Assembly: GCA_024642665.1 (NCBI GenBank)
Contig: JAHEAR010000001.1
Location: forward strand, 182,701 to 246,700
Source: Bacteroidota bacterium
GTDB lineage: Bacteria; Bacteroidota; Bacteroidia; Chitinophagales; Saprospiraceae
Direction of reading: 5' to 3'
DNA length: 64,000 bases
The translations under genes and the position numbers were made by a program. The notes beneath the pieces were generated by a model. The model searched no databases. It was not told the origin of the DNA and was given only the letters and a program-made list of their open reading frames with translations. Below, in pieces: positions 1-64,000 of the stretch. Numbering within the stretch: the first letter of the stretch is position 1; each line of letters starts with the position of its first letter.

Positions 1-788
1 CGAAGATCTGACCAAACGATAATGATGTTTTCCCCCATCGCTACGGCGGATGGAAAATTTGATTTAAACGGATTGTTGGTCATACGCAAATCCGCATCCC
101 ATGTCAGACCACCGTCTATGGAGCGTTTATAATATATCTCATCATTCCCATTCCGGTTGTCCTGCCAGACAACATGGACATTATTGCCTAAGGAGGATAC
201 TGAGGCGTTTATTGAATTTCCGATATTCGTTGTCAATCGCATGGGCACACTAAACGTTTGACCGGAATTGAGCGAACGACAATAGTAAACTTCCTCATCT
301 TCAAAACGGTTGTCTGTCCAGACAAGATGAACCACAGGGCCTGAAACAGACAGGCAAGGAAAATTGGAATCAGCGTTGTTATTCGATATCCGTTTTTCTG
401 CAGCCCATGAGGTACCTCCATCGGATGATTTCCGGTAATAGATTTCATCATGCCCGTTGCGCTGATCTGTCCAGGCAACATGCACTTCATTTTTCAAAAC
501 TGCAATGGAAGGGTAACCTGAAAAAGTTCCATTATTTGGTGTCAATTGTACTGCCGTTTGCCAGTTTTTACCCCCATCAATAGATCGTTGGTAGTAAACT
601 TCACCCGCCAAACCGCGTTCATCAGTATATACAAGATGGACAACATCTCCATTGGCCGCAATGACATTGGCATTATTAAAGGAAGTAAAAGATTCTCCCG
701 GAGCATTCGTGAGGCGGGTTTCCTGGCCAAATTGAGCAAATAACCCCAGAGGCAGCAAGAATATAAAGGTCAACGTGGTGAATTTCAT
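1..788 (-). CDS. Secreted BNR/Asp-box repeat protein (sialidase-like propeller), 3' end cut by window
   Basis: An open frame of 262 codons runs from ATG 788 to the left edge, so only the N-terminal part is visible. It begins with a signal peptide (MKFTTLTFIFLLPLGLFAQ). At least four repeats of roughly 60-65 residues follow, each with a V-H-V-W-x-D strand and an Asp-box-like turn (SIDGGKNW, SSDGGTSW, SLNSGQTF, SIDGGLTW). Such repeats build beta-propellers in sialidases and many secreted Bacteroidota proteins. No catalytic residues of a true sialidase can be checked in the visible part, so a glycosidase role is not supported. A T9SS sorting domain may lie beyond the edge. The export call is firm; the function is unknown. 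Confidence 0.8.
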   Translation of the reverse strand, partial: MKFTTLTFIFLLPLGLFAQFGQETRLTNAPGESFTSFNNANVIAANGDVVHLVYTDERGLAGEVYYQRSIDGGKNWQTAVQLTPNNGTFSGYPSIAVLKNEVHVAWTDQRNGHDEIYYRKSSDGGTSWAAEKRISNNNADSNFPCLSVSGPVVHLVWTDNRFEDEEVYYCRSLNSGQTFSVPMRLTTNIGNSINASVSSLGNNVHVVWQDNRNGNDEIYYKRSIDGGLTWDADLRMTNNPFKSNFPSAVAMGENIIIVWSDL

Positions 789-1348
789 GTCTCTGATTTA
801 AATTTCAGTATGTAAAAGGACAATAATATGTAAATCCTTAAGTGATAAAGAACGGGAGGGAGTTATGGCTTCCGCAGGATAAAAACTCCACGACGGAAGG
901 CTTTCGAAAAGAGATCAAATCCTTTACGAATAAGGCTTTCAATTTGATCTCACGAAATAAAAATACAAAATATTTCCCTTTTAGTAGGTCTTCAGCATGG
1001 GATATATTTATTAAATAAAAAAGGCATGACTTCAAAGATTCGCTTTCATCGACCCTTATACCGTCCTTTGACAGGGTCAATACCTTAACACTTATCTCCT
1101 TTGCTGATTGCATGCATGATAATGTACTTACGGTCTATCTGTTGGTTTGATCTCCTATACAACTCGACTGGCTTCCTTCCCACAAATTGGTTTTGAGATG
1201 TTTTAACTGTGAAACAATCTCATCGATCACCCCGGCAAAACCTCCTATACCGATATACAGTTCCCGCCAAGCTATTACCCCCTGTTTAGGCAGGTCGGAT
1301 ATAAACGCTGAGGACATTTCCTTACTGTTCAATGAGGTCACATAATAA
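789..1348. other. Intergenic stretch without a supported gene
   Basis: Between the start of the BNR-repeat gene and the terminator of the small coiled-coil gene I find no convincing gene. Two minus-strand frames (838-1113, 91 codons; 1135-1386, 83 codons) have no recognisable domain or signal peptide, and the second runs through the terminator hairpin and into the neighbouring coding end. I see no repeat or RNA structure apart from that hairpin. Confidence 0.5.
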
Positions 1349-1374
1349 AAAAGGCGGTTGTAAAACCGCCTTTT
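1349..1374 (-). terminator. Rho-independent terminator
   Basis: A perfect 11-bp stem (AAAAGGCGGTT at 1349-1359 against AACCGCCTTTT at 1364-1374) closes a 4-nt loop. On the minus strand it is followed by a T run. It lies five bases beyond the stop of the 121-aa gene at 1379, so it terminates that transcript. Confidence 0.85.
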
Positions 1375-1378
1375 AACA

Positions 1379-1744
1379 TTATTCATAACTGCTTAAATTT
1401 TTTTCGAGTTTAGCAATCTCAGTTTTAAGTTTTTCAAGTTTATGTGCTTTCTTATCAAGTTTTGCCTTTGCTTTTGCTATTTGATCCGCGGTCAGTTTTT
1501 CTTTAGCTATATCCTTATCCAACTTCTTTGTAGCCTTCTCATGCGCTTCTGTGTCTTTATGAAACTTTTGCTGGTCCTTGGCCAGATCCAATCTCATCTT
1601 ATCCACTTTCTTCTGTGCTTTTGAATCTAATGGTACAGCGGACTTCCCTGATGTGGTAGTGGAGGTTGCCTGAGCATAAAGACCGGTGGATGATGTCATA
1701 TATACGCCTGAAAACAGGAGTGTCAAAAACAGAATTCTTTTCAT
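1379..1744 (-). CDS. Small secreted coiled-coil protein, unknown function
   Basis: This 121-aa protein starts with a signal peptide (about residues 1-25, ending ...GLYAQA). A Ser/Thr-rich linker follows, then a highly charged Lys/Glu/Ala/Leu-rich segment (about 45-118) with heptad-like spacing, predicted as a long helix or coiled coil. There are no Cys or catalytic motifs. I do not recognise a named family; small exported Lys-rich helical proteins are common and poorly characterised in Bacteroidota. It is a single-gene unit, since a strong terminator follows immediately and ffh ends downstream of a separate 68-bp gap. Confidence 0.7.
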   Translation of the reverse strand: MKRILFLTLLFSGVYMTSSTGLYAQATSTTTSGKSAVPLDSKAQKKVDKMRLDLAKDQQKFHKDTEAHEKATKKLDKDIAKEKLTADQIAKAKAKLDKKAHKLEKLKTEIAKLEKNLSSYE

Positions 1745-1812
1745 AAAAAGCTGCGTTTTGTGTGAATTTATTGAAGCTAAATTACATGATTTATCTCAAA
1801 CCAGTGAAAAAA

Positions 1813-3144
1813 CTATCGGCCTTTGAACTGGCTCATCATACGCTGCATATTATCTCCTTTGCTGAGATTATGCATCATCTTACGCATCTGATCGAATTGC
1901 TTAATAAACATATTCACTTCATGTACATTGCGGCCACATCCTTTGGCAATTCTTGTTTTGCGGGACATATTCAGAATCTCCGGGCTCTCACGTTCATCCG
2001 GTGTCATGGATTGAATAATCGATTCAATTTTGAGAAATGCTTTATCATCAATTTCGATATCCTTCATGGCCTTACCAACACCGGGAATCATACTCATCAA
2101 TGATTTGAGATCACCCATTTTTTTGATCTGTGCCATCTGCCCGAGAAAATCATTGAAATCGAATTTGTTTTTTTTGATTTTCTTTTCAATCCTCTTGGCT
2201 TCCTTTTCATCAAATTGTTCCTGAGCTTTCTCTACAAAAGAAACAATATCCCCCATTCCGAGAATCCGCTGCGCCATCCTGTCCGGGTAGAACATATCGA
2301 TGGTTTCCATCTTCTCTCCGGTACTGACAAACTTGATCGGCTTACCGACAGTATACTTTACGGAGAGAGCCGCTCCACCGCGTGTATCACCATCTAATTT
2401 CGTGAGGACTACTCCATCGTAATTGATTACATCATTAAAAGCTTTTGCTGTATTGACTGCATCCTGACCGGTCATAGAATCGACGACAAACAAAGTTTCA
2501 TTTGGCTGAATGGCTTCCTTGATTTCGCGAATCTCAGTCATCATCGCTTCATCAATGGCCAGACGTCCCGCGGTATCCACAATCACCACATCAAACCCAT
2601 GAATCTTAGCATATTCAATGGCTTTCAAGGCGATGGCTGCAGGATCTTTTGAATCCGGTTCTTTGTACACAGGAACATTGATCGACTCTCCGAGAACCGT
2701 CAATTGATCCACCGCTGCAGGGCGATAGACATCACATGCCACCAGCAGTGGTTTGTTCTTACGCTTGGTTTTTAAAAAGTTGGCCAGCTTTGCTGAGAAG
2801 GTAGTTTTACCACTACCCTGCAGACCAGCTATCAGGACTACACCCGGATTACCTTTAATATTGATTCCGGCAGCCTGGCCACCCATCAGATCGATCATCT
2901 CGTCCTGGACGATCTTGATCATGAGTTCACCGGGCTTAACTGAAGAAAGCACATTCTTCGTGCCTAAAGCTTCCTCCTTAATTTTATCGGTAAACTCCTT
3001 GGCTATTTTATAGTTTACATCGGCTCCAACCAAACTTCGTCGGATTTCCTTGATCGCTTCGGCAATATTAAGTTCGGTGAGCTTTCCGTCCCCTCTCAGG
3101 GTCTTAAACGCATTATCCAGATTGTCGGTAAGGCTTTGAAACAT
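1813..3144 (-). CDS. ffh: Signal recognition particle GTPase Ffh
   Basis: Ffh binds signal sequences of nascent membrane and secreted proteins and, with 4.5S RNA and FtsY, delivers ribosomes to the Sec translocon. The 443 residues show the complete family architecture: an N-domain helical bundle (about 1-90), then the NG GTPase with P-loop GLQGSGKT (107-114), DTAGRL (190-195) and TKLDGDTRGG (247-256). The Met-rich M domain (about 325-443) carries signal-sequence and RNA-binding helices. Length is normal for the family. It is the last gene of a minus-strand run folP-tamB-ffh, but a -7 promoter element in the gap suggests it also has its own promoter. The 4.5S RNA gene was not seen in this window. 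Confidence 0.97.
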   Translation of the reverse strand: MFQSLTDNLDNAFKTLRGDGKLTELNIAEAIKEIRRSLVGADVNYKIAKEFTDKIKEEALGTKNVLSSVKPGELMIKIVQDEMIDLMGGQAAGINIKGNPGVVLIAGLQGSGKTTFSAKLANFLKTKRKNKPLLVACDVYRPAAVDQLTVLGESINVPVYKEPDSKDPAAIALKAIEYAKIHGFDVVIVDTAGRLAIDEAMMTEIREIKEAIQPNETLFVVDSMTGQDAVNTAKAFNDVINYDGVVLTKLDGDTRGGAALSVKYTVGKPIKFVSTGEKMETIDMFYPDRMAQRILGMGDIVSFVEKAQEQFDEKEAKRIEKKIKKNKFDFNDFLGQMAQIKKMGDLKSLMSMIPGVGKAMKDIEIDDKAFLKIESIIQSMTPDERESPEILNMSRKTRIAKGCGRNVHEVNMFIKQFDQMRKMMHNLSKGDNMQRMMSQFKGR

Positions 3145-3181
3145 AATCGGTAAGGTGATTTTAAACAGCTAAAATGGAGCG

Positions 3182-3189
3182 CAAATATA
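3182..3189 (-). promoter_or_regulatory. Putative Bacteroidota -7 element for ffh
   Basis: On the minus strand, TATATTTG matches the TAnnTTTG consensus exactly and lies 37 bases before the ffh ATG, within the gap to tamB. No good TTTG -33 element is visible at the usual 19-21 nt spacing, so this is tentative. Confidence 0.35.
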
Positions 3190-3213
3190 CGGTTTTCGTA
3201 TTGCCTGTTCAGA

Positions 3214-6200
3214 CTACTGCTTGTTCTTCTTCTTTTTACCCAAAAACTCATCGAAGGTGTTATACTCGCGTCGATAGGTCAATCCCACTCCGGTTTTATT
3301 ACGCCTTCCTTCAATGGTTTGGGCATTCTGGTTATAGGCCCGGATTTTGAGTTTGCCATCCGGAGTGATTTTATAGGAAAAAGTAACGTCACCTGCCAGA
3401 TAATCGGTTTCTGAAACTGTCGTCGCCCCTGTAACAAAATCTCCACCAAGTCTGACCTCCAGGCGGTCATTGAAAAACTCTAATGGAAGATCGACTTCAA
3501 CGACTGTAGCATTTGGATCATCCTGCAAATTGGTAGGCACATCTCCTGTGCCACCCGACGTAATCGGAAGACCGAGATTCATCTCAAGCGATATTCCTGA
3601 AAGCACCTGACCGGTAGGTATCAAGTCACCCAAAAGACTTCCAAGATATCCGGATATCGTTGAGGAGATCAATTCACTAAACGTATTGTTTATACCCTGC
3701 GTAATTAGAGAGGTCCCTCCGGCACCGGTTATATCCGGCAGAAAAGATCTGGTAATCAGAAGACCCACCACCTGCTGCAACATGGCATTTTCATTGGCTT
3801 TAAGGATATTGACCTTGGTATTGACATAGCCTTTAAGTTCTCCTGACAGATCAGGAAACTGAATATCAAAACTTATATCCGGCTGTAAAAGGGATCCTGT
3901 CAACGTCATCAACAAGTCCACTCTGGTTCGATTTTTTGATTCCGAATACACATTACTTTGTGCTCCGGTAGGATCGGTGATATATTCCTGAATGAGTGGA
4001 TAGACTGAAGCTGACAAGTCCTTATATTTTGCCTGTACTGCTAAATTAGCATCGTATGGATCTCCATTCCATTGGATGACGCCACCGGGGTTCAACAAAA
4101 ATGGTTTTCGGACGATAAAATTTGTAAATAAATAATCCCCACTGGAAATAACGTAGTCACCATACATAGACAAATTACCCAGGCGATCCATTGACATATC
4201 TATGGACCCCGTGCCGGTACCTCGCAAGACTTCCCCGGTGTTATCATCGAAGATGAGATCGATCATGGCATCATCCGTAATGGTCATGTTCATCGTGAGA
4301 TCTATTCCACCGATATCAATTTTGGTGGGAGGCGTCACCGGAAGCATACCATTCTCCAGAAAGATGGCGAAATCCTGATCCGTACTGGTCGTTCCTGAAG
4401 AAAGTGGTATATAGATATGCGTTCCCTTGGCTGTCGTCATATCAATAACCATCTTTGGATTAGCCACAGTCCCGGAAAACGATGCATTAACTGATCCTAT
4501 GCCTTTGCCGTAAAATATATTGTTCTCATCTGAAGTTACATCCAGTCCTAAAATCTTGTCGGCTTTCAAAGTGGCATCGAGTCCCAGATTTCTAAGATAG
4601 CGATGAGTCAATCCCCCTTGCACTACAGCAGTATTCCCAAGCACATCATACAAAGTGATCCCGGACAGATCAATCCTTGTCTCAGTAATTTTAAATTTTT
4701 GCTTGTGGAAAGAATAACCAACGCCCAGATAATCAATAGTGGTACTGCCATTGTAAATTGTGCCCTCACCTTCGGGGTTTAATGCGTTGATTTTACCTCG
4801 TAGATTAAGAGTCATATCCACTGATCCTTCAGTATCTCTGATATTTTCTCCAATTAGAAATTCCAGAAAATCCAAAGGAAATTCAGTTGCTTTCAAGTCT
4901 AATCTGAGAAAGTTCTGATCGTTTACAGGAATAACTTTCAGTGGTGGCAGGAAGGCGCCAACCCCAAAAAGTGTAGCATCCTTATTGATCAGGGCGATAT
5001 CAATGGCCACAGAATCTTTGGGGTCGTTCATCTCTGTGGTGATCACCATTCGTCCATACGGTATATCATTGATTCGCAAAGCCGGAAGACTGAGTACAGC
5101 GTTCATTCTTTTGGGCTCAAACAGATTGTCAAGTTCAAAATCAAGTGTATATAATCCGGAAAAAGAAAATTTATCCTGCAGCCATATTTCATTCAGGTAG
5201 GTAATATCGAATCCTGAGACATAGGCTTCGATTCCTTTATTATAGACATCGTTTAAAAGAATCTTTTTATCCCCTGAAACCAATTGGAAATTGGTAATTT
5301 CAAACTCGTCTTTTCTGATTTCTAACTTATTGCCTGCCGGCACTTTCCAATCATCTCCTAACATTACGAGTTGAATCGGCAAAAAAGAAATTTCCCAATT
5401 CCCTTTCTTAGGTTTTGCTTTCAGATCAAAATTTAGTTTGTTGATGACTCCGGCGAGTTCATCTGTTTTGAAATTAAGTCTGATGCTGTCATTAGACACG
5501 CCACCATTGATGGAGACCTCTTCAAAAAAGAAATTTTCATTGATATCCGCTGCGATCAGATCAAGGTTCATTTTTGACACCCCATTTGATTCGTCAAAGG
5601 ACAAATTAGTCTCATAGGTACTCACTTTATGGTAATGCAATTCAGGCAAATGAATAGTTCCAAAAATACTAGCGTTTTGAAGATTGATTCCACCGGTTAA
5701 AGCTGTCCGTTTTAAATTCAATCCCTTAGCCCCAAGCAAATCAAACCAATGCTCACTATCGGCAATGACTAGATTCCAATTGAGTCGCTGGGCAACATCC
5801 GTTTCCATAGTTTTTTGTGGCGGATCAATTAGGGTAGGATATTTCTGACTGAGGTAATGATGCATCTGCAATGGCAGAAGAAATGGATCAAAATCTCCAC
5901 TAAGCATGCCACTGACCGGATCAGATTCAATCACATATACCCGATCACCGGAAAGCGAATCAGGTTTTGCTTTTAAGAGAAAATGCTCCACCCTATAGTC
6001 TGCTTCATCCACGGTGAGCGTTACATTTTCAGCGAGAAAACTTCCTTCCAATTGATTGACTTTCCCAATCAGCATGTTTGTTTCGAAGACCCCTTTGATT
6101 TCGAATTGTTTTTTCGAAAGCCCTAAGGCAAATAAATTTAATTGCTCTATTCGGGAAACGAAATTAAGTTTAGGCAACTGGTCACGGGCATCCACAGAAC

Positions 6201-8034
6201 CTTCAAATTGAATATCAAGATTCGGATCGTTTATATCCAAAGTGCCGCTAAATAATTTTCCGGTCACTACGCCATCCACACGGGCATTGTGATATACGTA
6301 GCCATTATACTCCAGCGCAGAAAGCTTAGCCGTAATATCCGCATGGGCTGATTCAGCATCCAAACCATACCCTTGAATCACCCTGCCGGTCAAAGACACT
6401 TTTCCCAGTTTTGGATTTTCCGTAAAACGTCCAAGATCGAAATTCTTCAGGGCGATACTTCCGGAATATTCTCCCTCTGCAATACCCTTCAGAATATTCA
6501 TATTCATATCAAGCGTCACCTGCCCCAACGAAGTATGAAAAGTTCCGAAGGAAATAAAATTGTCAGGATATCCATCAAAACTTCCCACGAAATTGATTTG
6601 GCCTAACCGCTTTAATATCGGAGGCAAATTCATCTTTGGAAATACACTTTGTATACTCCTGGCACTAAAGGCTGACTTTTCGACACTTAAACTAATGAAC
6701 TCAGATCCTTTGATCGCCAGGTCATGCGATTTCATATCCCCTCTAATATTTAATTCGCCCAATCCTACATTCATATTTCGGATACGCAAACGATTGACAT
6801 ACCCATTTACCTGCCCCTGAAGAATTAAATCCTTTTCATGATTCTGCATGAAAAAATCCAGTTTGCTCAAACCCGGGGCCAGGGCCATCAAATCGCTTAC
6901 CCCGACGTGCATGTCTGCCTCAGGGATATCTATCTTTACAGAGTCTACAAACGATTGAAAATCCTTGTACCCGGAAAAAAGTAAAGACAATGTATTCTTG
7001 ATTTTACTCCGTTTCGTTTCAAGATCCAGTCCATCAATCATGACACTATCTTTTGATACCACGGCTCGAGCAGCAGCCAGTTTGTTGATTTCAAAGCCAT
7101 TTTCATGAAGCAAATGAATATCAACCTCCCTGGCTCTAAAATCCCATCCGCGGATGACCAGTGAGTCCAGATCAATATCCACATCAACCAGCTGCATGTG
7201 CGCGTAATCTATTCCCTGTGCATGTGGATAGCTGACAGGATCTGCCTTTTGGTTATTCAACCCCACTTTCCCATCGGTAAATCGCATGGCATGGATATCA
7301 AAAGACCATATTTTATCACTACCCGGAATTGCCGTAGAAGCATCCGCTTGCGGAAGACTGTTAACGATCTGAATATTGGGTTCATCCAGATCAACTTCAG
7401 TCATGTCCAGATATTTTCCGATGATATTTATGGTGTCAAAAGAAATATCCGCCCGCTTAAAGGACATGTTAAAATTTGTGCCAAACGTTTCATCATCTAT
7501 GCGAACTACCAGAGAATTGGCATTCAGTGTTTTAAGGTCCAACACAAAATCGCTTTTGGTTGGATCTTTAGGCGGCAACAAACGTAGCAGTGCAATGTCA
7601 AGATTATTCAGGCTATCACCGGCAAAACGATGGATATTAAGGATCCCATTTTCTACTCCTAATTGATTGATCGTGATGCGGCGAATAAACAGATCCCAAA
7701 TGCCACGATAATCTACATGCAACTTATCGGCATAGATCAGCGTATCGGTCGGATATTCCGGAGAAGCTATAAAAACATTGCGTAAGGTTAGATCTGAAAC
7801 AGGATGAATTGTAAAACCCCCGATGGATACCTTTGTATTCAAGGTGGACTGCATGCCATTGGTAAGTTTAGTGATTCCCCATCGCTGTACGGGTGGAAAC
7901 TGGATGATCAGGACGATCAGAATCATAAGGACAAGCACAGACAAAAATATACGCGCAAGCCACATGGAAAAGCGCTTTGGCTTTTTCACATCAGGCTGTT
8001 CTTTTTCGTGGCCCTCCTTATCCATCATTAGCAT
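3214..8034 (-). CDS. tamB: TamB-family translocation/assembly module protein (AsmA-like)
   Basis: TamB-family proteins are anchored in the inner membrane and span the periplasm as a long beta-taco groove. They act in outer-membrane protein assembly and/or phospholipid transport. This 1606-aa protein has a short charged cytoplasmic tail, one N-terminal membrane segment (about residues 25-47) and a very long beta-rich periplasmic body. The C-terminal DUF490/TamB domain (roughly the last 400 residues) includes the repetitive V-x-G-x-L strand pattern and an LLIT-x-S-F segment typical of the family. Size fits Bacteroidota members, which are longer than the E. coli protein. No TamA/Omp85 gene is adjacent. 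It lies 25 bp downstream of folP, probably co-transcribed. Start at 8034 is chosen, but in-frame ATGs at 8028 and 8025 are equally possible. Confidence 0.9.
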   Translation of the reverse strand: MLMMDKEGHEKEQPDVKKPKRFSMWLARIFLSVLVLMILIVLIIQFPPVQRWGITKLTNGMQSTLNTKVSIGGFTIHPVSDLTLRNVFIASPEYPTDTLIYADKLHVDYRGIWDLFIRRITINQLGVENGILNIHRFAGDSLNNLDIALLRLLPPKDPTKSDFVLDLKTLNANSLVVRIDDETFGTNFNMSFKRADISFDTINIIGKYLDMTEVDLDEPNIQIVNSLPQADASTAIPGSDKIWSFDIHAMRFTDGKVGLNNQKADPVSYPHAQGIDYAHMQLVDVDIDLDSLVIRGWDFRAREVDIHLLHENGFEINKLAAARAVVSKDSVMIDGLDLETKRSKIKNTLSLLFSGYKDFQSFVDSVKIDIPEADMHVGVSDLMALAPGLSKLDFFMQNHEKDLILQGQVNGYVNRLRIRNMNVGLGELNIRGDMKSHDLAIKGSEFISLSVEKSAFSARSIQSVFPKMNLPPILKRLGQINFVGSFDGYPDNFISFGTFHTSLGQVTLDMNMNILKGIAEGEYSGSIALKNFDLGRFTENPKLGKVSLTGRVIQGYGLDAESAHADITAKLSALEYNGYVYHNARVDGVVTGKLFSGTLDINDPNLDIQFEGSVDARDQLPKLNFVSRIEQLNLFALGLSKKQFEIKGVFETNMLIGKVNQLEGSFLAENVTLTVDEADYRVEHFLLKAKPDSLSGDRVYVIESDPVSGMLSGDFDPFLLPLQMHHYLSQKYPTLIDPPQKTMETDVAQRLNWNLVIADSEHWFDLLGAKGLNLKRTALTGGINLQNASIFGTIHLPELHYHKVSTYETNLSFDESNGVSKMNLDLIAADINENFFFEEVSINGGVSNDSIRLNFKTDELAGVINKLNFDLKAKPKKGNWEISFLPIQLVMLGDDWKVPAGNKLEIRKDEFEITNFQLVSGDKKILLNDVYNKGIEAYVSGFDITYLNEIWLQDKFSFSGLYTLDFELDNLFEPKRMNAVLSLPALRINDIPYGRMVITTEMNDPKDSVAIDIALINKDATLFGVGAFLPPLKVIPVNDQNFLRLDLKATEFPLDFLEFLIGENIRDTEGSVDMTLNLRGKINALNPEGEGTIYNGSTTIDYLGVGYSFHKQKFKITETRIDLSGITLYDVLGNTAVVQGGLTHRYLRNLGLDATLKADKILGLDVTSDENNIFYGKGIGSVNASFSGTVANPKMVIDMTTAKGTHIYIPLSSGTTSTDQDFAIFLENGMLPVTPPTKIDIGGIDLTMNMTITDDAMIDLIFDDNTGEVLRGTGTGSIDMSMDRLGNLSMYGDYVISSGDYLFTNFIVRKPFLLNPGGVIQWNGDPYDANLAVQAKYKDLSASVYPLIQEYITDPTGAQSNVYSESKNRTRVDLLMTLTGSLLQPDISFDIQFPDLSGELKGYVNTKVNILKANENAMLQQVVGLLITRSFLPDITGAGGTSLITQGINNTFSELISSTISGYLGSLLGDLIPTGQVLSGISLEMNLGLPITSGGTGDVPTNLQDDPNATVVEVDLPLEFFNDRLEVRLGGDFVTGATTVSETDYLAGDVTFSYKITPDGKLKIRAYNQNAQTIEGRRNKTGVGLTYRREYNTFDEFLGKKKKNKQ

Positions 8035-8059
8035 AACAAGGTCAGGTGGTAAATTATTT

Positions 8060-8944
8060 TCATTTTGGAATTAATCTTTGATTATTCAGGGTATTCGCGT
8101 AAGCTAATTGATTGAAAACGGCAATGGTATCCATTGCGGCCTGCACATCATGCACCCTAAGGATGGAGGCTCCATTCCCAAGCGCTGCCATATGCAAGGC
8201 AGTAGTGGCCTCGAGCGTATCATCCACAGGTCTTCCGATCGTCCCGGAAAGTGTGGATTTTCGACTCACACCAATCAACACCGGCAAATTTAGAAAACGA
8301 AACAAACCCAATTGATCAACTAATTGATAATTCTGTTCGGGAGTTTTTGAAAAACCAAATCCGGGATCTATGACTAACTCCTCAATTCCAATTCGTTTAA
8401 GCACTTTTATTCGATTACTAAAATACTTTAATAAATCTAATACAACATCCTCATAATCTGTGTTATACTGCATATTATCAGGAGTTCCGCGCATATGCAT
8501 CATGACATATGCCACACCTGTTTCTGCCACCAGATCCAATATGCCCGGATCCAATTGTCCTCCCGATATATCATTGACCATCGTCGCTCCGGCATCGATG
8601 CATGACCTGGCCACCTCAGACCTGTAGGTATCTATTGAAATAATGATATTCGGATAACTTGCATGAATTGCTTTAATCGCTTCCAGGACACGACTCAACT
8701 CTTCTTCCGGAGAAATGGGTTTTGCTCCCGGTCGACTGGACATCCCCCCAATGTCAAGGATCGTGCAACCATCATCAATCATTTGTCCGGCTTTTGCAAG
8801 GATTGAACCTACGTCCCCTGAAATTCTGCTGGGAGGATAAAACGAGTCCGGGGTGGTATTTAAAATCCCCATGACAACAGGTGTAGAGAGGTCTATCAAC
8901 TGTGAACCACATCGCAACGTACCGGGTGATGTATGTCTTAACAT
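8060..8944 (-). CDS. folP: Dihydropteroate synthase
   Basis: FolP condenses 6-hydroxymethyl-7,8-dihydropterin pyrophosphate with p-aminobenzoate to dihydropteroate in folate synthesis and is the target of sulfonamides. The 294-aa sequence has all hallmark TIM-barrel motifs: GILNTTPDSF (26-35), DIGGMSSRPGA (64-74, the usual GGES variant here being GGMS), NDISGG, the DPGFGFSKT loop and the C-terminal GVSRKS. Length is standard. It heads the minus-strand run folP-tamB-ffh and is divergent from the M23 peptidase gene. An exact -7 element lies 43 bases upstream. Start at ATG 8944 is well supported by the N-terminal alignment to the family. Confidence 0.96.
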   Translation of the reverse strand: MLRHTSPGTLRCGSQLIDLSTPVVMGILNTTPDSFYPPSRISGDVGSILAKAGQMIDDGCTILDIGGMSSRPGAKPISPEEELSRVLEAIKAIHASYPNIIISIDTYRSEVARSCIDAGATMVNDISGGQLDPGILDLVAETGVAYVMMHMRGTPDNMQYNTDYEDVVLDLLKYFSNRIKVLKRIGIEELVIDPGFGFSKTPEQNYQLVDQLGLFRFLNLPVLIGVSRKSTLSGTIGRPVDDTLEATTALHMAALGNGASILRVHDVQAAMDTIAVFNQLAYANTLNNQRLIPK

Positions 8945-8986
8945 TTCCTTAAATCCTTATTGTGAAGGGATTAGCATATCTTGCAC

Positions 8987-8994
8987 CAAAATTA
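8987..8994 (-). promoter_or_regulatory. Putative -7 element for folP
   Basis: TAATTTTG on the minus strand matches TAnnTTTG and lies 42 bases before the folP ATG in the divergent region shared with the M23 peptidase gene. No convincing -33 TTTG is seen, so confidence is limited. Confidence 0.35.
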
Positions 8995-8999
8995 AACCA

Positions 9000-10289
9000 T
9001 TGACCAGGACTCGCCTCACAAGGTATGGTATATTTCTTTTGCTTCTCCTGGCCGCAGGTGTTGCCATCCATCAGGCACGCTCTGTCATCAAACAAAATAA
9101 TCGCGAGGTAGCCTGCGAATCTGTTGATCCGGATTGTGAACAATTCATCCATTGGGATCTCGGTATGGTAAATTTGGAAAAATTAAAAATTCAGCCGAAC
9201 GATATGCTTGGCAATTTACTTTCCAACCGTGGCGTAGACTATCTAAAGATCGACGAACTGATTCGTGCTGCGAAATCCATTTTTCCATTAAAATCAATCC
9301 AAGCCGGAAAAGAACTGACCATTATATCAGACCCAGTGGATTCCACCGTACAGGCCTTTGTGTACGAACCGGATGCCTACCGACAGATATTATATCATCT
9401 CGATGACAGCATACGGGTTGAAATTGTTGAAAAGGAAACCACCATCAAAATTGAATCTGCCGGAGGAATCATTGAACAATCTTTATGGTTAAGCATGGAA
9501 GAACAAAATCTTCCGATTGACTTAATTGCAGCGATGGAAGATGCCTTAGGCTGGTCGGTAGACTTTTATCACATTCAAAAAGGCGACCAATACAAAGTAG
9601 TCTATGAACGTAAGTATGTAGAAGGTCAGGCTTATGGCATTGGTAAATTGATAGGAGCCAGCTATACATCAGGCGACACTGAGTTTCATGCCATCCGATT
9701 TAACAGTGGTAAGCATGATGGTTATTTTGACCTGGAAGGGCGACCCATGAAAAAAGCATTTCTGAAATCACCCGTTCAATACAGTCGTATTTCAAGTCGA
9801 TTTTCCAATAAACGATTTCACCCGGTACTTAAGACTTACAAAGGGCACTTTGGAACAGACTATGCTGCACCTTGCGGCACACCTATTCGTGCGGTTGCCG
9901 ATGGTCGTATCACCATTGCATCATACACAAACAACAATGGGTATTATGTCAAAATGAAACATGACAAAACCTATGAAACCCAATATCTTCATATGTCCAA
10001 ATTCGGACCCGGCATTAAAGCCGGTGTCATGGTGAAGCAAGGACAGACGATAGGCTATATCGGGCAAACGGGACTAGCCACCGGTTGTCATGTTTGTTTC
10101 AGATTCTGGAAAAATGGACGACAAGTCGATCATTTAAGAGAAAAAATGCCACCACCGGAAGCCATGGAACCCCTCCAACTTCCTGAATACTTTGAATTGC
10201 GTACAAAGATCAAAGCAATGTTAGATGGTATCGATATCCATAGTGATCAGATGCTGTCAAAAGATGATTGCAATATGTACCATTCCTGA
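9000..10289 (+). CDS. Membrane-anchored M23 (LytM/NlpD-like) peptidase domain protein with HxC in place of HxH
   Basis: The family comprises zinc endopeptidases that cut peptidoglycan cross-links, or catalytically dead activators of amidases. About 429 aa: an N-terminal membrane segment (residues about 9-24), an OapA/LysM-like region (about 58-105), a beta-rich middle, and an M23 domain at about 265-400. The first motif HxxxD is present (H283, D287), as is the LHM histidine (H331). The last motif, usually HxH, reads H364-V-C366, so one expected zinc ligand is cysteine. No in-frame ATG precedes the membrane segment except far inside folP territory. I therefore choose TTG 9000; a GTG at 8853 would overlap folP by 92 bases and is unlikely. 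The gene converges on the PhoR-like kinase. Confidence 0.85.
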   Translation: MTRTRLTRYGIFLLLLLAAGVAIHQARSVIKQNNREVACESVDPDCEQFIHWDLGMVNLEKLKIQPNDMLGNLLSNRGVDYLKIDELIRAAKSIFPLKSIQAGKELTIISDPVDSTVQAFVYEPDAYRQILYHLDDSIRVEIVEKETTIKIESAGGIIEQSLWLSMEEQNLPIDLIAAMEDALGWSVDFYHIQKGDQYKVVYERKYVEGQAYGIGKLIGASYTSGDTEFHAIRFNSGKHDGYFDLEGRPMKKAFLKSPVQYSRISSRFSNKRFHPVLKTYKGHFGTDYAAPCGTPIRAVADGRITIASYTNNNGYYVKMKHDKTYETQYLHMSKFGPGIKAGVMVKQGQTIGYIGQTGLATGCHVCFRFWKNGRQVDHLREKMPPPEAMEPLQLPEYFELRTKIKAMLDGIDIHSDQMLSKDDCNMYHS

Positions 10290-10347
10290 GAGGGTCAGCT
10301 TCTGCACCATTCATTTACTATTTGAATTTTCTCGTATCACATGATAT

Positions 10348-10479
10348 GAGTGATGAGTGATGGGTGATGGGTGATGGTGATGGGTGATGGGTGATGGGTG
10401 ATGAGTGATGAGTGATGAGTGATGGGTGATGGGTGATGGGTGATGGGTGATGTGTGATGTGTGTTGAGTGATGGGTTAT
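10348..10479 (+). repeat. Heptanucleotide tandem array 1 (GRGTGAT, 19 units)
   Basis: Nineteen consecutive units of a 7-nt repeat: mainly GGGTGAT and GAGTGAT, with one 6-nt unit (10376-10381) and degenerate GTGTGAT, GTGTGTT and GGGTTAT near the right end. It sits between the convergent 3' ends of the M23 peptidase and histidine kinase genes. The period is not a multiple of three and no coding frame is supported. Confidence 0.95.
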
Positions 10480-10517
10480 TAGGTTAGGGAGGTTATAAAG
10501 GTTTAGAGTTGAAATAT

Positions 10518-10650
10518 GCCACTTGCCCCATGCCCCATGCCCCATGCTCCTTGCCCCATGCTCCTTGCCTCTTGCTCCATGCCCCATGCCCCATGCTCCT
10601 TGCTCCTTGCTCCTTGCTCCTTGCTCCTTGCTCCTTGCCTCTTGCTCCAT
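10518..10650 (+). repeat. Heptanucleotide tandem array 2 (GCYCCWT, 19 units)
   Basis: Nineteen 7-nt units in register: GCCCCAT, GCTCCTT, GCCTCTT and GCTCCAT variants plus one GCCACTT, including six GCTCCTT in a row at 10595-10636. It ends nine bases from the stop codon of the histidine kinase. Different unit sequence from array 1 but the same period and the same number of units. Confidence 0.95.
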
Positions 10651-10659
10651 GCCCTTCAG

Positions 10660-11715
10660 TTAGTCTCTGGCTTTGTCCAAGGTGAAACCAAAAGTAGATC
10701 CGACGCCGGTTGTACTGCGCACATTCACGGACTGCTTATGAGCCTCCAGAATATGCTTGACGATGGAAAGGCCAAGGCCTGATCCACCGGATTCTCTGCT
10801 TCTGCTTTTATCAACCCTGTAAAATCGATCGAATAGATGATTGAGATGCTTTTCACTAATGCCGATTCCATCATCTGCAACCTCCACCAGAATCTGACTG
10901 TCCATCACATAAAAACTCACTTTAGTCACGCCATTCTCTTTGCCATATTTTATGGAATTAAGGATCAGGTTTGTCAGCACTTGTCGGATGGCTTCTCGGT
11001 CTGCCATAACATTATAGGCGCCATCTGCGCCATCCTTAAACGCAAGCTTTATGTTTCTCGGGGTGGCATTCACTTCAAGATCAGAAAAGATTTCATTGAC
11101 CAATGCCTTTATGTCAAACTTTTGTATATCCAGCATCAAATCATCTGATTCCAGCTTGCTGATTTCCTCCAAATCCTGAACGATAGTGAGCAAGCGTTCA
11201 ACATTTGAAGCGGCTCGTTCCAGGTATTTTTCATTTACATTTTCATCATACAATCCACCATCAATCAGTGTATAGATATAACCCTGAATTGAAAAAATTG
11301 GTGTCTTTAGCTCATGTGACACATTTCCAATAAATCGCTTTCGATACGCTTCGAGTGTTCTCAACGTTTCAATTTCATTTTCCTGAGATTCTGCCCATTG
11401 TTCAACTTCCTTTTCCACGCCATCCAATATGGGGTTGCGGCTTTGCGGAAGAACCTTTCGGTTAGGAATTGAACTTTTTGATTTTCGAATAATCTTGTAG
11501 ATGAGTTTGATTCTTCTATAAACAAACCGATCCAGTAAAAAATAAATCACCAGAAATGAAAAAACTCCGGTGCTTAAGATGAGAATCGTACCGAAGCTCC
11601 CCAGTGCGGGAAGGAATAATATTTTCCTTGCAATCCATAGTCCTAATCCAAGAAAGATGGTGATGATGATTGCGGCGATAAAGGAGATCATCCGCAGACT
11701 TACATTCTTTAACAT
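10660..11715 (-). CDS. PhoR-like sensor histidine kinase
   Basis: A 351-aa membrane histidine kinase. Two N-terminal membrane segments (about residues 9-30 and 41-62) lie close together, leaving almost no periplasmic sensor. Then come a linker, a HisKA domain with phospho-acceptor H134 (motif SHELKTP), and an ATPase domain with the N box (NLILNSIKYG), G1 box (DDGIGI), an F box (FDRFYRVD) and G2 box (GSGLGLSI). It would autophosphorylate and pass phosphate to a response regulator, but none is adjacent, so it is an orphan here. It is the third gene of a minus-strand operon after sixA and the DUF4296 lipoprotein (9-bp gap). Two heptamer arrays lie directly beyond its stop. Confidence 0.93.
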   Translation of the reverse strand: MLKNVSLRMISFIAAIIITIFLGLGLWIARKILFLPALGSFGTILILSTGVFSFLVIYFLLDRFVYRRIKLIYKIIRKSKSSIPNRKVLPQSRNPILDGVEKEVEQWAESQENEIETLRTLEAYRKRFIGNVSHELKTPIFSIQGYIYTLIDGGLYDENVNEKYLERAASNVERLLTIVQDLEEISKLESDDLMLDIQKFDIKALVNEIFSDLEVNATPRNIKLAFKDGADGAYNVMADREAIRQVLTNLILNSIKYGKENGVTKVSFYVMDSQILVEVADDGIGISEKHLNHLFDRFYRVDKSRSRESGGSGLGLSIVKHILEAHKQSVNVRSTTGVGSTFGFTLDKARD

Positions 11716-11724
11716 ACATAATTC

Positions 11725-12048
11725 TTATCGAAGCGAATCCAGCAATAGCTGCACTTTGTTCATGACTAAATTTAATTTCTCAGGATCGCTTTCCAGTTTT
11801 CGAACTTCGCCTTCTAAAACAATGATTGGTTGCTTATACAATTGCTCTATCCTCAATCTCAAAACCTCTTTTAGTGAATCTCTTTCCGGCCCATTCACTT
11901 CCCCTAATGCAACATCAGATAGCTGCATATCCAGCATCAGATTGGAAAGCTGATCGTCCGTCATCCGGTAGTCAATCGTTTGCGTTTTTGACTGACACGA
12001 AATGAAGCCTAATATATAGATGCTCAATAAGCATAGTATGCCTTTCAT
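11725..12048 (-). CDS. DUF4296-type lipoprotein
   Basis: A 107-aa protein with a lipoprotein signal peptide (MKGILCLLSIYILGFISC, lipobox Cys at residue 18). A helical domain follows whose start (MTDDQLSNLMLDMQLSDVAL) and length resemble DUF4296, a small Bacteroidota family of unknown function. The ATG at 12048 overlaps the sixA stop as ATGA, implying translational coupling. An upstream extension of the frame is rejected because the lipobox peptide begins at this ATG. Membrane-anchored, facing the periplasm; role unknown. Confidence 0.75.
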   Translation of the reverse strand: MKGILCLLSIYILGFISCQSKTQTIDYRMTDDQLSNLMLDMQLSDVALGEVNGPERDSLKEVLRLRIEQLYKQPIIVLEGEVRKLESDPEKLNLVMNKVQLLLDSLR

Positions 12049-12548
12049 AACTGATATTGCTTTGGATAATGAAATCCTATAAATCCGGCATAATCCGGCC
12101 TGAAGTCTTTCCAGCTGGCGATAAACAACTGAGCATGCACTATACCACACGTAGGAACATTGTCAATACTCACTCCGGCTATAGCATTTGCGATATAGGT
12201 AAATGTCGGATTGTGCCCAAAGATAAAGACAAAATCAGCTGTATCAGGAGCCATCCGCAAGGCATCATATACAGCTTCCCGACTCGCTTCATATATCAAA
12301 TCAGTCACCACAAATTTATCATCCGGCAAGTTTGCGGCCTGCTTAAAAAAATTAGCTGTGGTTCTTGCCCGATTAGCTCCGGAAGTAATAATATAGTCAG
12401 GAATGAGCCCTAAATCTGTCATTTTTAAGGCCATCATGGGTGCATCATGGAGCCCTCTTTTGTCCAGTGGGCGGTCAAAATCACTCAAATTCGGCTGATT
12501 CCAGCTTGATTTTGCATGACGAACGAAACAAACCTGTTTAACTTCCAT
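12045..12548 (-). CDS. sixA: SixA-type histidine phosphatase family protein
   Basis: A 167-aa member of the histidine phosphatase (phosphoglycerate mutase-like) superfamily. The catalytic RHG-type motif appears as RHAKSSWN with R10 and H11 near the N-terminus, followed by DFDRPLDKRG, the SixA signature. A second active-site histidine lies in FIFGHNPT. SixA dephosphorylates phosphohistidine on His-containing phosphotransfer domains in E. coli; whether this protein does so is inferred. It leads an operon with a DUF4296 lipoprotein and an orphan histidine kinase, which would fit a phosphohistidine substrate. A well-matched promoter lies 18 bases upstream. Confidence 0.88.
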   Translation of the reverse strand: MEVKQVCFVRHAKSSWNQPNLSDFDRPLDKRGLHDAPMMALKMTDLGLIPDYIITSGANRARTTANFFKQAANLPDDKFVVTDLIYEASREAVYDALRMAPDTADFVFIFGHNPTFTYIANAIAGVSIDNVPTCGIVHAQLFIASWKDFRPDYAGFIGFHYPKQYQL

Positions 12549-12566
12549 AGTACTGCCTTACCTTAG

Positions 12567-12597
12567 CAAATTTATGCGTATCCCAGTGGATTGCAAC
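12567..12597 (-). promoter_or_regulatory. Promoter of the sixA-DUF4296-kinase operon
   Basis: On the minus strand, a -33-like GTTG (12594-12597) is separated by 19 nt from a perfect -7 element TAAATTTG (12567-12574), and the sixA ATG follows 18 bases later. This is one of the best consensus Bacteroidota promoters in the window. Confidence 0.6.
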
Positions 12598-12674
12598 CAT
12601 CCTTTAAGATAATTATTGGTAAAACAATCCTAAGGCTACCTATAATCACCCGATAACAACGACTATCGCCCATC

Positions 12675-14945
12675 ATGAAAGTTGTCCTATTAGACCTGGA
12701 AACCCATTTTTCCACCCCCCAGGTGGAGGAAGCCATGGATTTGGTCAGAGAGACCACTGAGTATGATTTGACGCAACCACAGGCAGGCTACTTTCATTGT
12801 CTGTCTAAAAATCCTGATTATCATGTTGAAATGGCCTTGACGGAAGAAGGATTCGTCACGGCCAAATGCCATTGCGCTGTTTTTAAACGATCCAAAATAT
12901 GCCCGCATGCCATAGCTTCTCTGATGATTCTCAGGGACCACAAAATCAGAAACAGAAGGGTCCGTTCTAAATCAAAACATGAAAAATTACTTTTGGATGA
13001 AGTCCTCAGAAAGTTAAATATCACCGAACTTCGAAAATTCATATCCGATTATGGGCATTCACATAGTGCCTTTCGGGCCGAGGTGCTGGCTTATTATCTG
13101 CATCGCATCAGGAAACCTGATTATCATCACTTGCTGACTGACATGACCCCTATGGATAAATTCGGTGTCATCAAATTGAACAGGAATAATCTGAAATCAG
13201 TTCGAAACATCGTTTCTATCCTACTCAGGCAGGCACAGGATCTATTAAAAGACAATGCCTTACCGCAAACGATTCAAATCCTTGAGGCCGTCATTCATCA
13301 TCTCTATCGGTTGATGATTAAGGTGCCACAGTTTCAGGATCAACTCGCTACCGAATTAAAACATGCCTTAAAACTATTTGATGCCTTCTGTCAATTACCG
13401 ATGGCACCAAGGCTTCAGAAGACCGCCCTGACGTTGGCCATGGAGGTAAGTGCCCGCGACGGATTTATCCTACTGAAAGGCACGCATACGCTGCTGCGTT
13501 CTGCAGAACCATTTATCCTCGAGAAAAAAGCGCGTATAGCTGCTTTTCAATTGGTAGAAAGTAAAATTTCTTTGGAAAATCCGCAGCGTATTTTATGGGC
13601 TTGTTTATGGCTACGCTGGACAAGAGTCTGGGGTATCGAATCGAAACATAAAAAAATTAAAACAATACTTAAATCTTCGACACCGGATATTCTTACAGAA
13701 TTACAGTCACAACGTGCTTATGACGATATCCTGTTTGTATTAAGTAATACGCGTGTTGAGCAATTTCCGCAGCCTATTGCACACCACATGCTTCAAATAG
13801 GATTAAAAGCTGCCAGACTCCTTGGTGATGAAAAATCAGGACAGACCTTTGCCTATGCATTAAGTACCATCCATCATGACAAAGATGCATGGGAAACATT
13901 ATTTAGCCTCGATGCTGATCGTGCCATCAAGTCGCTTACCATTGTACAGGAATATAACAAACCAAATGAGCACAAGGAAGTAGAGGATTTTTTGTTACAT
14001 GGGTTTCAGTTATCAGGACAGAAGAAAATGCTTCTTGATCGGTTAGCAGCGCTTGATGATATACACCAGTTGATGCGCTATGACAGTTCGCTCATCGCAT
14101 CCCATACGGTTGCCCTCGCTGAACTATATGCTCGCCAGATGAATGCGCTGCGTGACACCTATGGCGGTGAATCGGTGCGCAGACAACTCACTACCATAGT
14201 CTATCATCTTAAAGATGTTGATCTGCATACGCTGGTGATGGAAGAAATTAAAAAAATGGAAAAAACAGACACCCAAACGAATACAGCCTCGTCTACCATC
14301 AAAGGATTTATTTTCGACCTGGATGGTGTCATTGTGGATACGGCTGAACATCATTTTTTATCCTGGAAAAAAATCCTGAAGCAACTCGGTGCGGATATTA
14401 CAGAAGAGGATGATCGCCATACGCGAGGTGCGAGCAGGATCGAATCATTGGAATACCTGCTCGCTAAGTATCAGATCAATTTGTCGCAAAAGGAAAAGGA
14501 GCATTGGGCCGCTAAAAAAAATGACCTTTACCTTTTGTCTATTGAAGAAATCACGCCCCGGGATTTATTGCCGGGCGTTTTAGCTTTTCTACTGGATGCA
14601 AAAAAAGCAGGGCTATCCATTGCTCTGGGCTCAGCGAGTAAAAATGCGAAAACGGTTCTTGAGAAACTTGCTATTGAAAACCGATTTGATGCCATTCTTG
14701 ATGGCACCAGTACTAAAAAGTCAAAACCGGATCCTGAGATATTTGTCAAATGCTGTAAAGCAATGAATCTGGAACCGGGCGAGGTGGTCGTCTTTGAAGA
14801 TGCCGTTAAAGGTGTGCAAGCTGCGCTGGCCGCCGGTTGCAAAGTAGTGGGAATAGGTGATGCAGCCATCCTGCATGAAGCTGATTTTACGATGACAGGG
14901 TTAGATCAATCGACCCCGACACAAATTCTGGAGAAATTAAAATGA
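12675..14945 (+). CDS. SWIM zinc-finger protein fused to beta-phosphoglucomutase (HAD)
   Basis: A single 756-codon frame joins two unrelated parts. Residues 1-~527 carry a SWIM zinc finger (CxCx8CxH with C65, C67, C76, H78) followed by a long helical region of unknown role. SWIM fingers occur in DNA- or protein-binding factors. Residues 543-756 are a complete HAD-family beta-phosphoglucomutase: FDLDG with nucleophile D548 and acid/base D550, the GSAS motif, KSKPDPEIF and the VFEDA acidic motif. Beta-PGM converts beta-glucose-1-phosphate to glucose-6-phosphate. The downstream GH65 phosphorylase, coupled by an ATGA overlap, would supply that substrate. In-frame ATGs at 14238 and 14256 could allow separate translation of the enzyme part. 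No frameshift or stop separates the halves. The domain calls are firm; the fusion is unusual. Confidence 0.9.
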   Translation: MKVVLLDLETHFSTPQVEEAMDLVRETTEYDLTQPQAGYFHCLSKNPDYHVEMALTEEGFVTAKCHCAVFKRSKICPHAIASLMILRDHKIRNRRVRSKSKHEKLLLDEVLRKLNITELRKFISDYGHSHSAFRAEVLAYYLHRIRKPDYHHLLTDMTPMDKFGVIKLNRNNLKSVRNIVSILLRQAQDLLKDNALPQTIQILEAVIHHLYRLMIKVPQFQDQLATELKHALKLFDAFCQLPMAPRLQKTALTLAMEVSARDGFILLKGTHTLLRSAEPFILEKKARIAAFQLVESKISLENPQRILWACLWLRWTRVWGIESKHKKIKTILKSSTPDILTELQSQRAYDDILFVLSNTRVEQFPQPIAHHMLQIGLKAARLLGDEKSGQTFAYALSTIHHDKDAWETLFSLDADRAIKSLTIVQEYNKPNEHKEVEDFLLHGFQLSGQKKMLLDRLAALDDIHQLMRYDSSLIASHTVALAELYARQMNALRDTYGGESVRRQLTTIVYHLKDVDLHTLVMEEIKKMEKTDTQTNTASSTIKGFIFDLDGVIVDTAEHHFLSWKKILKQLGADITEEDDRHTRGASRIESLEYLLAKYQINLSQKEKEHWAAKKNDLYLLSIEEITPRDLLPGVLAFLLDAKKAGLSIALGSASKNAKTVLEKLAIENRFDAILDGTSTKKSKPDPEIFVKCCKAMNLEPGEVVVFEDAVKGVQAALAAGCKVVGIGDAAILHEADFTMTGLDQSTPTQILEKLK

Positions 14946-17221
14946 AGAACTATCTAAGCCATCATCCCTGGCGCATTATAGAAGAGGGATTTCACCCTGC
15001 ACATCAGGAAGTCAGTGAGAGTATTTTCAGTCTTGGCAATGGACGCTTTGGCGGGCGTGGCAACTTTGAAGAAGACTACTCCGATAAAAGCTTATCCGGA
15101 AATTATTTCGCAGGTGTCTATTACCCGGACCTGACAAGAGTCGGCTGGTGGAAAAATGGGTATCCGGAATATTTTGCAAAGGTGCTGAACGGCGTCAAAT
15201 GGATAGGCGTCCGCATATATATCGATGGAAAGGCAATTGATCTTGCGAAAATGCCGTGTTCGAATTTTATGAGAACACTCGATATGGAAACAGGCATCCT
15301 CTTAAGATCTTTTGATATCAAACCAGTTGCCGGGGGCACACTATCCCTCCGTTTCGAACGCTTTTGCAGTATGGCCGATCCTGATGTGGCGGCCATTGAG
15401 GTTGTAATCAAATCTTCCGGTTTCGAAGGAGACATTACTGTGGAGCCGTATCTTGATTTTGATGTGCACAATCGGGATGCCAACTATGGCGATCAATTCT
15501 GGATAGATTTTCTGGAAGATCAGGATGAAAACTTTTCTATGGTTTCTGCCAAAACCAAAAAGACTGGATTTGTGGTCAGTTCGTTTATGCGATCTGAAAC
15601 AAAGGTGAATAGCATAGCTATTGAATCAGGAGACAGCAAAATTTCTCCAATGAAAGTTAGTCGGCAATTCGATCAAAAACTGAACGATGGTGACGAGCTA
15701 AGGCTTCAAAAATTTGTAGTTAATCTAAATAGTTTATATGTGCCCGGCAAAGAACAAGCAGAAGCGGGAAAGCGAAAGATACATGATGTTTTTCAAACAG
15801 GATTTAACGATTTGAAAAAAGACCATACCGATGCATGGAAGAACATTTGGAATCTGGCAGACATTGCGATCACCGGAGATGTTACTGCGCAGCAAGGGAT
15901 TCGGTTCAACATCTTTCATCTGTGGCAAACCTATACCGGCGCAGATGCGCGATTAAATATTGGCCCGAAAGGATTTACCGGCGAGAAATATGGAGGCAGC
16001 ACGTATTGGGATACAGAGGCGTATTGTATCCCTTTTTATTTAAGTACCGGTGATTCCAAAGTGGCGAGAAACCTTCTGATATATCGCTATCTGCACTTGA
16101 ACAAAGCGATTGAAAATGCAAAGAAGCTGGGCTTTAAAAATGGTGCGGCGCTCTACCCTATGGTCACGATGAATGGTGAAGAATGCCATAATGAATGGGA
16201 AATTACATTTGAAGAAATCCATCGCAATGGTGCGATGGTGTATGCTATTTACGATTATATCAAATATACCGGAGACATTGGTTATTTGTTGGAAGGTGGG
16301 CTTGAAGTCATGATCAGCATTGCTCGTTTCTGGTCGCAACGCGTAAATTATTCTGAAGAGAAGAAAGCCTGGGTGATGTTGGGTGTGACCGGACCAAACG
16401 AATATGAGAATAATGTCAACAACAACTGGTACACCAACTATATCGCGCGATGGTGTATGCAGTATACCTTGGAACAAATAGCATGGGCACAAAATGAACA
16501 TGCTGGGCAATGGAAAATAATTAGTGAAAAGCTGTCCTTTCAAACCAATGAACTCACCGACTGGAAAGAACGGATTGAACGGATGTATCTTCCCCGGGAT
16601 GAAAAACGCCAGATCTTTCTGCAGCAAGATGGATTTCTTGACAAAACATTAATGCCGGTTGATCAACTTCCGGATACCGAATTGCCATTAAATCAAAAAT
16701 GGTCCTGGGATAGAATCTTAAGATCATGTTTTATCAAACAGGCGGATGTTCTCCAGGGCATGTATTTCTTTGAAGATCACTTTGAGGAAGAGACTGTCCG
16801 TCGACACTTTGACTTTTATGAGCCTATGACCGTGCATGAGTCCTCCCTGAGTCCTTGCGTGCATGCCATTCTGGCGGCCAGATTGGGCAAACGGGCGAAA
16901 GCTAATGAGATGTATTTACGTACCTCCCGTCTGGATCTGGATGACTATAACAACGATACGGAGGATGGATTGCACATCACCAGTATGGCCGGTTCATGGA
17001 TGTCGGTGGTCAAGGGTTTTGCCGGCATGCAGGTCATTTCGGATGAATTGCACTTTAACCCTATGATGCCGGATGGTTGGAAAGCGTTTCAATTCAAGAT
17101 TCACTTCAGAGATCGGGTGCTTGAAATAATCGCCTCCGGAGAACAATGTGAGGTTTTTCTACGTTCAGGTAAGTCAATCACCGTGGTGGTCGGCAAGGAG
17201 CGACGGACCCTGAATGTTTAA
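14942..17221 (+). CDS. GH65 disaccharide phosphorylase (maltose phosphorylase-like)
   Basis: GH65 inverting phosphorylases split alpha-glucosyl disaccharides with phosphate, giving beta-glucose-1-phosphate and glucose. This 759-aa protein has the N-terminal beta-sandwich, a linker, the (alpha/alpha)6 catalytic barrel and the C-terminal jelly-roll of the family. The central motif GEECHNEWEITFEE (about residues 412-425) includes the general-acid Glu and closely resembles maltose phosphorylases. Kojibiose, nigerose or trehalose specificity cannot be excluded from sequence alone. No signal peptide, so it acts in the cytoplasm on imported sugar. Its ATG overlaps the stop of the beta-PGM fusion, so the two are made together and form a route to glucose-6-phosphate. 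Confidence 0.93.
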   Translation: MKNYLSHHPWRIIEEGFHPAHQEVSESIFSLGNGRFGGRGNFEEDYSDKSLSGNYFAGVYYPDLTRVGWWKNGYPEYFAKVLNGVKWIGVRIYIDGKAIDLAKMPCSNFMRTLDMETGILLRSFDIKPVAGGTLSLRFERFCSMADPDVAAIEVVIKSSGFEGDITVEPYLDFDVHNRDANYGDQFWIDFLEDQDENFSMVSAKTKKTGFVVSSFMRSETKVNSIAIESGDSKISPMKVSRQFDQKLNDGDELRLQKFVVNLNSLYVPGKEQAEAGKRKIHDVFQTGFNDLKKDHTDAWKNIWNLADIAITGDVTAQQGIRFNIFHLWQTYTGADARLNIGPKGFTGEKYGGSTYWDTEAYCIPFYLSTGDSKVARNLLIYRYLHLNKAIENAKKLGFKNGAALYPMVTMNGEECHNEWEITFEEIHRNGAMVYAIYDYIKYTGDIGYLLEGGLEVMISIARFWSQRVNYSEEKKAWVMLGVTGPNEYENNVNNNWYTNYIARWCMQYTLEQIAWAQNEHAGQWKIISEKLSFQTNELTDWKERIERMYLPRDEKRQIFLQQDGFLDKTLMPVDQLPDTELPLNQKWSWDRILRSCFIKQADVLQGMYFFEDHFEEETVRRHFDFYEPMTVHESSLSPCVHAILAARLGKRAKANEMYLRTSRLDLDDYNNDTEDGLHITSMAGSWMSVVKGFAGMQVISDELHFNPMMPDGWKAFQFKIHFRDRVLEIIASGEQCEVFLRSGKSITVVVGKERRTLNV

Positions 17222-17267
17222 TAATTTGTACTTTTAGAGGGCTTTAAGGTTTAATACGAAATTGATT

Positions 17268-17930
17268 ATGATTAGAGTGATGATTGCAGATGATCACAAC
17301 ATGTTTGTTGAGGGAATAGAGTCTATTCTGGAAGGGATGGACAATATCCAGGTGGTCTCTAAATGTTACTCCGGCCCTGAGGTCTTTGAAAAAATTGCTG
17401 AAACGCCGGCAGATGTGATTCTGCTTGATATCAACCTGCCCGGCATGAATGGCATTGATGTTTGCCAGAAAATTAGCAAGGAATACCCTGAACTTAAAGT
17501 GCTTGCTTTGTCCATGCACAATGAGGAAAGTTTTGTGACGGAAATTCTCAAACATGGCGCCCAGGGTTATATTCTAAAAAACACCGGTAAGAAAGAACTG
17601 TTATCTGCCATTGAAGCAGTGTACAGTGGTCAGTCCTATTTTAGTGATGACGTGACGGAAACGATCATGAAGAGTCTTGTCAATCCCAAAACCGGCACCA
17701 AAAAATCAACGCGACTTGCCCCGAAAATTTCCAGACGCGAAAAAGATGTTTTAGAATTGATTGTCAAGGAACATACGACGCAGGAAATAGCAGACACCTT
17801 ATTCATCAGTTTAAAAACCGTAGAGTCTCACCGAAGAAGTCTTTTGACAAAATTGTCCGTGAGAAATACAGCAGGATTGGTGCGTGTCGCCATTGAAAAT
17901 CAACTCACTTCCAAAAACCCGTCACACTAA
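17268..17930 (+). CDS. NarL/LuxR-family response regulator
   Basis: A 220-aa regulator. The receiver domain (about 1-120) has the acidic pair D8/D9, phospho-acceptor D54 (ILLDINLPG) and conserved K103-region. The C-terminal LuxR-type helix-turn-helix (about 148-208) contains SRREKDVLELI and the recognition segment LKTVESHR. The start is ATG 17268 (MIRVMIADDH); a TTG two codons upstream is less likely. It lies 46 bp after the GH65 gene and 138 bp before a HisKA_3 kinase, its probable partner. Targets are unknown, but the position suggests it may respond to carbohydrate state. Confidence 0.93.
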   Translation: MIRVMIADDHNMFVEGIESILEGMDNIQVVSKCYSGPEVFEKIAETPADVILLDINLPGMNGIDVCQKISKEYPELKVLALSMHNEESFVTEILKHGAQGYILKNTGKKELLSAIEAVYSGQSYFSDDVTETIMKSLVNPKTGTKKSTRLAPKISRREKDVLELIVKEHTTQEIADTLFISLKTVESHRRSLLTKLSVRNTAGLVRVAIENQLTSKNPSH

Positions 17931-18068
17931 GCTTAAAAAAATACAGATACTTATCTATTGTCCATAGGAATATATTAAGAACATAACGACTGAGCAAACA
18001 CCATTTTTTTTACTTGCCTTACCCCTTCACGACTAACAAAAAAAATATCCATACCATACCGATAGGAT

Positions 18069-19925
18069 ATGAAGGACTCATTTTGCCATTCAGTTAAATC
18101 ACTATTTGTCATTAGTTTGCTGCTATTGATATTCATCGGCATGTCTGCTACGGTTTCAGGACAGATAGACGAACAACTTTCTAATGCTGAGTTGTATCGC
18201 CTCAGTGCTCAATTAGAACAGGAGGGACAATATGGCAATGCTGCTGAGGCCTATCGAATCCTTGCCGAAAGAGATCTGGCTGAATTGGAAAATCTGGATC
18301 GCGCCATTAAAAACTATATTCAGGCACAAAAACTATTTAGTCGCGCCGGCGATTCCTTGAATATGTACCAGATCGTAACTGATCTCGGCAGACTCTATTG
18401 TGGAAGTGAATATTTTTTGGAGGCCATCAAATTATTTGATCAGGTAAAAGCTTTTGCTGATCGCAATCTTGACACTTTACTTTCCGCCAAAATGCTGCAG
18501 CAAATAGGAGAAATCTATATTGCGAAAGGACAATATCAGGAAGCTGCACAATATCTGGAGGATGCGAGTCAACTCAATTTATCCATTCGGGATACCCTTC
18601 TATCGACTATCAATCAATTAACGATTACGGCCATCACCGGACGTAAGTCTCGAGCCGTAACAGCCCCAGACTCATTAAATATTGCATTGACCCGTTTTGA
18701 TAGTGTTCGTTATAAATCATTTTTACCTTCTTTACATCTGCATGTAGGCATGTACAATATGCACGCCGGGAAGTACAAACTGGCCATGTATTATCTGTCA
18801 CACGGATTATCCCTGGCAGGGAACGATATTTTTGCCAAACGTGCGTTGTATCGCAAGCAGGTAGAATGCTATGAGTTGATGGAAGACTTTCCATCCGCTC
18901 TGGAAGTCATGAAGATATATAGCAGCTTTAGCGATAGCCTCAACGAAGCCAGCAAAACAGCCAGTATGCAGGAAACGATGCTCAAGTATATGGATATCGA
19001 GCGGGAAACCGAGCTCCAGGAAATGGCTAGAGACAGGAATATTACGGTGCTCAAATCAAGGATGCAAAAAGTATTGAGTTATGCCCTGCTGGTCGGCGTA
19101 GTGATCATGCTGATAGTTTCTTACGTCATCATCAGGAGTTACCAACAGCGACTAAACTCTAATCAGATCATTGCCCGACAGAATGAAGAAATTACTGCTC
19201 GAAAAATAAATGAACTGGAGAGCAACAGAAAAATTGAAACCATCAGTTCGATGCTCCAGGGACAGGAAGTGGAACGCGAAAGAATCGCACGTGATTTGCA
19301 TGATAGTCTTGGCGGATTACTGTCTACTGTCAAACTCCATTTTGATGCCATTCAGACGAAGGTGCCTGACCTGACCGATCAAAAAGAATACAACAAAGCG
19401 TATAATCTCCTCGATGCTGCCTGCAATGAAGTGCGGACCATTTCTAATAATATGCAGCCGGGCGCTTTGCTCAAACTGGGTATCGTTCCGGCGATCAAAG
19501 ATCTGGTCAATCGAATCGAATCGGAAGAGACGCCACACATTGAATTCTTAAATTATGGGACACTGAATGATTTACCCATTGGTGTCAATCTGAATATTTT
19601 CAGAATCGTCCAGGAATTGCTGTATAATAGTTTAAAACATGCTCAGGCTAAGGAAATTCTGATTCAACTAATCCGTAATGATGAGGATCTTGAAATCATG
19701 GTCGAAGATGATGGGATTGGATTTGATCCTAAATCGGTCAAAAAAGGTATGGGGACAGAAAATGTTGCAGCGCGGGTAAATTTCCTTCAGGGCGAGATAT
19801 CTATTCATACGGATAAAGGCGTAGGGACGACCACGACCATTACCATACCTTACTCAAAGGAGATCGCTGATAAAGAAGTCTTCAGTCGGATTGACCCGGA
19901 AGGCTTGAATCACCGAATGGATTGA
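18069..19925 (+). CDS. TPR-containing sensor histidine kinase (HisKA_3 / NarX-type)
   Basis: A 618-aa kinase. A signal-anchor or signal peptide (about 10-32) is followed by tetratricopeptide repeats in the periplasm (about 35-300), a membrane segment (about 336-358), a coiled coil, the HisKA_3 domain with H411 (RDLHDSLGG), and a HATPase domain with NSLKHAQA and DDGIGFD boxes. This periplasmic-TPR/NarX-like architecture is very common in Bacteroidota and pairs with LuxR-type regulators such as the one immediately upstream. The signal sensed is unknown. An AGGAT sequence directly precedes the ATG. Confidence 0.93.
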   Translation: MKDSFCHSVKSLFVISLLLLIFIGMSATVSGQIDEQLSNAELYRLSAQLEQEGQYGNAAEAYRILAERDLAELENLDRAIKNYIQAQKLFSRAGDSLNMYQIVTDLGRLYCGSEYFLEAIKLFDQVKAFADRNLDTLLSAKMLQQIGEIYIAKGQYQEAAQYLEDASQLNLSIRDTLLSTINQLTITAITGRKSRAVTAPDSLNIALTRFDSVRYKSFLPSLHLHVGMYNMHAGKYKLAMYYLSHGLSLAGNDIFAKRALYRKQVECYELMEDFPSALEVMKIYSSFSDSLNEASKTASMQETMLKYMDIERETELQEMARDRNITVLKSRMQKVLSYALLVGVVIMLIVSYVIIRSYQQRLNSNQIIARQNEEITARKINELESNRKIETISSMLQGQEVERERIARDLHDSLGGLLSTVKLHFDAIQTKVPDLTDQKEYNKAYNLLDAACNEVRTISNNMQPGALLKLGIVPAIKDLVNRIESEETPHIEFLNYGTLNDLPIGVNLNIFRIVQELLYNSLKHAQAKEILIQLIRNDEDLEIMVEDDGIGFDPKSVKKGMGTENVAARVNFLQGEISIHTDKGVGTTTTITIPYSKEIADKEVFSRIDPEGLNHRMD

Positions 19926-20001
19926 TCCCCTTATCCGGCGTATACTAACGGACGCCATCCGTTTGGATTAGCAAAGAATCAAGGCAATAGCAGGATTAAC
20001 G

Positions 20002-20009
20002 TATTTTTG
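20002..20009 (+). promoter_or_regulatory. Putative -7 element for purB
   Basis: TATTTTTG matches TAnnTTTG exactly and lies 32 bases before the purB ATG. No TTTG is found at 19-21 nt upstream (the nearest, at 19962, is too far), so it is tentative. Confidence 0.35.
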
Positions 20010-20041
20010 CGTCTGATTCTATATTTAATACATAATTCTTT

Positions 20042-21385
20042 ATGCTTCACACTATTTCTCCCGTGGATGGCCGCTATGGCGACAAGACCGGGGCTTTGGC
20101 TAAATTTTTCTCTGAATCGGCCCTCATGAAGTACCGATGTCATCTTGAAGTAGAATATCTGATTGCTTTAGCAGAAACGAATATTATCTCCGGCATCTCA
20201 CTTAATGAGGAGCAGCTAAATGGTTTGCGGCATATCGTCACCGGTTTTAGTGATGAAGATGCTTTGGAGATCAAGCACATCGAGTCCACGATTAATCACG
20301 ATGTCAAAGCCATCGAATATTTCATTAAGGGAAAATTGGATGCACTGGGGTTACGTGCCATCAAAGAATGGGTGCATTTCGGACTGACGTCCCAGGATGT
20401 GAACAACAGTGCTTTTCCGATGATGATCAGAGATGCGTATCAGGAAACACTGGTTCCGGCCATTGTTGCCACCCGTCAGACGCTTTATGCATTTGCAATG
20501 GAAACAGCCAATATCCCAATGCTTGCACATACCCATGGTCAGCCAGCTTCTCCGACTTTATTAGGCAAAGAAATCATGGTGTTTGTCGAACGTCTTGATG
20601 TGCAGATAGCCACACTGGCAACAACAGAACTAAAAGCAAAATTTGGTGGTGCTACCGGTAATTTCAATGCGCATCATGCGGCCTTTCCGAATGTCAACTG
20701 GCGGACCTGGGGAGATGCTTTTACAACCGATTACCTGGGCATCGGACGATATCGCTATACCACTCAAATTGAGCATTACGATCAGCTGGCTGCACTATGT
20801 CATGTGACCATGCGCATCAATACCATATTAATTGATTTTTGCAGAGATATATGGACGTACATTTCCATGCACTATCTGTTACAAAAAGCGAATCCAAATG
20901 AAGTTGGTTCGTCGGCGATGCCACACAAAGTGAATCCAATTGACTTTGAAAATGCGGAAGGTAATCTTGGGTATGCGAATGCGATCTATGGGCATCTCGC
21001 TGACAAATTACCCATCAGCCGATTGCAGCGTGACCTGACCGATAGTACGGTTCTGAGAAATATTGGCGTTCCTGTTGCCCATACGTTCATTGCGATGCAG
21101 GCCATTCAAAAAGGGATGAAGAAAATCACGCCCAACCAGCAAAAACTCAATCAGGATCTCGAGGCTAACTGGTCAGTTCTTGCAGAAGCCGTTCAAACGA
21201 TATTGCGTAGAGAAGGTGTTGCCAATCCTTATGAATTGTTGAAAGATCTGACGCGTGGCAAAGAGCAAATCACCAGACAAGACTTACATGCCTTTATCGA
21301 TCAGCTGGCTATTGAGGAAGCTGTCAAAGAAGAATTACGAACATTAACCCCGCAAACCTATACCGGCACGCGCCTAAACGCCTGA
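20042..21385 (+). CDS. purB: Adenylosuccinate lyase
   Basis: PurB catalyses two fumarate eliminations in purine synthesis: SAICAR to AICAR, and adenylosuccinate to AMP. The 447-aa sequence opens with the family hallmark ISPVDGRYG, has the general-acid His region HTHGQPASPT, the flexible signature loop SSAMPHKVNPIDFENAEGN containing the catalytic serine, and RLQRDLTDSTVLRN. This is the E. coli-type clade. Monocistronic, convergent with a lipoprotein gene. Confidence 0.97.
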   Translation: MLHTISPVDGRYGDKTGALAKFFSESALMKYRCHLEVEYLIALAETNIISGISLNEEQLNGLRHIVTGFSDEDALEIKHIESTINHDVKAIEYFIKGKLDALGLRAIKEWVHFGLTSQDVNNSAFPMMIRDAYQETLVPAIVATRQTLYAFAMETANIPMLAHTHGQPASPTLLGKEIMVFVERLDVQIATLATTELKAKFGGATGNFNAHHAAFPNVNWRTWGDAFTTDYLGIGRYRYTTQIEHYDQLAALCHVTMRINTILIDFCRDIWTYISMHYLLQKANPNEVGSSAMPHKVNPIDFENAEGNLGYANAIYGHLADKLPISRLQRDLTDSTVLRNIGVPVAHTFIAMQAIQKGMKKITPNQQKLNQDLEANWSVLAEAVQTILRREGVANPYELLKDLTRGKEQITRQDLHAFIDQLAIEEAVKEELRTLTPQTYTGTRLNA

Positions 21386-21417
21386 TATGGAAAGTGCTTT
21401 GCGTACGGAGGTCATCC

Positions 21418-22062
21418 TTAATGTTCAGTGACCTCGACTCTTTGTGCATTGAATTCTTCAATCAGACCGATCCCCGGATCATGTGGTGGCATCGCAGGAA
21501 TGACTACTGTCCCTGTTTGATCAGCAATATTCATATTCATCGTTCCGGAACTTCTTGCGAGTCCTGCGAAGAGATGGTTATGAATTTCTGAAGCTGTGGT
21601 ATGTACAACCTGACCATACATGGAAAAAATCCACTCCCCGTCAATCAAAATCAAATCTCCCTCACCACAACAAAATGATTGAAGGAGCGGATCCACTACA
21701 GATACAAATCGCTCACTTCGAATTTTCACCGTTACCGTGCCATTATCTAATGTATTTGGTGCAACGCCAGTATAAAAGCCCTCCATGGTAATCTGAAAAT
21801 GGTACCCGGCATATTCCCCTCCCGGAATAATGCCTTTCCCTTTGGCTTCAGCAAAATATCCATGACTTCGGGACGTAATACTGGTCGTTACAGAAGCATG
21901 GGAAAGGAGCTCATCCAGTCCAATATCAAGTTTAGTTATCGGGTTTTCCTTTTCCTGATCAGGTATTTCTATGGGAGTGTCAATACATCCGGAAAAGCCA
22001 ATGACCGCCATCAACGGAACAAGTAGTAAAAAACGGGAGTGAAAATTGAATTTCTTTTTCAT
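21418..22062 (-). CDS. Lipoprotein of unknown function
   Basis: 214 aa. A positively charged N-terminus and hydrophobic stretch end in a lipobox (GFSGC, Cys at 26), so the mature protein is lipid-anchored. The remainder is beta-rich with no motif I recognise. A CCGEGD segment near residue 125 holds two adjacent cysteines. It converges on purB with a 32-bp gap and is divergent from the DUF1624-like gene. Real gene by length and signal peptide; function not assigned. Confidence 0.7.
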   Translation of the reverse strand: MKKKFNFHSRFLLLVPLMAVIGFSGCIDTPIEIPDQEKENPITKLDIGLDELLSHASVTTSITSRSHGYFAEAKGKGIIPGGEYAGYHFQITMEGFYTGVAPNTLDNGTVTVKIRSERFVSVVDPLLQSFCCGEGDLILIDGEWIFSMYGQVVHTTASEIHNHLFAGLARSSGTMNMNIADQTGTVVIPAMPPHDPGIGLIEEFNAQRVEVTEH

Positions 22063-22239
22063 GATTAAGACGTTTAGGTTAAAAAATCAGAAAAAGAAGT
22101 GAGACAAAAAAAATGATCTCAGGGAGAAACTTGTTCTAAGATACAAACTAATTAATCATTTATTCACAAAATTTAATGACTAACTTCACTATCGGTTCTA
22201 TTTCATTATTTCAGCTATCAGGTTCCAAACGCTATTTAT

Positions 22240-23451
22240 ATGAAAGACTCAATGACAGCAAAGCCGGTGATGGACTCTCCACAAACCAAAAGGATATATT
22301 CGCTGGATGTATTGCGCGGTCTGGTGATGATCATCATGGCGCTGGATCATACCAGAGACTTTTTTCATTTTGATGCCTTTTTGCATGATCCATTGGATGT
22401 GGCTACCACCACCCCATTTCTATACTTCACACGATTTATCACGCATTATTGTGCTCCTATTTTTATTCTTCTGGCCGGTACATCCATATACTTACAAAGT
22501 TTTAGAAAAACAACGGCTGAACTCAGTGTGTTTCTTTTTAAAAGAGGGCTTTGGTTGATCTTTGTGGAGGTTGTGATCATCACTTTTGCATGGACCTTTG
22601 ACTTTTCCTATCATTCATTGATTCTTCAGGTTATCTGGGCGATAGGCATCTGCATGATGCTCATGGGATTGATCATCCGATTACCTTTTAACGCAATCCT
22701 CATAGGTGGTCTCATCCTGGTATTAGGGCATAATGTTTTTGATTTTGTTGATAGTACACACCAGGGTTTACTATGGGACTTGATGCGAAATGGAAGTTTT
22801 GCTTTTCACCAAATTATTCCCGGTCATCAAATTGTGATTATCTATCCATTTGTCCCCTGGCTCGGTGTGATGATGCTTGGGTATTGTCTGGGCAAGCTAT
22901 ATGCAAAGGATTATTCTGCGGCACTTCGTCAGAAGCAACTACTCCGAGGCGGGATAGGCTTGCTTATTTTATTTGTTATGCTAAGATTCCTGAATTTCTA
23001 TGGTGATCCCGTGCCCTGGATATCGTATGACAATCTAACGCAGACAATTCTATCCTTTTTGAATGTAGACAAATATCCACCTTCCTTGCTGTTCGTTTGT
23101 GTGACCCTTGGTCCGGCGTTGATTTTTCTTTCGCTGTTTGAGACCATCAACAACAAACTTACACAAGCAATCAGTGTGTATGGAAGAGTGCCGTTTTTTT
23201 ACTACGTGCTGCATTTTTACATCATCCATCTGGTTTGCATGGTATTATTTTTAAACCGGGGGCATGAATTAAATGAGCCATTGAATATCGTTTTCGGAAT
23301 TCCTTTCAGATACATCGTTGTTGGCGAAGGCTATTCATTGGGGGTGGTGTATCTCCTCTGGATATTAATTGTGCTGGTGTTGTATCCCTTATGCAAGTGG
23401 TTTAGCGATATGAAAATGCAGCGGAAACATTGGTGGTTAAGCTACCTATAG
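22240..23451 (+). CDS. DUF1624-like multi-pass membrane protein
   Basis: 403 aa with about ten hydrophobic segments. The N-terminal motif RLVMIIMALDHTRDF-like region (SLDVLRGLVMIIMALDH at about 20-36), followed by an H-x-C-AP-IF-LLAGTS region, matches the heparan-alpha-glucosaminide N-acetyltransferase/DUF1624 and acyltransferase-3-like membrane families. In those, an intramembrane His near the LDH motif carries or transfers acyl groups. Substrate is unknown. It stands alone, with about 790 bp of repeat-filled sequence downstream. Confidence 0.8.
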   Translation: MKDSMTAKPVMDSPQTKRIYSLDVLRGLVMIIMALDHTRDFFHFDAFLHDPLDVATTTPFLYFTRFITHYCAPIFILLAGTSIYLQSFRKTTAELSVFLFKRGLWLIFVEVVIITFAWTFDFSYHSLILQVIWAIGICMMLMGLIIRLPFNAILIGGLILVLGHNVFDFVDSTHQGLLWDLMRNGSFAFHQIIPGHQIVIIYPFVPWLGVMMLGYCLGKLYAKDYSAALRQKQLLRGGIGLLILFVMLRFLNFYGDPVPWISYDNLTQTILSFLNVDKYPPSLLFVCVTLGPALIFLSLFETINNKLTQAISVYGRVPFFYYVLHFYIIHLVCMVLFLNRGHELNEPLNIVFGIPFRYIVVGEGYSLGVVYLLWILIVLVLYPLCKWFSDMKMQRKHWWLSYL

Positions 23452-23494
23452 AGAAAAGGTGAACGGTGAAGGGTTTTTTAGACTTTCAGATGGA

Positions 23495-23600
23495 GCATGA
23501 GTTGAGTCAAGATACCTGTGGGTCTCTTTAGTTTAGAATGTTGAGTTGAATGTTGCTGCGCCATTCAGGTTTAGTTTTTTGATGGTTATGTAAACTATGC
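23495..23600 (+). repeat. Dispersed intergenic repeat, copy A (degenerate)
   Basis: Begins GCATGAGTTGAGTCAAGA, aligns with copy B at 23978 over its first ~45 bases with few mismatches, continues through a degenerate core (TTGCTGCGCCATTCAGG) and ends in GTTTAGTTTTTTGATGG, again like copy B. Confidence 0.75.
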
Positions 23601-23890
23601 CAGCCGATAAGAGACGGAGATGTAAGTAATATGCCCTGAAAGGCGCTTCTTATTGCGGAGGGTTTAGCCCCATAGCAGAAGGGGAATTAATGAAAATAAG
23701 CTGTGAGATCAACTCAATATTTACTCAATTGAATGCACGTCGTTGGAGCATCAGCCTGTGGCGGACAAGCTCTTCAACATCAGCTATTCCTATTAATTTA
23801 ACGCAACATTGGGCCATAAAAACATTTACCCTGGCCGATGCATGGAGTTTGCTACTGCATCTCTGTTTCAACAGTTAATTCAAAAAAAAT

Positions 23891-23946
23891 ACTAAACCCT
23901 CTCAACTGCAATCGCCAAAGGCGGTGGGAACTAAACCCTCTCAACT
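23891..23946 (-). repeat. 17-bp direct repeats flanking a GC-rich palindrome
   Basis: ACTAAACCCTCTCAACT occurs identically at 23891-23907 and 23930-23946. Between them lies CGCCAAAGGCG, a small hairpin. Read on the minus strand, the AGTTGAGAGGGTTTAG flank resembles the flanks of copies B and C, so this is probably a related, inversely oriented member of the same family. Confidence 0.7.
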
Positions 23947-23977
23947 CAGAGTTCCAAGCACAAACTTACTCGCCGAA

Positions 23978-24080
23978 CATGAGTTGAGTCAAGAAAGCTG
24001 TCGGTTTCTTTGGTTTAGCATGGTGCGCCAAGGCGCTTGTTGTTTAGGAGTTTAGTTTTTTAATGGGTATGTATGACATG
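23978..24080 (+). repeat. Dispersed intergenic repeat, copy B
   Basis: Contains GGTTTAGCATGGTGCGCC, then AAGGCGCTTGTTGTTTAGG, then AGTTTAGTTTTTTAATGGG. The core GCGCCAAGGCGC is self-complementary. It shares block order and sequence with copy C at 57582 and, on the opposite strand, with copy D at 39157. Confidence 0.8.
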
Positions 24081-24242
24081 CCTCTTGATTAGAGTTGTAC
24101 CAATGTCTCTTATCTGATGTATCGCATCTAAGGTCTGACATCTCGCATCAAATCGGGAGAATAAGATTAAAGTTATCACCTCAATAACTGTCATAACCCT
24201 AAAGAACAAATCACCAAATCACCCATCACTAAATGAATTAAT

Positions 24243-24914
24243 TCAATCCACCTCCACCACTGTGCCATCCCCCACCCGATACACTCTACCTGGAAAGCGA
24301 TCAATCAATTGCGCATTATGCGTCGCCATCAGAATAGCCGTCTGGTGCTCTTTGGCGAGATTCCGCATCAATATGAGAATCGCCTCAGCCGTCTCCGGAT
24401 CAAGATGACCGGTAGGCTCGTCAGCGAGAATAATCTGTGGTTTGTTGAGCACTGCACGGGCGATCACTGCGCGTTGCTGCTCGCCACCGGACAATTGATG
24501 TACGGGACGATCCACAAGACTGGAAATCTGAGCATCCGTACAGACTTCTGAAATAATTCGATCCTGTTCTTTTTCATCGTTTGTTCCTGTCGCATCGAGG
24601 ACAAAACGTAAGTTTTCATCCACGGTCCACTGCGGAAAGAGCTGAAAATCCTGAAAAACCATCCCTACACGCCTTCTAAGAACCGGAATATTAGACGGTT
24701 GAAGATCCGTTAAGGAAATACCGGCTACCTGCCCATCCCCATCTCTCAAAGGCAAATCACCCCATAGCGTACGCATCAGCGAACTCTTACCACTACCTGT
24801 CTTGCCTATCAGGTAAACAAACTCAGCCTGGCTCACAGACAAATTGACATGCTGGAGCACTTTTACCCCTTCCTGGTAGATTCCGGCATTCTTTAGGCTA
24901 ACTATATCTTTCAT
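24243..24914 (-). CDS. ftsE: FtsE-like ABC transporter ATP-binding protein
   Basis: FtsE is the ATPase partner of FtsX; together they transmit cell-division signals across the membrane to activate peptidoglycan hydrolases. The 223-aa protein has Walker A GKTGSGKS, a Q-loop in GMVFQDF, signature LSGGEQQR, Walker B IILADEPTG and the H-loop ATHN. This matches FtsE/LolD-type ATPases, and the QLFPQWTVDEN segment is FtsE-like. No ftsX is adjacent; in Bacteroidota the two are often unlinked. Start at ATG 24914 (MKDIVSLKNA) is preferred to an upstream extension that would run into the divergent ccmE promoter. Confidence 0.85.
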   Translation of the reverse strand: MKDIVSLKNAGIYQEGVKVLQHVNLSVSQAEFVYLIGKTGSGKSSLMRTLWGDLPLRDGDGQVAGISLTDLQPSNIPVLRRRVGMVFQDFQLFPQWTVDENLRFVLDATGTNDEKEQDRIISEVCTDAQISSLVDRPVHQLSGGEQQRAVIARAVLNKPQIILADEPTGHLDPETAEAILILMRNLAKEHQTAILMATHNAQLIDRFPGRVYRVGDGTVVEVD

Positions 24915-24958
24915 AAATCGTAAATGTCCTTTAAATATCCATAATTCAATGGTCAACA

Positions 24959-24991
24959 ATTGCCTTTACTGGCTTTTATGCCGTAAATTTG
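24959..24991 (+). promoter_or_regulatory. Promoter of the ccmE-ccmF operon
   Basis: A -33-like ATTG (24959-24962) lies 21 nt before a perfect -7 element TAAATTTG (24984-24991). The ccmE ATG follows 35 bases later, with a purine-rich AAGAAAGGTGG in between that could serve as ribosome binding site. Confidence 0.55.
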
Positions 24992-25026
24992 CACAAAGAT
25001 TGATAAGAAAGGTGGATAACCCAAAA

Positions 25027-25437
25027 ATGATAAAGAAATCCGGATTTAAACTTATGCCCATTTTGATCCTCATGCTGATGGGCGGTGGTATCATTATGCT
25101 CATATCTGCCTCTAAGGACATGAGCACCTACAGTACTTTTCAACAGGTCAAACGATCCGGTGAAACCGCTAAGGTCGTCGGTGTGCTGGCAAAGGACAAA
25201 CCGATGTATTACAATGCCGAAGAAAATCCAAACCTGTTTAGATTCTATATGACTGATCAGGACGGAGAAATCCACGAGGTAACGCTAAATGCTCCAAAAC
25301 CTCAGGATTTCGAGCTTAGCGAGCAAGTGGTGGCTACCGGATCTTTTACCGGCGATGAATTTGTCGCATCGAGCATTCTGATGAAGTGCCCTTCCAAGTA
25401 CAAAAACGAAGAGGTACTGGTCAGGAGCAATATGTAA
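25027..25437 (+). CDS. ccmE: Cytochrome c maturation heme chaperone CcmE, CxxxY variant
   Basis: CcmE binds heme covalently in the periplasm and hands it to the CcmF/CcmH lyase for attachment to apocytochrome c. The 136-aa protein has an N-terminal membrane anchor (about 8-26) and an OB-fold body with the family pattern NPNLFRFYMTD and ...FVASSILMKCPSKY near the end. Classical CcmE attaches heme through a His in HxxxY. Here the matching position is C121-P-S-K-Y125, a CxxxY motif like that described for archaeal and some bacterial variant System I proteins. The ATG at 25027 is chosen because it starts at the anchor; a GTG at 25012 is possible. It is followed by ccmF after 6 bp. Confidence 0.88.
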   Translation: MIKKSGFKLMPILILMLMGGGIIMLISASKDMSTYSTFQQVKRSGETAKVVGVLAKDKPMYYNAEENPNLFRFYMTDQDGEIHEVTLNAPKPQDFELSEQVVATGSFTGDEFVASSILMKCPSKYKNEEVLVRSNM

Positions 25438-25443
25438 TCTTCC

Positions 25444-28251
25444 ATGCAGGACATTCAATATATTGGAGAACATCTCCTACCGGGCCGTCTGGGGCATTTC
25501 TTTGTACTGACCGCTTTTGTTACTGTGATACTTTCCATACTGGCTTACCGCAAGCGTGTACTCCACCCGGAAGATGGATCATGGCTTACGTTTGCAAGAA
25601 TTTCATGGGGTATACATAGTATTTCAATTTTTGCCATCATAGGTATTCTTTTTTACATCATGATCAGTCAGATGTACGAATACCAATATGCCTGGGATCA
25701 TGTCTCTGACGACCTCCCGATGAAGTATATTTTTTCTGCCTTCTGGGAAGGACAGGAAGGAAGCTTTTTACTATGGATGTTTTGGCATGTCATGCTCGGT
25801 GGTGCTGTAGTATTCACCGCAAAGCGATGGGAAGCCGGTGTGATGACCTGGCTTAGCGTAGTGCAATTAGTACTCGTATCTATGATTGCAGGTGTGTACT
25901 TCGCCGATTCATTCCGAATGGGCAGTAGTCCATTCCTATTGCTGCGCGATACGATGCAGGCACCCATCTTTAATAATCCAAATTATCTTCCGCTGATTGA
26001 AGGCAATGGTCTTAATCCCCTCCTGCAAAATTATTGGATGACGATTCATCCACCAACGTTATTTCTGGGCTTTGCTTCTGTCACGATTCCATTTTGTTTT
26101 GCAATGACAGGTTTGTGGGAAAAGGATCATACCGCCTGGTTGAAACCGGTGATGCCCTGGACCTTATTTTCAACCGGCATTCTCGGATTGGGTGTCCTCA
26201 TGGGTGGTGCGTGGGCATACGAAGCATTAAGTTTTGGCGGATACTGGGCCTGGGATCCCGTTGAAAATATGTCATTGGTGCCGTGGATCGTTTTGCTGGC
26301 AGCATTACATGGAAATTTTATTGCACGTCATACAGGCTTGTCAATTAAGACTACTTATATTTTTTATATCCTTTCTTTTCTATTGGTGGTCTACTCCACT
26401 TTTCTAACGAGATCCGGAATCCTCGGAGAAGAAAGCGTCCATGCCTTTACAGAAATGGGGCTGGAATGGCAACTGGTTGGATTTATTGGTTTGTTTGCCG
26501 CTGCAGGTATTTATCTATTGGCTTCGCGAAACAAATCTATACCCACCGTTGCGAAAGAAGAGAAAATTCAGAGCAGAGAATTCTGGATGTTTGTCGGAGC
26601 CATGATTCTTGCCTTTTCCGCTTTGCTGATTACCTTTTCTACCAGTATTCCTGTGTGGAATAAATTGATCGATGTCTATGGCTCCATCATGGGAAAAGGC
26701 GATATGACCGTCTATCACAAAGCCATGCCACTCGATCCAATCGATCATCACAATCGATTCCAACTGTGGAATGCAGCACTTGTAGCGATCATTTCTTCCC
26801 TGGCGCAGTACATGCGTTTTGGTGCTATGGCCTGGGACTCTTTTAAAAAGCGATTTACAAAACATGTTTTAATTTCTTTAGCGGTTGGATTATTATTTGC
26901 CTACTTGTTATCCCTTTGGATTTTCCTACCCAGCTGGCAGTATATCATTTTGCTTATCGCTGCAAGTTTTGGCGTTATCTCCAATATTGATTACATGATC
27001 AATTTTACCAAACGCAATCTTACCTCTATGGCCTCCGGATTAGCCCACGGTGGATTTGCGTTAATGTTGATCGGCATCATGGCCAGTGGTTTAAACAAAC
27101 AAACCATCAGTCAGAATCGATTTGCCCAGGAAGGGATGGTAGACGGATTAGATGCCGGAAATAATGCTTTTTTAATTAAAGGCATGCCCATGTTTATGAA
27201 TGATTATTGGGTGACCTATCAATCAGATTCATTAGATGGATTAATCAGAAAATATGAAATTGAATTTATCAAGGTAAATCAAACCGGTGATACGCTTGAA
27301 CAGTTTACAACCTACCCAAACATCCTCTATAATCGTCAGTTAACGAAAGTGGCCACGGCCAATCCAAACACTAAAAAATATCTGGACCGGGATATTTTTA
27401 CGTTTATTTCCGGACTACCTCCGGAGCAACAGGATCGTTCGAACATTAGAAAAATTGATAGCCTGCTGGACTATAAACTCCACTATTTCAAACCGGGAGA
27501 AGAAAAAGACATCAGTGGTTATCATGTCACCTTGGACAGTATTGTACTTGGCACACACAATACCGAATATGATCGCGAGGAAGACGACCTGGTGATCTCC
27601 GGCGCAGTGACTATTACTGATTCACTCAACACACAATCCTTTCAGGTGAATCCAACGCTTATCGTTCGTAATGGTTTATTGTACAGTCTGGCGGACCAGA
27701 TCAATGATCTTAATCTGCGGATGCGCTTAAAAGCTTCGTCCCTGGATAGTTTATTTCCACTGGATGAAGACATGGTCTTTGAACCGCTGACCATGAAGTC
27801 CGGTGAGACCGTCATGTGGCATGATCTGGAGATTTCTTTGGATGGAATTGATAAACATATCGATCACCCAAGTTATAAAGCTATGGATGGGGATATTGCT
27901 ATTCAGGCGATCTTAAGCATTAAAAATCAGGATGCAAAACAATACATTGCCCGTCCCTTGTTTTTCATTCGCGATGGAAGCCCCTTAAACATGAAAGCTT
28001 TCATAGGGGATCTCGGACTTCATATAAAATTGGAGCGTATTGATCCTGAAAAAGAGGAGTTTCATTTATATCTCGCAAGAATGGCTGACACGCCATTGCT
28101 CCCATTAGAATTTGCAGAAGAGGTTCCAAGGAATGATTATATTGTCCTGGAAGCAATCTTGTTTCCCGGTATCAACTTGTTTTGGGCCGGAAGTCTGATA
28201 ATGCTCATTGGCATGTTTCTCGGAATGTATAAACGCCTGCGAAAACGCTAG
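25444..28251 (+). CDS. ccmF: Cytochrome c heme lyase subunit CcmF
   Basis: CcmF is the multi-pass heme handling protein that takes heme from CcmE and ligates it to apocytochrome c. The 935-aa protein has about 14 membrane segments. It contains the WWD heme-binding motif GGYWAWDPVENMSLVPW (W268 onward), the conserved histidine in TIHPPTLF, and a large periplasmic domain before the last membrane segment (about 560-900), which is longer than in the E. coli protein and typical of Bacteroidota. It follows ccmE by 6 bp and precedes the DUF2520 gene by 16 bp. Other ccm genes (ccmA-D, ccmG, ccmH) are not in this window. Confidence 0.95.
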   Translation: MQDIQYIGEHLLPGRLGHFFVLTAFVTVILSILAYRKRVLHPEDGSWLTFARISWGIHSISIFAIIGILFYIMISQMYEYQYAWDHVSDDLPMKYIFSAFWEGQEGSFLLWMFWHVMLGGAVVFTAKRWEAGVMTWLSVVQLVLVSMIAGVYFADSFRMGSSPFLLLRDTMQAPIFNNPNYLPLIEGNGLNPLLQNYWMTIHPPTLFLGFASVTIPFCFAMTGLWEKDHTAWLKPVMPWTLFSTGILGLGVLMGGAWAYEALSFGGYWAWDPVENMSLVPWIVLLAALHGNFIARHTGLSIKTTYIFYILSFLLVVYSTFLTRSGILGEESVHAFTEMGLEWQLVGFIGLFAAAGIYLLASRNKSIPTVAKEEKIQSREFWMFVGAMILAFSALLITFSTSIPVWNKLIDVYGSIMGKGDMTVYHKAMPLDPIDHHNRFQLWNAALVAIISSLAQYMRFGAMAWDSFKKRFTKHVLISLAVGLLFAYLLSLWIFLPSWQYIILLIAASFGVISNIDYMINFTKRNLTSMASGLAHGGFALMLIGIMASGLNKQTISQNRFAQEGMVDGLDAGNNAFLIKGMPMFMNDYWVTYQSDSLDGLIRKYEIEFIKVNQTGDTLEQFTTYPNILYNRQLTKVATANPNTKKYLDRDIFTFISGLPPEQQDRSNIRKIDSLLDYKLHYFKPGEEKDISGYHVTLDSIVLGTHNTEYDREEDDLVISGAVTITDSLNTQSFQVNPTLIVRNGLLYSLADQINDLNLRMRLKASSLDSLFPLDEDMVFEPLTMKSGETVMWHDLEISLDGIDKHIDHPSYKAMDGDIAIQAILSIKNQDAKQYIARPLFFIRDGSPLNMKAFIGDLGLHIKLERIDPEKEEFHLYLARMADTPLLPLEFAEEVPRNDYIVLEAILFPGINLFWAGSLIMLIGMFLGMYKRLRKR

Positions 28252-28267
28252 CAAATAAATTTTTTTG

Positions 28268-29041
28268 ATGTTCAAAGTGGTATGTATCGGTGCAGGGAAA
28301 CTAGCTAACCAGCTGATGCCTGTGTTGGAAGAAGCTGAATGTGAAGTAATGCAGGTATATAATCGTACTACAAAGCCTGCAGAAGCACTTGCAGGCAAAC
28401 TTAAAAATGCCTCTTTTACATCCTCCATTAGTGAAATCAATCCCGAAGCCGATCTGTTTTTTCTAGCAGTTTCTGATGATGCGATAAGTATCGTCGCGGA
28501 CCAACTACTGAGCATCATCTCCCCTTCAGCTATTGTATTGCATTGCTCAGGAAGTCTCGGACTTGACGTTCTCCCTTTTAAACGAAAAGCAGCCTTTTAT
28601 CCATTGCAGAGCTTTTCGATTGATCATCAGGTTTCCTGGCGATGGATTCCACTGATCATCACGACTACCGATGAGGATATCTGGACGATACTCGATGAGA
28701 TTGCAGGGGCGATCTCCACCTCAGTGTATCGCATGACGGATGAACAAAAATCTGTTCTTCATGTCGCAGCTGTTTTTACCAACAACTTCTCCAATCATAT
28801 GCTGACGCTGGCTGAAAAAATATGCGTGGATCACCAGCTTCCTTTTGAAATGCTAAAACCACTCATTCTGGAAACGTTTAGCAAAGCCATCTTAAATGGT
28901 CCGGGAGAAAACCAAACCGGTCCTGCGGTTCGTGGTGATCAGAAAACAATTGAAAAGCATCTTGCGCTGATAAAAGATGATGCTGAAATGACAGATATCT
29001 ACAAGGCGATTACCAATAGCATCATAAGCACTTACCAATAA
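28268..29041 (+). CDS. Rossmann-like and DUF2520 domain protein
   Basis: 257 aa. The N-terminal half is a Rossmann fold with a GAGKLA dinucleotide-binding turn (about residues 7-12) and NRTTKPA, resembling F420/NADP oxidoreductases and pyrroline-5-carboxylate reductases. The C-terminal half (VLHVAAVFTNNFSNHM onward) is DUF2520, a helical dimerisation-type domain. A dehydrogenase activity is likely but the substrate is unknown. It is the third gene after ccmE-ccmF (16-bp gap). ATG 28268 is chosen over the adjacent TTG. Confidence 0.85.
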   Translation: MFKVVCIGAGKLANQLMPVLEEAECEVMQVYNRTTKPAEALAGKLKNASFTSSISEINPEADLFFLAVSDDAISIVADQLLSIISPSAIVLHCSGSLGLDVLPFKRKAAFYPLQSFSIDHQVSWRWIPLIITTTDEDIWTILDEIAGAISTSVYRMTDEQKSVLHVAAVFTNNFSNHMLTLAEKICVDHQLPFEMLKPLILETFSKAILNGPGENQTGPAVRGDQKTIEKHLALIKDDAEMTDIYKAITNSIISTYQ

Positions 29042-29050
29042 GCGTAGAAA

Positions 29051-29677
29051 TCATTTCTCGCACTTAACTTTGATAAGCGCAGAAAGCACTTCCAATGCCC
29101 CTTCATAATTTGTGTGATTATTCACGACGATATCAGCTTGTCGTTTGAAGGGTTCTATAAACGATCGGTAAGAGGGCAAGACATGATATTCATACCGATA
29201 GAGCACATCATCCACCGGATAGTTTCTTTCTCCTGCATCTCTGACGATTCGGCGTTTCAATTTAATCACATCTTCCGCATCAATAAAAACCTTTAGATCG
29301 AGCAGGTCTCGGATCTCATCAAAATAAAAAACAAACAATCCTTCCACCAGAATTACGGGGGCGGGATGATAGGTCAGGGTCACCGGTTCCTGATTCGGAT
29401 TGTTAAATACATATTGTTGCTTTTCGACCTTTTGGCCATCTACCAGCGATTGTATATCATCAACGAAAGCTTTGTAGTCGATGGATTGAGGCAAATCAAA
29501 ATTTTGATAGCCTGAATCATCCCAGGCTTGCATATCTCTGGGCAGGTAGTATTCATCCTGTGAGATGATACAAAGCCGGTCTTCCCCAAACAACTTTCGC
29601 AATTCACGAATAAAGCGTGTTTTCCCGGAGCCACTACCTCCGGTTATTCCAATTAAAAAAGGCTTGTTTTTTCCCAT
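29051..29677 (-). CDS. udk: Uridine kinase
   Basis: Udk phosphorylates uridine and cytidine to UMP and CMP for pyrimidine salvage. The 208-aa sequence has the P-loop GGSGSGKT (residues 14-21), the Asp/Tyr substrate region SQDEYYLP, the FDLPQSID motif, and the VEGLFVF Walker-B-like strand. Length is standard. It is divergent from a CNT nucleoside permease, a natural functional neighbour. Tail-to-tail with the DUF2520 gene (9 bp apart). Confidence 0.94.
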   Translation of the reverse strand: MGKNKPFLIGITGGSGSGKTRFIRELRKLFGEDRLCIISQDEYYLPRDMQAWDDSGYQNFDLPQSIDYKAFVDDIQSLVDGQKVEKQQYVFNNPNQEPVTLTYHPAPVILVEGLFVFYFDEIRDLLDLKVFIDAEDVIKLKRRIVRDAGERNYPVDDVLYRYEYHVLPSYRSFIEPFKRQADIVVNNHTNYEGALEVLSALIKVKCEK

Positions 29678-29873
29678 ACCTATGTTTGTCGCAACGTGAA
29701 TGTAATAAGAAAATCAGGCTTCTCAACTTTCTGTTTTCCGTCCATGTGGTTCTTTCAAAGGTAAAATTCTTTACCGCTGCCTCCATTACCCAATCCTTCT
29801 GATTATTCGATAATTAAAGAACTCCAACCATATCGGCGGAAAATTTCTATTTTACTAGCCTTATCGATTATAT

Positions 29874-31184
29874 ATGAATGGGATTGAAAGCCTCGGCAGA
29901 GGCGCACTTGGGATGGCATGTTTATTAGGCGTATGCTACCTCCTCAGTAAAAACAGAAAACAAATTAATTGGCAAACCATTGGTATGGCGCTGGGGATGC
30001 AAATCGTATTTGCACTGCTCATCCTGAAAATTCCGTTTTTCAATACTGCTTTTGAATGGCTTGCTTCCATGTTTGTGGGCGTTTTGAATTATGCACAATA
30101 TGGCTCTGAATTTCTATTTGGAGATCTGGTGACCAAAACCAATACGTTTGGGTACATCTTTGCAGTTCAGGTTTTACCTACGATCATATTTTTCTCTGCG
30201 CTTTCAAGTGTCTTGTATTATCTCGGTCTCTTGCAGATTGTCGTGAAAGGGATGGCCTGGGTGATGACAAAGACCCTTAAATTATCCGGTCCTGAGAGTC
30301 TGTCTGCCGCAGGAAATGTATTTCTGGGTCAGACAGAAGCACCGCTCCTCATAAGACCCTATATCGCCAAAATGACCCGCTCCGAAATCATGTGTATCAT
30401 GACGGGAGGAATGGCCACCATCGCCGGCGGTGTATTTGCCGCTTATATTGGATTCCTTGGCGGGGATGATCCGGTAGCTAAAGTTTATTTTGCAAAACAT
30501 CTTTTATCAGCTTCCATTATTTCCGCTCCTGCCGCTATTATGGCATGTAAGATGCTCGTACCGGAAGTTGAAAAACAACACAATACGGATACGCTCACTA
30601 TGGAAGCATCATCTTCCGGAAATTTGCTGGATGCTATCTCCACCGGTACTACAGAGGGGTTAAAACTTGCAGCCAATGTTGGTGTCATGCTATTGGTATT
30701 TACAGCATTGATCTATCTGGCCAATGGCATCTTATTGAAATTTGGTCAAATCGGAGGTTTAAATGAATGGGTTTCCGCCATCACCGATGGTAAATATGAA
30801 GGCTTCAATTTTACCTTTATTCTGGGGGTCATCTTTGGCCCTGTTGCCTGGTTATTGGGTACTCCTTCGCAAGACATGATGCAGATCGGGCAGCTCCTTG
30901 GACAGAAGACCATGATCAATGAATTTGTCGCGTATGCCGAATTAAATACACTAAAGAATTCAGGCATCCCGTTAGATCCTAAGTCTATTCTTATTGCGAC
31001 TTATGCCCTTTGCGGATTTGCCAATTTTGCCTCTATCGGTATACAAATCGGAGGGATCAGCACGATGGCTCCTAATCAACGAAAAACGTTGACAGAACTT
31101 GGCGTCTATGCACTGATTGCCGGTACCATTGCCTGTTTTTTCACAGCTATCATCGCCGGCGTATTATTCTCGTTTGGTACTTAA
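29874..31184 (+). CDS. nupC: Concentrative nucleoside transporter (NupC/CNT family)
   Basis: CNT proteins import nucleosides by sodium or proton symport. The 436-aa integral membrane protein shows the three CNT domains: the N-terminal helices, the NUPC gate region with GQTEAPLLIRPY and MATIAGGVFAAYIGF, and the C-terminal domain with NEFVAY and CGFANFASIGIQIGG. It lies divergent from udk, so uptake and phosphorylation of nucleosides are probably linked. Its stop shares a TTAA palindrome with the stop of the convergent lipoprotein gene. Confidence 0.95.
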   Translation: MNGIESLGRGALGMACLLGVCYLLSKNRKQINWQTIGMALGMQIVFALLILKIPFFNTAFEWLASMFVGVLNYAQYGSEFLFGDLVTKTNTFGYIFAVQVLPTIIFFSALSSVLYYLGLLQIVVKGMAWVMTKTLKLSGPESLSAAGNVFLGQTEAPLLIRPYIAKMTRSEIMCIMTGGMATIAGGVFAAYIGFLGGDDPVAKVYFAKHLLSASIISAPAAIMACKMLVPEVEKQHNTDTLTMEASSSGNLLDAISTGTTEGLKLAANVGVMLLVFTALIYLANGILLKFGQIGGLNEWVSAITDGKYEGFNFTFILGVIFGPVAWLLGTPSQDMMQIGQLLGQKTMINEFVAYAELNTLKNSGIPLDPKSILIATYALCGFANFASIGIQIGGISTMAPNQRKTLTELGVYALIAGTIACFFTAIIAGVLFSFGT

Positions 31185-32314
31185 GGATGGCTTAACGCCA
31201 ATATCATTTGCTGAACATTGAAAACTTTTTGCTCCCCGGTATTTTCATTAAAAAGTAACAAGTTGGCAGTCATATCTACCTGGTATGCATCCTCCCCAAA
31301 AGGTGAAATACCATAATAGATTTTATCCTGTATGATCCATTGCGACTGATCCGGTTGGATTCCTGCTGAGCTACTCCATACCTCGCCGACATCGTCAATG
31401 TATTGAATGGCCACGCGATTTTCAAAATTCCCTAAGGAAGCATCCAGTGTCGGTGTACTGGTCAGACTGATGGGAAAATAGCAGGCATCTACTGAAGAAT
31501 TCTGCACACGAATCGTTTGAGATAATCTGGAACTATTTCCCAAAGCATCGGTTACCAAAACATCAGCAAATACTTCTGCGACACTATCCTGTAATGCTAT
31601 AACTCGATTTTGTGTAGTGGCACCGTTGGACCAAAGCACTTGAAATGGTGCAGTGCCGGTAGGAATTACTTTTAAATTTAAGTATCGTGGATTTTCAAGT
31701 TTAGGTTCTATTCTCAGGAGGCAAGGGACTTCTGTTACCGGCTCAAATGAAATGCATTGCTTGTAGGCACAACCGGTATAGGCCTGCGATTGAAAACAAA
31801 CGTTAATTATTTCTTCAAATCCAACTGTACTTTGGTATTCATGAAAAAAAGAAGAAGAGCCATTCGAGTCTTCCCAAAAACTATATCCATTAATAAAAAG
31901 TCCAGGATGCGTGGACAATAAAACATCAAATCGCTTTCTTTCAGATTCAGAGGAAAGAATTTCTTTTTCACCGACCTGAATCGTGTTATTGAAGTCGACC
32001 GCCGGATCATTTGTTGCCGGCAACGCCTGATAAAAATTAAAGGTCCAGGAAGATGGACACTGATCAACGCAACCATTCTGGCTAAATACAGAGGTATATA
32101 TCAAAAGTGAATCTCCCTGCAAGACAACCGGCAGATTCGTCCATTGATTAATGCCTGCAGCAATATTTAATGGCTCATTTCCAAAATAACCCTGTAAACC
32201 AAATATCTCATCCTTCTCGGACGAACCGGGAATATCCTGAGGATCCTTAACGCATGAAACCAAAAGTCCAATTACGACTAAAAGTATATAAGGACTAATT
32301 TTATAAACGTCCAT
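31181..32314 (-). CDS. Lipoprotein with Cys-x8-Cys-x4-Cys module, last gene of the ECF sigma cassette
   Basis: A 377-aa protein. The signal peptide ends in a lipobox (GLLVSC), so it is lipid-anchored. The mid-part carries a C-x8-C-x4-C pattern (CFQSQAYTGCAYKQC) followed by an Ig-like unit that begins at Cys (CLLRIEP) and contains VLWSNGATTQN. The spacing and LWSNG motif match the nine repeats of the secreted 1070-aa protein encoded upstream in the same orientation. It overlaps the end of the Dma-like gene by 14 bases, so the two are co-translated. ATG 32314 is chosen because the lipobox peptide starts there. I infer a cell-surface or periplasmic partner of that secreted protein; the function is unproven. 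Confidence 0.75.
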   Translation of the reverse strand: MDVYKISPYILLVVIGLLVSCVKDPQDIPGSSEKDEIFGLQGYFGNEPLNIAAGINQWTNLPVVLQGDSLLIYTSVFSQNGCVDQCPSSWTFNFYQALPATNDPAVDFNNTIQVGEKEILSSESERKRFDVLLSTHPGLFINGYSFWEDSNGSSSFFHEYQSTVGFEEIINVCFQSQAYTGCAYKQCISFEPVTEVPCLLRIEPKLENPRYLNLKVIPTGTAPFQVLWSNGATTQNRVIALQDSVAEVFADVLVTDALGNSSRLSQTIRVQNSSVDACYFPISLTSTPTLDASLGNFENRVAIQYIDDVGEVWSSSAGIQPDQSQWIIQDKIYYGISPFGEDAYQVDMTANLLLFNENTGEQKVFNVQQMILALSHP

Positions 32315-33707
32315 AAAAAATATAATTAATATGAATGAAAGGTTGGAAAGGAGCATATGCCCCACTCCATGTAAATCCTTCTTTTTCGAGCGAAGGATCT
32401 TCAACGGTAAACGATGAAAAATAATAATCGGCGCCGACTGTAACTGCTATACAAGGCGTGATCTGATAGCCATAGGACAGATCAGTGGTCCAATTTAATT
32501 TTCGCAATCCACTGGTTTTTAACCAGGCATACTTTGTGGTTTCGACAGGTCCTGAAGCGAATTGATCTTCGACGAGTGTAGTAATATTCCCTTGTGCGCC
32601 ATATAACCACTGAGCACCGCCATGGGCAGCAAAAATATGCCGATGTGATCTGATTTGCATACCTAATTTGCCATACACAAAATGAAGTTTATCGGGATTG
32701 AGCGTATTAAAGCTACTCCTGGTTCCAAAACCGGGTTGATTGACGGAAGACAATCTTTGAAAATCAAAACCACCATGCTGAAAGAGATACCCCCCGGATA
32801 AAGACATCTGGACTTTCGATGACAAGTTGTACCCTAATCCGGCCCCGACATTGAACTTCCATCCGGACTCAAAATCAGGTTTTGAGCCAAGCACGATACC
32901 TACTCCGGCCTCGCCAAAAACATAAAAGTATTTCGTTAATGCAGATGCAGGACTGATTTGCATAGTCATCATTTCTGTTGAATTATCCAGACCATTAATT
33001 CCTAAAGATTCTATGGAAGCAATAGTCATCAATGATCTGGAAGCTACGGTGTTCTCAAACGTTTGATCCACTAAAAAATCAGTAGCTATAGGCTCCTGAT
33101 CAGGCATCGCCATTTTAATATCCTGATTCGTCAAAACTAGCTTTACACTTTCTGATTCTTTAGATTGTAATAAATCCTCACTTTTATTTAGCATGCTCCT
33201 TTGATCAGCAGGTACCATCTCAACACGTTGTCGTGCGCCCTGTGACGTATTCGATTTTACTTTATTTTCTGCCGTTGGCGCATTTGGTTTAGTCACCCGT
33301 TGTTTCGCTGAAAGAGATGCTATTTGTCCTGATGCATTAATCGTATTGATAGGATCAGAGATTGTTGCTGTTTCGTTTGCCAAGGCTATTGCCGTATTAT
33401 GATCTGCATTAATATTTAGTTTATTTTCGGTGGCAGCAATCACCCTCGATTCAACGGGCGTTGTAAGTTCAATATCATCTTTACTGTGTTGATCATTTTC
33501 CTGCAGTGATTGCTTATCATTATTCAGATAGATGTACCCTGCCAATGCAGCCACAACGACAAATCCTCCCAGCCACCAAAACGGAAATGGTTTGCGGCGT
33601 TGTTGATCATTCAACAGATCAATCATTTCCTGTCGGTGTGTTTGATCCACCGCAAAATGTTGCTGTTCCAGTTTCCTTCTCAGGATATCATCGAAGTTAT
33701 TTTTCAT
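32301..33707 (-). CDS. Dma-like trans-envelope anti-sigma candidate: cytoplasmic head, inner-membrane helix, C-terminal outer-membrane barrel
   Basis: 468 aa in three parts. Residues 1-42 are charged and would lie in the cytoplasm. Residues 43-61 form one membrane helix (WWLGGFVVVAALAGYIYL). A polar, low-complexity linker of about 200 residues leads to a C-terminal ~200-residue region of alternating strands (YFYVFGEAGVGIVLG onward) with the aromatic-rich, terminal-strand pattern of outer-membrane beta-barrels. Its ATG overlaps the stop of the ECF sigma gene (ATGA). Proteins of this layout next to ECF sigmas have been described in Bacteroides as dual membrane-spanning anti-sigma factors (Dma). 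By analogy the head would hold the sigma factor and the barrel would sense the surface. The sigma-binding role is inferred from architecture and position. Confidence 0.75.
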   Translation of the reverse strand: MKNNFDDILRRKLEQQHFAVDQTHRQEMIDLLNDQQRRKPFPFWWLGGFVVVAALAGYIYLNNDKQSLQENDQHSKDDIELTTPVESRVIAATENKLNINADHNTAIALANETATISDPINTINASGQIASLSAKQRVTKPNAPTAENKVKSNTSQGARQRVEMVPADQRSMLNKSEDLLQSKESESVKLVLTNQDIKMAMPDQEPIATDFLVDQTFENTVASRSLMTIASIESLGINGLDNSTEMMTMQISPASALTKYFYVFGEAGVGIVLGSKPDFESGWKFNVGAGLGYNLSSKVQMSLSGGYLFQHGGFDFQRLSSVNQPGFGTRSSFNTLNPDKLHFVYGKLGMQIRSHRHIFAAHGGAQWLYGAQGNITTLVEDQFASGPVETTKYAWLKTSGLRKLNWTTDLSYGYQITPCIAVTVGADYYFSSFTVEDPSLEKEGFTWSGAYAPFQPFIHINYIFYGRL

Positions 33708-34267
33708 TTCAATGATGCTGTTTTAGGTGATTTAATAAGACTTTCCTTTATTTTCTTTCTGGCCTCATGGACATGCCACTTAGAGGTCCCTGTCGTAATC
33801 ATTAATTGTTCAGCAATTTCTTTGTGTGAGTAACCATCTATGGCAAACATGTTAAAAACTTGTTTATCCATGGCCGGCAATCGGTTGATGACCGCTAAAA
33901 TATAATCAACATCAAATTCAACTAATGCTAGTCGCTGGTCATCATCATTCCATGCATCATCCTGTATCATTTCCCCTTGGTATTGATGATGTTGATAATG
34001 CTTTTGCTGTGATCGGAATTCATCTATAATACTTCGAACCGTAATTTTTGAGATCCAGGCTTTAAATGAACCACTGTGATCATAGGTATCAATGTGCTGG
34101 AGTATTTTCAAAAAGCTCAAATTCAAACGAGCACCGGCTTCCTGTTTATCCTTACAATAACGGACACAAATCGACATCATATAGCTATAGCACAAGTCGT
34201 ACAGTTTGAGCTGCGCTCTCCTGTCTCCTTCTCTGCATTGCGCTAAAAGATGTTTTTCAATTTTCAT
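33704..34267 (-). CDS. ECF-family RNA polymerase sigma factor
   Basis: 187 aa. Region 2 (about 10-80) carries the helical sigma-2 pattern including YDHSGSFKAWISKI and RSIIDEFR. A linker follows, then sigma-4 (about 118-172) with LPAMDKQVFNMFAIDGYSHKEIA and a helix-turn-helix ending WHVHEARKKI. Such factors are usually held inactive by a cognate membrane anti-sigma, here the coupled Dma-like gene. ATG 34267 (MKIEKHLL) is preferred to a TTG at 34309. It lies 93 bp downstream of the T9SS repeat protein, so that gene is a plausible target or operon partner. Confidence 0.92.
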   Translation of the reverse strand: MKIEKHLLAQCREGDRRAQLKLYDLCYSYMMSICVRYCKDKQEAGARLNLSFLKILQHIDTYDHSGSFKAWISKITVRSIIDEFRSQQKHYQHHQYQGEMIQDDAWNDDDQRLALVEFDVDYILAVINRLPAMDKQVFNMFAIDGYSHKEIAEQLMITTGTSKWHVHEARKKIKESLIKSPKTASLK

Positions 34268-34360
34268 AAAAAAATCAGAAAAGGCCACCAGCTTGTCATT
34301 CCCTCTCAATGACGCACCGGCAGCCCTTTTCTTAGTAAGAGATGATTAGACCTCTACCCA

Positions 34361-37300
34361 TCAATCCTGTTTTATAAAACGTCCGTAATAAATTCCATTT
34401 AGTCCGTTGAGATTAATATGATATAATCCCGGGGCATATGCATGTACATCAATCGTAATGACTCCATTATCATTTACAACGCTGCCTGTCGTTAGTATCT
34501 TGCCCTGCATATCCACAAGCTGTATATCATATTGCGCATTTGTACCCGGTACTGCAAAATGCACTTCCTGTTTTGCAGGATTAGGATATACTTTCAGTTC
34601 TTCCCGCGTGATATCTTTAACAGCCACATTGAGTGCTTCAATTTCAATATTAACTTGTAGTCGCTGAGGATTTTCAGGTGTCAATGTCACCCAAATATCC
34701 GGAGAAACTAATCCGGCAACTTCATAGCTGATTCGATAAGTACCCCAAGGCAGATTTTCAAATCGATATGCGCCTTCTTCCAGACTCCATGTATAGTTAA
34801 GAGGCAGACCTTCCGCATCTTTGATAATGATCTCTACATTAGTCAAGCCAGCTGAGTTGCCTCGAATTTCAGGATCGTCACCGGCAATGATGCCCTGCCC
34901 ATCAGTCACAAAACCTGCGATAATTCCTCCACCGTTTAATCCGATCGTCGGAACCAGGAATACATCATGCTTGAGTTGGAAGGTCGGCAACCCAATTGGT
35001 ATGGCTTCCTGCCACTTTGTTCCTGAATAATGATACGTAGGAAGGTAAGCTTCTGCAGCAGCACTTCCGGGCGTCATCACTGCTTTGATGATGTATATGC
35101 CATCCGGCAACGGTGAACTTTTATACTGTCCATTCTGCATAATCTGAGCTGAATCGACCAGCGTATAAGGTTTCCCTGAATTAGGATTAAACGCATAAAA
35201 GTTCAAATATCCTTCTGCAGCATGTCCTACACTATCTGCGAAGACAACCCCTTCAATATAATTGTGCAATCCGGATGGAATGGAATCGATGGTATAACAA
35301 ACAGTAGCAAAACAGCCAAAGATTGTAATGACGTCTGCACAGTAAGTTCCCGTAGCAGTAACTTCTATCCATTCCGTACTATCACCTGTTGACCATATTA
35401 CCTGTGCAATCGGTTCTATGGATGAAATGTGAAGTGAAGGAACGGGCTGTGGAGAGTAATACATTGATATATTACAACTATCCACCGGGTAAGAGCAAGC
35501 AGAAGAAATACATCCACTGGCATCTGTCACGGTCACACATACATTAGGATCACCAAAATCAATAATCACGCTTTGGGTGGTTTCTCCATTCGACCAGAGA
35601 TATGTAAAGGGGGGTGTTCCCCAGGCATTCGCTGTATACTCTACCGGCGCCGGATCAAAATCATAGGATATCCAGACTCCACAAGAATCAACATTCCAAA
35701 AAACTACATCCACGCAAGCTGTGAAATTACAATTGGCGGTTGTGATGGTCACACAATAAAATCCTTCGCTATCAACAGTGATAACGTCAGTTGTGTCACC
35801 GGTACTCCATAACAATTCAATCCCGGGTTCAAGACTCCATGGGTTAGCAGTCAGTATGGCCAGATTATTCTGATAGGATACATCAATATACCCCCCGCAA
35901 ATCTGCTGGATGGAATCTACGCACGCCACCGCTTCACAACCAAAGGAGGAAGTAACCGTAACACAAGCGTATTGACCCGGAAAAGTAAGATTAATTGAAG
36001 GTGTCGTATCGCCGGTAGACCACAGAAAGTCAAAATCTCCAAATCCCCATGGTGCAGCTTCCGCCACCCAATTACCTGAACTGTCAACAAAAGAATATAC
36101 CCATACCACACAGTTCATTCCGATACTATCAAAATCCACATAAGCACAGGATTCAGAAACACAATTATTACCAATGGTTACCGTCACACAGTATTCACCG
36201 GATTCATTGACGGTAAGCACAGGTGTATTATCACCGGTTGACCAATTATACGTTGGTTCCGGAAATCCAGGCACCATATAAATTGGATCTACCCAGGCAT
36301 TCAGTATGGCAATGTTGGTATCCACATAATTGACTTCCACCCAGGAGTAGCAGAAATCAGAAAAATCAATACAAGCACTTGAAACACAACCTTCAGAATC
36401 CGTTAATGTAACACAATACGTTTCATCAGGATTTGAAGGATAAATAACCTGTGTCGTTTCTCCTGTGCTCCACTCATATAACCAGGACTCAGCACCTGTA
36501 TAGCCTACAGCTTGTAATGAAAGTCCATTGGAATCCTGAGGAATGATATTTATATAAACAAAACAAGTGGTGTCCTGTGAAAAATAGTATTGGTAGCACG
36601 ATTCTGCACTACATCCACTTTCATCAGTAGCCGTTACGCAATATAACCCTTCCGCATTGGGATAGATGGTTTGTGTATTGGCTCCGGTACTCCACAAATA
36701 GGCCACTGGCGGCTGACCGAACCCTTGCGCGGTTAAACCACCATTTGGAATTTCTGAAATATATACTTCACAGAAACCAAAATCATCAAGAATCACGCAA
36801 GCAGAACCTTCACAGCCTTCTGCATCGATCACAGTGACACAATACGTGCCGGGACCTACATTATTAATCGTTGGGGTACTTTGTCCGGTATTCCAGATAT
36901 ATTCGAAAGGAGCGATTCCTGAATGATTTGCTTCAAGTGTCCAGGTACTGTCATTCTCCGGTGTAGTGGTGATATACGCGAAACAAACATCATTTGAATC
37001 CAGTACGACAGTGACACAATCTGTATATTCACATCCCGATGGGAAAGTGGCTACCACACAGTACATGCCTGACTCCTGAGGAAAGATGGATTGTGTTGAA
37101 TCACCGGTGGACCAAAGGTAGGTGGGAAATAGTCCGGCAGGATTCCAGGCGACTAATTCTAACTCATTTCCTGGATTCCATTCTTCCAGAATAATCACCA
37201 GACAAGAGTCCATCATAAAATCCTGGCAATACACAAAATCAGCTGTAAAGTCCTCCGACCCGGTCAAAATCTCAAAATTTTGAGAGATCGTCGTACCCCA

Positions 37301-37573
37301 GCAATCGACCATACTGACCTCAAGCCAGCCATAAATATTGGGACCCGGAGAATCAATGCTGCCTGCATACTGACCATCAGCATCCGTATTCATAGTAATC
37401 ATTACTACAGTAGAATCCACAAAATAGGCAGAAGCCAAAATGACAACACCCTCCTGAGGATCCCCTTCTTCACTCGAAACAGTACCATGTACCGTAACCG
37501 TATTTTGTCCTAAGGCCAAGGCCCAGGCAGCCATAAAAAAGAGGGAACTGAGTAAAAATTTTCTAAATGACAT
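34361..37573 (-). CDS. Large T9SS-secreted repeat protein with nine four-Cys SprB-like modules
   Basis: 1070 aa. A signal peptide (about 1-22) is followed by a carboxypeptidase-regulatory-like beta domain (about 27-115). Nine tandem modules of 69-80 residues span about 124-768. Each starts with Cys, has a W-S-T-G-D/E-x-T turn, and ends in YCVTVTDxxGC with a strict C-x8-C-x4-C spacing (x7 in the seventh). A second regulatory-like domain and a prealbumin-like domain (about 770-980) precede a typical T9SS type A sorting domain (KVYPNPAKQEVHF to the C-terminus). The modules resemble SprB repeats of gliding adhesins. The product should be exported across the outer membrane and held at the surface or released. 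It is divergent from rarA and lies 93 bp upstream of an ECF sigma gene. Confidence 0.88.
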   Translation of the reverse strand: MSFRKFLLSSLFFMAAWALALGQNTVTVHGTVSSEEGDPQEGVVILASAYFVDSTVVMITMNTDADGQYAGSIDSPGPNIYGWLEVSMVDCWGTTISQNFEILTGSEDFTADFVYCQDFMMDSCLVIILEEWNPGNELELVAWNPAGLFPTYLWSTGDSTQSIFPQESGMYCVVATFPSGCEYTDCVTVVLDSNDVCFAYITTTPENDSTWTLEANHSGIAPFEYIWNTGQSTPTINNVGPGTYCVTVIDAEGCEGSACVILDDFGFCEVYISEIPNGGLTAQGFGQPPVAYLWSTGANTQTIYPNAEGLYCVTATDESGCSAESCYQYYFSQDTTCFVYINIIPQDSNGLSLQAVGYTGAESWLYEWSTGETTQVIYPSNPDETYCVTLTDSEGCVSSACIDFSDFCYSWVEVNYVDTNIAILNAWVDPIYMVPGFPEPTYNWSTGDNTPVLTVNESGEYCVTVTIGNNCVSESCAYVDFDSIGMNCVVWVYSFVDSSGNWVAEAAPWGFGDFDFLWSTGDTTPSINLTFPGQYACVTVTSSFGCEAVACVDSIQQICGGYIDVSYQNNLAILTANPWSLEPGIELLWSTGDTTDVITVDSEGFYCVTITTANCNFTACVDVVFWNVDSCGVWISYDFDPAPVEYTANAWGTPPFTYLWSNGETTQSVIIDFGDPNVCVTVTDASGCISSACSYPVDSCNISMYYSPQPVPSLHISSIEPIAQVIWSTGDSTEWIEVTATGTYCADVITIFGCFATVCYTIDSIPSGLHNYIEGVVFADSVGHAAEGYLNFYAFNPNSGKPYTLVDSAQIMQNGQYKSSPLPDGIYIIKAVMTPGSAAAEAYLPTYHYSGTKWQEAIPIGLPTFQLKHDVFLVPTIGLNGGGIIAGFVTDGQGIIAGDDPEIRGNSAGLTNVEIIIKDAEGLPLNYTWSLEEGAYRFENLPWGTYRISYEVAGLVSPDIWVTLTPENPQRLQVNIEIEALNVAVKDITREELKVYPNPAKQEVHFAVPGTNAQYDIQLVDMQGKILTTGSVVNDNGVITIDVHAYAPGLYHINLNGLNGIYYGRFIKQD

Positions 37574-37682
37574 AATAATTGAAGTTAATTTGATTTAAAG
37601 ATGATACTCTTTCAACTCTCTATACGGAAGCAAAAAGAAAAAGGTTGGGGATCACGACTTTTTTTTTAGTTATTTTGTAAAA

Positions 37683-38957
37683 ATGGCAACAATTCCACTG
37701 GCAGAGCGTCTGCGACCGCGCACGATAGCAGATATTTTAGGGCAGGAGCATCTCCTGAGCGAAGGTGCCGTCCTGCTCAAAGCTATCCGATCCGGCAAAC
37801 TGCCCTCTATGATCTTATGGGGCCCACCGGGTGTTGGCAAAACCACCCTGGCCAGAGTGATTGCGGGTGAAATGAATCGACCTTTCATCCCCCTTTCGGC
37901 GATTAACAGCGGTGTCAAGGACATCAGGGAAGCAATAGACCAGGCGAAGAAACAACGCTATTTTGATCGCCCGGGACCCATCATGTTTATTGATGAAATA
38001 CACCGGTTCAGCAAAGCACAACAGGATAGTCTTTTGGGGGCAGTAGAGGATGGTACAATTACATTGATCGGGGCCACCACAGAAAATCCATCCTTCGAAG
38101 TTATTTCTGCCCTGCTCTCGAGATGTCAGGTGTATGTATTGAAAGCGCTTGAAGAAGATACTTTGCGTAAGCTGATCTTTAAAGCCACTAACCAGGATGC
38201 AGAACTTAAGCAGAAATCAATTACGATCGAAGAAGATCATGCCCTAATCAAATTGACCGGTGGTGATGCACGGAAGTTATTATCAGCGCTGGAGTTGCTA
38301 ACCAGTGTGGAAGAAAAGGATATTATTATAAATGATCAGAACGTTCAGGCAGCGATCCAGCAAAATATCGCCATGTATGACAAAGGTGGCGATCAACATT
38401 ATGATATCATTTCCGCTTTTATCAAATCAATTCGTGGATCAGATCCTAATGCTTCAGTCTATTGGTTGGCCAGAATGCTGCATGGTGGAGAAGACATTAA
38501 ATTTATAGCAAGGCGGATGGTAATTCTTGCGGCAGAAGATATCGGACTGGCTAATCCAAATGCATTACTTCTCGCTCAGTCATGTGCCAACGCGATTCAG
38601 TTTGTCGGGATGCCGGAAGCGCGCATTATTCTATCGGAAGCCGTAATTTATCTTGCTTCCAGCCCTAAATCAAATTCAGCTTACGAAGCGATCAGTGCAG
38701 CCATGCACCTGGTCAATGAAACCGGACCTCTTCCTGTGCCACTGGCTTTAAGAAATTCTGCCACGACACTCATGAAAAGCATGGGCTATGGCGAAGGATA
38801 TCATTACAGTCATGCCTATGATGGTAATTTTTCCGCTCAGGAATTTATGCCGGATGAAATTGCAGCAACGGCCTTCTATCATCCGGGCAATAACAAACAG
38901 GAAAATGATATTGCCACCAGAATGGCCGGATGGTGGGGCAAGAAGTATGGCGTGTAG
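37683..38957 (+). CDS. rarA: Replication-associated recombination protein A (RarA/MgsA)
   Basis: RarA is an AAA+ ATPase of the clamp-loader class that acts at stalled replication forks, related to eukaryotic WRNIP1. The 424-aa protein has LAERLRPRTIADILGQEH at the N-terminus, Walker A GPPGVGKTTLA, Walker B MFIDEIHRF, sensor GATTENPSFE, the arginine-finger region LLSRCQVY and the C-terminal tetramerisation part with a GGEDIKFIARRMVILAAEDIG-like motif. Length is standard. Single gene, divergent from the T9SS repeat protein with a 109-bp shared upstream region. Confidence 0.96.
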   Translation: MATIPLAERLRPRTIADILGQEHLLSEGAVLLKAIRSGKLPSMILWGPPGVGKTTLARVIAGEMNRPFIPLSAINSGVKDIREAIDQAKKQRYFDRPGPIMFIDEIHRFSKAQQDSLLGAVEDGTITLIGATTENPSFEVISALLSRCQVYVLKALEEDTLRKLIFKATNQDAELKQKSITIEEDHALIKLTGGDARKLLSALELLTSVEEKDIIINDQNVQAAIQQNIAMYDKGGDQHYDIISAFIKSIRGSDPNASVYWLARMLHGGEDIKFIARRMVILAAEDIGLANPNALLLAQSCANAIQFVGMPEARIILSEAVIYLASSPKSNSAYEAISAAMHLVNETGPLPVPLALRNSATTLMKSMGYGEGYHYSHAYDGNFSAQEFMPDEIAATAFYHPGNNKQENDIATRMAGWWGKKYGV

Positions 38958-39156
38958 GCCGGAGGGCGATGGGTTTAATGTTCAGGCGGTAATGTTTAGG
39001 TTGCAGAGTGGAAGGCAAAAAATAAATTACTAATTAGGATAAAAAGAATACAGCAACGGAGACCTGAGTGTCTCATCATAAAATTACATTTACACATCAA
39101 TTAAACCTTACACCATAGAGACAAGCGCCATAAAATAAACAAATGTCCATTGACCA

Positions 39157-39222
39157 TGCTTAAACTAAACTGTCTAAACAACAGGTGCCATCGGCGCTGC
39201 GTGCTCAACTATTCTCAACTCA
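39157..39222 (-). repeat. Dispersed intergenic repeat, copy D (inverse orientation)
   Basis: Read on the minus strand it gives AGTTGAGCACGCAGCGCC, then GATGGCACCTGTTGTTTAG, then ACAGTTTAGTTTAAG. This is the same block order as copies B and C. It lies in the 292-bp gap between rarA and the aspartate kinase gene, in which I see no gene. Confidence 0.7.
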
Positions 39223-39249
39223 ATAACCTTATTGCATAACCCTTCCATT

Positions 39250-40560
39250 ATGTTAGTTTACAAATTTGGCGGCACCTCTCTGGGAACAGCTGATCGCATG
39301 AAAAGCGTCGCTGATCTGATCCTGAGCGACCCCAGGCAAAAGATCGTTGTCCTCTCTGCTGTATCGGGCACTACAGATAATCTGATTAAACTTTCCAATT
39401 CCGATATTCAAAACGGAGATATTCTTTTACAGGAAATGGTTAAACAGTACAAGGATTATGTTGCCGGCTTATTGTCCAATGAAGCATGTATTACTTCCGC
39501 CAAAGAATTTCTTGGGGAGACTTTTCATTCCCTGAGAACGGCACTTCACCAGCAAAAACCCAATGATGAGAAATGGTTTGTCGCTTTTGGAGAGTTTATT
39601 TCGACTTCTCTTTTTAGTTTTCTCCTCATTGAACGAGGCGTAAATTCGGCATACTTACCTGCGCTCGATTTCATGCGCAGTGTAGAGGGTGAACCGGATT
39701 TGGGACAGATCAGTATCCTATTAAAAAATGTCCTTGAAGCTTTTGAGCCAAAAGATGTTTATGTGACACAAGGGTATATCTGTCGAAACGAAAATAATCA
39801 AACCGACAATTTAAGACGCGGTGGAAGCGACTACACAGCTACCATCATTGGCGCTGTTTTAAAAGCTGAAGAAATCCAGATTTGGACGGATATTGATGGC
39901 GTGCACAACAATGATCCCAGGATCGTACAAGGTACCAGAGCCATTGAGAAATTAAGTTACGCGGAGGCTGCAGAGTTAGCCTATTTCGGTGCAAAAATTC
40001 TTCACCCACTCTGTGTGCGTCCGGCACGTGAGGCAGGCGTTCCTATTCGTTTGCTTAACACTTTAAATCCCACAGCAACGGGCACCTTGATTGACAAAGA
40101 AAACCCAATGAGTCAGGGAGGCGCAAAAGCTGTGGCCGCAAAAGATGGCATTACAGCCATCAATATTCGATCTTCACATATGCTCATGGCCCATGGCTTT
40201 TTAAGGAAAATATTTGAGGTTTTTGAAATTCACAAAACTTCTGTGGATATGATTACCACTTCTGAGGTAGCGGTAAGCCTGACGATAGACGATGACAGGA
40301 ATCTTGAAAATATTGTCAATGATCTAAAGGATTACGGTACGATCTCCGTAGAAAAGGACCAGACCATCATCTGCGTGGTGGGTTCATTTGGTAAGGACGA
40401 AATGGCAGCAGCGGTTAAGGTTTTGCTTCCTCTTCAAAACATTCCGATCCGAATGATCTCTTCCGGTGGAAGTGCAAGCAATATATCCATACTCATCAAT
40501 GCCAAATACAAAAAAGATGCACTCGAAGCCTTGAATAAAGGGCTCTTTGCCATCGGATAA
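39250..40560 (+). CDS. lysC: Aspartate kinase
   Basis: Aspartate kinase phosphorylates L-aspartate, the first step to lysine, threonine, methionine and diaminopimelate. The 436-aa protein has the N-terminal KFGGTSLGTADRM motif, the RGGSDYTATIIGA nucleotide-binding loop, WTDIDGVHNNDPR and C-terminal tandem ACT domains (about 300-436), which normally give feedback control. It is monofunctional; no homoserine dehydrogenase part. ATG 39250 (MLVYKFGG) is chosen over a TTG at 39232 because the family starts there. Confidence 0.95.
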   Translation: MLVYKFGGTSLGTADRMKSVADLILSDPRQKIVVLSAVSGTTDNLIKLSNSDIQNGDILLQEMVKQYKDYVAGLLSNEACITSAKEFLGETFHSLRTALHQQKPNDEKWFVAFGEFISTSLFSFLLIERGVNSAYLPALDFMRSVEGEPDLGQISILLKNVLEAFEPKDVYVTQGYICRNENNQTDNLRRGGSDYTATIIGAVLKAEEIQIWTDIDGVHNNDPRIVQGTRAIEKLSYAEAAELAYFGAKILHPLCVRPAREAGVPIRLLNTLNPTATGTLIDKENPMSQGGAKAVAAKDGITAINIRSSHMLMAHGFLRKIFEVFEIHKTSVDMITTSEVAVSLTIDDDRNLENIVNDLKDYGTISVEKDQTIICVVGSFGKDEMAAAVKVLLPLQNIPIRMISSGGSASNISILINAKYKKDALEALNKGLFAIG

Positions 40561-40601
40561 ACAAAAATCCAGCCTGATCAAGCCCAATTCATCCACTTCC
40601 C

Positions 40602-40609
40602 TATCTTTG
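40602..40609 (+). promoter_or_regulatory. Putative -7 element for the acyl-CoA dehydrogenase gene
   Basis: TATCTTTG matches TAnnTTTG exactly, 28 bases before the ATG, in the 77-bp gap after lysC. No clear -33 element. Confidence 0.4.
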
Positions 40610-40637
40610 GGACTCTAATTTTCAAGAAAGAATACAA

Positions 40638-41786
40638 ATGTCAACACACCATCTGCCACACGATTTGAAATTTATAGTAGAGAGCACGAGACAATTTGCT
40701 CACAGCCATATTCTGCCACATGTTATGGAATGGGATGAAAGTCAGCACTTTCCGATGGAGGTGATGCATCAATTAGGAGAACAGGGGTTGCTGGGTATCC
40801 TCATACCCGAAGAATATGATGGCTCCGGTCTTGGCTATCAGGAATATATCTCCATCATCTGCGAAATCGCCAAAGTGTGCGGCTCCATTGGACTATCTCT
40901 GGCAGCCCATAATTCATTATGTACAAATCACATTTATTCCTTTGGCAATGAAGAACAAAAGAAAAAATGGCTACCTCAGTTAGCTTCCGGTAAAGCCATC
41001 GGCGCCTGGGGACTGACTGAAGCAAATACAGGCAGTGATGCCATGCGTATGCAATGTGTGGCCGTAAAAGATGGTGATGATTATGTCCTCAATGGCACCA
41101 AAAACTGGATTACACATGGTAAATCAGGTCATATCGCCGTTGTGATAGCTCGTACGGGCGAACTGCTCGATAGTCATGGAATGACCGCCTTTGTAGTGGA
41201 ACGTGGTACACCGGGATTTAAAGCCGGCAAAAAAGAAAATAAATTGGGTATGCGCGCATCGGAAACCGCAGAATTGGTTTTTGAAGATTGCCGTATTCCT
41301 GCTGCTAACGTCTTAGGGAAGGAAGGCGAAGGATTTATTCAATCCATGAAAATTCTTGATGGCGGTAGAATTTCAATTGGCGCTTTAGCCTTAGGCATCG
41401 CTAAAGGTGCCTATGAAGCTTCTGTTAAATATGCCAGTGAACGCCATCAGTTTGGCAAGCCGATATCCAGTTTTCAGGCGATCAGCTTTAAACTCGCAGA
41501 TATGGCCACCAAAATAGAAGCCGCAGAACTATTACTTCGCGAAGCAGCTGATTTAAAAAATGCAGGTAAGAATTGTACGAAGGTATCTGCGATGGCAAAA
41601 TACTACGCCTCTGAAATCAGTGTGCAGATTTCAACAGATGCCGTTCAGATTTTTGGCGGCTATGGCTATACCAAAGATTTTCCGGTTGAGAAATTTTATC
41701 GAGACAGCAAACTTTGCACCATTGGCGAAGGAACTTCAGAAATTCAGAAGATTGTCATTGCCAGAGAGCTCGAGAAAGAACTATAA
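40638..41786 (+). CDS. Acyl-CoA dehydrogenase
   Basis: FAD-dependent alpha,beta-dehydrogenation of acyl-CoA thioesters in fatty-acid or branched-chain degradation. The 382-aa sequence has all three domains: an N-terminal helical part, the middle strand domain with GAWGLTEANTGSDA and NGTKNWITHG, and the C-terminal helices with RHQFGKPI, IFGGYGYTKDFPVEKFYRD and the catalytic Glu in IGEGTSEIQ. This is the short-chain/isovaleryl-like class, but chain-length specificity cannot be read. It has its own likely promoter and is separate from lysC. Confidence 0.95.
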   Translation: MSTHHLPHDLKFIVESTRQFAHSHILPHVMEWDESQHFPMEVMHQLGEQGLLGILIPEEYDGSGLGYQEYISIICEIAKVCGSIGLSLAAHNSLCTNHIYSFGNEEQKKKWLPQLASGKAIGAWGLTEANTGSDAMRMQCVAVKDGDDYVLNGTKNWITHGKSGHIAVVIARTGELLDSHGMTAFVVERGTPGFKAGKKENKLGMRASETAELVFEDCRIPAANVLGKEGEGFIQSMKILDGGRISIGALALGIAKGAYEASVKYASERHQFGKPISSFQAISFKLADMATKIEAAELLLREAADLKNAGKNCTKVSAMAKYYASEISVQISTDAVQIFGGYGYTKDFPVEKFYRDSKLCTIGEGTSEIQKIVIARELEKEL

Positions 41787-41838
41787 TGTAATGCAATAAA
41801 AAATTCTTGCTTCACTCTTTTAGTATAGCTTGTTCCTC

Positions 41839-44109
41839 CTATTCTTTGATGACTTTTTCAATCCAAACAGTGTTATCCATTTTGATATAAATCAAATACA
41901 TCCCCGGCACTTGATTTGATAAATTGATTTGATTCAAATTCCCACTTTCTGACAAGTCAAAATACACTGACCTGCCTACCATATCAAAGACTTTGATAGT
42001 TTTTATTTCCTCCGTTTTCCAAATAATATTAATCATGCCCATGCCTAGTGAGCCATTCATGCGATACGGTTTTTCCTCACCGGGAGCCGCCGGCTTTGCA
42101 ATGCCGGTGTATCCCACGGTCATATCAGAAATAAATAATTCCAGTCCACCGCGCTGATTGCCAATAATCAAATCATATACGCCATCATTATTCAGATCTG
42201 CAAGAGCAGGGGAACTTCTATTACCAACATCAATTTGTCCATAACCCCCATCCAATAATGGCAAAGCTTCTGTTTTTCCTTTTTCCACATCACCATATAA
42301 AGCCAGCTTTCCGGGATCCATGCCTGCCAACATCACCAGGCCTTCAGGCGTCCTGACAATGGATGGTGCACTGTATTGAGGCAATCCAACAGGAATATCG
42401 AACAGAACTCTTCCAAAGCATTGTGTATTTGGCGCCAGTTTCACATCTGCATTAAAAAATGCATTTCCGCCAAAACCCATATTTTCAAAATAATTCAGAT
42501 TACTGCATCTCCCAAAATCATCCCCATTACCGGTTCGCTCTCCGACCACCAGATCACCATACCCATCCCCATTAATATCTACAATCTGTGGTGTCGCAGA
42601 GACCCCAACACTGATGTCCATAAAAGGATACACCACATTTGCGAAATTCATTGCTTCGCCCACATCACTCATATTTCTATAGTAGAATAACTTCCCGTTT
42701 TGTTCACCTACCACCAGATCCAGTGAACCATTTCCATTCATATCACCAAAGGCAGGAGCAAAATCAAATGTGGGCAAATCTGCATATTGCGACATCTCCA
42801 GATAATCATCATTGATCCGAGAAAAATAGGGTTGCTCCGGTGTTCCAATATTTTCAAACAACCATAGGGAAGGAATTCGTGTGGTGATGCCTTCTGCAAA
42901 CGTGTAACCACCTATCACTATATCCGGCAAACCATCACCTGTCACATCTGCGACCGCGGGTCGACTGTAGGATCCCATATCAATCATGTCATTTTGCAAA
43001 AACCCTTTCTGATTTATAGTATAAGTAAGCGGTCCATCATCCGGTGTATCATCATATCGCCATACACTTATCTTGTCTTCCGTCAGTGACCTTGAATTGA
43101 TCGCTGCAAGAAATTCAGGTTCCGGATCATCATCCAACTCCACACTATACGCCGCCACAAAATATGGCATGTCAACTGACGTATCATTCATTGGAAAATG
43201 AGGATCCTGTTCAGTAATCCATGCTTTATCAGCGCTCAGTCCGTTAAGCAGAAAAACCAATCTGCGTGAAGAAATATCTCCGAGCCATGCGTCCTTGTCG
43301 CCATCACCATCAATATCCAAAGCCATCACCGTACTGCCCGAATGACGTGGAATAATTGGATCTTCATCTGTAAAATTACCGTCCGCACAGATCGACTCAT
43401 CATCACTCAGATAAACCTCTTCACTCAACTCATTTTCAAGAATCTTACCCCAGCATTGATCCTTCAACATAAATCTGAGGGAGTCTGTACCCCATCCTAA
43501 TTCAAGAGATTGATTGCTAAAAAAATGTATATAACTTCCTCCTGGTTCAAAAGCCAACACATCCAGATCGCCATCGCCATCCACATCTGTAATGGCTGGA
43601 ATATCATCCCACGAAGCATACAAATTTGTCAAATCGCCGCCACCCGGAACCTGCAGATAGTCTTTACCCCTGTCCGACATTAAAGTAAAGCTCCAGGTCT
43701 CATTGGCGTAACTTCCCTTGTAAACAGAAATCCCCGGCACGCCATAGTCCGATGAACTCGTAAACAAATCTTCCACACCATCCTGATCAAAATCTCTTAC
43801 AAATACCCAATCCACCATTTTAGGAAAAAAAGGAAGATAAGACCAATCCATGATCCAATTTCCTGATCCGGGGGCACGAAGATACGTGCGCAAAACATCT
43901 CCCTGCCGATCAAAAGAAATCAAATCCTGAATACCGTCACGATTAAGATCAATGTTTGAAAATTGTGGCGCATTAAAACCCCCGTTCCAATCCATAGACA
44001 ATTCTTTGCCATCAATGGCCACCGGAATCTGCTGCCGCTCTTGTGCAATCGCTGAAGCAACGGACAAGAAAAAGATCAATATTGAAATAATTACAAATGG
44101 CGTTTTCAT
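41839..44109 (-). CDS. Secreted FG-GAP/VCBS repeat protein with T9SS sorting domain
   Basis: 756 aa. The signal peptide (MKTPFVIISILIFFLSVASAIAQ) is followed by an extended beta-propeller region with at least eight calcium-binding D-x-[DN]-x-[DN]G-x-x-D loops (for example DLNRDGIQD, DFDQDGVED, DVDGDGDLD, DIDGDGDKD, DINGDGYGD, DLNNDGVYD). It ends in a T9SS-type sorting domain (IKVFDMVGRSVYF ... LIYIKMDNTVWIEKVIKE). Such proteins are exported to the surface and often bind ligands or matrix. No enzyme motif is seen. ATG 44109 is chosen because the signal peptide begins there; the longer frame to 44190 has no signal features. Confidence 0.9.
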   Translation of the reverse strand: MKTPFVIISILIFFLSVASAIAQERQQIPVAIDGKELSMDWNGGFNAPQFSNIDLNRDGIQDLISFDRQGDVLRTYLRAPGSGNWIMDWSYLPFFPKMVDWVFVRDFDQDGVEDLFTSSSDYGVPGISVYKGSYANETWSFTLMSDRGKDYLQVPGGGDLTNLYASWDDIPAITDVDGDGDLDVLAFEPGGSYIHFFSNQSLELGWGTDSLRFMLKDQCWGKILENELSEEVYLSDDESICADGNFTDEDPIIPRHSGSTVMALDIDGDGDKDAWLGDISSRRLVFLLNGLSADKAWITEQDPHFPMNDTSVDMPYFVAAYSVELDDDPEPEFLAAINSRSLTEDKISVWRYDDTPDDGPLTYTINQKGFLQNDMIDMGSYSRPAVADVTGDGLPDIVIGGYTFAEGITTRIPSLWLFENIGTPEQPYFSRINDDYLEMSQYADLPTFDFAPAFGDMNGNGSLDLVVGEQNGKLFYYRNMSDVGEAMNFANVVYPFMDISVGVSATPQIVDINGDGYGDLVVGERTGNGDDFGRCSNLNYFENMGFGGNAFFNADVKLAPNTQCFGRVLFDIPVGLPQYSAPSIVRTPEGLVMLAGMDPGKLALYGDVEKGKTEALPLLDGGYGQIDVGNRSSPALADLNNDGVYDLIIGNQRGGLELFISDMTVGYTGIAKPAAPGEEKPYRMNGSLGMGMINIIWKTEEIKTIKVFDMVGRSVYFDLSESGNLNQINLSNQVPGMYLIYIKMDNTVWIEKVIKE

Positions 44110-44256
44110 AAATCTGGTTTCACTCTTTAAAAGTACGGTTTGGCCGGGAAAGATTCCGGGGGAATGCAACAATTGGAGGGTATTAAGCAATTAATTGAAC
44201 AGAAGACGACACAATACAGGACAAAAGATGAGGCTATGCACGTATCCTCTGGCTCG

Positions 44257-44871
44257 TCACATCTTCAATTGATGTCGGCTCTGTCTGATAATTTCAGGTT
44301 CACCACTGGTGAGATCAACCACGGTAGATACTTCCTGTCTTGCGCCTTCATCGATCACAATAAAACCAACCTGCTTTTCATACATCCTGATCAACTCATC
44401 AGAATCGGTATAGTAATCCTCTGTATCCTCAGAAGTCACTACCGAGCCTACCATAAGCGGAACCGTAAGTCTACCCATAATTGATTTAACAACCGTATGG
44501 TCGGGAATGCGCAGTCCGATCGTCTTCCGTTTACTCTTTAAAAAAGAGGGAGCTACCCCACCGGCATTCATAATAAATGTAAACGGTCCCGGAAGATTTT
44601 TATTCAACAATCTAAAAATGGGTGTATCCCATTGGGTAAAGTATTCCGAAGCCTGACTCAGATCTTTACAAATAATACTAAACATTGCTGCTTTGGGATC
44701 CAGATGCTTAAGTCTGGAAATCGTTTCAATCGCAGATTTTTGATTCGCTAAACAACAAAAAGCATACACTGAATCTGTGGGAATAATTCCTACTCGTCCC
44801 TTCTTCATCGCTGCCATGATAAAATCAATATCATCCGGATGTAATCCATATCGTTGTGTTTCTATGATCAT
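44257..44871 (-). CDS. tsaC: L-threonylcarbamoyladenylate synthase (TsaC/Sua5 YrdC domain)
   Basis: YrdC-domain enzymes make threonylcarbamoyl-AMP for the t6A modification of ANN-decoding tRNAs. The 204-aa protein has the GIIPTDSVYAF motif, the PKAAMFSIICKDL region (variant of KxR and S/T motifs), the LPGPFTFIM core and GLRIPDH. It lacks the C-terminal Sua5 domain, so it is the short form. It is the last gene of the glycosyltransferase-mqnE-mqnA-tsaC run (12-bp gap to mqnA). Co-transcription with menaquinone genes is incidental as far as I can tell. Confidence 0.92.
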   Translation of the reverse strand: MIIETQRYGLHPDDIDFIMAAMKKGRVGIIPTDSVYAFCCLANQKSAIETISRLKHLDPKAAMFSIICKDLSQASEYFTQWDTPIFRLLNKNLPGPFTFIMNAGGVAPSFLKSKRKTIGLRIPDHTVVKSIMGRLTVPLMVGSVVTSEDTEDYYTDSDELIRMYEKQVGFIVIDEGARQEVSTVVDLTSGEPEIIRQSRHQLKM

Positions 44872-44883
44872 AGGTAGGCTGCT

Positions 44884-45618
44884 TTATTTTTGCGTTTGCA
44901 CAAGATCTAAAGATTCTGCCATTTCCAAAAAAAGACGCATGGCCTTAATTTTCGGGTGATCCAGCGGATAGGAAATCTTTTCTATGAGATATTTCTTTTG
45001 CCATTCATCCAAACCGGAATCCCCATTTTGAAGAATATCAAGCCCTAATGCGCATGCGCTGTCTAAGGTCTCCATGATCGAGTCCGGTATTCCGGGGCGT
45101 ACGATCCATACAGCAAATACCATTGGGAGGCCAGTCATTTCTTTCCAGGCGGCAGCCAGATCATATTGAAAAGGATAGTCCTTTTTGTGATCAAATACTT
45201 TGTCTCCAATCATCAGACAGGATTCAGACAAATGGGGGCCTTCCTCAAAATAAAAATGCCAGTCCTGACACCAGTGTCTTTCTGCCAGAATGCGCAAAAG
45301 TTTGTTGGAGGTACGTGAATGACTATCTAATCGGACAGATCGAATTTCTTCTAAAGGCACCTTGCTGAACAATACCACGGTTTCTACAGAACCATCTGCC
45401 CCAATACAGTAATTCCCCCGTATTTCATGCACGGGGAGGTCTTCCAGGGCACCAATAGGACACAAACTGATATCTACTTTACCCTCTGCGTAAAGTCTTG
45501 CACATACCGAAGGGATGGCGTGGTGAATCTCAAAAGTCTCATTCAGTTGCATCAACTTCATCCCCGTGGAAAAAGGCCACGTATTCAGGTACTGGACAAG
45601 TGCTATACTATATTTCAT
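44884..45618 (-). CDS. mqnA: Chorismate dehydratase MqnA (futalosine pathway)
   Basis: MqnA removes water from chorismate to give 3-enolpyruvyl-benzoate, the entry to futalosine menaquinone synthesis. The 244-aa protein has the periplasmic-binding-protein-like fold and the N-terminal VQYLNTWPF motif of the family, plus LCPIGALEDLP and SRTSNKLLR. The next enzyme, MqnE, is encoded 10 bp upstream in the same operon, which fixes the assignment. Later genes (mqnB, mqnC, mqnD) are not in this window. Confidence 0.92.
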   Translation of the reverse strand: MKYSIALVQYLNTWPFSTGMKLMQLNETFEIHHAIPSVCARLYAEGKVDISLCPIGALEDLPVHEIRGNYCIGADGSVETVVLFSKVPLEEIRSVRLDSHSRTSNKLLRILAERHWCQDWHFYFEEGPHLSESCLMIGDKVFDHKKDYPFQYDLAAAWKEMTGLPMVFAVWIVRPGIPDSIMETLDSACALGLDILQNGDSGLDEWQKKYLIEKISYPLDHPKIKAMRLFLEMAESLDLVQTQK

Positions 45619-45628
45619 TCCGGCAGGG

Positions 45629-46834
45629 TCAGTTTAAAATCGGCAGCGCAATATATCCCTTATATTCTTGGTCTTCTTCAAACGAGACATCGCTCCAGTC
45701 CTTTAACTCATGATACAAGGTATCTCTTTCAATGGGGATGCGACCAGCAGTCTTTATCAGCGACACAAGATCATATGTGCGCATGGAGGGATTTTGCTCT
45801 TCTGATCCGGCCATACTATAAATTTTTGTCGTGTCATCGATGGTGCCATCAAGATCATCTACGCCAAAGGTCATGGATACCTGCGCCATATGTCGACCCA
45901 ACATTGGCCAATATGCTTTGATATGATCAAAATTGTCCAGATATATGCGACTAACGGCATACATCTTCATGTCTTCGATGACCGTACTTTCATCCAAATA
46001 CGACATCTCATTTTCCTTATTCCTGAATTTAAGTGGAATAAAGGTTTGAAATCCGCCTGTTTTGTCCTGCAATTCCCTCAGTTGACGCATATGATCAATT
46101 CGATGTTCATATCGCTCAATATGACCATATAGTATCGTAGCATTCGATCGCTTTCCAGCTTCGTGCCACAATTCATGAATTCTCAGCCATTGTTCTGCAG
46201 TACACTTATCATTTGCTATTTGTTCCCGAATCTCCGGATGAAATATTTCTGCTCCGCCACCCGGCAAACTATCTACCCCTGATGCAACGATGCGTCTTAC
46301 GCCCTCTTCGTAACTTACTTTTGCCTTCTTAAAAATATAATGGTACTCAACAGGTGTAAGTGCTTTGATATGCAATTCAGGGCGATGTGCTTTTATTTTT
46401 TCAAACAGTGTACAGTAAAAATCCAGATCATACTGTGGTAATACGCCACCAACGATATGTACTTCCGTGACCGGCTGATCATCATACTTCTTAACAATTG
46501 CAAGCATGTCGTCCATGGTGTATTCCCATCCATCTGCTCTGTTTTTGATCAGTCTGGAGTAGGAACAAAACTTGCATGTATAGATACATACGTTGGTAGG
46601 TTCGATATGAAAGTTTCGATTAAAAAAAGTTTTGTTCCCGCTTTTCCTGATTCGGATATGGTCCGCAAGCACGCTGAGTAAACTTAACGGGGCATCTTCA
46701 AACAAGCAAAGCGCATCTTCATCAGAAATCCTGAGGCCCTGTTCTACTTTCTGTTGGATGGAAAGCAGCTCAGGTGTTAATTCACCTTTATCAAGAATGG
46801 AAATCAAATCAGAAGGTGTCTGGTGCGTATTCAT
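45629..46834 (-). CDS. mqnE: Aminofutalosine synthase MqnE (radical SAM)
   Basis: MqnE joins the MqnA product 3-[(1-carboxyvinyl)oxy]benzoate to S-adenosylmethionine by radical chemistry, giving aminofutalosine. The 401-aa protein has the radical SAM cluster motif CxxxCxxC (CIYTCKFC), the SYSR segment after it, HIVGGVLP, SLPGGGAEIF and the ILYGHIE signature that separates MqnE from MqnC. ATG 46834 is chosen; it starts 5 bp after the upstream glycosyltransferase stop, whereas the longer frame to 46879 would overlap that gene. Directly followed by mqnA. Confidence 0.92.
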   Translation of the reverse strand: MNTHQTPSDLISILDKGELTPELLSIQQKVEQGLRISDEDALCLFEDAPLSLLSVLADHIRIRKSGNKTFFNRNFHIEPTNVCIYTCKFCSYSRLIKNRADGWEYTMDDMLAIVKKYDDQPVTEVHIVGGVLPQYDLDFYCTLFEKIKAHRPELHIKALTPVEYHYIFKKAKVSYEEGVRRIVASGVDSLPGGGAEIFHPEIREQIANDKCTAEQWLRIHELWHEAGKRSNATILYGHIERYEHRIDHMRQLRELQDKTGGFQTFIPLKFRNKENEMSYLDESTVIEDMKMYAVSRIYLDNFDHIKAYWPMLGRHMAQVSMTFGVDDLDGTIDDTTKIYSMAGSEEQNPSMRTYDLVSLIKTAGRIPIERDTLYHELKDWSDVSFEEDQEYKGYIALPILN

Positions 46835-46838
46835 TTCA

Positions 46839-47954
46839 TTACAAATATCGAAGGATTTCTTTGGCCATTTCAAGGTCATTTGGATGAGCTTGTAATATTT
46901 CTCTTCTCTGCTCTACATCCGCAGGTTCAAATGCCCTGCTCCAAAATTGTTCAATCAATGAGCCCAGTGCTCCCGGTGAATAATATGTTATACCTCGATC
47001 AAGAGGCGTATTTGTTTTGCTGTTTTCGGAAGCTAAGATAAAACGACCATGAAAAAGTGCTGTAAATATCTTCAATTTCATCCCGGCCTGATGCAGACTG
47101 TGTATGATTACTAACTGAGCATTCCTGACTAGCTCTATCATTTTCTCCTCTGAAACATCGGCTTCGCGCTGAATGTTGACGTATTTCGACAGTTTATCTT
47201 CAAATACTTTGTGCCCCGCTCGCCCGGCTACTACAATTGGATATTGAATTGTTTTAGGAATCGCCGAAAGCATATCAAAAAGTGCAGCCTGATTGATTTC
47301 AATGGACAGATCTCCTTGATATAATATATAATCCCCATGCCCTGTCCTGACATCCACCTGACGGGTACCATGAAAAGGAGGCATGAGGATAGCCTTCGCG
47401 CCATGATTTGCAAACCAACTATAATCATTTGGCGAAATAGCAAAAACAGCATCAAACTCTTTTGCAAATGTGGATTCATAATCTCTGAGACACAATGCTT
47501 CTCGATTAAACACAAGCGACTTAACTCCTTTTGCATCCTCTGCTAATTGGGAATAGTAGGCATGTTCTACATTATGGGCACGTAAAAGTCGTGTCCGCCC
47601 TTTGAGTTCATTAAAAAATCCGGTGGTATGTATACCATCAAATAGAATCGGAAGGTTATCCTGCATCAATCTTTTAAGTAGTGGTCTGCTTCTTCTGGAA
47701 GAAACAATGTAAGGCTGTCCCTTTGAAAATAAAGCCGGCCAAACAACCCGAGGGTAATAATGTACTTCCTGCACAAACTCATGGATGATGACATGCGATC
47801 GAAATGCGCCATAAAGAAAGCAGTGGAGTTTTATTTCCACACCTGCCGCATGCAAAGCAACGATTCTATTCCAGGCATCAATTGCACCTCCGTAATTTGT
47901 CGGAAATGGGACAGCAAAGGTTATAATATGCAGGGCCGAAGTAGATTTTGTCAT
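46839..47954 (-). CDS. GT-B fold glycosyltransferase-like protein
   Basis: 371 aa. An N-terminal half with PFPTNYGGAIDAWNRIVAL resembles the acceptor domain of GT4-type glycosyltransferases (the NYGG loop). The C-terminal half has VVAGRAGHK, a nucleotide-sugar domain pattern, and HQAGMKLKIFTAL, similar to the donor-binding helix, although the classical E-x7-E motif is not obvious. It probably transfers a sugar to a cell-surface glycan or lipid, but donor and acceptor are unknown. It is the first gene of the operon leading into mqnE, with only 4 bp between them. Confidence 0.8.
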   Translation of the reverse strand: MTKSTSALHIITFAVPFPTNYGGAIDAWNRIVALHAAGVEIKLHCFLYGAFRSHVIIHEFVQEVHYYPRVVWPALFSKGQPYIVSSRRSRPLLKRLMQDNLPILFDGIHTTGFFNELKGRTRLLRAHNVEHAYYSQLAEDAKGVKSLVFNREALCLRDYESTFAKEFDAVFAISPNDYSWFANHGAKAILMPPFHGTRQVDVRTGHGDYILYQGDLSIEINQAALFDMLSAIPKTIQYPIVVAGRAGHKVFEDKLSKYVNIQREADVSEEKMIELVRNAQLVIIHSLHQAGMKLKIFTALFHGRFILASENSKTNTPLDRGITYYSPGALGSLIEQFWSRAFEPADVEQRREILQAHPNDLEMAKEILRYL

Positions 47955-48162
47955 GGATTATACATACGATAAACTATTGAATAACAATTTATTAGCCATT
48001 AAGATTGTATATTTTTCAGAAATAATCTTCATTGGACTGACTATCCGCTTTTTATTTTAATTTATATCTTACCTTTCTAAATTACAATAACCGAATTTAT
48101 CATGAAAAAGCAGGCATTTTGTCCTGATTTTAAATGATAGGAACTATTCCTTTAGAATCATC

Positions 48163-51006
48163 ATGCGAAGATTTTTTCTCACTTTTGGCTTTGCGGTAAT
48201 GCTATGTTTTCCAATCATTTTATTTGGCCAGCATACGCTCAGAGGAGAAGTATTTGATGATCTGACCGGTGACCCAATCATCGGCGCCAATGTTATTATT
48301 GATGGGACAGCTTTTGGAACCGCCACAGATTATGATGGTCAGTTTACCTTAAAGACCAATCACGATCTGCCCATAACTTTGCTCATCTCATTTACAGGTT
48401 ATGAATCCGTATCCGTCTTCATCGACAATGCGAATGAATTTATACGAGCTAAGCTGAGCGAAACCAGTATCCTGATAGATGCCGTTCAGGTCATCGGAAG
48501 CCGCATCCTTGACAAACAAAAAGAATCTCCCCTGACGGTGGAATCAATGGATCTGCTGACGATCCGCTCAACCCCGAGTGCCAATTTTTATGATGGCCTT
48601 GGCGCTATGAAAGATGTGGACATGACAACTGCCAGTTTAGGCTTTAAAGTCATCAATACCAGAGGCTTCAATTCAACCAGTCCTGTACGCTCCCTTCAAA
48701 TCATCGATGGGGTGGATAACCAGGCACCCGGATTAAACTTTTCCCTTGGAAATTTTCTCGGCTCTTCTGAATTGGATGTTGTCAAGGTGGATATAGTCGT
48801 GGGTGCCAGTAGTGCTTTTTATGGACCAAATGCTTTTAATGGTGTGATCAGCATGGAAACTAAAAACCCATTTATTCATAAGGGGCTTTCAGGGTTAGTG
48901 CGGGCTGGTCAACGAAACCTGCTGGAAGGATCATTTCGATATGCAGATGCCTTAATCAATAAGGAGGGAAATGAATACATGGCATTTAAAATAAACTTCT
49001 ATGCCTTAAGAGCGGATGACTGGGAAGCTGAAAACTATAATCCAATTACCGGCAGCAGGGTTCCGGCAGATAATCCCGGCAGATTTGATGCCGTCAACAT
49101 TTACGGCGATGAATATTACCCGCTTACGGATGTAACCAATACAGATGCGCATTTGATTCAGAATCCCGGTCTTGGAAATTTCTACAGAACCGGCTATAAA
49201 GAAGTAGACCTGGTAGATTACAATACAAAAAATATTAAAGCAAATGCTGCTTTACATTTCAGAACGAATCCTTCGCAGGGTATCGAATCCCCTGAGCTGA
49301 TCTTCTCCTCTTCTTTTGGATCCGGCACAACGGTTTACCAGGGGGATAACAGATTTAGTTTGAACGATATCACTTTTTATCAAAATCGCATCGAATTAAG
49401 AAAGCGTGATAAATACTTCATTCGGGCTTATGCGACACATGAAGATGCCGGCAAATCTTATGACCCGTATTTTACAGCCCTTCGATTACAGGATATGAGT
49501 AAAGACCCTGAATCCTGGGCCGGGGATTATCGCCGATATTGGAAAGGGATTGGCAATTATCCAAGTCGTATGCGAGCATTGGGATATCCCACTCCTGTAA
49601 CGATCTTTGACCCCGTCACTAATACCGTTAAAGTTCTTTTTGATGTAGCAGCAGCAGAACAATGGTTAGTGACTTACAATGACTCATTGACGGCCTGGCA
49701 TGCCATTGCAGAACAATATGCGAATACCAAAAACATTCATATTGAAGATGGTATCAGTGATTTTCTGTATCCCGGAACCCCTGAATTTGACGCCGCTTTT
49801 AATGATATCACCAGTCGATATAATAATGAAGAAAATGGAACGCGATTCTATGATAAATCGGCGCTTTATCATGTGCATGGAGAATACACCTTCAATCCAA
49901 GTTTTGTATCTGAGATAAAAGTCGGCGGCAATTATCGATTATATGCTCCAAATTCTAATGGTACTATCTTTTATGACAGTACAACGGCCATTAAGAATTC
50001 TGAATTTGGCATTTATGCCGGTGTTCAGGAAAAGTTTATTGAAAACAAGGTGACTGCAACTGCCACTTTGCGTGTGGATAAAAACCAGAACATGAAATGG
50101 ATTCAATCCCCAGCTGCCAGTTTAGTTTACAATCCGAAAGAAAACACGTATTTCCGGGTATCATTTTCCAGCGCGCTTCGCAATCCTACCCTCGCCGATC
50201 AATATCTTAATTTAAATGTAGGTCCTGCGATTCTTGCCGGTCATGTTGGACGAGTAGATAGTTTAATTACCATTACCTCCTTCATTGATGGGTTATCCTG
50301 CTTGTGCTGGGATACCCTACAATATTTTTCCATTGACAGGATCCGACCGGAGAAAGTAAATACCATTGAGTTTGGCGCAAGAACTACATTGTTCAAATCA
50401 CTTTATGTCGATTTGAGCTATTACAGAAATCAATACCAACATTTTCTCGGATATGAATTGGGCATTGTGGCGGACCTCGATTTAAACGGCCCTCCGCCGA
50501 TATTTCCTGAAAACACGGTCGTATATCGCTATTCCTCCAATTCTAAATCGATAGTAAGAACACAGGGATTTAGTATTGGCCTGAATTATTATGCCTCCCC
50601 TTATATCACCATAAACGGCAATTATAGCTTTAACGAACTGACCAAAGCGGACGAGGATGATCCGATTATTCCGGCTTATAATACGCCAAAACACAAATAT
50701 AATCTTGGGATCACCGGAAGAAATATCAGTTTATTTGGCATTGGCGCTTTAAAAAACATGGGTTTTAGCGTAAATTACAAATGGGTTGATGGATTTACTT
50801 ATGAAGGTTCCCCTCAATTTACCGGATACATACCGTCCTACAACCTGTTAGATGCACAAATCAGCTTCGGTTTGGACAAGTATAATACAACTGTAAAAAT
50901 TGGCGCCTCTAATGTGCTGGATAATAAACACTATGAAACTTATGGCGGGCCGTATATTGGTCGTTTAGGATATATCAGCTTATTGTACGATTTTGTCAAA
51001 ACTTAA
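48163..51006 (+). CDS. TonB-dependent outer-membrane receptor with regulatory-like N-terminal domain
   Basis: 947 aa. A signal peptide (about 1-21, ending LFGQ) is followed by a CarboxypepD-regulatory-like domain (about 24-105), a plug domain (about 120-230) with NTRGFNS and IIDGVDNQAPGL, and a 22-strand barrel ending YISLLYDFVKT. Such receptors import large or scarce ligands (glycans, siderophores, cobalamin) using TonB energy. It lacks an adjacent SusD, so it is not a typical Sus pair. The immediate downstream gene encodes a T9SS-secreted esterase-fold protein, 34 bp apart, so they likely form a two-gene unit ended by a terminator at 52623. No riboswitch was recognised upstream. Confidence 0.92.
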   Translation: MRRFFLTFGFAVMLCFPIILFGQHTLRGEVFDDLTGDPIIGANVIIDGTAFGTATDYDGQFTLKTNHDLPITLLISFTGYESVSVFIDNANEFIRAKLSETSILIDAVQVIGSRILDKQKESPLTVESMDLLTIRSTPSANFYDGLGAMKDVDMTTASLGFKVINTRGFNSTSPVRSLQIIDGVDNQAPGLNFSLGNFLGSSELDVVKVDIVVGASSAFYGPNAFNGVISMETKNPFIHKGLSGLVRAGQRNLLEGSFRYADALINKEGNEYMAFKINFYALRADDWEAENYNPITGSRVPADNPGRFDAVNIYGDEYYPLTDVTNTDAHLIQNPGLGNFYRTGYKEVDLVDYNTKNIKANAALHFRTNPSQGIESPELIFSSSFGSGTTVYQGDNRFSLNDITFYQNRIELRKRDKYFIRAYATHEDAGKSYDPYFTALRLQDMSKDPESWAGDYRRYWKGIGNYPSRMRALGYPTPVTIFDPVTNTVKVLFDVAAAEQWLVTYNDSLTAWHAIAEQYANTKNIHIEDGISDFLYPGTPEFDAAFNDITSRYNNEENGTRFYDKSALYHVHGEYTFNPSFVSEIKVGGNYRLYAPNSNGTIFYDSTTAIKNSEFGIYAGVQEKFIENKVTATATLRVDKNQNMKWIQSPAASLVYNPKENTYFRVSFSSALRNPTLADQYLNLNVGPAILAGHVGRVDSLITITSFIDGLSCLCWDTLQYFSIDRIRPEKVNTIEFGARTTLFKSLYVDLSYYRNQYQHFLGYELGIVADLDLNGPPPIFPENTVVYRYSSNSKSIVRTQGFSIGLNYYASPYITINGNYSFNELTKADEDDPIIPAYNTPKHKYNLGITGRNISLFGIGALKNMGFSVNYKWVDGFTYEGSPQFTGYIPSYNLLDAQISFGLDKYNTTVKIGASNVLDNKHYETYGGPYIGRLGYISLLYDFVKT

Positions 51007-51040
51007 TTTTCAAATTCATTCATTTAAACCATAAAATATT

Positions 51041-52585
51041 ATGAAGAGATTTTACTTAGCATCCATTTTTCTGAGTCTCACTATACTGGCTTCTGCACAG
51101 CACCCTTTTTTGGAGGATGTGTATGATGGCGTATCCGTGACACCGAATCAGATTTTTGGTGTAAACGCCACTATACTAGCTTTCCAACAAGCAGGACAAG
51201 CTATTCCACAACCATTAATCATGGATGTGTATCAGCCGGAAGGAGATACATCTTCATTGAGACCCCTGGTCATATTCTGGCATACGGGCAATTTTCTACC
51301 CTACCCTCAGAATGGCAGCATCGGTGGTACATTGAGGGACAGCGTAGCAGTTGAAATGTGTAAGCGTCTTGCCAGAGCAGGGTATGTTGCCGCTTCTGCT
51401 GACTATCGTCTTGGCTGGAACCCTGTGGCCCCTACGCAGGACGAGCGTGTTGCTACATTAATCAATGCAGCGTATCGTGGTGTCCAGGATGCCAATACAT
51501 GCGTACGATTCTGGAAAAAAACCGTAGCTGAATTTGGCAATCCTTTCCGAATTGATACAAACCGTATCGTCCATATGGGTGAAGGTACAGGTGGCTATGT
51601 AGGCATGAATACCAGTGCTTTGGATAATTATTTTAAAATTCCTACAGCCTCCAATGGTAAATTCCTCATTTCTGATGGCATGGGTGGATTTATTCCGATG
51701 ATTATCGAACAGATTAATGGAAATCCGGAAGGAACTTCCGTCGGCATCAGCCCGGGTGCACCACTACCTTTTCCTGCTGGCGATACACTTTGCTATCCAA
51801 ATCATGTTGGTTATAGTTCATCCTTTGCAGCTTCCGTCAATCTGGGAGGTGCCATTGCAGATACTGCCTGGATAGATCCGGGGCAACCCCCGACCATATC
51901 CATACAATGTCCGTATGACCCTTTTGCACCTTATGTGGAAGGTCTCGTATTAGTACCGGTTGTTAATCTTGAGGTCGTGGAGGTACAGGGCTCTTATCTG
52001 GTGCAAAAACTGGCGAATGACTATGGAAATAATGCCACACTTAACCCGCACCATGTTACATCATTTCAGGAAGAAGTGACTGCCAGTGTTAATGCCCGTA
52101 ATGATGGATATGAAGGCTTATATCCTATTTATGGTACCGGTGGCCCATTTGATAGTGCGCCATGGCAATATTGGGATCCATTAACCAATGCGAACAGCGC
52201 TACAGGCTATCAGACGAATCCTGATATGACCCGTGAAAAGGCCTTCTTATATATTGACAGCATATTTGCGTATGTTCTGCCACGGCTATACAGCACTTTA
52301 AATTTGGCTGAATTAACCGGCACCAAAGATTTAGTTGATATTCAGCAAATCGATCTGGTGACCTACCCAAATCCAACTTCCAGTGAAGTATTTATTGGTG
52401 TTCGAAAAGAATATCCGATCCGAAGTATCAGCGTGTATGACCTGAAAGGTTCATTGATCGACACGCATTCCGGCATTAATAACAATTATTATAACCTTAA
52501 AGTCAATCATTACCCTCCGGGCCAATATGTCTTAAGGTTACAATTTGATGAGGGCATCGCCGCTCGTCAGATTGTTGTTCAATAG
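51041..52585 (+). CDS. T9SS-secreted alpha/beta-hydrolase (esterase-like) protein lacking the nucleophile serine
   Basis: 514 aa. A signal peptide (about 1-20) is followed by an alpha/beta-hydrolase fold: LIMDVYQPEG, LVIFWHTGNF (oxyanion-type turn), YVAASADYRLGW and the strand-turn RIVHMGEGTGGYVG. In active esterases that turn is G-x-S-x-G, but here the central residue is glycine (G-E-G-T-G), so the usual serine nucleophile is missing. A T9SS type A sorting domain ends the protein (VTYPNPTSSEVF ... RQIVVQ). Either it uses an unusual catalytic residue or it is a non-catalytic binding protein. It follows the TonB receptor by 34 bp and is followed by a strong terminator. Confidence 0.85.
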   Translation: MKRFYLASIFLSLTILASAQHPFLEDVYDGVSVTPNQIFGVNATILAFQQAGQAIPQPLIMDVYQPEGDTSSLRPLVIFWHTGNFLPYPQNGSIGGTLRDSVAVEMCKRLARAGYVAASADYRLGWNPVAPTQDERVATLINAAYRGVQDANTCVRFWKKTVAEFGNPFRIDTNRIVHMGEGTGGYVGMNTSALDNYFKIPTASNGKFLISDGMGGFIPMIIEQINGNPEGTSVGISPGAPLPFPAGDTLCYPNHVGYSSSFAASVNLGGAIADTAWIDPGQPPTISIQCPYDPFAPYVEGLVLVPVVNLEVVEVQGSYLVQKLANDYGNNATLNPHHVTSFQEEVTASVNARNDGYEGLYPIYGTGGPFDSAPWQYWDPLTNANSATGYQTNPDMTREKAFLYIDSIFAYVLPRLYSTLNLAELTGTKDLVDIQQIDLVTYPNPTSSEVFIGVRKEYPIRSISVYDLKGSLIDTHSGINNNYYNLKVNHYPPGQYVLRLQFDEGIAARQIVVQ

Positions 52586-52622
52586 TATAATTCGGTCATT
52601 TAATTGGCCGAACAAGTCTAAA

Positions 52623-52662
52623 AAAAGCCTGCAGTTGATGTCGACTGCAGGCTTTTCTTTTT
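52623..52662 (+). terminator. Rho-independent terminator of the TonB receptor/pseudo-esterase unit
   Basis: A perfect 13-bp stem (AAAAGCCTGCAGT at 52623-52635 against ACTGCAGGCTTTT at 52644-52656) closes an 8-nt loop and runs into TTTTCTTTTTTT. It lies about 38 bases after the stop of the esterase-fold gene. Confidence 0.9.
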
Positions 52663-52681
52663 TTAATGACTTTCTGAGAAC

Positions 52682-52689
52682 TATCTTTG
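52682..52689 (+). promoter_or_regulatory. Putative -7 element of the BatA-like/dihydroorotase/DUF4199/GT2 operon
   Basis: TATCTTTG matches TAnnTTTG exactly and lies only seven bases before the ATG at 52697. If it is used, the transcript would be leaderless or nearly so. No TTTG -33 element is obvious, since the T tract of the upstream terminator covers that position. Confidence 0.4.
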
Positions 52690-52696
52690 GCACACG

Positions 52697-54709
52697 ATGC
52701 AGTTTCTATATCCGGCTTTTCTGTGGGCGTTGACCGCACTTTCCATTCCGATCATCCTTCACCTTTTTTATTTTCGCCGATATAAAAAGGTCTATTTCAG
52801 CAATTTACGCTTCCTTCGTGAAGTAAAGGAAGAGACTTCAGCGCGAAATCGCCTACGCAATATATTGATCCTGATCGCCCGTCTATTGGCCATGGCAAGC
52901 ATTATTATGGCATTTGCTCAGCCCTTTATCCCGATGAATGAATCTATCCGGGCAGGTATTCGAAATGTCAGTGTATTTGTGGACAATTCCTTTTCCATGC
53001 AATCTTTTGGCAAGGACCTCTCTTTATTTGACCGATCTCGTCAAAAAGCAAAAGAAGTCATACTCGGCTATGGACAGGAAGATCATTTTCAGGTGCTTGG
53101 TCACGAATTATCGCCTTCACAAAGTCAGTGGATCAGCAGAGATGAGGCTTTAGTCCGAATCGAAGAGATGGATTACACGCCTTTGGTTAAGCCATTATCT
53201 ATTGTTGCCGCAAGACAAAAGCAATCCTTTTCAAGAGAAGAAGGAAATCCGGTTTCCTGGATGATTTCAGATTTTCAAACATCCATTTATGACTTAGCAT
53301 CACAGGATTCATTGTATACGATCAACCTGCTTCCGATGCACGGAGTACGCGAAAAAAACATAGCTATTGACAGCGCATGGTTTGTATCGCCGGTTCAATC
53401 CCTCAACCAAACATCCTCACTGCTTTTCACCATCCATAATTACGCCGCAGATGATGCGGACAATATCCGCGTCAATATAGGCCTCGATGGCCAGGAGCGA
53501 CCTGAAGGAACTATAGATGTATTAGCGGGACAGATTCTTTTAGATACGGCCAACATTACTATTCTTACGACCGGATGGCATACCGTAGCTATTCGCATCA
53601 GTGATTATCCGGTGACCTTTGATGACACCTATTTTTTGAGTTTTTATGTAGCCGAAAATCTGCATATCCTGAACATCAATGAGCGATCAGAAAATAAAAA
53701 AATCTCCGCTGTCTTTGCCGATCCCGATTATTTTAAAGTAGAAACTTCGTTAGCCAATAATATCCCTTATGCTCGCTTTCAGGAGTTTCATTTAATTATT
53801 CTGGATGAATTGTTGTCTATACCTTCCGGGCTGATTGCCGGTTTAAAAAAATATGTAGAAGAAGGAGGCAATGTATTGTTTGTACCGGCTACTGATGGTC
53901 CGCTCGACCAGTACAATGCTTTACTAAAAGAATTAGGGGCCAGAGAATTTTCACCCTGGACGGTCCGTGATCGGGATGTCGGCAGGCTGAATAGCGAAGC
54001 ATTTATGTACAAGGGTGTTTTCAATCGCCTTCGTCCCAATATGCGATTGCCAAAAGTTACTGCTTCCTTTCCCACCTCCAACGCTGGCTCCAAAGGTGAG
54101 TCCTTGCTGACATTCAGGGATGGAGGTGATTTGCTGACCTTCTATACGCCCGGCAAAGGAGCGTTTTGTGTGCTATCCTCATCATTAGAAGAAGAAATCA
54201 ATAATCTGGCGATTCAACCGGAGATATTTGTTCCATTATTGTATAATCTGACATTGTACACCAGCGACACGAAGAAACTTTCTTACACGATAGGTATTGA
54301 TAATCTTGTCCCAATAGACAAATCCCTTTTGGATCAACGCAATCCGATTACAATTTCAGGTGCATCTGAATTTATTCCGGGGATATCTCCCATGGGAACC
54401 AAAATGCTGATTGATGTCTCCGGGCAGGTGCTATCCTCCGGCATCTATCAACTCATACAAAATGATGCTTTGATTGCCGCTCTTGCGTTTAACTATGACA
54501 GAAGAGAATCTAATCTGGCCATCACAGATTTTGATGCGAATTCGAATAATGCTGGCCTCGTGATATGGGATGAAGCAGAAGAAACTAACTTTACACAACT
54601 CATTGAATCAAACAGACAGGGAAAATTACTTTGGAAATGGTGCATTCTTTTCGGGCTTTTATTTTTAGGTGCAGAGATCGCACTCATACGCCTTTGGAAA
54701 AATGGATAA
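52697..54709 (+). CDS. BatA N-terminal domain membrane protein
   Basis: 670 aa. The N-terminal BatA domain contains two membrane segments (about 5-25 and 55-75) with the typical RRYKKVYFSNLRFLREVK between them. A von Willebrand A-like domain follows with FVDNSFSMQS (a DxSxS-like metal site reading D-N-S-F-S). Then come a long beta-rich periplasmic part and a C-terminal membrane helix (about 645-665). Bat proteins were linked to aerotolerance in Bacteroides and form membrane complexes. The role of this longer variant is unknown. It heads a run with the dihydroorotase-like, DUF4199 and GT2 genes (gaps of 41, 41 and 8 bp). Confidence 0.88.
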   Translation: MQFLYPAFLWALTALSIPIILHLFYFRRYKKVYFSNLRFLREVKEETSARNRLRNILILIARLLAMASIIMAFAQPFIPMNESIRAGIRNVSVFVDNSFSMQSFGKDLSLFDRSRQKAKEVILGYGQEDHFQVLGHELSPSQSQWISRDEALVRIEEMDYTPLVKPLSIVAARQKQSFSREEGNPVSWMISDFQTSIYDLASQDSLYTINLLPMHGVREKNIAIDSAWFVSPVQSLNQTSSLLFTIHNYAADDADNIRVNIGLDGQERPEGTIDVLAGQILLDTANITILTTGWHTVAIRISDYPVTFDDTYFLSFYVAENLHILNINERSENKKISAVFADPDYFKVETSLANNIPYARFQEFHLIILDELLSIPSGLIAGLKKYVEEGGNVLFVPATDGPLDQYNALLKELGAREFSPWTVRDRDVGRLNSEAFMYKGVFNRLRPNMRLPKVTASFPTSNAGSKGESLLTFRDGGDLLTFYTPGKGAFCVLSSSLEEEINNLAIQPEIFVPLLYNLTLYTSDTKKLSYTIGIDNLVPIDKSLLDQRNPITISGASEFIPGISPMGTKMLIDVSGQVLSSGIYQLIQNDALIAALAFNYDRRESNLAITDFDANSNNAGLVIWDEAEETNFTQLIESNRQGKLLWKWCILFGLLFLGAEIALIRLWKNG

Positions 54710-54750
54710 CCGGACACCTTCAGCTTATTGAATCTTTTTATTAAACGGGT

Positions 54751-56010
54751 ATGAAACTATTAATCAAAAAAGCAACAATACTTCAGCCGGGATCAGCCAC
54801 TTCCACCAAAAAAGATATCCTGATAGAGCATGGCCTTATTACGAATATTGCCAAATCAATCACGGACAGTAAGGCGAAGATCATCGAATCAAAAAATCTC
54901 CACGTTTCCCCGGGATGGCTGGACATCGGCGCACAATGTGGCCAGCCGGGATTTGAATATCGCGAAACATATGAATCACTTGGAAAAGCAGCGCGTGCCG
55001 GCGGATATACGGCTTTAGCTACCTTTCCCAGGACCAACCCACCGATACATAGTCGATTAGAAATTGAATATATCCAACAGCTCAATCCAACGATTGCAGT
55101 CAAACTCTATCCGATCGGGGCCGTATCGCATGATCTGGAAGGCCATGATTTGTCCGAAATTATCGACATGATCCACGCCGGAGCTGTTGCATTTAGCGAT
55201 GGTCGAGAAAATCCATTGGAAACAAGTTTACTGACCAGAGCTTTGGAATATGTTATTCCATACAACTCGCTCATCATTGATTTCCCGCTGGACCGCAGTG
55301 TAACGGTCAATGGTCAAATGCATGAAGGCGCTGTCAGCGCATCCATGGGCCTCACAGGAATTCCTTCTGTAGGTGAAGAAATCACGGTACAGCGCGATAT
55401 CCAGTTAGTTGCTTATACCGGATCAAGATTACACTTCCATGCGATATCATCGGCCGCTTCTTTACCGATCATTCAACGCGCACGTAATGAAAGATTAAAA
55501 ATCACGGCTGATATTCCGGCGATGCATCTGATGCTGGAAGATATAGATGTCGGCGACTTTAATAGCCATTTGAAAGTGCTTCCACCTTTTCGCACTCAAA
55601 AAGATAAAAAAGCGCTGATTAAAGGATTAAAAGACGGCACAATTGATCACATATCTTCAATCCATCAACCTATGGAAGTTGAAACAAAAGAATGCGAATT
55701 TACATATGCCTCTTTTGGTTCCATCGGCTTAGAAACAGCTTTCGCTGCTGCGCATACTGCGCTTCGGGAAGTCATGTCGATTGAGGATATCATCAATAAA
55801 TTCTGTTCAGGTCCGAGAAATATTTTGGGTATTCCGCTGCCTCAGATTAGCAAAGGGCAGAAAGCCGAACTTACCTTATTTGATCCGGACACGGATTGGA
55901 GCTATGGTGGCACTAAGCATTCATTGTCGCATAATGATGCATTGAAAGGAACTGCTTTTACAGGAAAGGTCATAGGTACGGTTATCGGGGACCATGTCTT
56001 TCTAAATTAA
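54751..56010 (+). CDS. pyrC: Dihydroorotase-family protein lacking the metal-binding motif
   Basis: Dihydroorotase closes carbamoyl-aspartate to dihydroorotate in pyrimidine synthesis. This 419-aa member of the amidohydrolase superfamily keeps the overall fold (PGWLDIGAQCGQPGFEYRE, GGYTALATFPRTNPP, HFHAIS, LKVLPPFRTQKDKKALIKG). The zinc ligands of the D-x-H-x-H motif are replaced (D-I-G-A-Q), and the late Asp motif (usually TDHAP) reads SIHQPM. Zinc-less, probably non-catalytic dihydroorotase homologues are known in bacteria as partners of aspartate carbamoyltransferase. It may be such a pseudo-enzyme. The gene symbol is the usual annotation and should be read with this caution. Confidence 0.85.
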   Translation: MKLLIKKATILQPGSATSTKKDILIEHGLITNIAKSITDSKAKIIESKNLHVSPGWLDIGAQCGQPGFEYRETYESLGKAARAGGYTALATFPRTNPPIHSRLEIEYIQQLNPTIAVKLYPIGAVSHDLEGHDLSEIIDMIHAGAVAFSDGRENPLETSLLTRALEYVIPYNSLIIDFPLDRSVTVNGQMHEGAVSASMGLTGIPSVGEEITVQRDIQLVAYTGSRLHFHAISSAASLPIIQRARNERLKITADIPAMHLMLEDIDVGDFNSHLKVLPPFRTQKDKKALIKGLKDGTIDHISSIHQPMEVETKECEFTYASFGSIGLETAFAAAHTALREVMSIEDIINKFCSGPRNILGIPLPQISKGQKAELTLFDPDTDWSYGGTKHSLSHNDALKGTAFTGKVIGTVIGDHVFLN

Positions 56011-56051
56011 TATATTTGAAGATTGTCCATCCAATCAAAACTAAACGAAAT

Positions 56052-56579
56052 ATGTCTACAACAATGAAATGGGGATTGATCACCGGTATGGTGTATGTAA
56101 TCTTTTCGCTGATTACTAATATGTTAGGACTGCAGGAAGGAGGAGGTTTCAGCATGATAGGTTTGCTGATGAACACACTGATTCTGGCCGCTACTTTTTT
56201 CACTATTTACCTTGGCATTAAGGAATTACGGGATACGCAGTGGAATGGTTTTCTGACTTTTGGCCAGGGATTTAAATCAGGGATGGGTATTGCGCTCATT
56301 GCCTGTATCATATCAGCCGTATTCACCTATGTCTATGTAGCCTTCATTGATCCGGGATTAATCGACAGAGTCATAGCCATGACAGAAGCCCAATATGAAG
56401 AGGAAAATATGCCGGAAGAACAGATGGCGTTAGCCAGACAATGGATGGGATACATGATGAATCCACTTTTTATGAGTTTGATCGCGGCGGTATCCGTCAT
56501 CATCTGGGGTATAATTAAGTCATTAATTGCCTCTGCTCTTCTCAAAGTAGATGCACCACCTGTTATTACTGAGGATTAG
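56052..56579 (+). CDS. DUF4199 integral membrane protein
   Basis: 175 aa with four membrane segments (about 6-24, 30-58, 78-102 and 138-165). The pattern KELRDTQWNGFLTFGQGFKSG between helices two and three is the DUF4199 signature, a Bacteroidota family of unknown function. ATG 56052 (MSTTMKWG) is chosen over a TTG at 56016. It lies between the dihydroorotase-like and GT2 genes; this neighbourhood recurs in many Bacteroidota as far as I recall. Confidence 0.85.
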   Translation: MSTTMKWGLITGMVYVIFSLITNMLGLQEGGGFSMIGLLMNTLILAATFFTIYLGIKELRDTQWNGFLTFGQGFKSGMGIALIACIISAVFTYVYVAFIDPGLIDRVIAMTEAQYEEENMPEEQMALARQWMGYMMNPLFMSLIAAVSVIIWGIIKSLIASALLKVDAPPVITED

Positions 56580-56587
56580 CAAAAATT

Positions 56588-57568
56588 ATGACAGAGGACA
56601 CGCTTGATTTATCGTTAATCATTCCAACGTTTAACGAAGAAGAATCCCTGCCCGAATTGATGGCATGGATTGACCGCGTCGTCAAAGCCAATCACATTGA
56701 GCAAATCGAAGCTATTGTCATTGACGATGGTAGTGATGATAAAACCTGGGACGTCACTTGTTCTCTCCAACAAAAATATCCCTGGGTTAAAGGCATCCGC
56801 TTCCGAAGAAACTATGGCAAGTCCGCCGCCCTTCAGAAAGGATTCGAAGCAGCCACCGGTAAGGTTGTGGTCACCATGGATGCAGATCTCCAGGATTCGC
56901 CGGAAGAAATCCCTGCATTGATGAAAATGATCAATGACGACAACTACGATCTGGTCAGCGGCTGGAAGAAAGACCGGAAAGATCCAATCGGTAAAACCCT
57001 TCCATCAAAGTTTTTCAATGGCGTCACACGTTGGGCCAGCGGTATCAAACTGCATGATTTCAACTGTGGCCTGAAAGCGTATAAAAATGAAGTAGTTAAA
57101 AATATCGAGGTCTACGGAGAAATGCATCGCTACATTCCGGTGATCGCCAAATGGGCCGGCTTTAAACGTATTGGCGAAAAAGTAGTGCAGCACCAACCCA
57201 GAAAATTCGGTTACAGTAAATTTGGCTGGGAGCGCATGCTTAATGGCTTTTTAGATATTCTTTCAATCATGTTTGTTGGCAAGTTCGCTAAACGACCAAT
57301 GCATTTATTTGGCACGCTGGGTGTCCTTTTTTTCGCAGTAGGTTTTGGTATTCTTGCCTATTTGAGTTTCCTTAAAATCACTATGGATATCGTCCGGATT
57401 TCTGACAGACCTGTTTTCTTTTTTGGAATTCTCACATTGATCATCGGTTCACAATTGTTCCTTACAGGTTTTCTCGCAGAGATGATCAGCCGTAACTCCC
57501 CCAATCGCAATCGGTATAAGATTGCAGCCCGGCTTGGGCTGGAAGATAATGATGTACTCGAAGATTGA
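56588..57568 (+). CDS. Family 2 glycosyltransferase with C-terminal membrane helices (polyprenol-phosphate type)
   Basis: 326 aa. The GT-A domain has SLIIPTFNEEESLPEL, the VIDDGSDD nucleotide-binding motif, MDADLQDSPEEIP (DxD) and HDFNCGLKAYK. Two C-terminal membrane helices (about 240-265 and 275-305) follow. This is the dolichyl/undecaprenyl-phosphate mannose or glucose synthase type (DPM1/ArnC/GtrB-like), which charges a lipid carrier for envelope glycosylation. Sugar specificity is unknown. It starts 8 bp after the DUF4199 gene, so the two are probably co-translated. Confidence 0.92.
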   Translation: MTEDTLDLSLIIPTFNEEESLPELMAWIDRVVKANHIEQIEAIVIDDGSDDKTWDVTCSLQQKYPWVKGIRFRRNYGKSAALQKGFEAATGKVVVTMDADLQDSPEEIPALMKMINDDNYDLVSGWKKDRKDPIGKTLPSKFFNGVTRWASGIKLHDFNCGLKAYKNEVVKNIEVYGEMHRYIPVIAKWAGFKRIGEKVVQHQPRKFGYSKFGWERMLNGFLDILSIMFVGKFAKRPMHLFGTLGVLFFAVGFGILAYLSFLKITMDIVRISDRPVFFFGILTLIIGSQLFLTGFLAEMISRNSPNRNRYKIAARLGLEDNDVLED

Positions 57569-58164
57569 GTGTGTTTAGAGGGTTTAGCACAGCACGCCGT
57601 GGGCGTTTGTTGTTGTGAGAAGGTTTAGTTTATTTAATAGTTTGATGAAAGGTTTATAGGTTAGGAGATTAGAAGGTTAATTTAACTTTCGTATAGGTGT
57701 TCAATAAAAAACTGCGTAATGAGGGTGAGTCAACTCCAACAATGCCCTATTGCCAGGGGATGAACCCTTCCGCTACCTGAAGCGTTTTGCAGGGCTTAAA
57801 AACTGATAGCTGTCTTAAATAATCTTAAACCCTTAGAATCAATTTAACCTTTTAATATGTCAAGATAAAATCGGCAGTTACACAAAACCCAATAAGGGTT
57901 TATTTGTTAGCGGAGGGCTTTTTCCGCTTGGCGGGACCAAGCAAGAGCGCAATCCTATAATCAGGTTATGAGGTTAGTACAACATTTGATCCAGGCAAAT
58001 CAACTGCAAAAATTATTTCTCGTAAAGGCGCAATGTTATATTCAACCAAGTCACTCATGTTGGTGGAGCAAACGCCATCAACGAAAAAAATTGATCTCTA
58101 AGGTTCCAGGGTATCTATATCTTAAGTCCTACTTTTTTTTACTTTCCTTTCTACCTTTCCGCCT
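57569..58164. other. Intergenic region with repeats and small hairpins
   Basis: About 600 bp between the convergent GT2 and Mpo1-like genes. It holds repeat copy C, a segment bounded by GCCCT (57743) and AGGGC (57791), a hairpin AAACCC-AATAA-GGGTTT (57885-57901), and AGCGGA/TCCGCT arms at 57909-57928. A 73-codon frame at 57968-58189 has no domain. No gene is supported. Confidence 0.65.
57582..57632 (+). repeat. Dispersed intergenic repeat, copy C
   Basis: Reads GTTTAGCACAGCACGCCGT, then GGGCGTTTGTTGTTGTGAG, then AAGGTTTAGTTTA. Same three blocks as copies B and D: a TTTAGCA lead, a self-complementary CGCC/GGCG core, a TGTTGT block and a closing GTTTAGTTT. Confidence 0.75.
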
Positions 58165-58635
58165 TCAATACCTCACCCCAATTTTCTGAAAAATAAAATG
58201 CATCAGCCATGCCGGGCCTATCAACAGAAACTGCAGATCTTTCAAAAATGATGGTTTCTTACCCTCGATCTTGTGGCCGATAAATTGTCCAATCCAGGCT
58301 ATAACGAAAATTGCAATCGCATACAACGCCAATTTTCCAGCATCTTCAGCAAGCACAACATAAAGTGACGAAGATCCCCACAGAAATAATCCACCTACCA
58401 CGATGAAACCAAGAAACATCACAAAAGACAATCTGAAATAGTACATCAGCGCTGCCACCAAAAAGACAAAAGCCCAGTTGGCAAACAATGTCCGTTCCGT
58501 AAAAAAAGGGATCGAAAAGAGCATGGTTACAAGACTGAACATGATCGCCGGAACACAAATCCAGTGAATAAACTTGTTAGTAGCATCCTGATGGCTTGCA
58601 CCATATTCCTGAAGAAGTTGATCGATCGGTCGCAT
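58165..58635 (-). CDS. DUF962 / Mpo1-like membrane protein
   Basis: 156 aa with four membrane segments. The N-terminal motif EYGASHQDATNKFIHWICVP and the C-terminal WIGQFIGHKIEGKKPSF with a final GPAWLMHFI match the Mpo1/YGL010W family. In yeast Mpo1 is an iron-dependent dioxygenase for alpha-oxidation of 2-hydroxy fatty acids, and the conserved His residues seen here fit that family. Whether the bacterial protein has the same activity is unproven. ATG 58635 (MRPIDQLL) is chosen because a longer frame would overlap the divergent HMG-CoA lyase start. Confidence 0.88.
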   Translation of the reverse strand: MRPIDQLLQEYGASHQDATNKFIHWICVPAIMFSLVTMLFSIPFFTERTLFANWAFVFLVAALMYYFRLSFVMFLGFIVVGGLFLWGSSSLYVVLAEDAGKLALYAIAIFVIAWIGQFIGHKIEGKKPSFLKDLQFLLIGPAWLMHFIFQKIGVRY

Positions 58636-58746
58636 ATTTAAACTATTTGGTACTAAATTTAAAACATTTGGACTGCAGTTTTGCTTTATACCTTTATAAA
58701 TCCCAATTTCGATACCTAAACCTAAATACCCTATTTTTACGTCCTG

Positions 58747-59604
58747 ATGCTTAAGATTGTTGAATGCCCAAGAGACGCTATGCAAGGCTTGCACCAATTC
58801 GTACCCACCGAATTGAAGGCAAAGTATATCAACAGTTTGCTAAAGGTAGGATTTGACACCATTGACTTTGGATCATTTGTCTCACCGAAGGCGATTCCTC
58901 AAATGCGAGATACCGGTGAATTATTATCCTTACTTGATGTGTCGGAAAGCAAAACAAAGTTATTAGCCATTGTTGCCAATAAAAGAGGCGCCATGGATGC
59001 GCTTCAATTTGAACAAGTCTCTTATCTGGGATATCCTTTTTCTGTTTCTGAAACATTCCAGTTGCGCAACACCAATGCTACGATAGAAGAATCTCTCAGC
59101 CGGGTAGCCGAAATACAGGAACTTTGTTTTGCTTATAACAGGCGATTAGTAGTTTATCTGTCGATGGGATTTGGCAATCCATATGGCGACCCCTGGAATG
59201 TGGAAATCGTACAAAGTTGGGTGGATCATCTGGCTGAGCTGGATATTAAAATCATGGCTTTATCCGACACGATTGGTGTATCCAATCCGGAGAATATAGA
59301 ATATTTATTTTCCAATCTGATTCCTCCTTATCCCGATGTTGAATTTGGCGCTCACCTGCACACGCAATCACATAATTGGAGAGAAAAAATTGAAGCCGCT
59401 TATACCAGTGGCTGCCGTCGATTTGATTCCGCGATGAAGGGCTATGGCGGGTGCCCGATGGCGAAAGACGAATTGACCGGAAATATGCCGACAGAAAATA
59501 TGGTCAGCTATTTTGATGAAAATAATATTTTTACCGGACTAAATCAGGAGGCATTCGTGGAAGCTATGGCCATCGTACCTGAAGTGTTTACTGATCGGGT
59601 GTAG
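58747..59604 (+). CDS. Hydroxymethylglutaryl-CoA lyase
   Basis: HMG-CoA lyase cleaves 3-hydroxy-3-methylglutaryl-CoA to acetyl-CoA and acetoacetate, the last step of leucine breakdown. The 285-aa TIM barrel has VECPRDAMQGL at the N-terminus (R-D catalytic/metal pair), the metal HLH motif in GAHLHTQSHN and the signature loop GYGGCPMAKDELTGN with the catalytic Cys. The HMG-CoA lyase/pyruvate carboxyltransferase superfamily also contains citramalate-type enzymes, but the GCPMA-K-ELTGN loop favours the lyase. It overlaps the tail of the next minus-strand gene by 17 bases. Confidence 0.93.
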   Translation: MLKIVECPRDAMQGLHQFVPTELKAKYINSLLKVGFDTIDFGSFVSPKAIPQMRDTGELLSLLDVSESKTKLLAIVANKRGAMDALQFEQVSYLGYPFSVSETFQLRNTNATIEESLSRVAEIQELCFAYNRRLVVYLSMGFGNPYGDPWNVEIVQSWVDHLAELDIKIMALSDTIGVSNPENIEYLFSNLIPPYPDVEFGAHLHTQSHNWREKIEAAYTSGCRRFDSAMKGYGGCPMAKDELTGNMPTENMVSYFDENNIFTGLNQEAFVEAMAIVPEVFTDRV

Positions 59605-59824
59605 TTTCCTGATCGTCATCACTGCCCGGGTTGAGCGCCATATAGCTTATAATTAATCCGCCTCCAATCATCAAGAGTCTAATCAGTAATCCGCGAGGAC
59701 TCCCCGGTTTGTCCATCCAGGCCAGATAGGTAAAATTAGCACCGATTAATATCAGTACTAAAGAAAGCATACCCAGGATAAACAGGACAAATCCCAGGAT
59801 CATCATGAAAGTTCGTAAACGCAT
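59588..59824 (-). CDS. Small two-helix membrane protein
   Basis: 78 aa with two membrane segments (about 6-34 and 46-63) and a polar, acidic C-terminus (GSDDDQETTPDQ). No family recognised. It is convergent with the HMG-CoA lyase gene (17-bp overlap at the stops). In-frame ATGs occur at residues 7 and 8, so the start could be slightly later. Judged real by its membrane pattern and position. Confidence 0.6.
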   Translation of the reverse strand: MRLRTFMMILGFVLFILGMLSLVLILIGANFTYLAWMDKPGSPRGLLIRLLMIGGGLIISYMALNPGSDDDQETTPDQ

Positions 59825-59872
59825 CGCGGGGCAATGTTAAGCAAAATCCTGCTGAACCAGAATGCTAAATGG

Positions 59873-61018
59873 CTACTCGTTTATTTTTCTAGTCGTCTTT
59901 TTGTAGTTGACACCTCTTTCCGCAAGGTATTGCATGATGTAATTAAAGCACTCCTCCTTTGCTCCGACCCATTCAGGCGGAAACACCCCTTTTTCCTTAA
60001 ACAACCCCTCCAGGAACATATTGACGGCAGCGGTAGCGGTATACCCGGTAGTACGAGCCATAGAAGAAGTCCGTGTTGGCGCATCATACTCATCATGCAG
60101 ATCGTACACAACTTCGACCGTTTCTCCTGCGCCATTTTTTCCTTTCACGGTAATGCGCATCACTGTAATTTCTTCTTCCTCCTCCCCTAGTTTCCATTCT
60201 TTGAAAAGTATTCGGCTGGTAAAATCCAATGGTGCTATATTCTGCCCATTCACATCCACAGGTGTGATGGAGAAAAAACCGCTCTCCTTGAGGGTCATAA
60301 TCGCATCCACATGTCCCGGATACCGAAGTGTTTTCTCAACCATATTTGGAATATGGGACATCGTAAACAAAATAGATCGCAGTCCGTCCGAATTAAAAGA
60401 CTCCAGGGTTCCCACCCGATTAAACTCCACATATGTACAATCGGTTAGGGCATCGCGCGTCACTAACGTACCATTTTCTACATAACGCGCAGGTCGGGTA
60501 TACTCCTCGATCACATCTACCGGAGAAAATGGCGCTTTATAATAAAAAGGCCATTTTTTCACTTTAGGCAACCCTCCCACCAGACATTCAAAATGAGTAA
60601 TGGACATGAGTTCATTGTATCTGCCCAGTATGATGTTGTCCATACCCGGTGCCACACCACAATCCACAATCGCAGTGACGTTGTTCGCTTTCGCAAGCGC
60701 AGCAAGCTCGAATGCATCTTCAGGAAAAAAAGAGATATCTACCACATTTTTCCCGGCTTCAATAATGGCTCGCAGCGTCTTAAAACCAAGAAATCCCGGA
60801 ACAGCGCACACCACCAAATCAAATGGTTCTATAGCCTCTTTCAATGAAGCCAGGTTTGTTACATCTAACGCAAGGATGATTAGTTTTTCATTCTTCTGTT
60901 TAACATGAGCAAGTCGCGCCTCACTTATGTCGGACAAAGTAACGTCATGTCTTTTGGTCAAGTCCAATGCGATAGCGCTTCCCACCATTCCTCCTCCCAG
61001 GACAATAATTTTACTCAT
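59873..61018 (-). CDS. Saccharopine dehydrogenase-family oxidoreductase
   Basis: 381 aa. The N-terminal Rossmann domain starts KIIVLGGGMVGSAIALDL (GGGxVG nucleotide motif), and the sequence continues with FDLVVCAVPGFLGF and VDCGVAPGMDNIILG, signatures of saccharopine dehydrogenase/LYS9-type and carboxynorspermidine-type enzymes. The C-terminal domain contains LRYPGHVDAIMTLKE and RTSSMARTTGYTATAA, typical of the lysine-degradation (LKR/SDH-like) clade. It probably oxidises saccharopine or a similar imino acid, but the exact substrate is uncertain. ATG 61018 (MSKIIVLGG) is chosen; the longer frame lacks conserved sequence. Confidence 0.88.
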   Translation of the reverse strand: MSKIIVLGGGMVGSAIALDLTKRHDVTLSDISEARLAHVKQKNEKLIILALDVTNLASLKEAIEPFDLVVCAVPGFLGFKTLRAIIEAGKNVVDISFFPEDAFELAALAKANNVTAIVDCGVAPGMDNIILGRYNELMSITHFECLVGGLPKVKKWPFYYKAPFSPVDVIEEYTRPARYVENGTLVTRDALTDCTYVEFNRVGTLESFNSDGLRSILFTMSHIPNMVEKTLRYPGHVDAIMTLKESGFFSITPVDVNGQNIAPLDFTSRILFKEWKLGEEEEEITVMRITVKGKNGAGETVEVVYDLHDEYDAPTRTSSMARTTGYTATAAVNMFLEGLFKEKGVFPPEWVGAKEECFNYIMQYLAERGVNYKKTTRKINE

Positions 61019-61209
61019 GTTTATGCTTTGTTTGGATTGAAGTAAGCGATTAAGATAGGTTGATTTTGCCAACTGACATTTATGCCGCAAATTATACGTG
61101 TCCAAAATAAATTTTGATCACTTGCGAACTCAATGTCCAGACAACATTCTTGTTACTTTTCCGGTACGGAATTATTGGCAAAATCAGGGTAATTAAAAGG
61201 CACAGATCT

Positions 61210-61238
61210 GTTACTTTTTTCATCGCCAAAAAAGTAAC
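61210..61238. repeat. Inverted repeat GTTACTTTTTT / AAAAAAGTAAC
   Basis: A perfect 11-bp stem (61210-61220 against 61228-61238) with a 7-nt loop CATCGCC. There is no T run matching a simple terminator on either strand beyond the stem itself. Possible intergenic mobile or structural element. Confidence 0.75.
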
Positions 61239-61326
61239 CAAAAAGTCTAGTCACGCAAAAAACTCGCTTTGTGTTCCGATCTTTGTTTGAGGCACAAGGT
61301 TACTTTATATTCGATTTCACATTTCT

Positions 61327-61356
61327 TTCTATTTCCGCTTACGAACGGAAATAGAA
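61327..61356. repeat. Inverted repeat TTCTATTTCCG / CGGAAATAGAA
   Basis: A perfect 11-bp stem (61327-61337 against 61346-61356) with an 8-nt loop CTTACGAA, 88 bases right of the previous hairpin. A third, weaker pair, TACCCCC (61538-61544) with GGGGGTA (61558-61564), lies further right. Confidence 0.7.
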
Positions 61357-61661
61357 GATAGTCAGGGTGCTCATACAGTTTTGCGTGACAGGTTTTCAAA
61401 TTAGCCTAAAATTTCTGCAAACCAACAAAAAAATCATTTTCCCAAGGGGAAAATAAATCGGTTCGATCAGCCTAATCAGTGATTCAAACAGGTGAGCAAG
61501 ACGAATCTCCTTGATATACTGTAGTTTTGAAAATAGGTACCCCCTGTAGGGGGCAAAGGGGGTAATATTCTAAATTGGCTGACGGTGATGTTAAAGAATC
61601 TGAATATCAATAGAATTCCTTCTCAATTTCAAATATCCCGGACAGCTGTGGCTGCAAATAT

Positions 61662-63212
61662 CTACTCAATCATTGTAAATCGTTCGCCAATGACCTGTCC
61701 TATCGTCACCCCGCGTATTCGACTATCAATCCATGACACAATATCCAAATGATGAAATGTCCTGCCTTCGTAGGGATTGAGTTCCAATCGAATAATCTCT
61801 TTTTTTAAGGTGTGCAGACTTTGCTTCATATCCTTGTCTTTCACATCAAGATTATTTCTAAAAAACTGAAAAAGTACTTTTTGAACTTCATTCAGATCTC
61901 TCATTTTACTAAAAAATCGACCTACACTTTCCACCAGATGTTCCAGAAGATTGTAATGCCCCAATTCAAAATGGGCCATCAAATGCATCAGTCTGGCATA
62001 ACACTGAATATCCGTGCGCAGGTGTCCTGCAGATTGGAGGTTGATGATTTTGTTGAGATACTCAATACATAATCCCAATTGTCCGGACCCCATCGCCAGC
62101 CATGCTGTTTTATAATTGAATACCATGATGCGATGAATATCAATAAAGCGACCAAACTTTTTAATCATTCTGTTGATTTCCGGCTCTAATTTCAAACCCT
62201 CTTCAAAGGTACCGACAATAAAGTGACGATTAATTTTCGCTGTATAGAGATAGAGAAAACTTATGATTTGCCCCGTCATATCAAAATACTTTTCATGGGA
62301 TATGGTAAACTGTTCAAACTTCTCCAACACGGTGATATAGCGCTTATAGTCGCGCATACTGTACAGGGATGTCAATTGATAAGATATCCCTCTCATATAA
62401 AGGACAGGATCCTCACGCATATACGATGGATTGTCATCAAATGCTTTTACCCAGGCGGCTGCGTGTTTATGACAATTCTCAAAATCAAGCATGATATAAT
62501 AAAACCACATATAACTCTGCTGCAAATAAATATCCTCTACGAGAGATAAATCTGTGATTCTTACTTTACGCAATTCTGAATCAAAATACGTTTGCAACTG
62601 ATAATGATCTTTTTGATCTCTGACATGGCCTGTTTCAATATACCAGCCATGAATTTTTATCTTCAGATTACTGAGCAGAACGATATTGGAAACTCTGGCT
62701 TCCTGATTTTCTGATTCTGTCAGCAGGGATTGAACCTTGCCTGACTTTTTCCGACTCCTTGTGATATGACGTTCTTCAATAAACTTCTGAAACTCGATAA
62801 TCTCAAGGCGCAGGAGATCATGACCGCTTTCAGGCAACATTTCCTTGATGCGATCCAATAATTTATTTGATTGCAGGTAAAGTCCTTTGTTGTACAGGAT
62901 GTGGGAAAAATCAATTTGCTCCCTTACTTTGATGGATTCAATATTCTCAAAGATCAGTCTTAAGCTTTTAAGGACCTGGGTATAGAGATGTCGTTTTATG
63001 TTGACAAATTGGGATTTACTGATATCCCCCAGCTTTTTCAATACATCGCGTTCATCATATTCTTCCGCTTTGTCCAGAATGTCAAATAATCGGACATACA
63101 GGACATCCTCGTTACTCTGTAATCGCTGGACATACAGTCTGAAATTTCGCTTCTCTGCTTTGGTCAGCGACTTGATAATAGTAAATAATTGCTCTGATTG
63201 GGCTATGGGCAT
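61662..63212 (-). CDS. Helical protein of unknown function (TPR-like)
   Basis: 516 aa without signal peptide or membrane segment. The N-terminal part (QSEQLFTIIKSLTKAEKRNF) begins a predominantly helical protein with repeated leucine/aromatic helix pairs, similar to tetratricopeptide-like solenoids. I do not recognise a named family and see no catalytic motif. It is divergent from glutamine synthetase (174-bp gap). ATG 63212 (MPIAQSEQL) is chosen over 63251 because an exact -7 element lies at 63249-63256 and would put the upstream codon outside the transcript. Confidence 0.75.
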   Translation of the reverse strand: MPIAQSEQLFTIIKSLTKAEKRNFRLYVQRLQSNEDVLYVRLFDILDKAEEYDERDVLKKLGDISKSQFVNIKRHLYTQVLKSLRLIFENIESIKVREQIDFSHILYNKGLYLQSNKLLDRIKEMLPESGHDLLRLEIIEFQKFIEERHITRSRKKSGKVQSLLTESENQEARVSNIVLLSNLKIKIHGWYIETGHVRDQKDHYQLQTYFDSELRKVRITDLSLVEDIYLQQSYMWFYYIMLDFENCHKHAAAWVKAFDDNPSYMREDPVLYMRGISYQLTSLYSMRDYKRYITVLEKFEQFTISHEKYFDMTGQIISFLYLYTAKINRHFIVGTFEEGLKLEPEINRMIKKFGRFIDIHRIMVFNYKTAWLAMGSGQLGLCIEYLNKIINLQSAGHLRTDIQCYARLMHLMAHFELGHYNLLEHLVESVGRFFSKMRDLNEVQKVLFQFFRNNLDVKDKDMKQSLHTLKKEIIRLELNPYEGRTFHHLDIVSWIDSRIRGVTIGQVIGERFTMIE

Positions 63213-63248
63213 AACAATAAATGGTATTACAAATAACTGATTTACATA

Positions 63249-63256
63249 CAAATGTA
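63249..63256 (-). promoter_or_regulatory. Putative -7 element for the 516-aa gene, inside a palindrome
   Basis: On the minus strand, TACATTTG matches TAnnTTTG exactly, 36 bases before the chosen ATG. It lies within CATACAAATGTATG (63245-63258), whose CATACA/TGTATG arms are a perfect inverted repeat and could be an operator. No -33 TTTG is seen. Confidence 0.4.
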
Positions 63257-63386
63257 TGATTTTATACCACTTTAGCTATAACGTTATTGGAAATATTTAA
63301 AAGTAATACCATAAGAAGTGACCTTATGTTTACACCACATATTGAAGAAAACATTTATTTGTAATCACAAAAACAACTTAAACACT

Positions 63387-64000
63387 ATGGCTAAGCTAAA
63401 ATTTGAGTACATCTGGCTTGACGGTAAAAAACCGGAAGCAACACTTAGAAGCAAAACCAAAGTTATCGAAATGGCCAGTTTCGACGGAGATACGAAGGTT
63501 CTTCCTGAGTGGTCATTTGATGGTAGCAGTACCATGCAGGCAAACGGTCATTTTTCTGATTGCTTATTGAAACCAGTAGCTGCTTATCCGGATCCACAGC
63601 GCAAAAATGCCTGGTTAGTTGTTTGTGAAGTTTATAATGCAGATGGTACACCTCATGAAACAAACATGAGACATCTGATTCCGGACAATACAGAAGATTT
63701 CTGGTTTGGGTATGAGCAGGAATATGTCATCGAATCAGAAGGAAAGCCACTAGGTTTTCCAAAAGATGGATACCCTGCACCACAAGGACCCTATTACTGC
63801 GCAGTAGGGCATACAAACGTTGCCGGAAGAGATATGGTGGAAGAGCATATGGATGCTTGCCTGGATGCCGGTATCGGGATTTCAGGAATCAATGCAGAAG
63901 TATTACTAGGTCAGTGGGAATATCAGGTATTTGCCAAAGGAGGTAAAAAAGCTGCTGACGAAATGGTCCTTAGTCGTTATTTGCTCTATCGCATCTCCGA
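63387..64000 (+). CDS. glnII: Glutamine synthetase, type II (eukaryote-like), 3' end cut by window
   Basis: GS joins ammonia to glutamate using ATP. The 204 visible codons (ATG 63387) match the short GSII form of about 340-370 residues: MAKLKFEYIWLDG at the start, PEWSFDGSSTMQA, SDCLLKP, the metal/substrate GYEQEYVIE and the active-site loop VLLGQWEYQVF. GSII is common in Bacteroidota beside GSIII. The gene is truncated by the right edge, so the C-terminal ATP/glutamate residues cannot be checked. A near-consensus TTTATTTG lies 25 bases upstream. Divergent from the unknown 516-aa gene. Confidence 0.93.
   Translation, partial: MAKLKFEYIWLDGKKPEATLRSKTKVIEMASFDGDTKVLPEWSFDGSSTMQANGHFSDCLLKPVAAYPDPQRKNAWLVVCEVYNADGTPHETNMRHLIPDNTEDFWFGYEQEYVIESEGKPLGFPKDGYPAPQGPYYCAVGHTNVAGRDMVEEHMDACLDAGIGISGINAEVLLGQWEYQVFAKGGKKAADEMVLSRYLLYRIS

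Follow-up and report, generated by a model that had tools for sequence, protein, structure and literature searches.

We consider it probable that the adhesin gene described here belongs to a four-gene, autoregulated surface-adhesin cassette under trans-envelope control by a Dma-type anti-sigma and an ECF sigma factor. The sigma factor, the anti-sigma and an accompanying lipoprotein appear to switch on the adhesin's own gene from a shared promoter, and the locus is best described as a Dma/ECF system whose output is a disulfide-stapled adhesin. The analysis started from a 64,000-nucleotide stretch of a Saprospiraceae genome (the window) and was extended to related loci. Comparison of these sequences establishes the gene order and its recurrence, the domain make-up of the encoded proteins, the promoter motif, and the coupling between the second and fourth cysteines (Cys2 and Cys4) of the adhesin modules.

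Organization and conservation of the locus

The genes are arranged in the order adhesin, ECF sigma factor, Dma-type anti-sigma, lipoprotein (Table 1). Because the sigma and Dma genes overlap by 4 bp, the Dma and lipoprotein genes overlap by 14 bp, and the gap between the adhesin and sigma genes is 51 bp, all four are likely to be carried on one transcript. The lipoprotein gene and a convergent nucleoside transporter gene (29874-31184) have a 4-bp overlap at their stop codons (window 31181-31184). At the other end of the locus a rarA/mgsA gene (window 37683-38957) diverges from the adhesin promoter. The presence of this flanking gene in 33/101 loci examined points to shared inheritance, and its position seems to be anciently conserved. 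Window positions 41839-44190 encode another T9SS type A protein, which has FG-GAP repeats (an integrin-like propeller) and is unlinked to the cassette.

Table 1. Features of the cassette, in window coordinates.
Feature	Position	Strand	Extent and remarks	Profile match
ECF-type promoter, CCCAACC-N16-CGTATA	37621..37649	-	48 bp upstream of the adhesin ATG	
Adhesin CDS	34361..37573	-	1070 aa; first gene of the four-gene operon; from N to C: signal peptide, beta-sandwich domain, nine four-Cys modules, CarboxypepD_reg domains, T9SS type A sorting domain	
Array of nine Ig-like four-cysteine modules	35270..37204	-	residues 124-768 of the adhesin	
CarboxypepD_reg domain	34649..34858	-	residues 906-975 of the adhesin	PF13620, E=3.6e-9
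T9SS type A C-terminal sorting domain	34367..34591	-	residues 995-1069 of the adhesin	TIGR04183, PF18962
ECF sigma factor	33704..34309	-	listed start TTG; an inner ATG near 34267 may be the true one	PF08281, PF04542
Dma-type anti-sigma	32301..33707	-	468 aa; cytoplasmic N-terminal segment, TM about 43-61, tether about 64-250, C-terminal beta-barrel	
Lipoprotein	31181..32314	-	377 aa; lipid-anchor Cys21; core domain split by PKD-like and SprB-like modules	
PKD-like inserted domain	31745..31906	-	about residues 137-190 of the lipoprotein; contains C-x8-C-x4-C at 31754-31798	
SprB-like inserted module	31487..31723	-	about residues 198-276 of the lipoprotein; WSNG present, Cys2-Cys4 absent	

Conservation was assessed on a set collected by iterated searches within one Bacteroidota family, which yielded 90 lipoprotein genes and 71 loci with enough sequence to be evaluated. 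The Dma gene is adjacent at 88/90 of the lipoprotein loci, and an adhesin with the C-x8-C-x4-C signature lies upstream of the sigma gene at 49/71 of the evaluable loci. The linkage of adhesin and lipoprotein genes in one locus, which the initial annotation had claimed for the window, thus holds across many genera. That annotation made no connection to the sigma and Dma genes lying between the two, in which we see the main point of the locus. By sequence comparison the four-gene order recurs, with a common promoter, across dozens of genera. Two of the genes recovered, the Dma gene of L109 (526-1946) and the lipoprotein gene of L101 (9382-10688), are each split over two overlapping frames, reflecting either assembly errors or frameshifts. 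No literature account of such an adhesin/sigma/Dma operon was found, which is a weak sign of novelty given that most subscription papers lay outside the search.

The four-cysteine modules of the adhesin

The adhesin has a hydrophobic signal sequence, directly visible at its N-terminus, and a C-terminus that scores 52.2 bits against TIGR04183 (cut-off 23), two features that together identify it as T9SS type A cargo. All nine modules previously proposed for the coding sequence are present at the positions given for them. Each is headed by a cysteine, with a Cys1-to-Cys1 pitch of 69-80 residues, and the closing triplet reads C-x8-C-x4-C in eight of the nine and C-x7-C-x4-C in the remaining one, just as first described. 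This ninefold regularity is far beyond chance, and every cysteine is retained in the same-genus orthologue (L099/L100), the comparison that had been suggested as a check on the spacing.

The window adhesin itself gives no match to the SprB model PF13573 at E ≤ 1. All seven intact orthologous adhesins match this model, 4 or 5 of them above its 28-bit cut-off (scores of 40.1, 52.9, 54.8, 34.5 and 60.5 lie above it, 22.1 and 22.8 below). On the strength of the orthologous adhesins that exceed the SprB cut-off, we provisionally assign the module to the SprB superfamily as an Ig-like domain with one extra, predicted disulfide. It shares with the SprB repeats of T9SS gliding adhesins the W-S-x-G turn and the G-Y-x-V-T-V-T-D-x-x-G-C hairpin. 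Unlike those repeats, the cassette adhesins add a Cys2-Cys4 pair in nearly every module and have no gliding-gene neighbors.

A structural model of two adjacent modules (mean pLDDT 86.7) has five strands per module. Searched with Foldseek, this model returned as its second- and third-best matches (E 1.7e-4 and 4e-4) the grappling-hook protein GhpA of Aureispira (PDB 9flw, 9flv), likewise a giant surface protein with Ig-like modules; the TM-scores are low (0.31-0.35) and indicate no more than tandem Ig-like modules.

The strict C-x8-C-x4-C spacing occurs in 226/270 modules of the cassette adhesins, as against 2/49 in the other module proteins of the same genome. The framework is therefore as unusual for SprB-type repeats as had been supposed: it marks the cassette adhesins and is nearly confined to the cassette. 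This bears on the possibility that the locus has no functional unity, SprB and PKD modules being widespread enough in this bacterial family for neighboring genes to share them by chance. The same genome does encode about 20 other module proteins. Given the near-confinement of the strict four-cysteine version to the cassette, and a four-gene order and shared promoter that recur over dozens of genera, we nevertheless regard such a coincidence as highly improbable.

Cysteine pairing was examined in an HMM-based census of aligned domains, in which Cys1 is often unaligned; a regular-expression census of Cys1 was noisy. Cys2 and Cys4 are both present in 277 domains, both absent from 86 and discordant in 2 (p=2e-82, a value that overstates the independence of these related domains), and the presence of Cys3 varies separately from theirs. 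In the two-module model, strands 42-49 and 55-62 are the arms of a hairpin, and their positions, as we read them, bring Cys2 (Cys45) face to face with Cys4 (Cys59). Because the two residues are kept or lost together, they almost certainly form one disulfide, predicted to lie across the F-G hairpin. Cys1 and Cys3 would then make up a second pair, linking the N-terminal strand to the F-G turn. A Cys1-Cys3 pair is common in SprB-type repeats; the Cys2-Cys4 pair is the feature special to this cassette. Each adhesin module is probably stapled by two disulfides.

A lipoprotein with inserted modules

The fourth gene encodes a protein with a lipobox (LLVSC) that places the lipid-anchor cysteine at residue 21, a position invariant in 28/28 homologues. 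Strong matches to this protein are confined to one Bacteroidota family in an order-wide sample, and the core of the lipoprotein family has no match in Pfam. An AlphaFold model of the lipoprotein, computed from two sequences, reached a pLDDT of 39 and was set aside, so that no fold or disulfide prediction is taken from it.

It had been claimed that the lipoprotein shares the adhesin module, having the same C-x8-C-x4-C triplet and the same W-S-N-G turn. Both elements are present, once each (residues 173-187, P=0.0024 against composition shuffles, and residue 228), but they lie in different modules and in reverse order. In the family alignment the cysteine triplet closes a PKD-like domain. Nine of 28 lipoprotein homologues match PKD_4 in this region, and solved PKD domains match the same region of the lipoprotein profile; the window copy aligns with these homologues but gives no score itself. 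The WSNG turn belongs to the next module, which is headed by Cys198 and lacks Cys2, Cys3 and Cys4. A profile built from the nine adhesin modules, the proposed check, scores 24.7 bits in total on the lipoprotein, the best of 3000 shuffled lipoproteins reaching 13.7. The half-module around WSNG contributes 20.8 bits (E=4e-5 for 3000 proteins) and the cysteine triplet only 0.5 bits. The two proteins do therefore share a homologous half-module, though not by way of the cysteine triplet. Neither of the outcomes named beforehand as refuting the observation was seen. The further suggestion that they are homologous partners fails: the lipoprotein as a whole is a separate family with its own core, into which PKD-like and SprB-like modules have been inserted.

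Across loci, the lipoprotein module as a rule resembles other adhesins more than the one encoded beside it, and there is thus no sign of recent sharing or of pairwise matching. The cognate adhesin is the top-ranked match of the lipoprotein module in only 2/49 cases, with a median rank of 11 of 50, and recent copying of modules between the two genes was rejected on these figures.

At four loci, in two clades, the lipoprotein is reduced to its core of about 200-214 aa, and a Cys-module adhesin lies beside the sigma gene in 0/3 of the evaluable loci in these clades. The lack of such an adhesin at core-only loci suggests, from gene content, that the insert serves the adhesin-linked form. Tabulating lipoprotein module against adhesin over all loci gave counts of 38/8/11/14 (Fisher p=0.0012), an association that is not established once relatedness is counted. 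A firm claim that insert and adhesin are lost together was withdrawn; the Fisher test is significant, but the independent tree contrasts are too few, comprising two independent events.

One could suppose that adhesin and lipoprotein bind one another homotypically through their shared modules, with the lipoprotein serving as the adhesin's surface anchor. The homologous module in both proteins, the strong gene linkage and the insert-less clades would fit such docking. The lipoprotein module, however, lacks three of the four cysteines and shows no cognate match, and the loss pattern amounts to only those two events. A type A sorting domain normally leads to attachment to A-LPS, so a lipoprotein anchor would not be needed. 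On these grounds we judge docking of this kind quite unlikely. Direct contact between adhesin and lipoprotein in any form is plausible but unproven, because the adhesin of its own locus is not the nearest match of the inserted module and the tree contrasts fail to confirm the link.

Promoter, anti-sigma factor and proposed circuit

When the regions upstream of 42 cassette adhesins were searched blindly for dyads, CAAC was recovered at a fixed spacing from CGTG in 29/42, the maximum in shuffled sequence being 7. The resulting consensus is ACCCAACC-N16-CGTGTA, in which CAAC and CGTG are invariant by selection and the flanking bases are not. With up to two mismatches allowed, CCCAACC-N16-CGTGTA is found upstream of 33/42 cassette adhesins and in 0/210 shuffles. 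The motif thus has the AAC-type -35 and CGT -10 elements, at fixed spacing upstream of the target, that characterize an ECF-dependent promoter, and in flavobacteria a CGT -10 box has been interpreted as ECF-type (PMC9723704). A scan for sigma-70 promoters returned nothing above expectation. We infer that the cassette sigma factor recognizes the CCCAACC-N16-CGTRTA promoter.

In the 3.7-Mb genome that contains the window, the sole exact match to CCAACC-N16-CGTRTA is the one before the adhesin. Since the reversed control pattern gave two matches, a single match is what chance could give, and its weight rests on its position. Across 14 further genomes a stricter pattern gave 14 exact matches, as against 1 for the control. 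Nine of the 14 are at cassettes, two of them ahead of a tandem pair of adhesins in a single locus; one more lies before a distant Cys-module adhesin. The motif precedes the sigma gene in only 5/38 loci without an adjacent adhesin, so the sigma factors of such loci may read other sites.

Several of the individual matches can be placed. L126 (G037:C201:10535 and 13113) has tandem cassette adhesins, each behind its own exact CCCAACC-N16-CGTGTA. L258 (G112:C148:29833) is a stand-alone adhesin with six C-x8-C-x4-C modules and the same promoter, and is likely a second regulon member; it lies near a contig end, and neither sigma nor Dma was seen within 7.4 kb. Exact promoter copies also lie 48-260 bp before genes for a secreted 319-aa protein (L259, G278:C186:4373), a cluster of small secreted barrel-like proteins (L260, G016:C79:24666) and a small lipoprotein (L261, G068:C123:37209), all candidate extra regulon members.

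The ECF sigma gene adjoins the Dma gene, and the sigma factor scores 81 bits against TIGR02985, below the cut-off of that model. In the published Dma family an N-terminal segment, a TM helix, a long disordered tether and a C-terminal beta-barrel are encoded beside a cognate ECF21 sigma factor (PMC13088901). The four parts of the protein recur in the window copy. The N-terminal segment is short and in homologues carries a conserved motif. The single TM helix corresponds to a hydropathy peak at residues 43-61 and is present in 91/95 family members. The tether (residues 64-250) is rich in S, T, N, Q and A with almost no aromatics, and this region is unalignable in 36 homologues. The barrel matches OMP_b-brl_2 in 18/36 homologues and OMP_b-brl in 10/36, the window copy itself being weak (E=0.0034, below the cut-off). 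Dma-like proteins, unlike strong matches to the lipoprotein, are also found in other families of the class.

The likeness to Dma1-3, which is one of published layout and not of sequence comparison, extends to the operon. As here, the four-part anti-sigma lies beside an ECF sigma gene with a third gene following, as in the dma2 operon, and the published operon is self-induced; das2 and bt_1557 are strongly up in a dma2 mutant (PMC13088901). The cassette differs in having a T9SS repeat adhesin as its first gene and main inferred output, the B. thetaiotaomicron operon having no reported adhesin, and in a lipoprotein whose family core matches nothing in Pfam. There is also a functional parallel in the PorA/PorXY-SigP pathway of Porphyromonas gingivalis, in which a protein with a T9SS C-terminal domain passes a signal from the surface on to an ECF sigma factor (PMC7712824). 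That pathway uses a two-component relay and governs a T9SS machinery regulon, in place of the Dma anti-sigma and adhesin operon found here.

We infer that Dma inhibits its neighboring sigma factor. Starting in the cytoplasm, Dma would cross the inner membrane and the periplasm and end in an outer-membrane beta-barrel, and it would hold the sigma factor in check until a cue arrives. The PKD-like and SprB-like modules of the lipoprotein would probably face the surface and serve the Dma complex as an arm for sensing or docking. Once the complex of barrel and lipoprotein registered the cue, Dma would release the sigma factor, which would then transcribe the whole cassette from CCCAACC-N16-CGTRTA. 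The adhesin would be exported by Sec and the T9SS to display its nine SprB-superfamily Ig-like modules. Candidate cues are the adhesin's own state, a surface ligand shared with it, and envelope stress; that the lipoprotein uses its insert to sense the adhesin or the adhesin's ligand is speculative.

The last of these cues underlies a different account, in which the system is a regulator of envelope stress or secretion load, Dma senses the outer membrane or the state of barrel folding, the adhesin is incidental, and the lipoprotein modules bind an environmental ligand or glycan and not the adhesin. Dma1 and Dma2 are known to influence vesiculation and polysaccharide-utilization loci, not adhesins (PMC13088901). 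Module-bearing lipoproteins are kept without an adjacent adhesin at several loci, and the lipoprotein module has no cognate specificity. The genome of the window moreover has a second sigma-Dma-lipoprotein trio that lacks an adhesin (G000:C28:163388-164353; L257:7847-10856); its third gene encodes a lipoprotein of 334 aa with 9 Cys that core profiles place in a different family. The narrow promoter, with its one exact match in the genome, and the adhesin linkage at 49/71 loci point instead to the adhesin as the main output. We hold the stress account to be a genuine possibility that we lean against, and it would in any case alter the cue and not the circuit.

Within the autoregulated cassette, a stronger form of the model would make the adhesin array, or its ligand-bound state, the direct cue for the PKD-like and SprB-like modules of the lipoprotein, with the signal reaching the sigma factor by way of the barrel and tether of Dma. 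We rate this trans-envelope adhesion sensor as unlikely. If it is true, a T9SS-exported adhesin would control its own transcription from the cell surface.

The four-cysteine module can be understood as a doubly stapled SprB-type repeat tied to one regulatory system. Dma anti-sigmas were described only recently, and little is known of their inputs and outputs. To their study the cassette offers a narrow, conserved output in the adhesin, a defined promoter open to mutation, and a lipoprotein partner that is likewise conserved and whose presumed sensory insert two clades have lost naturally. The cassette makes the question of what a Dma protein senses a directly testable one.
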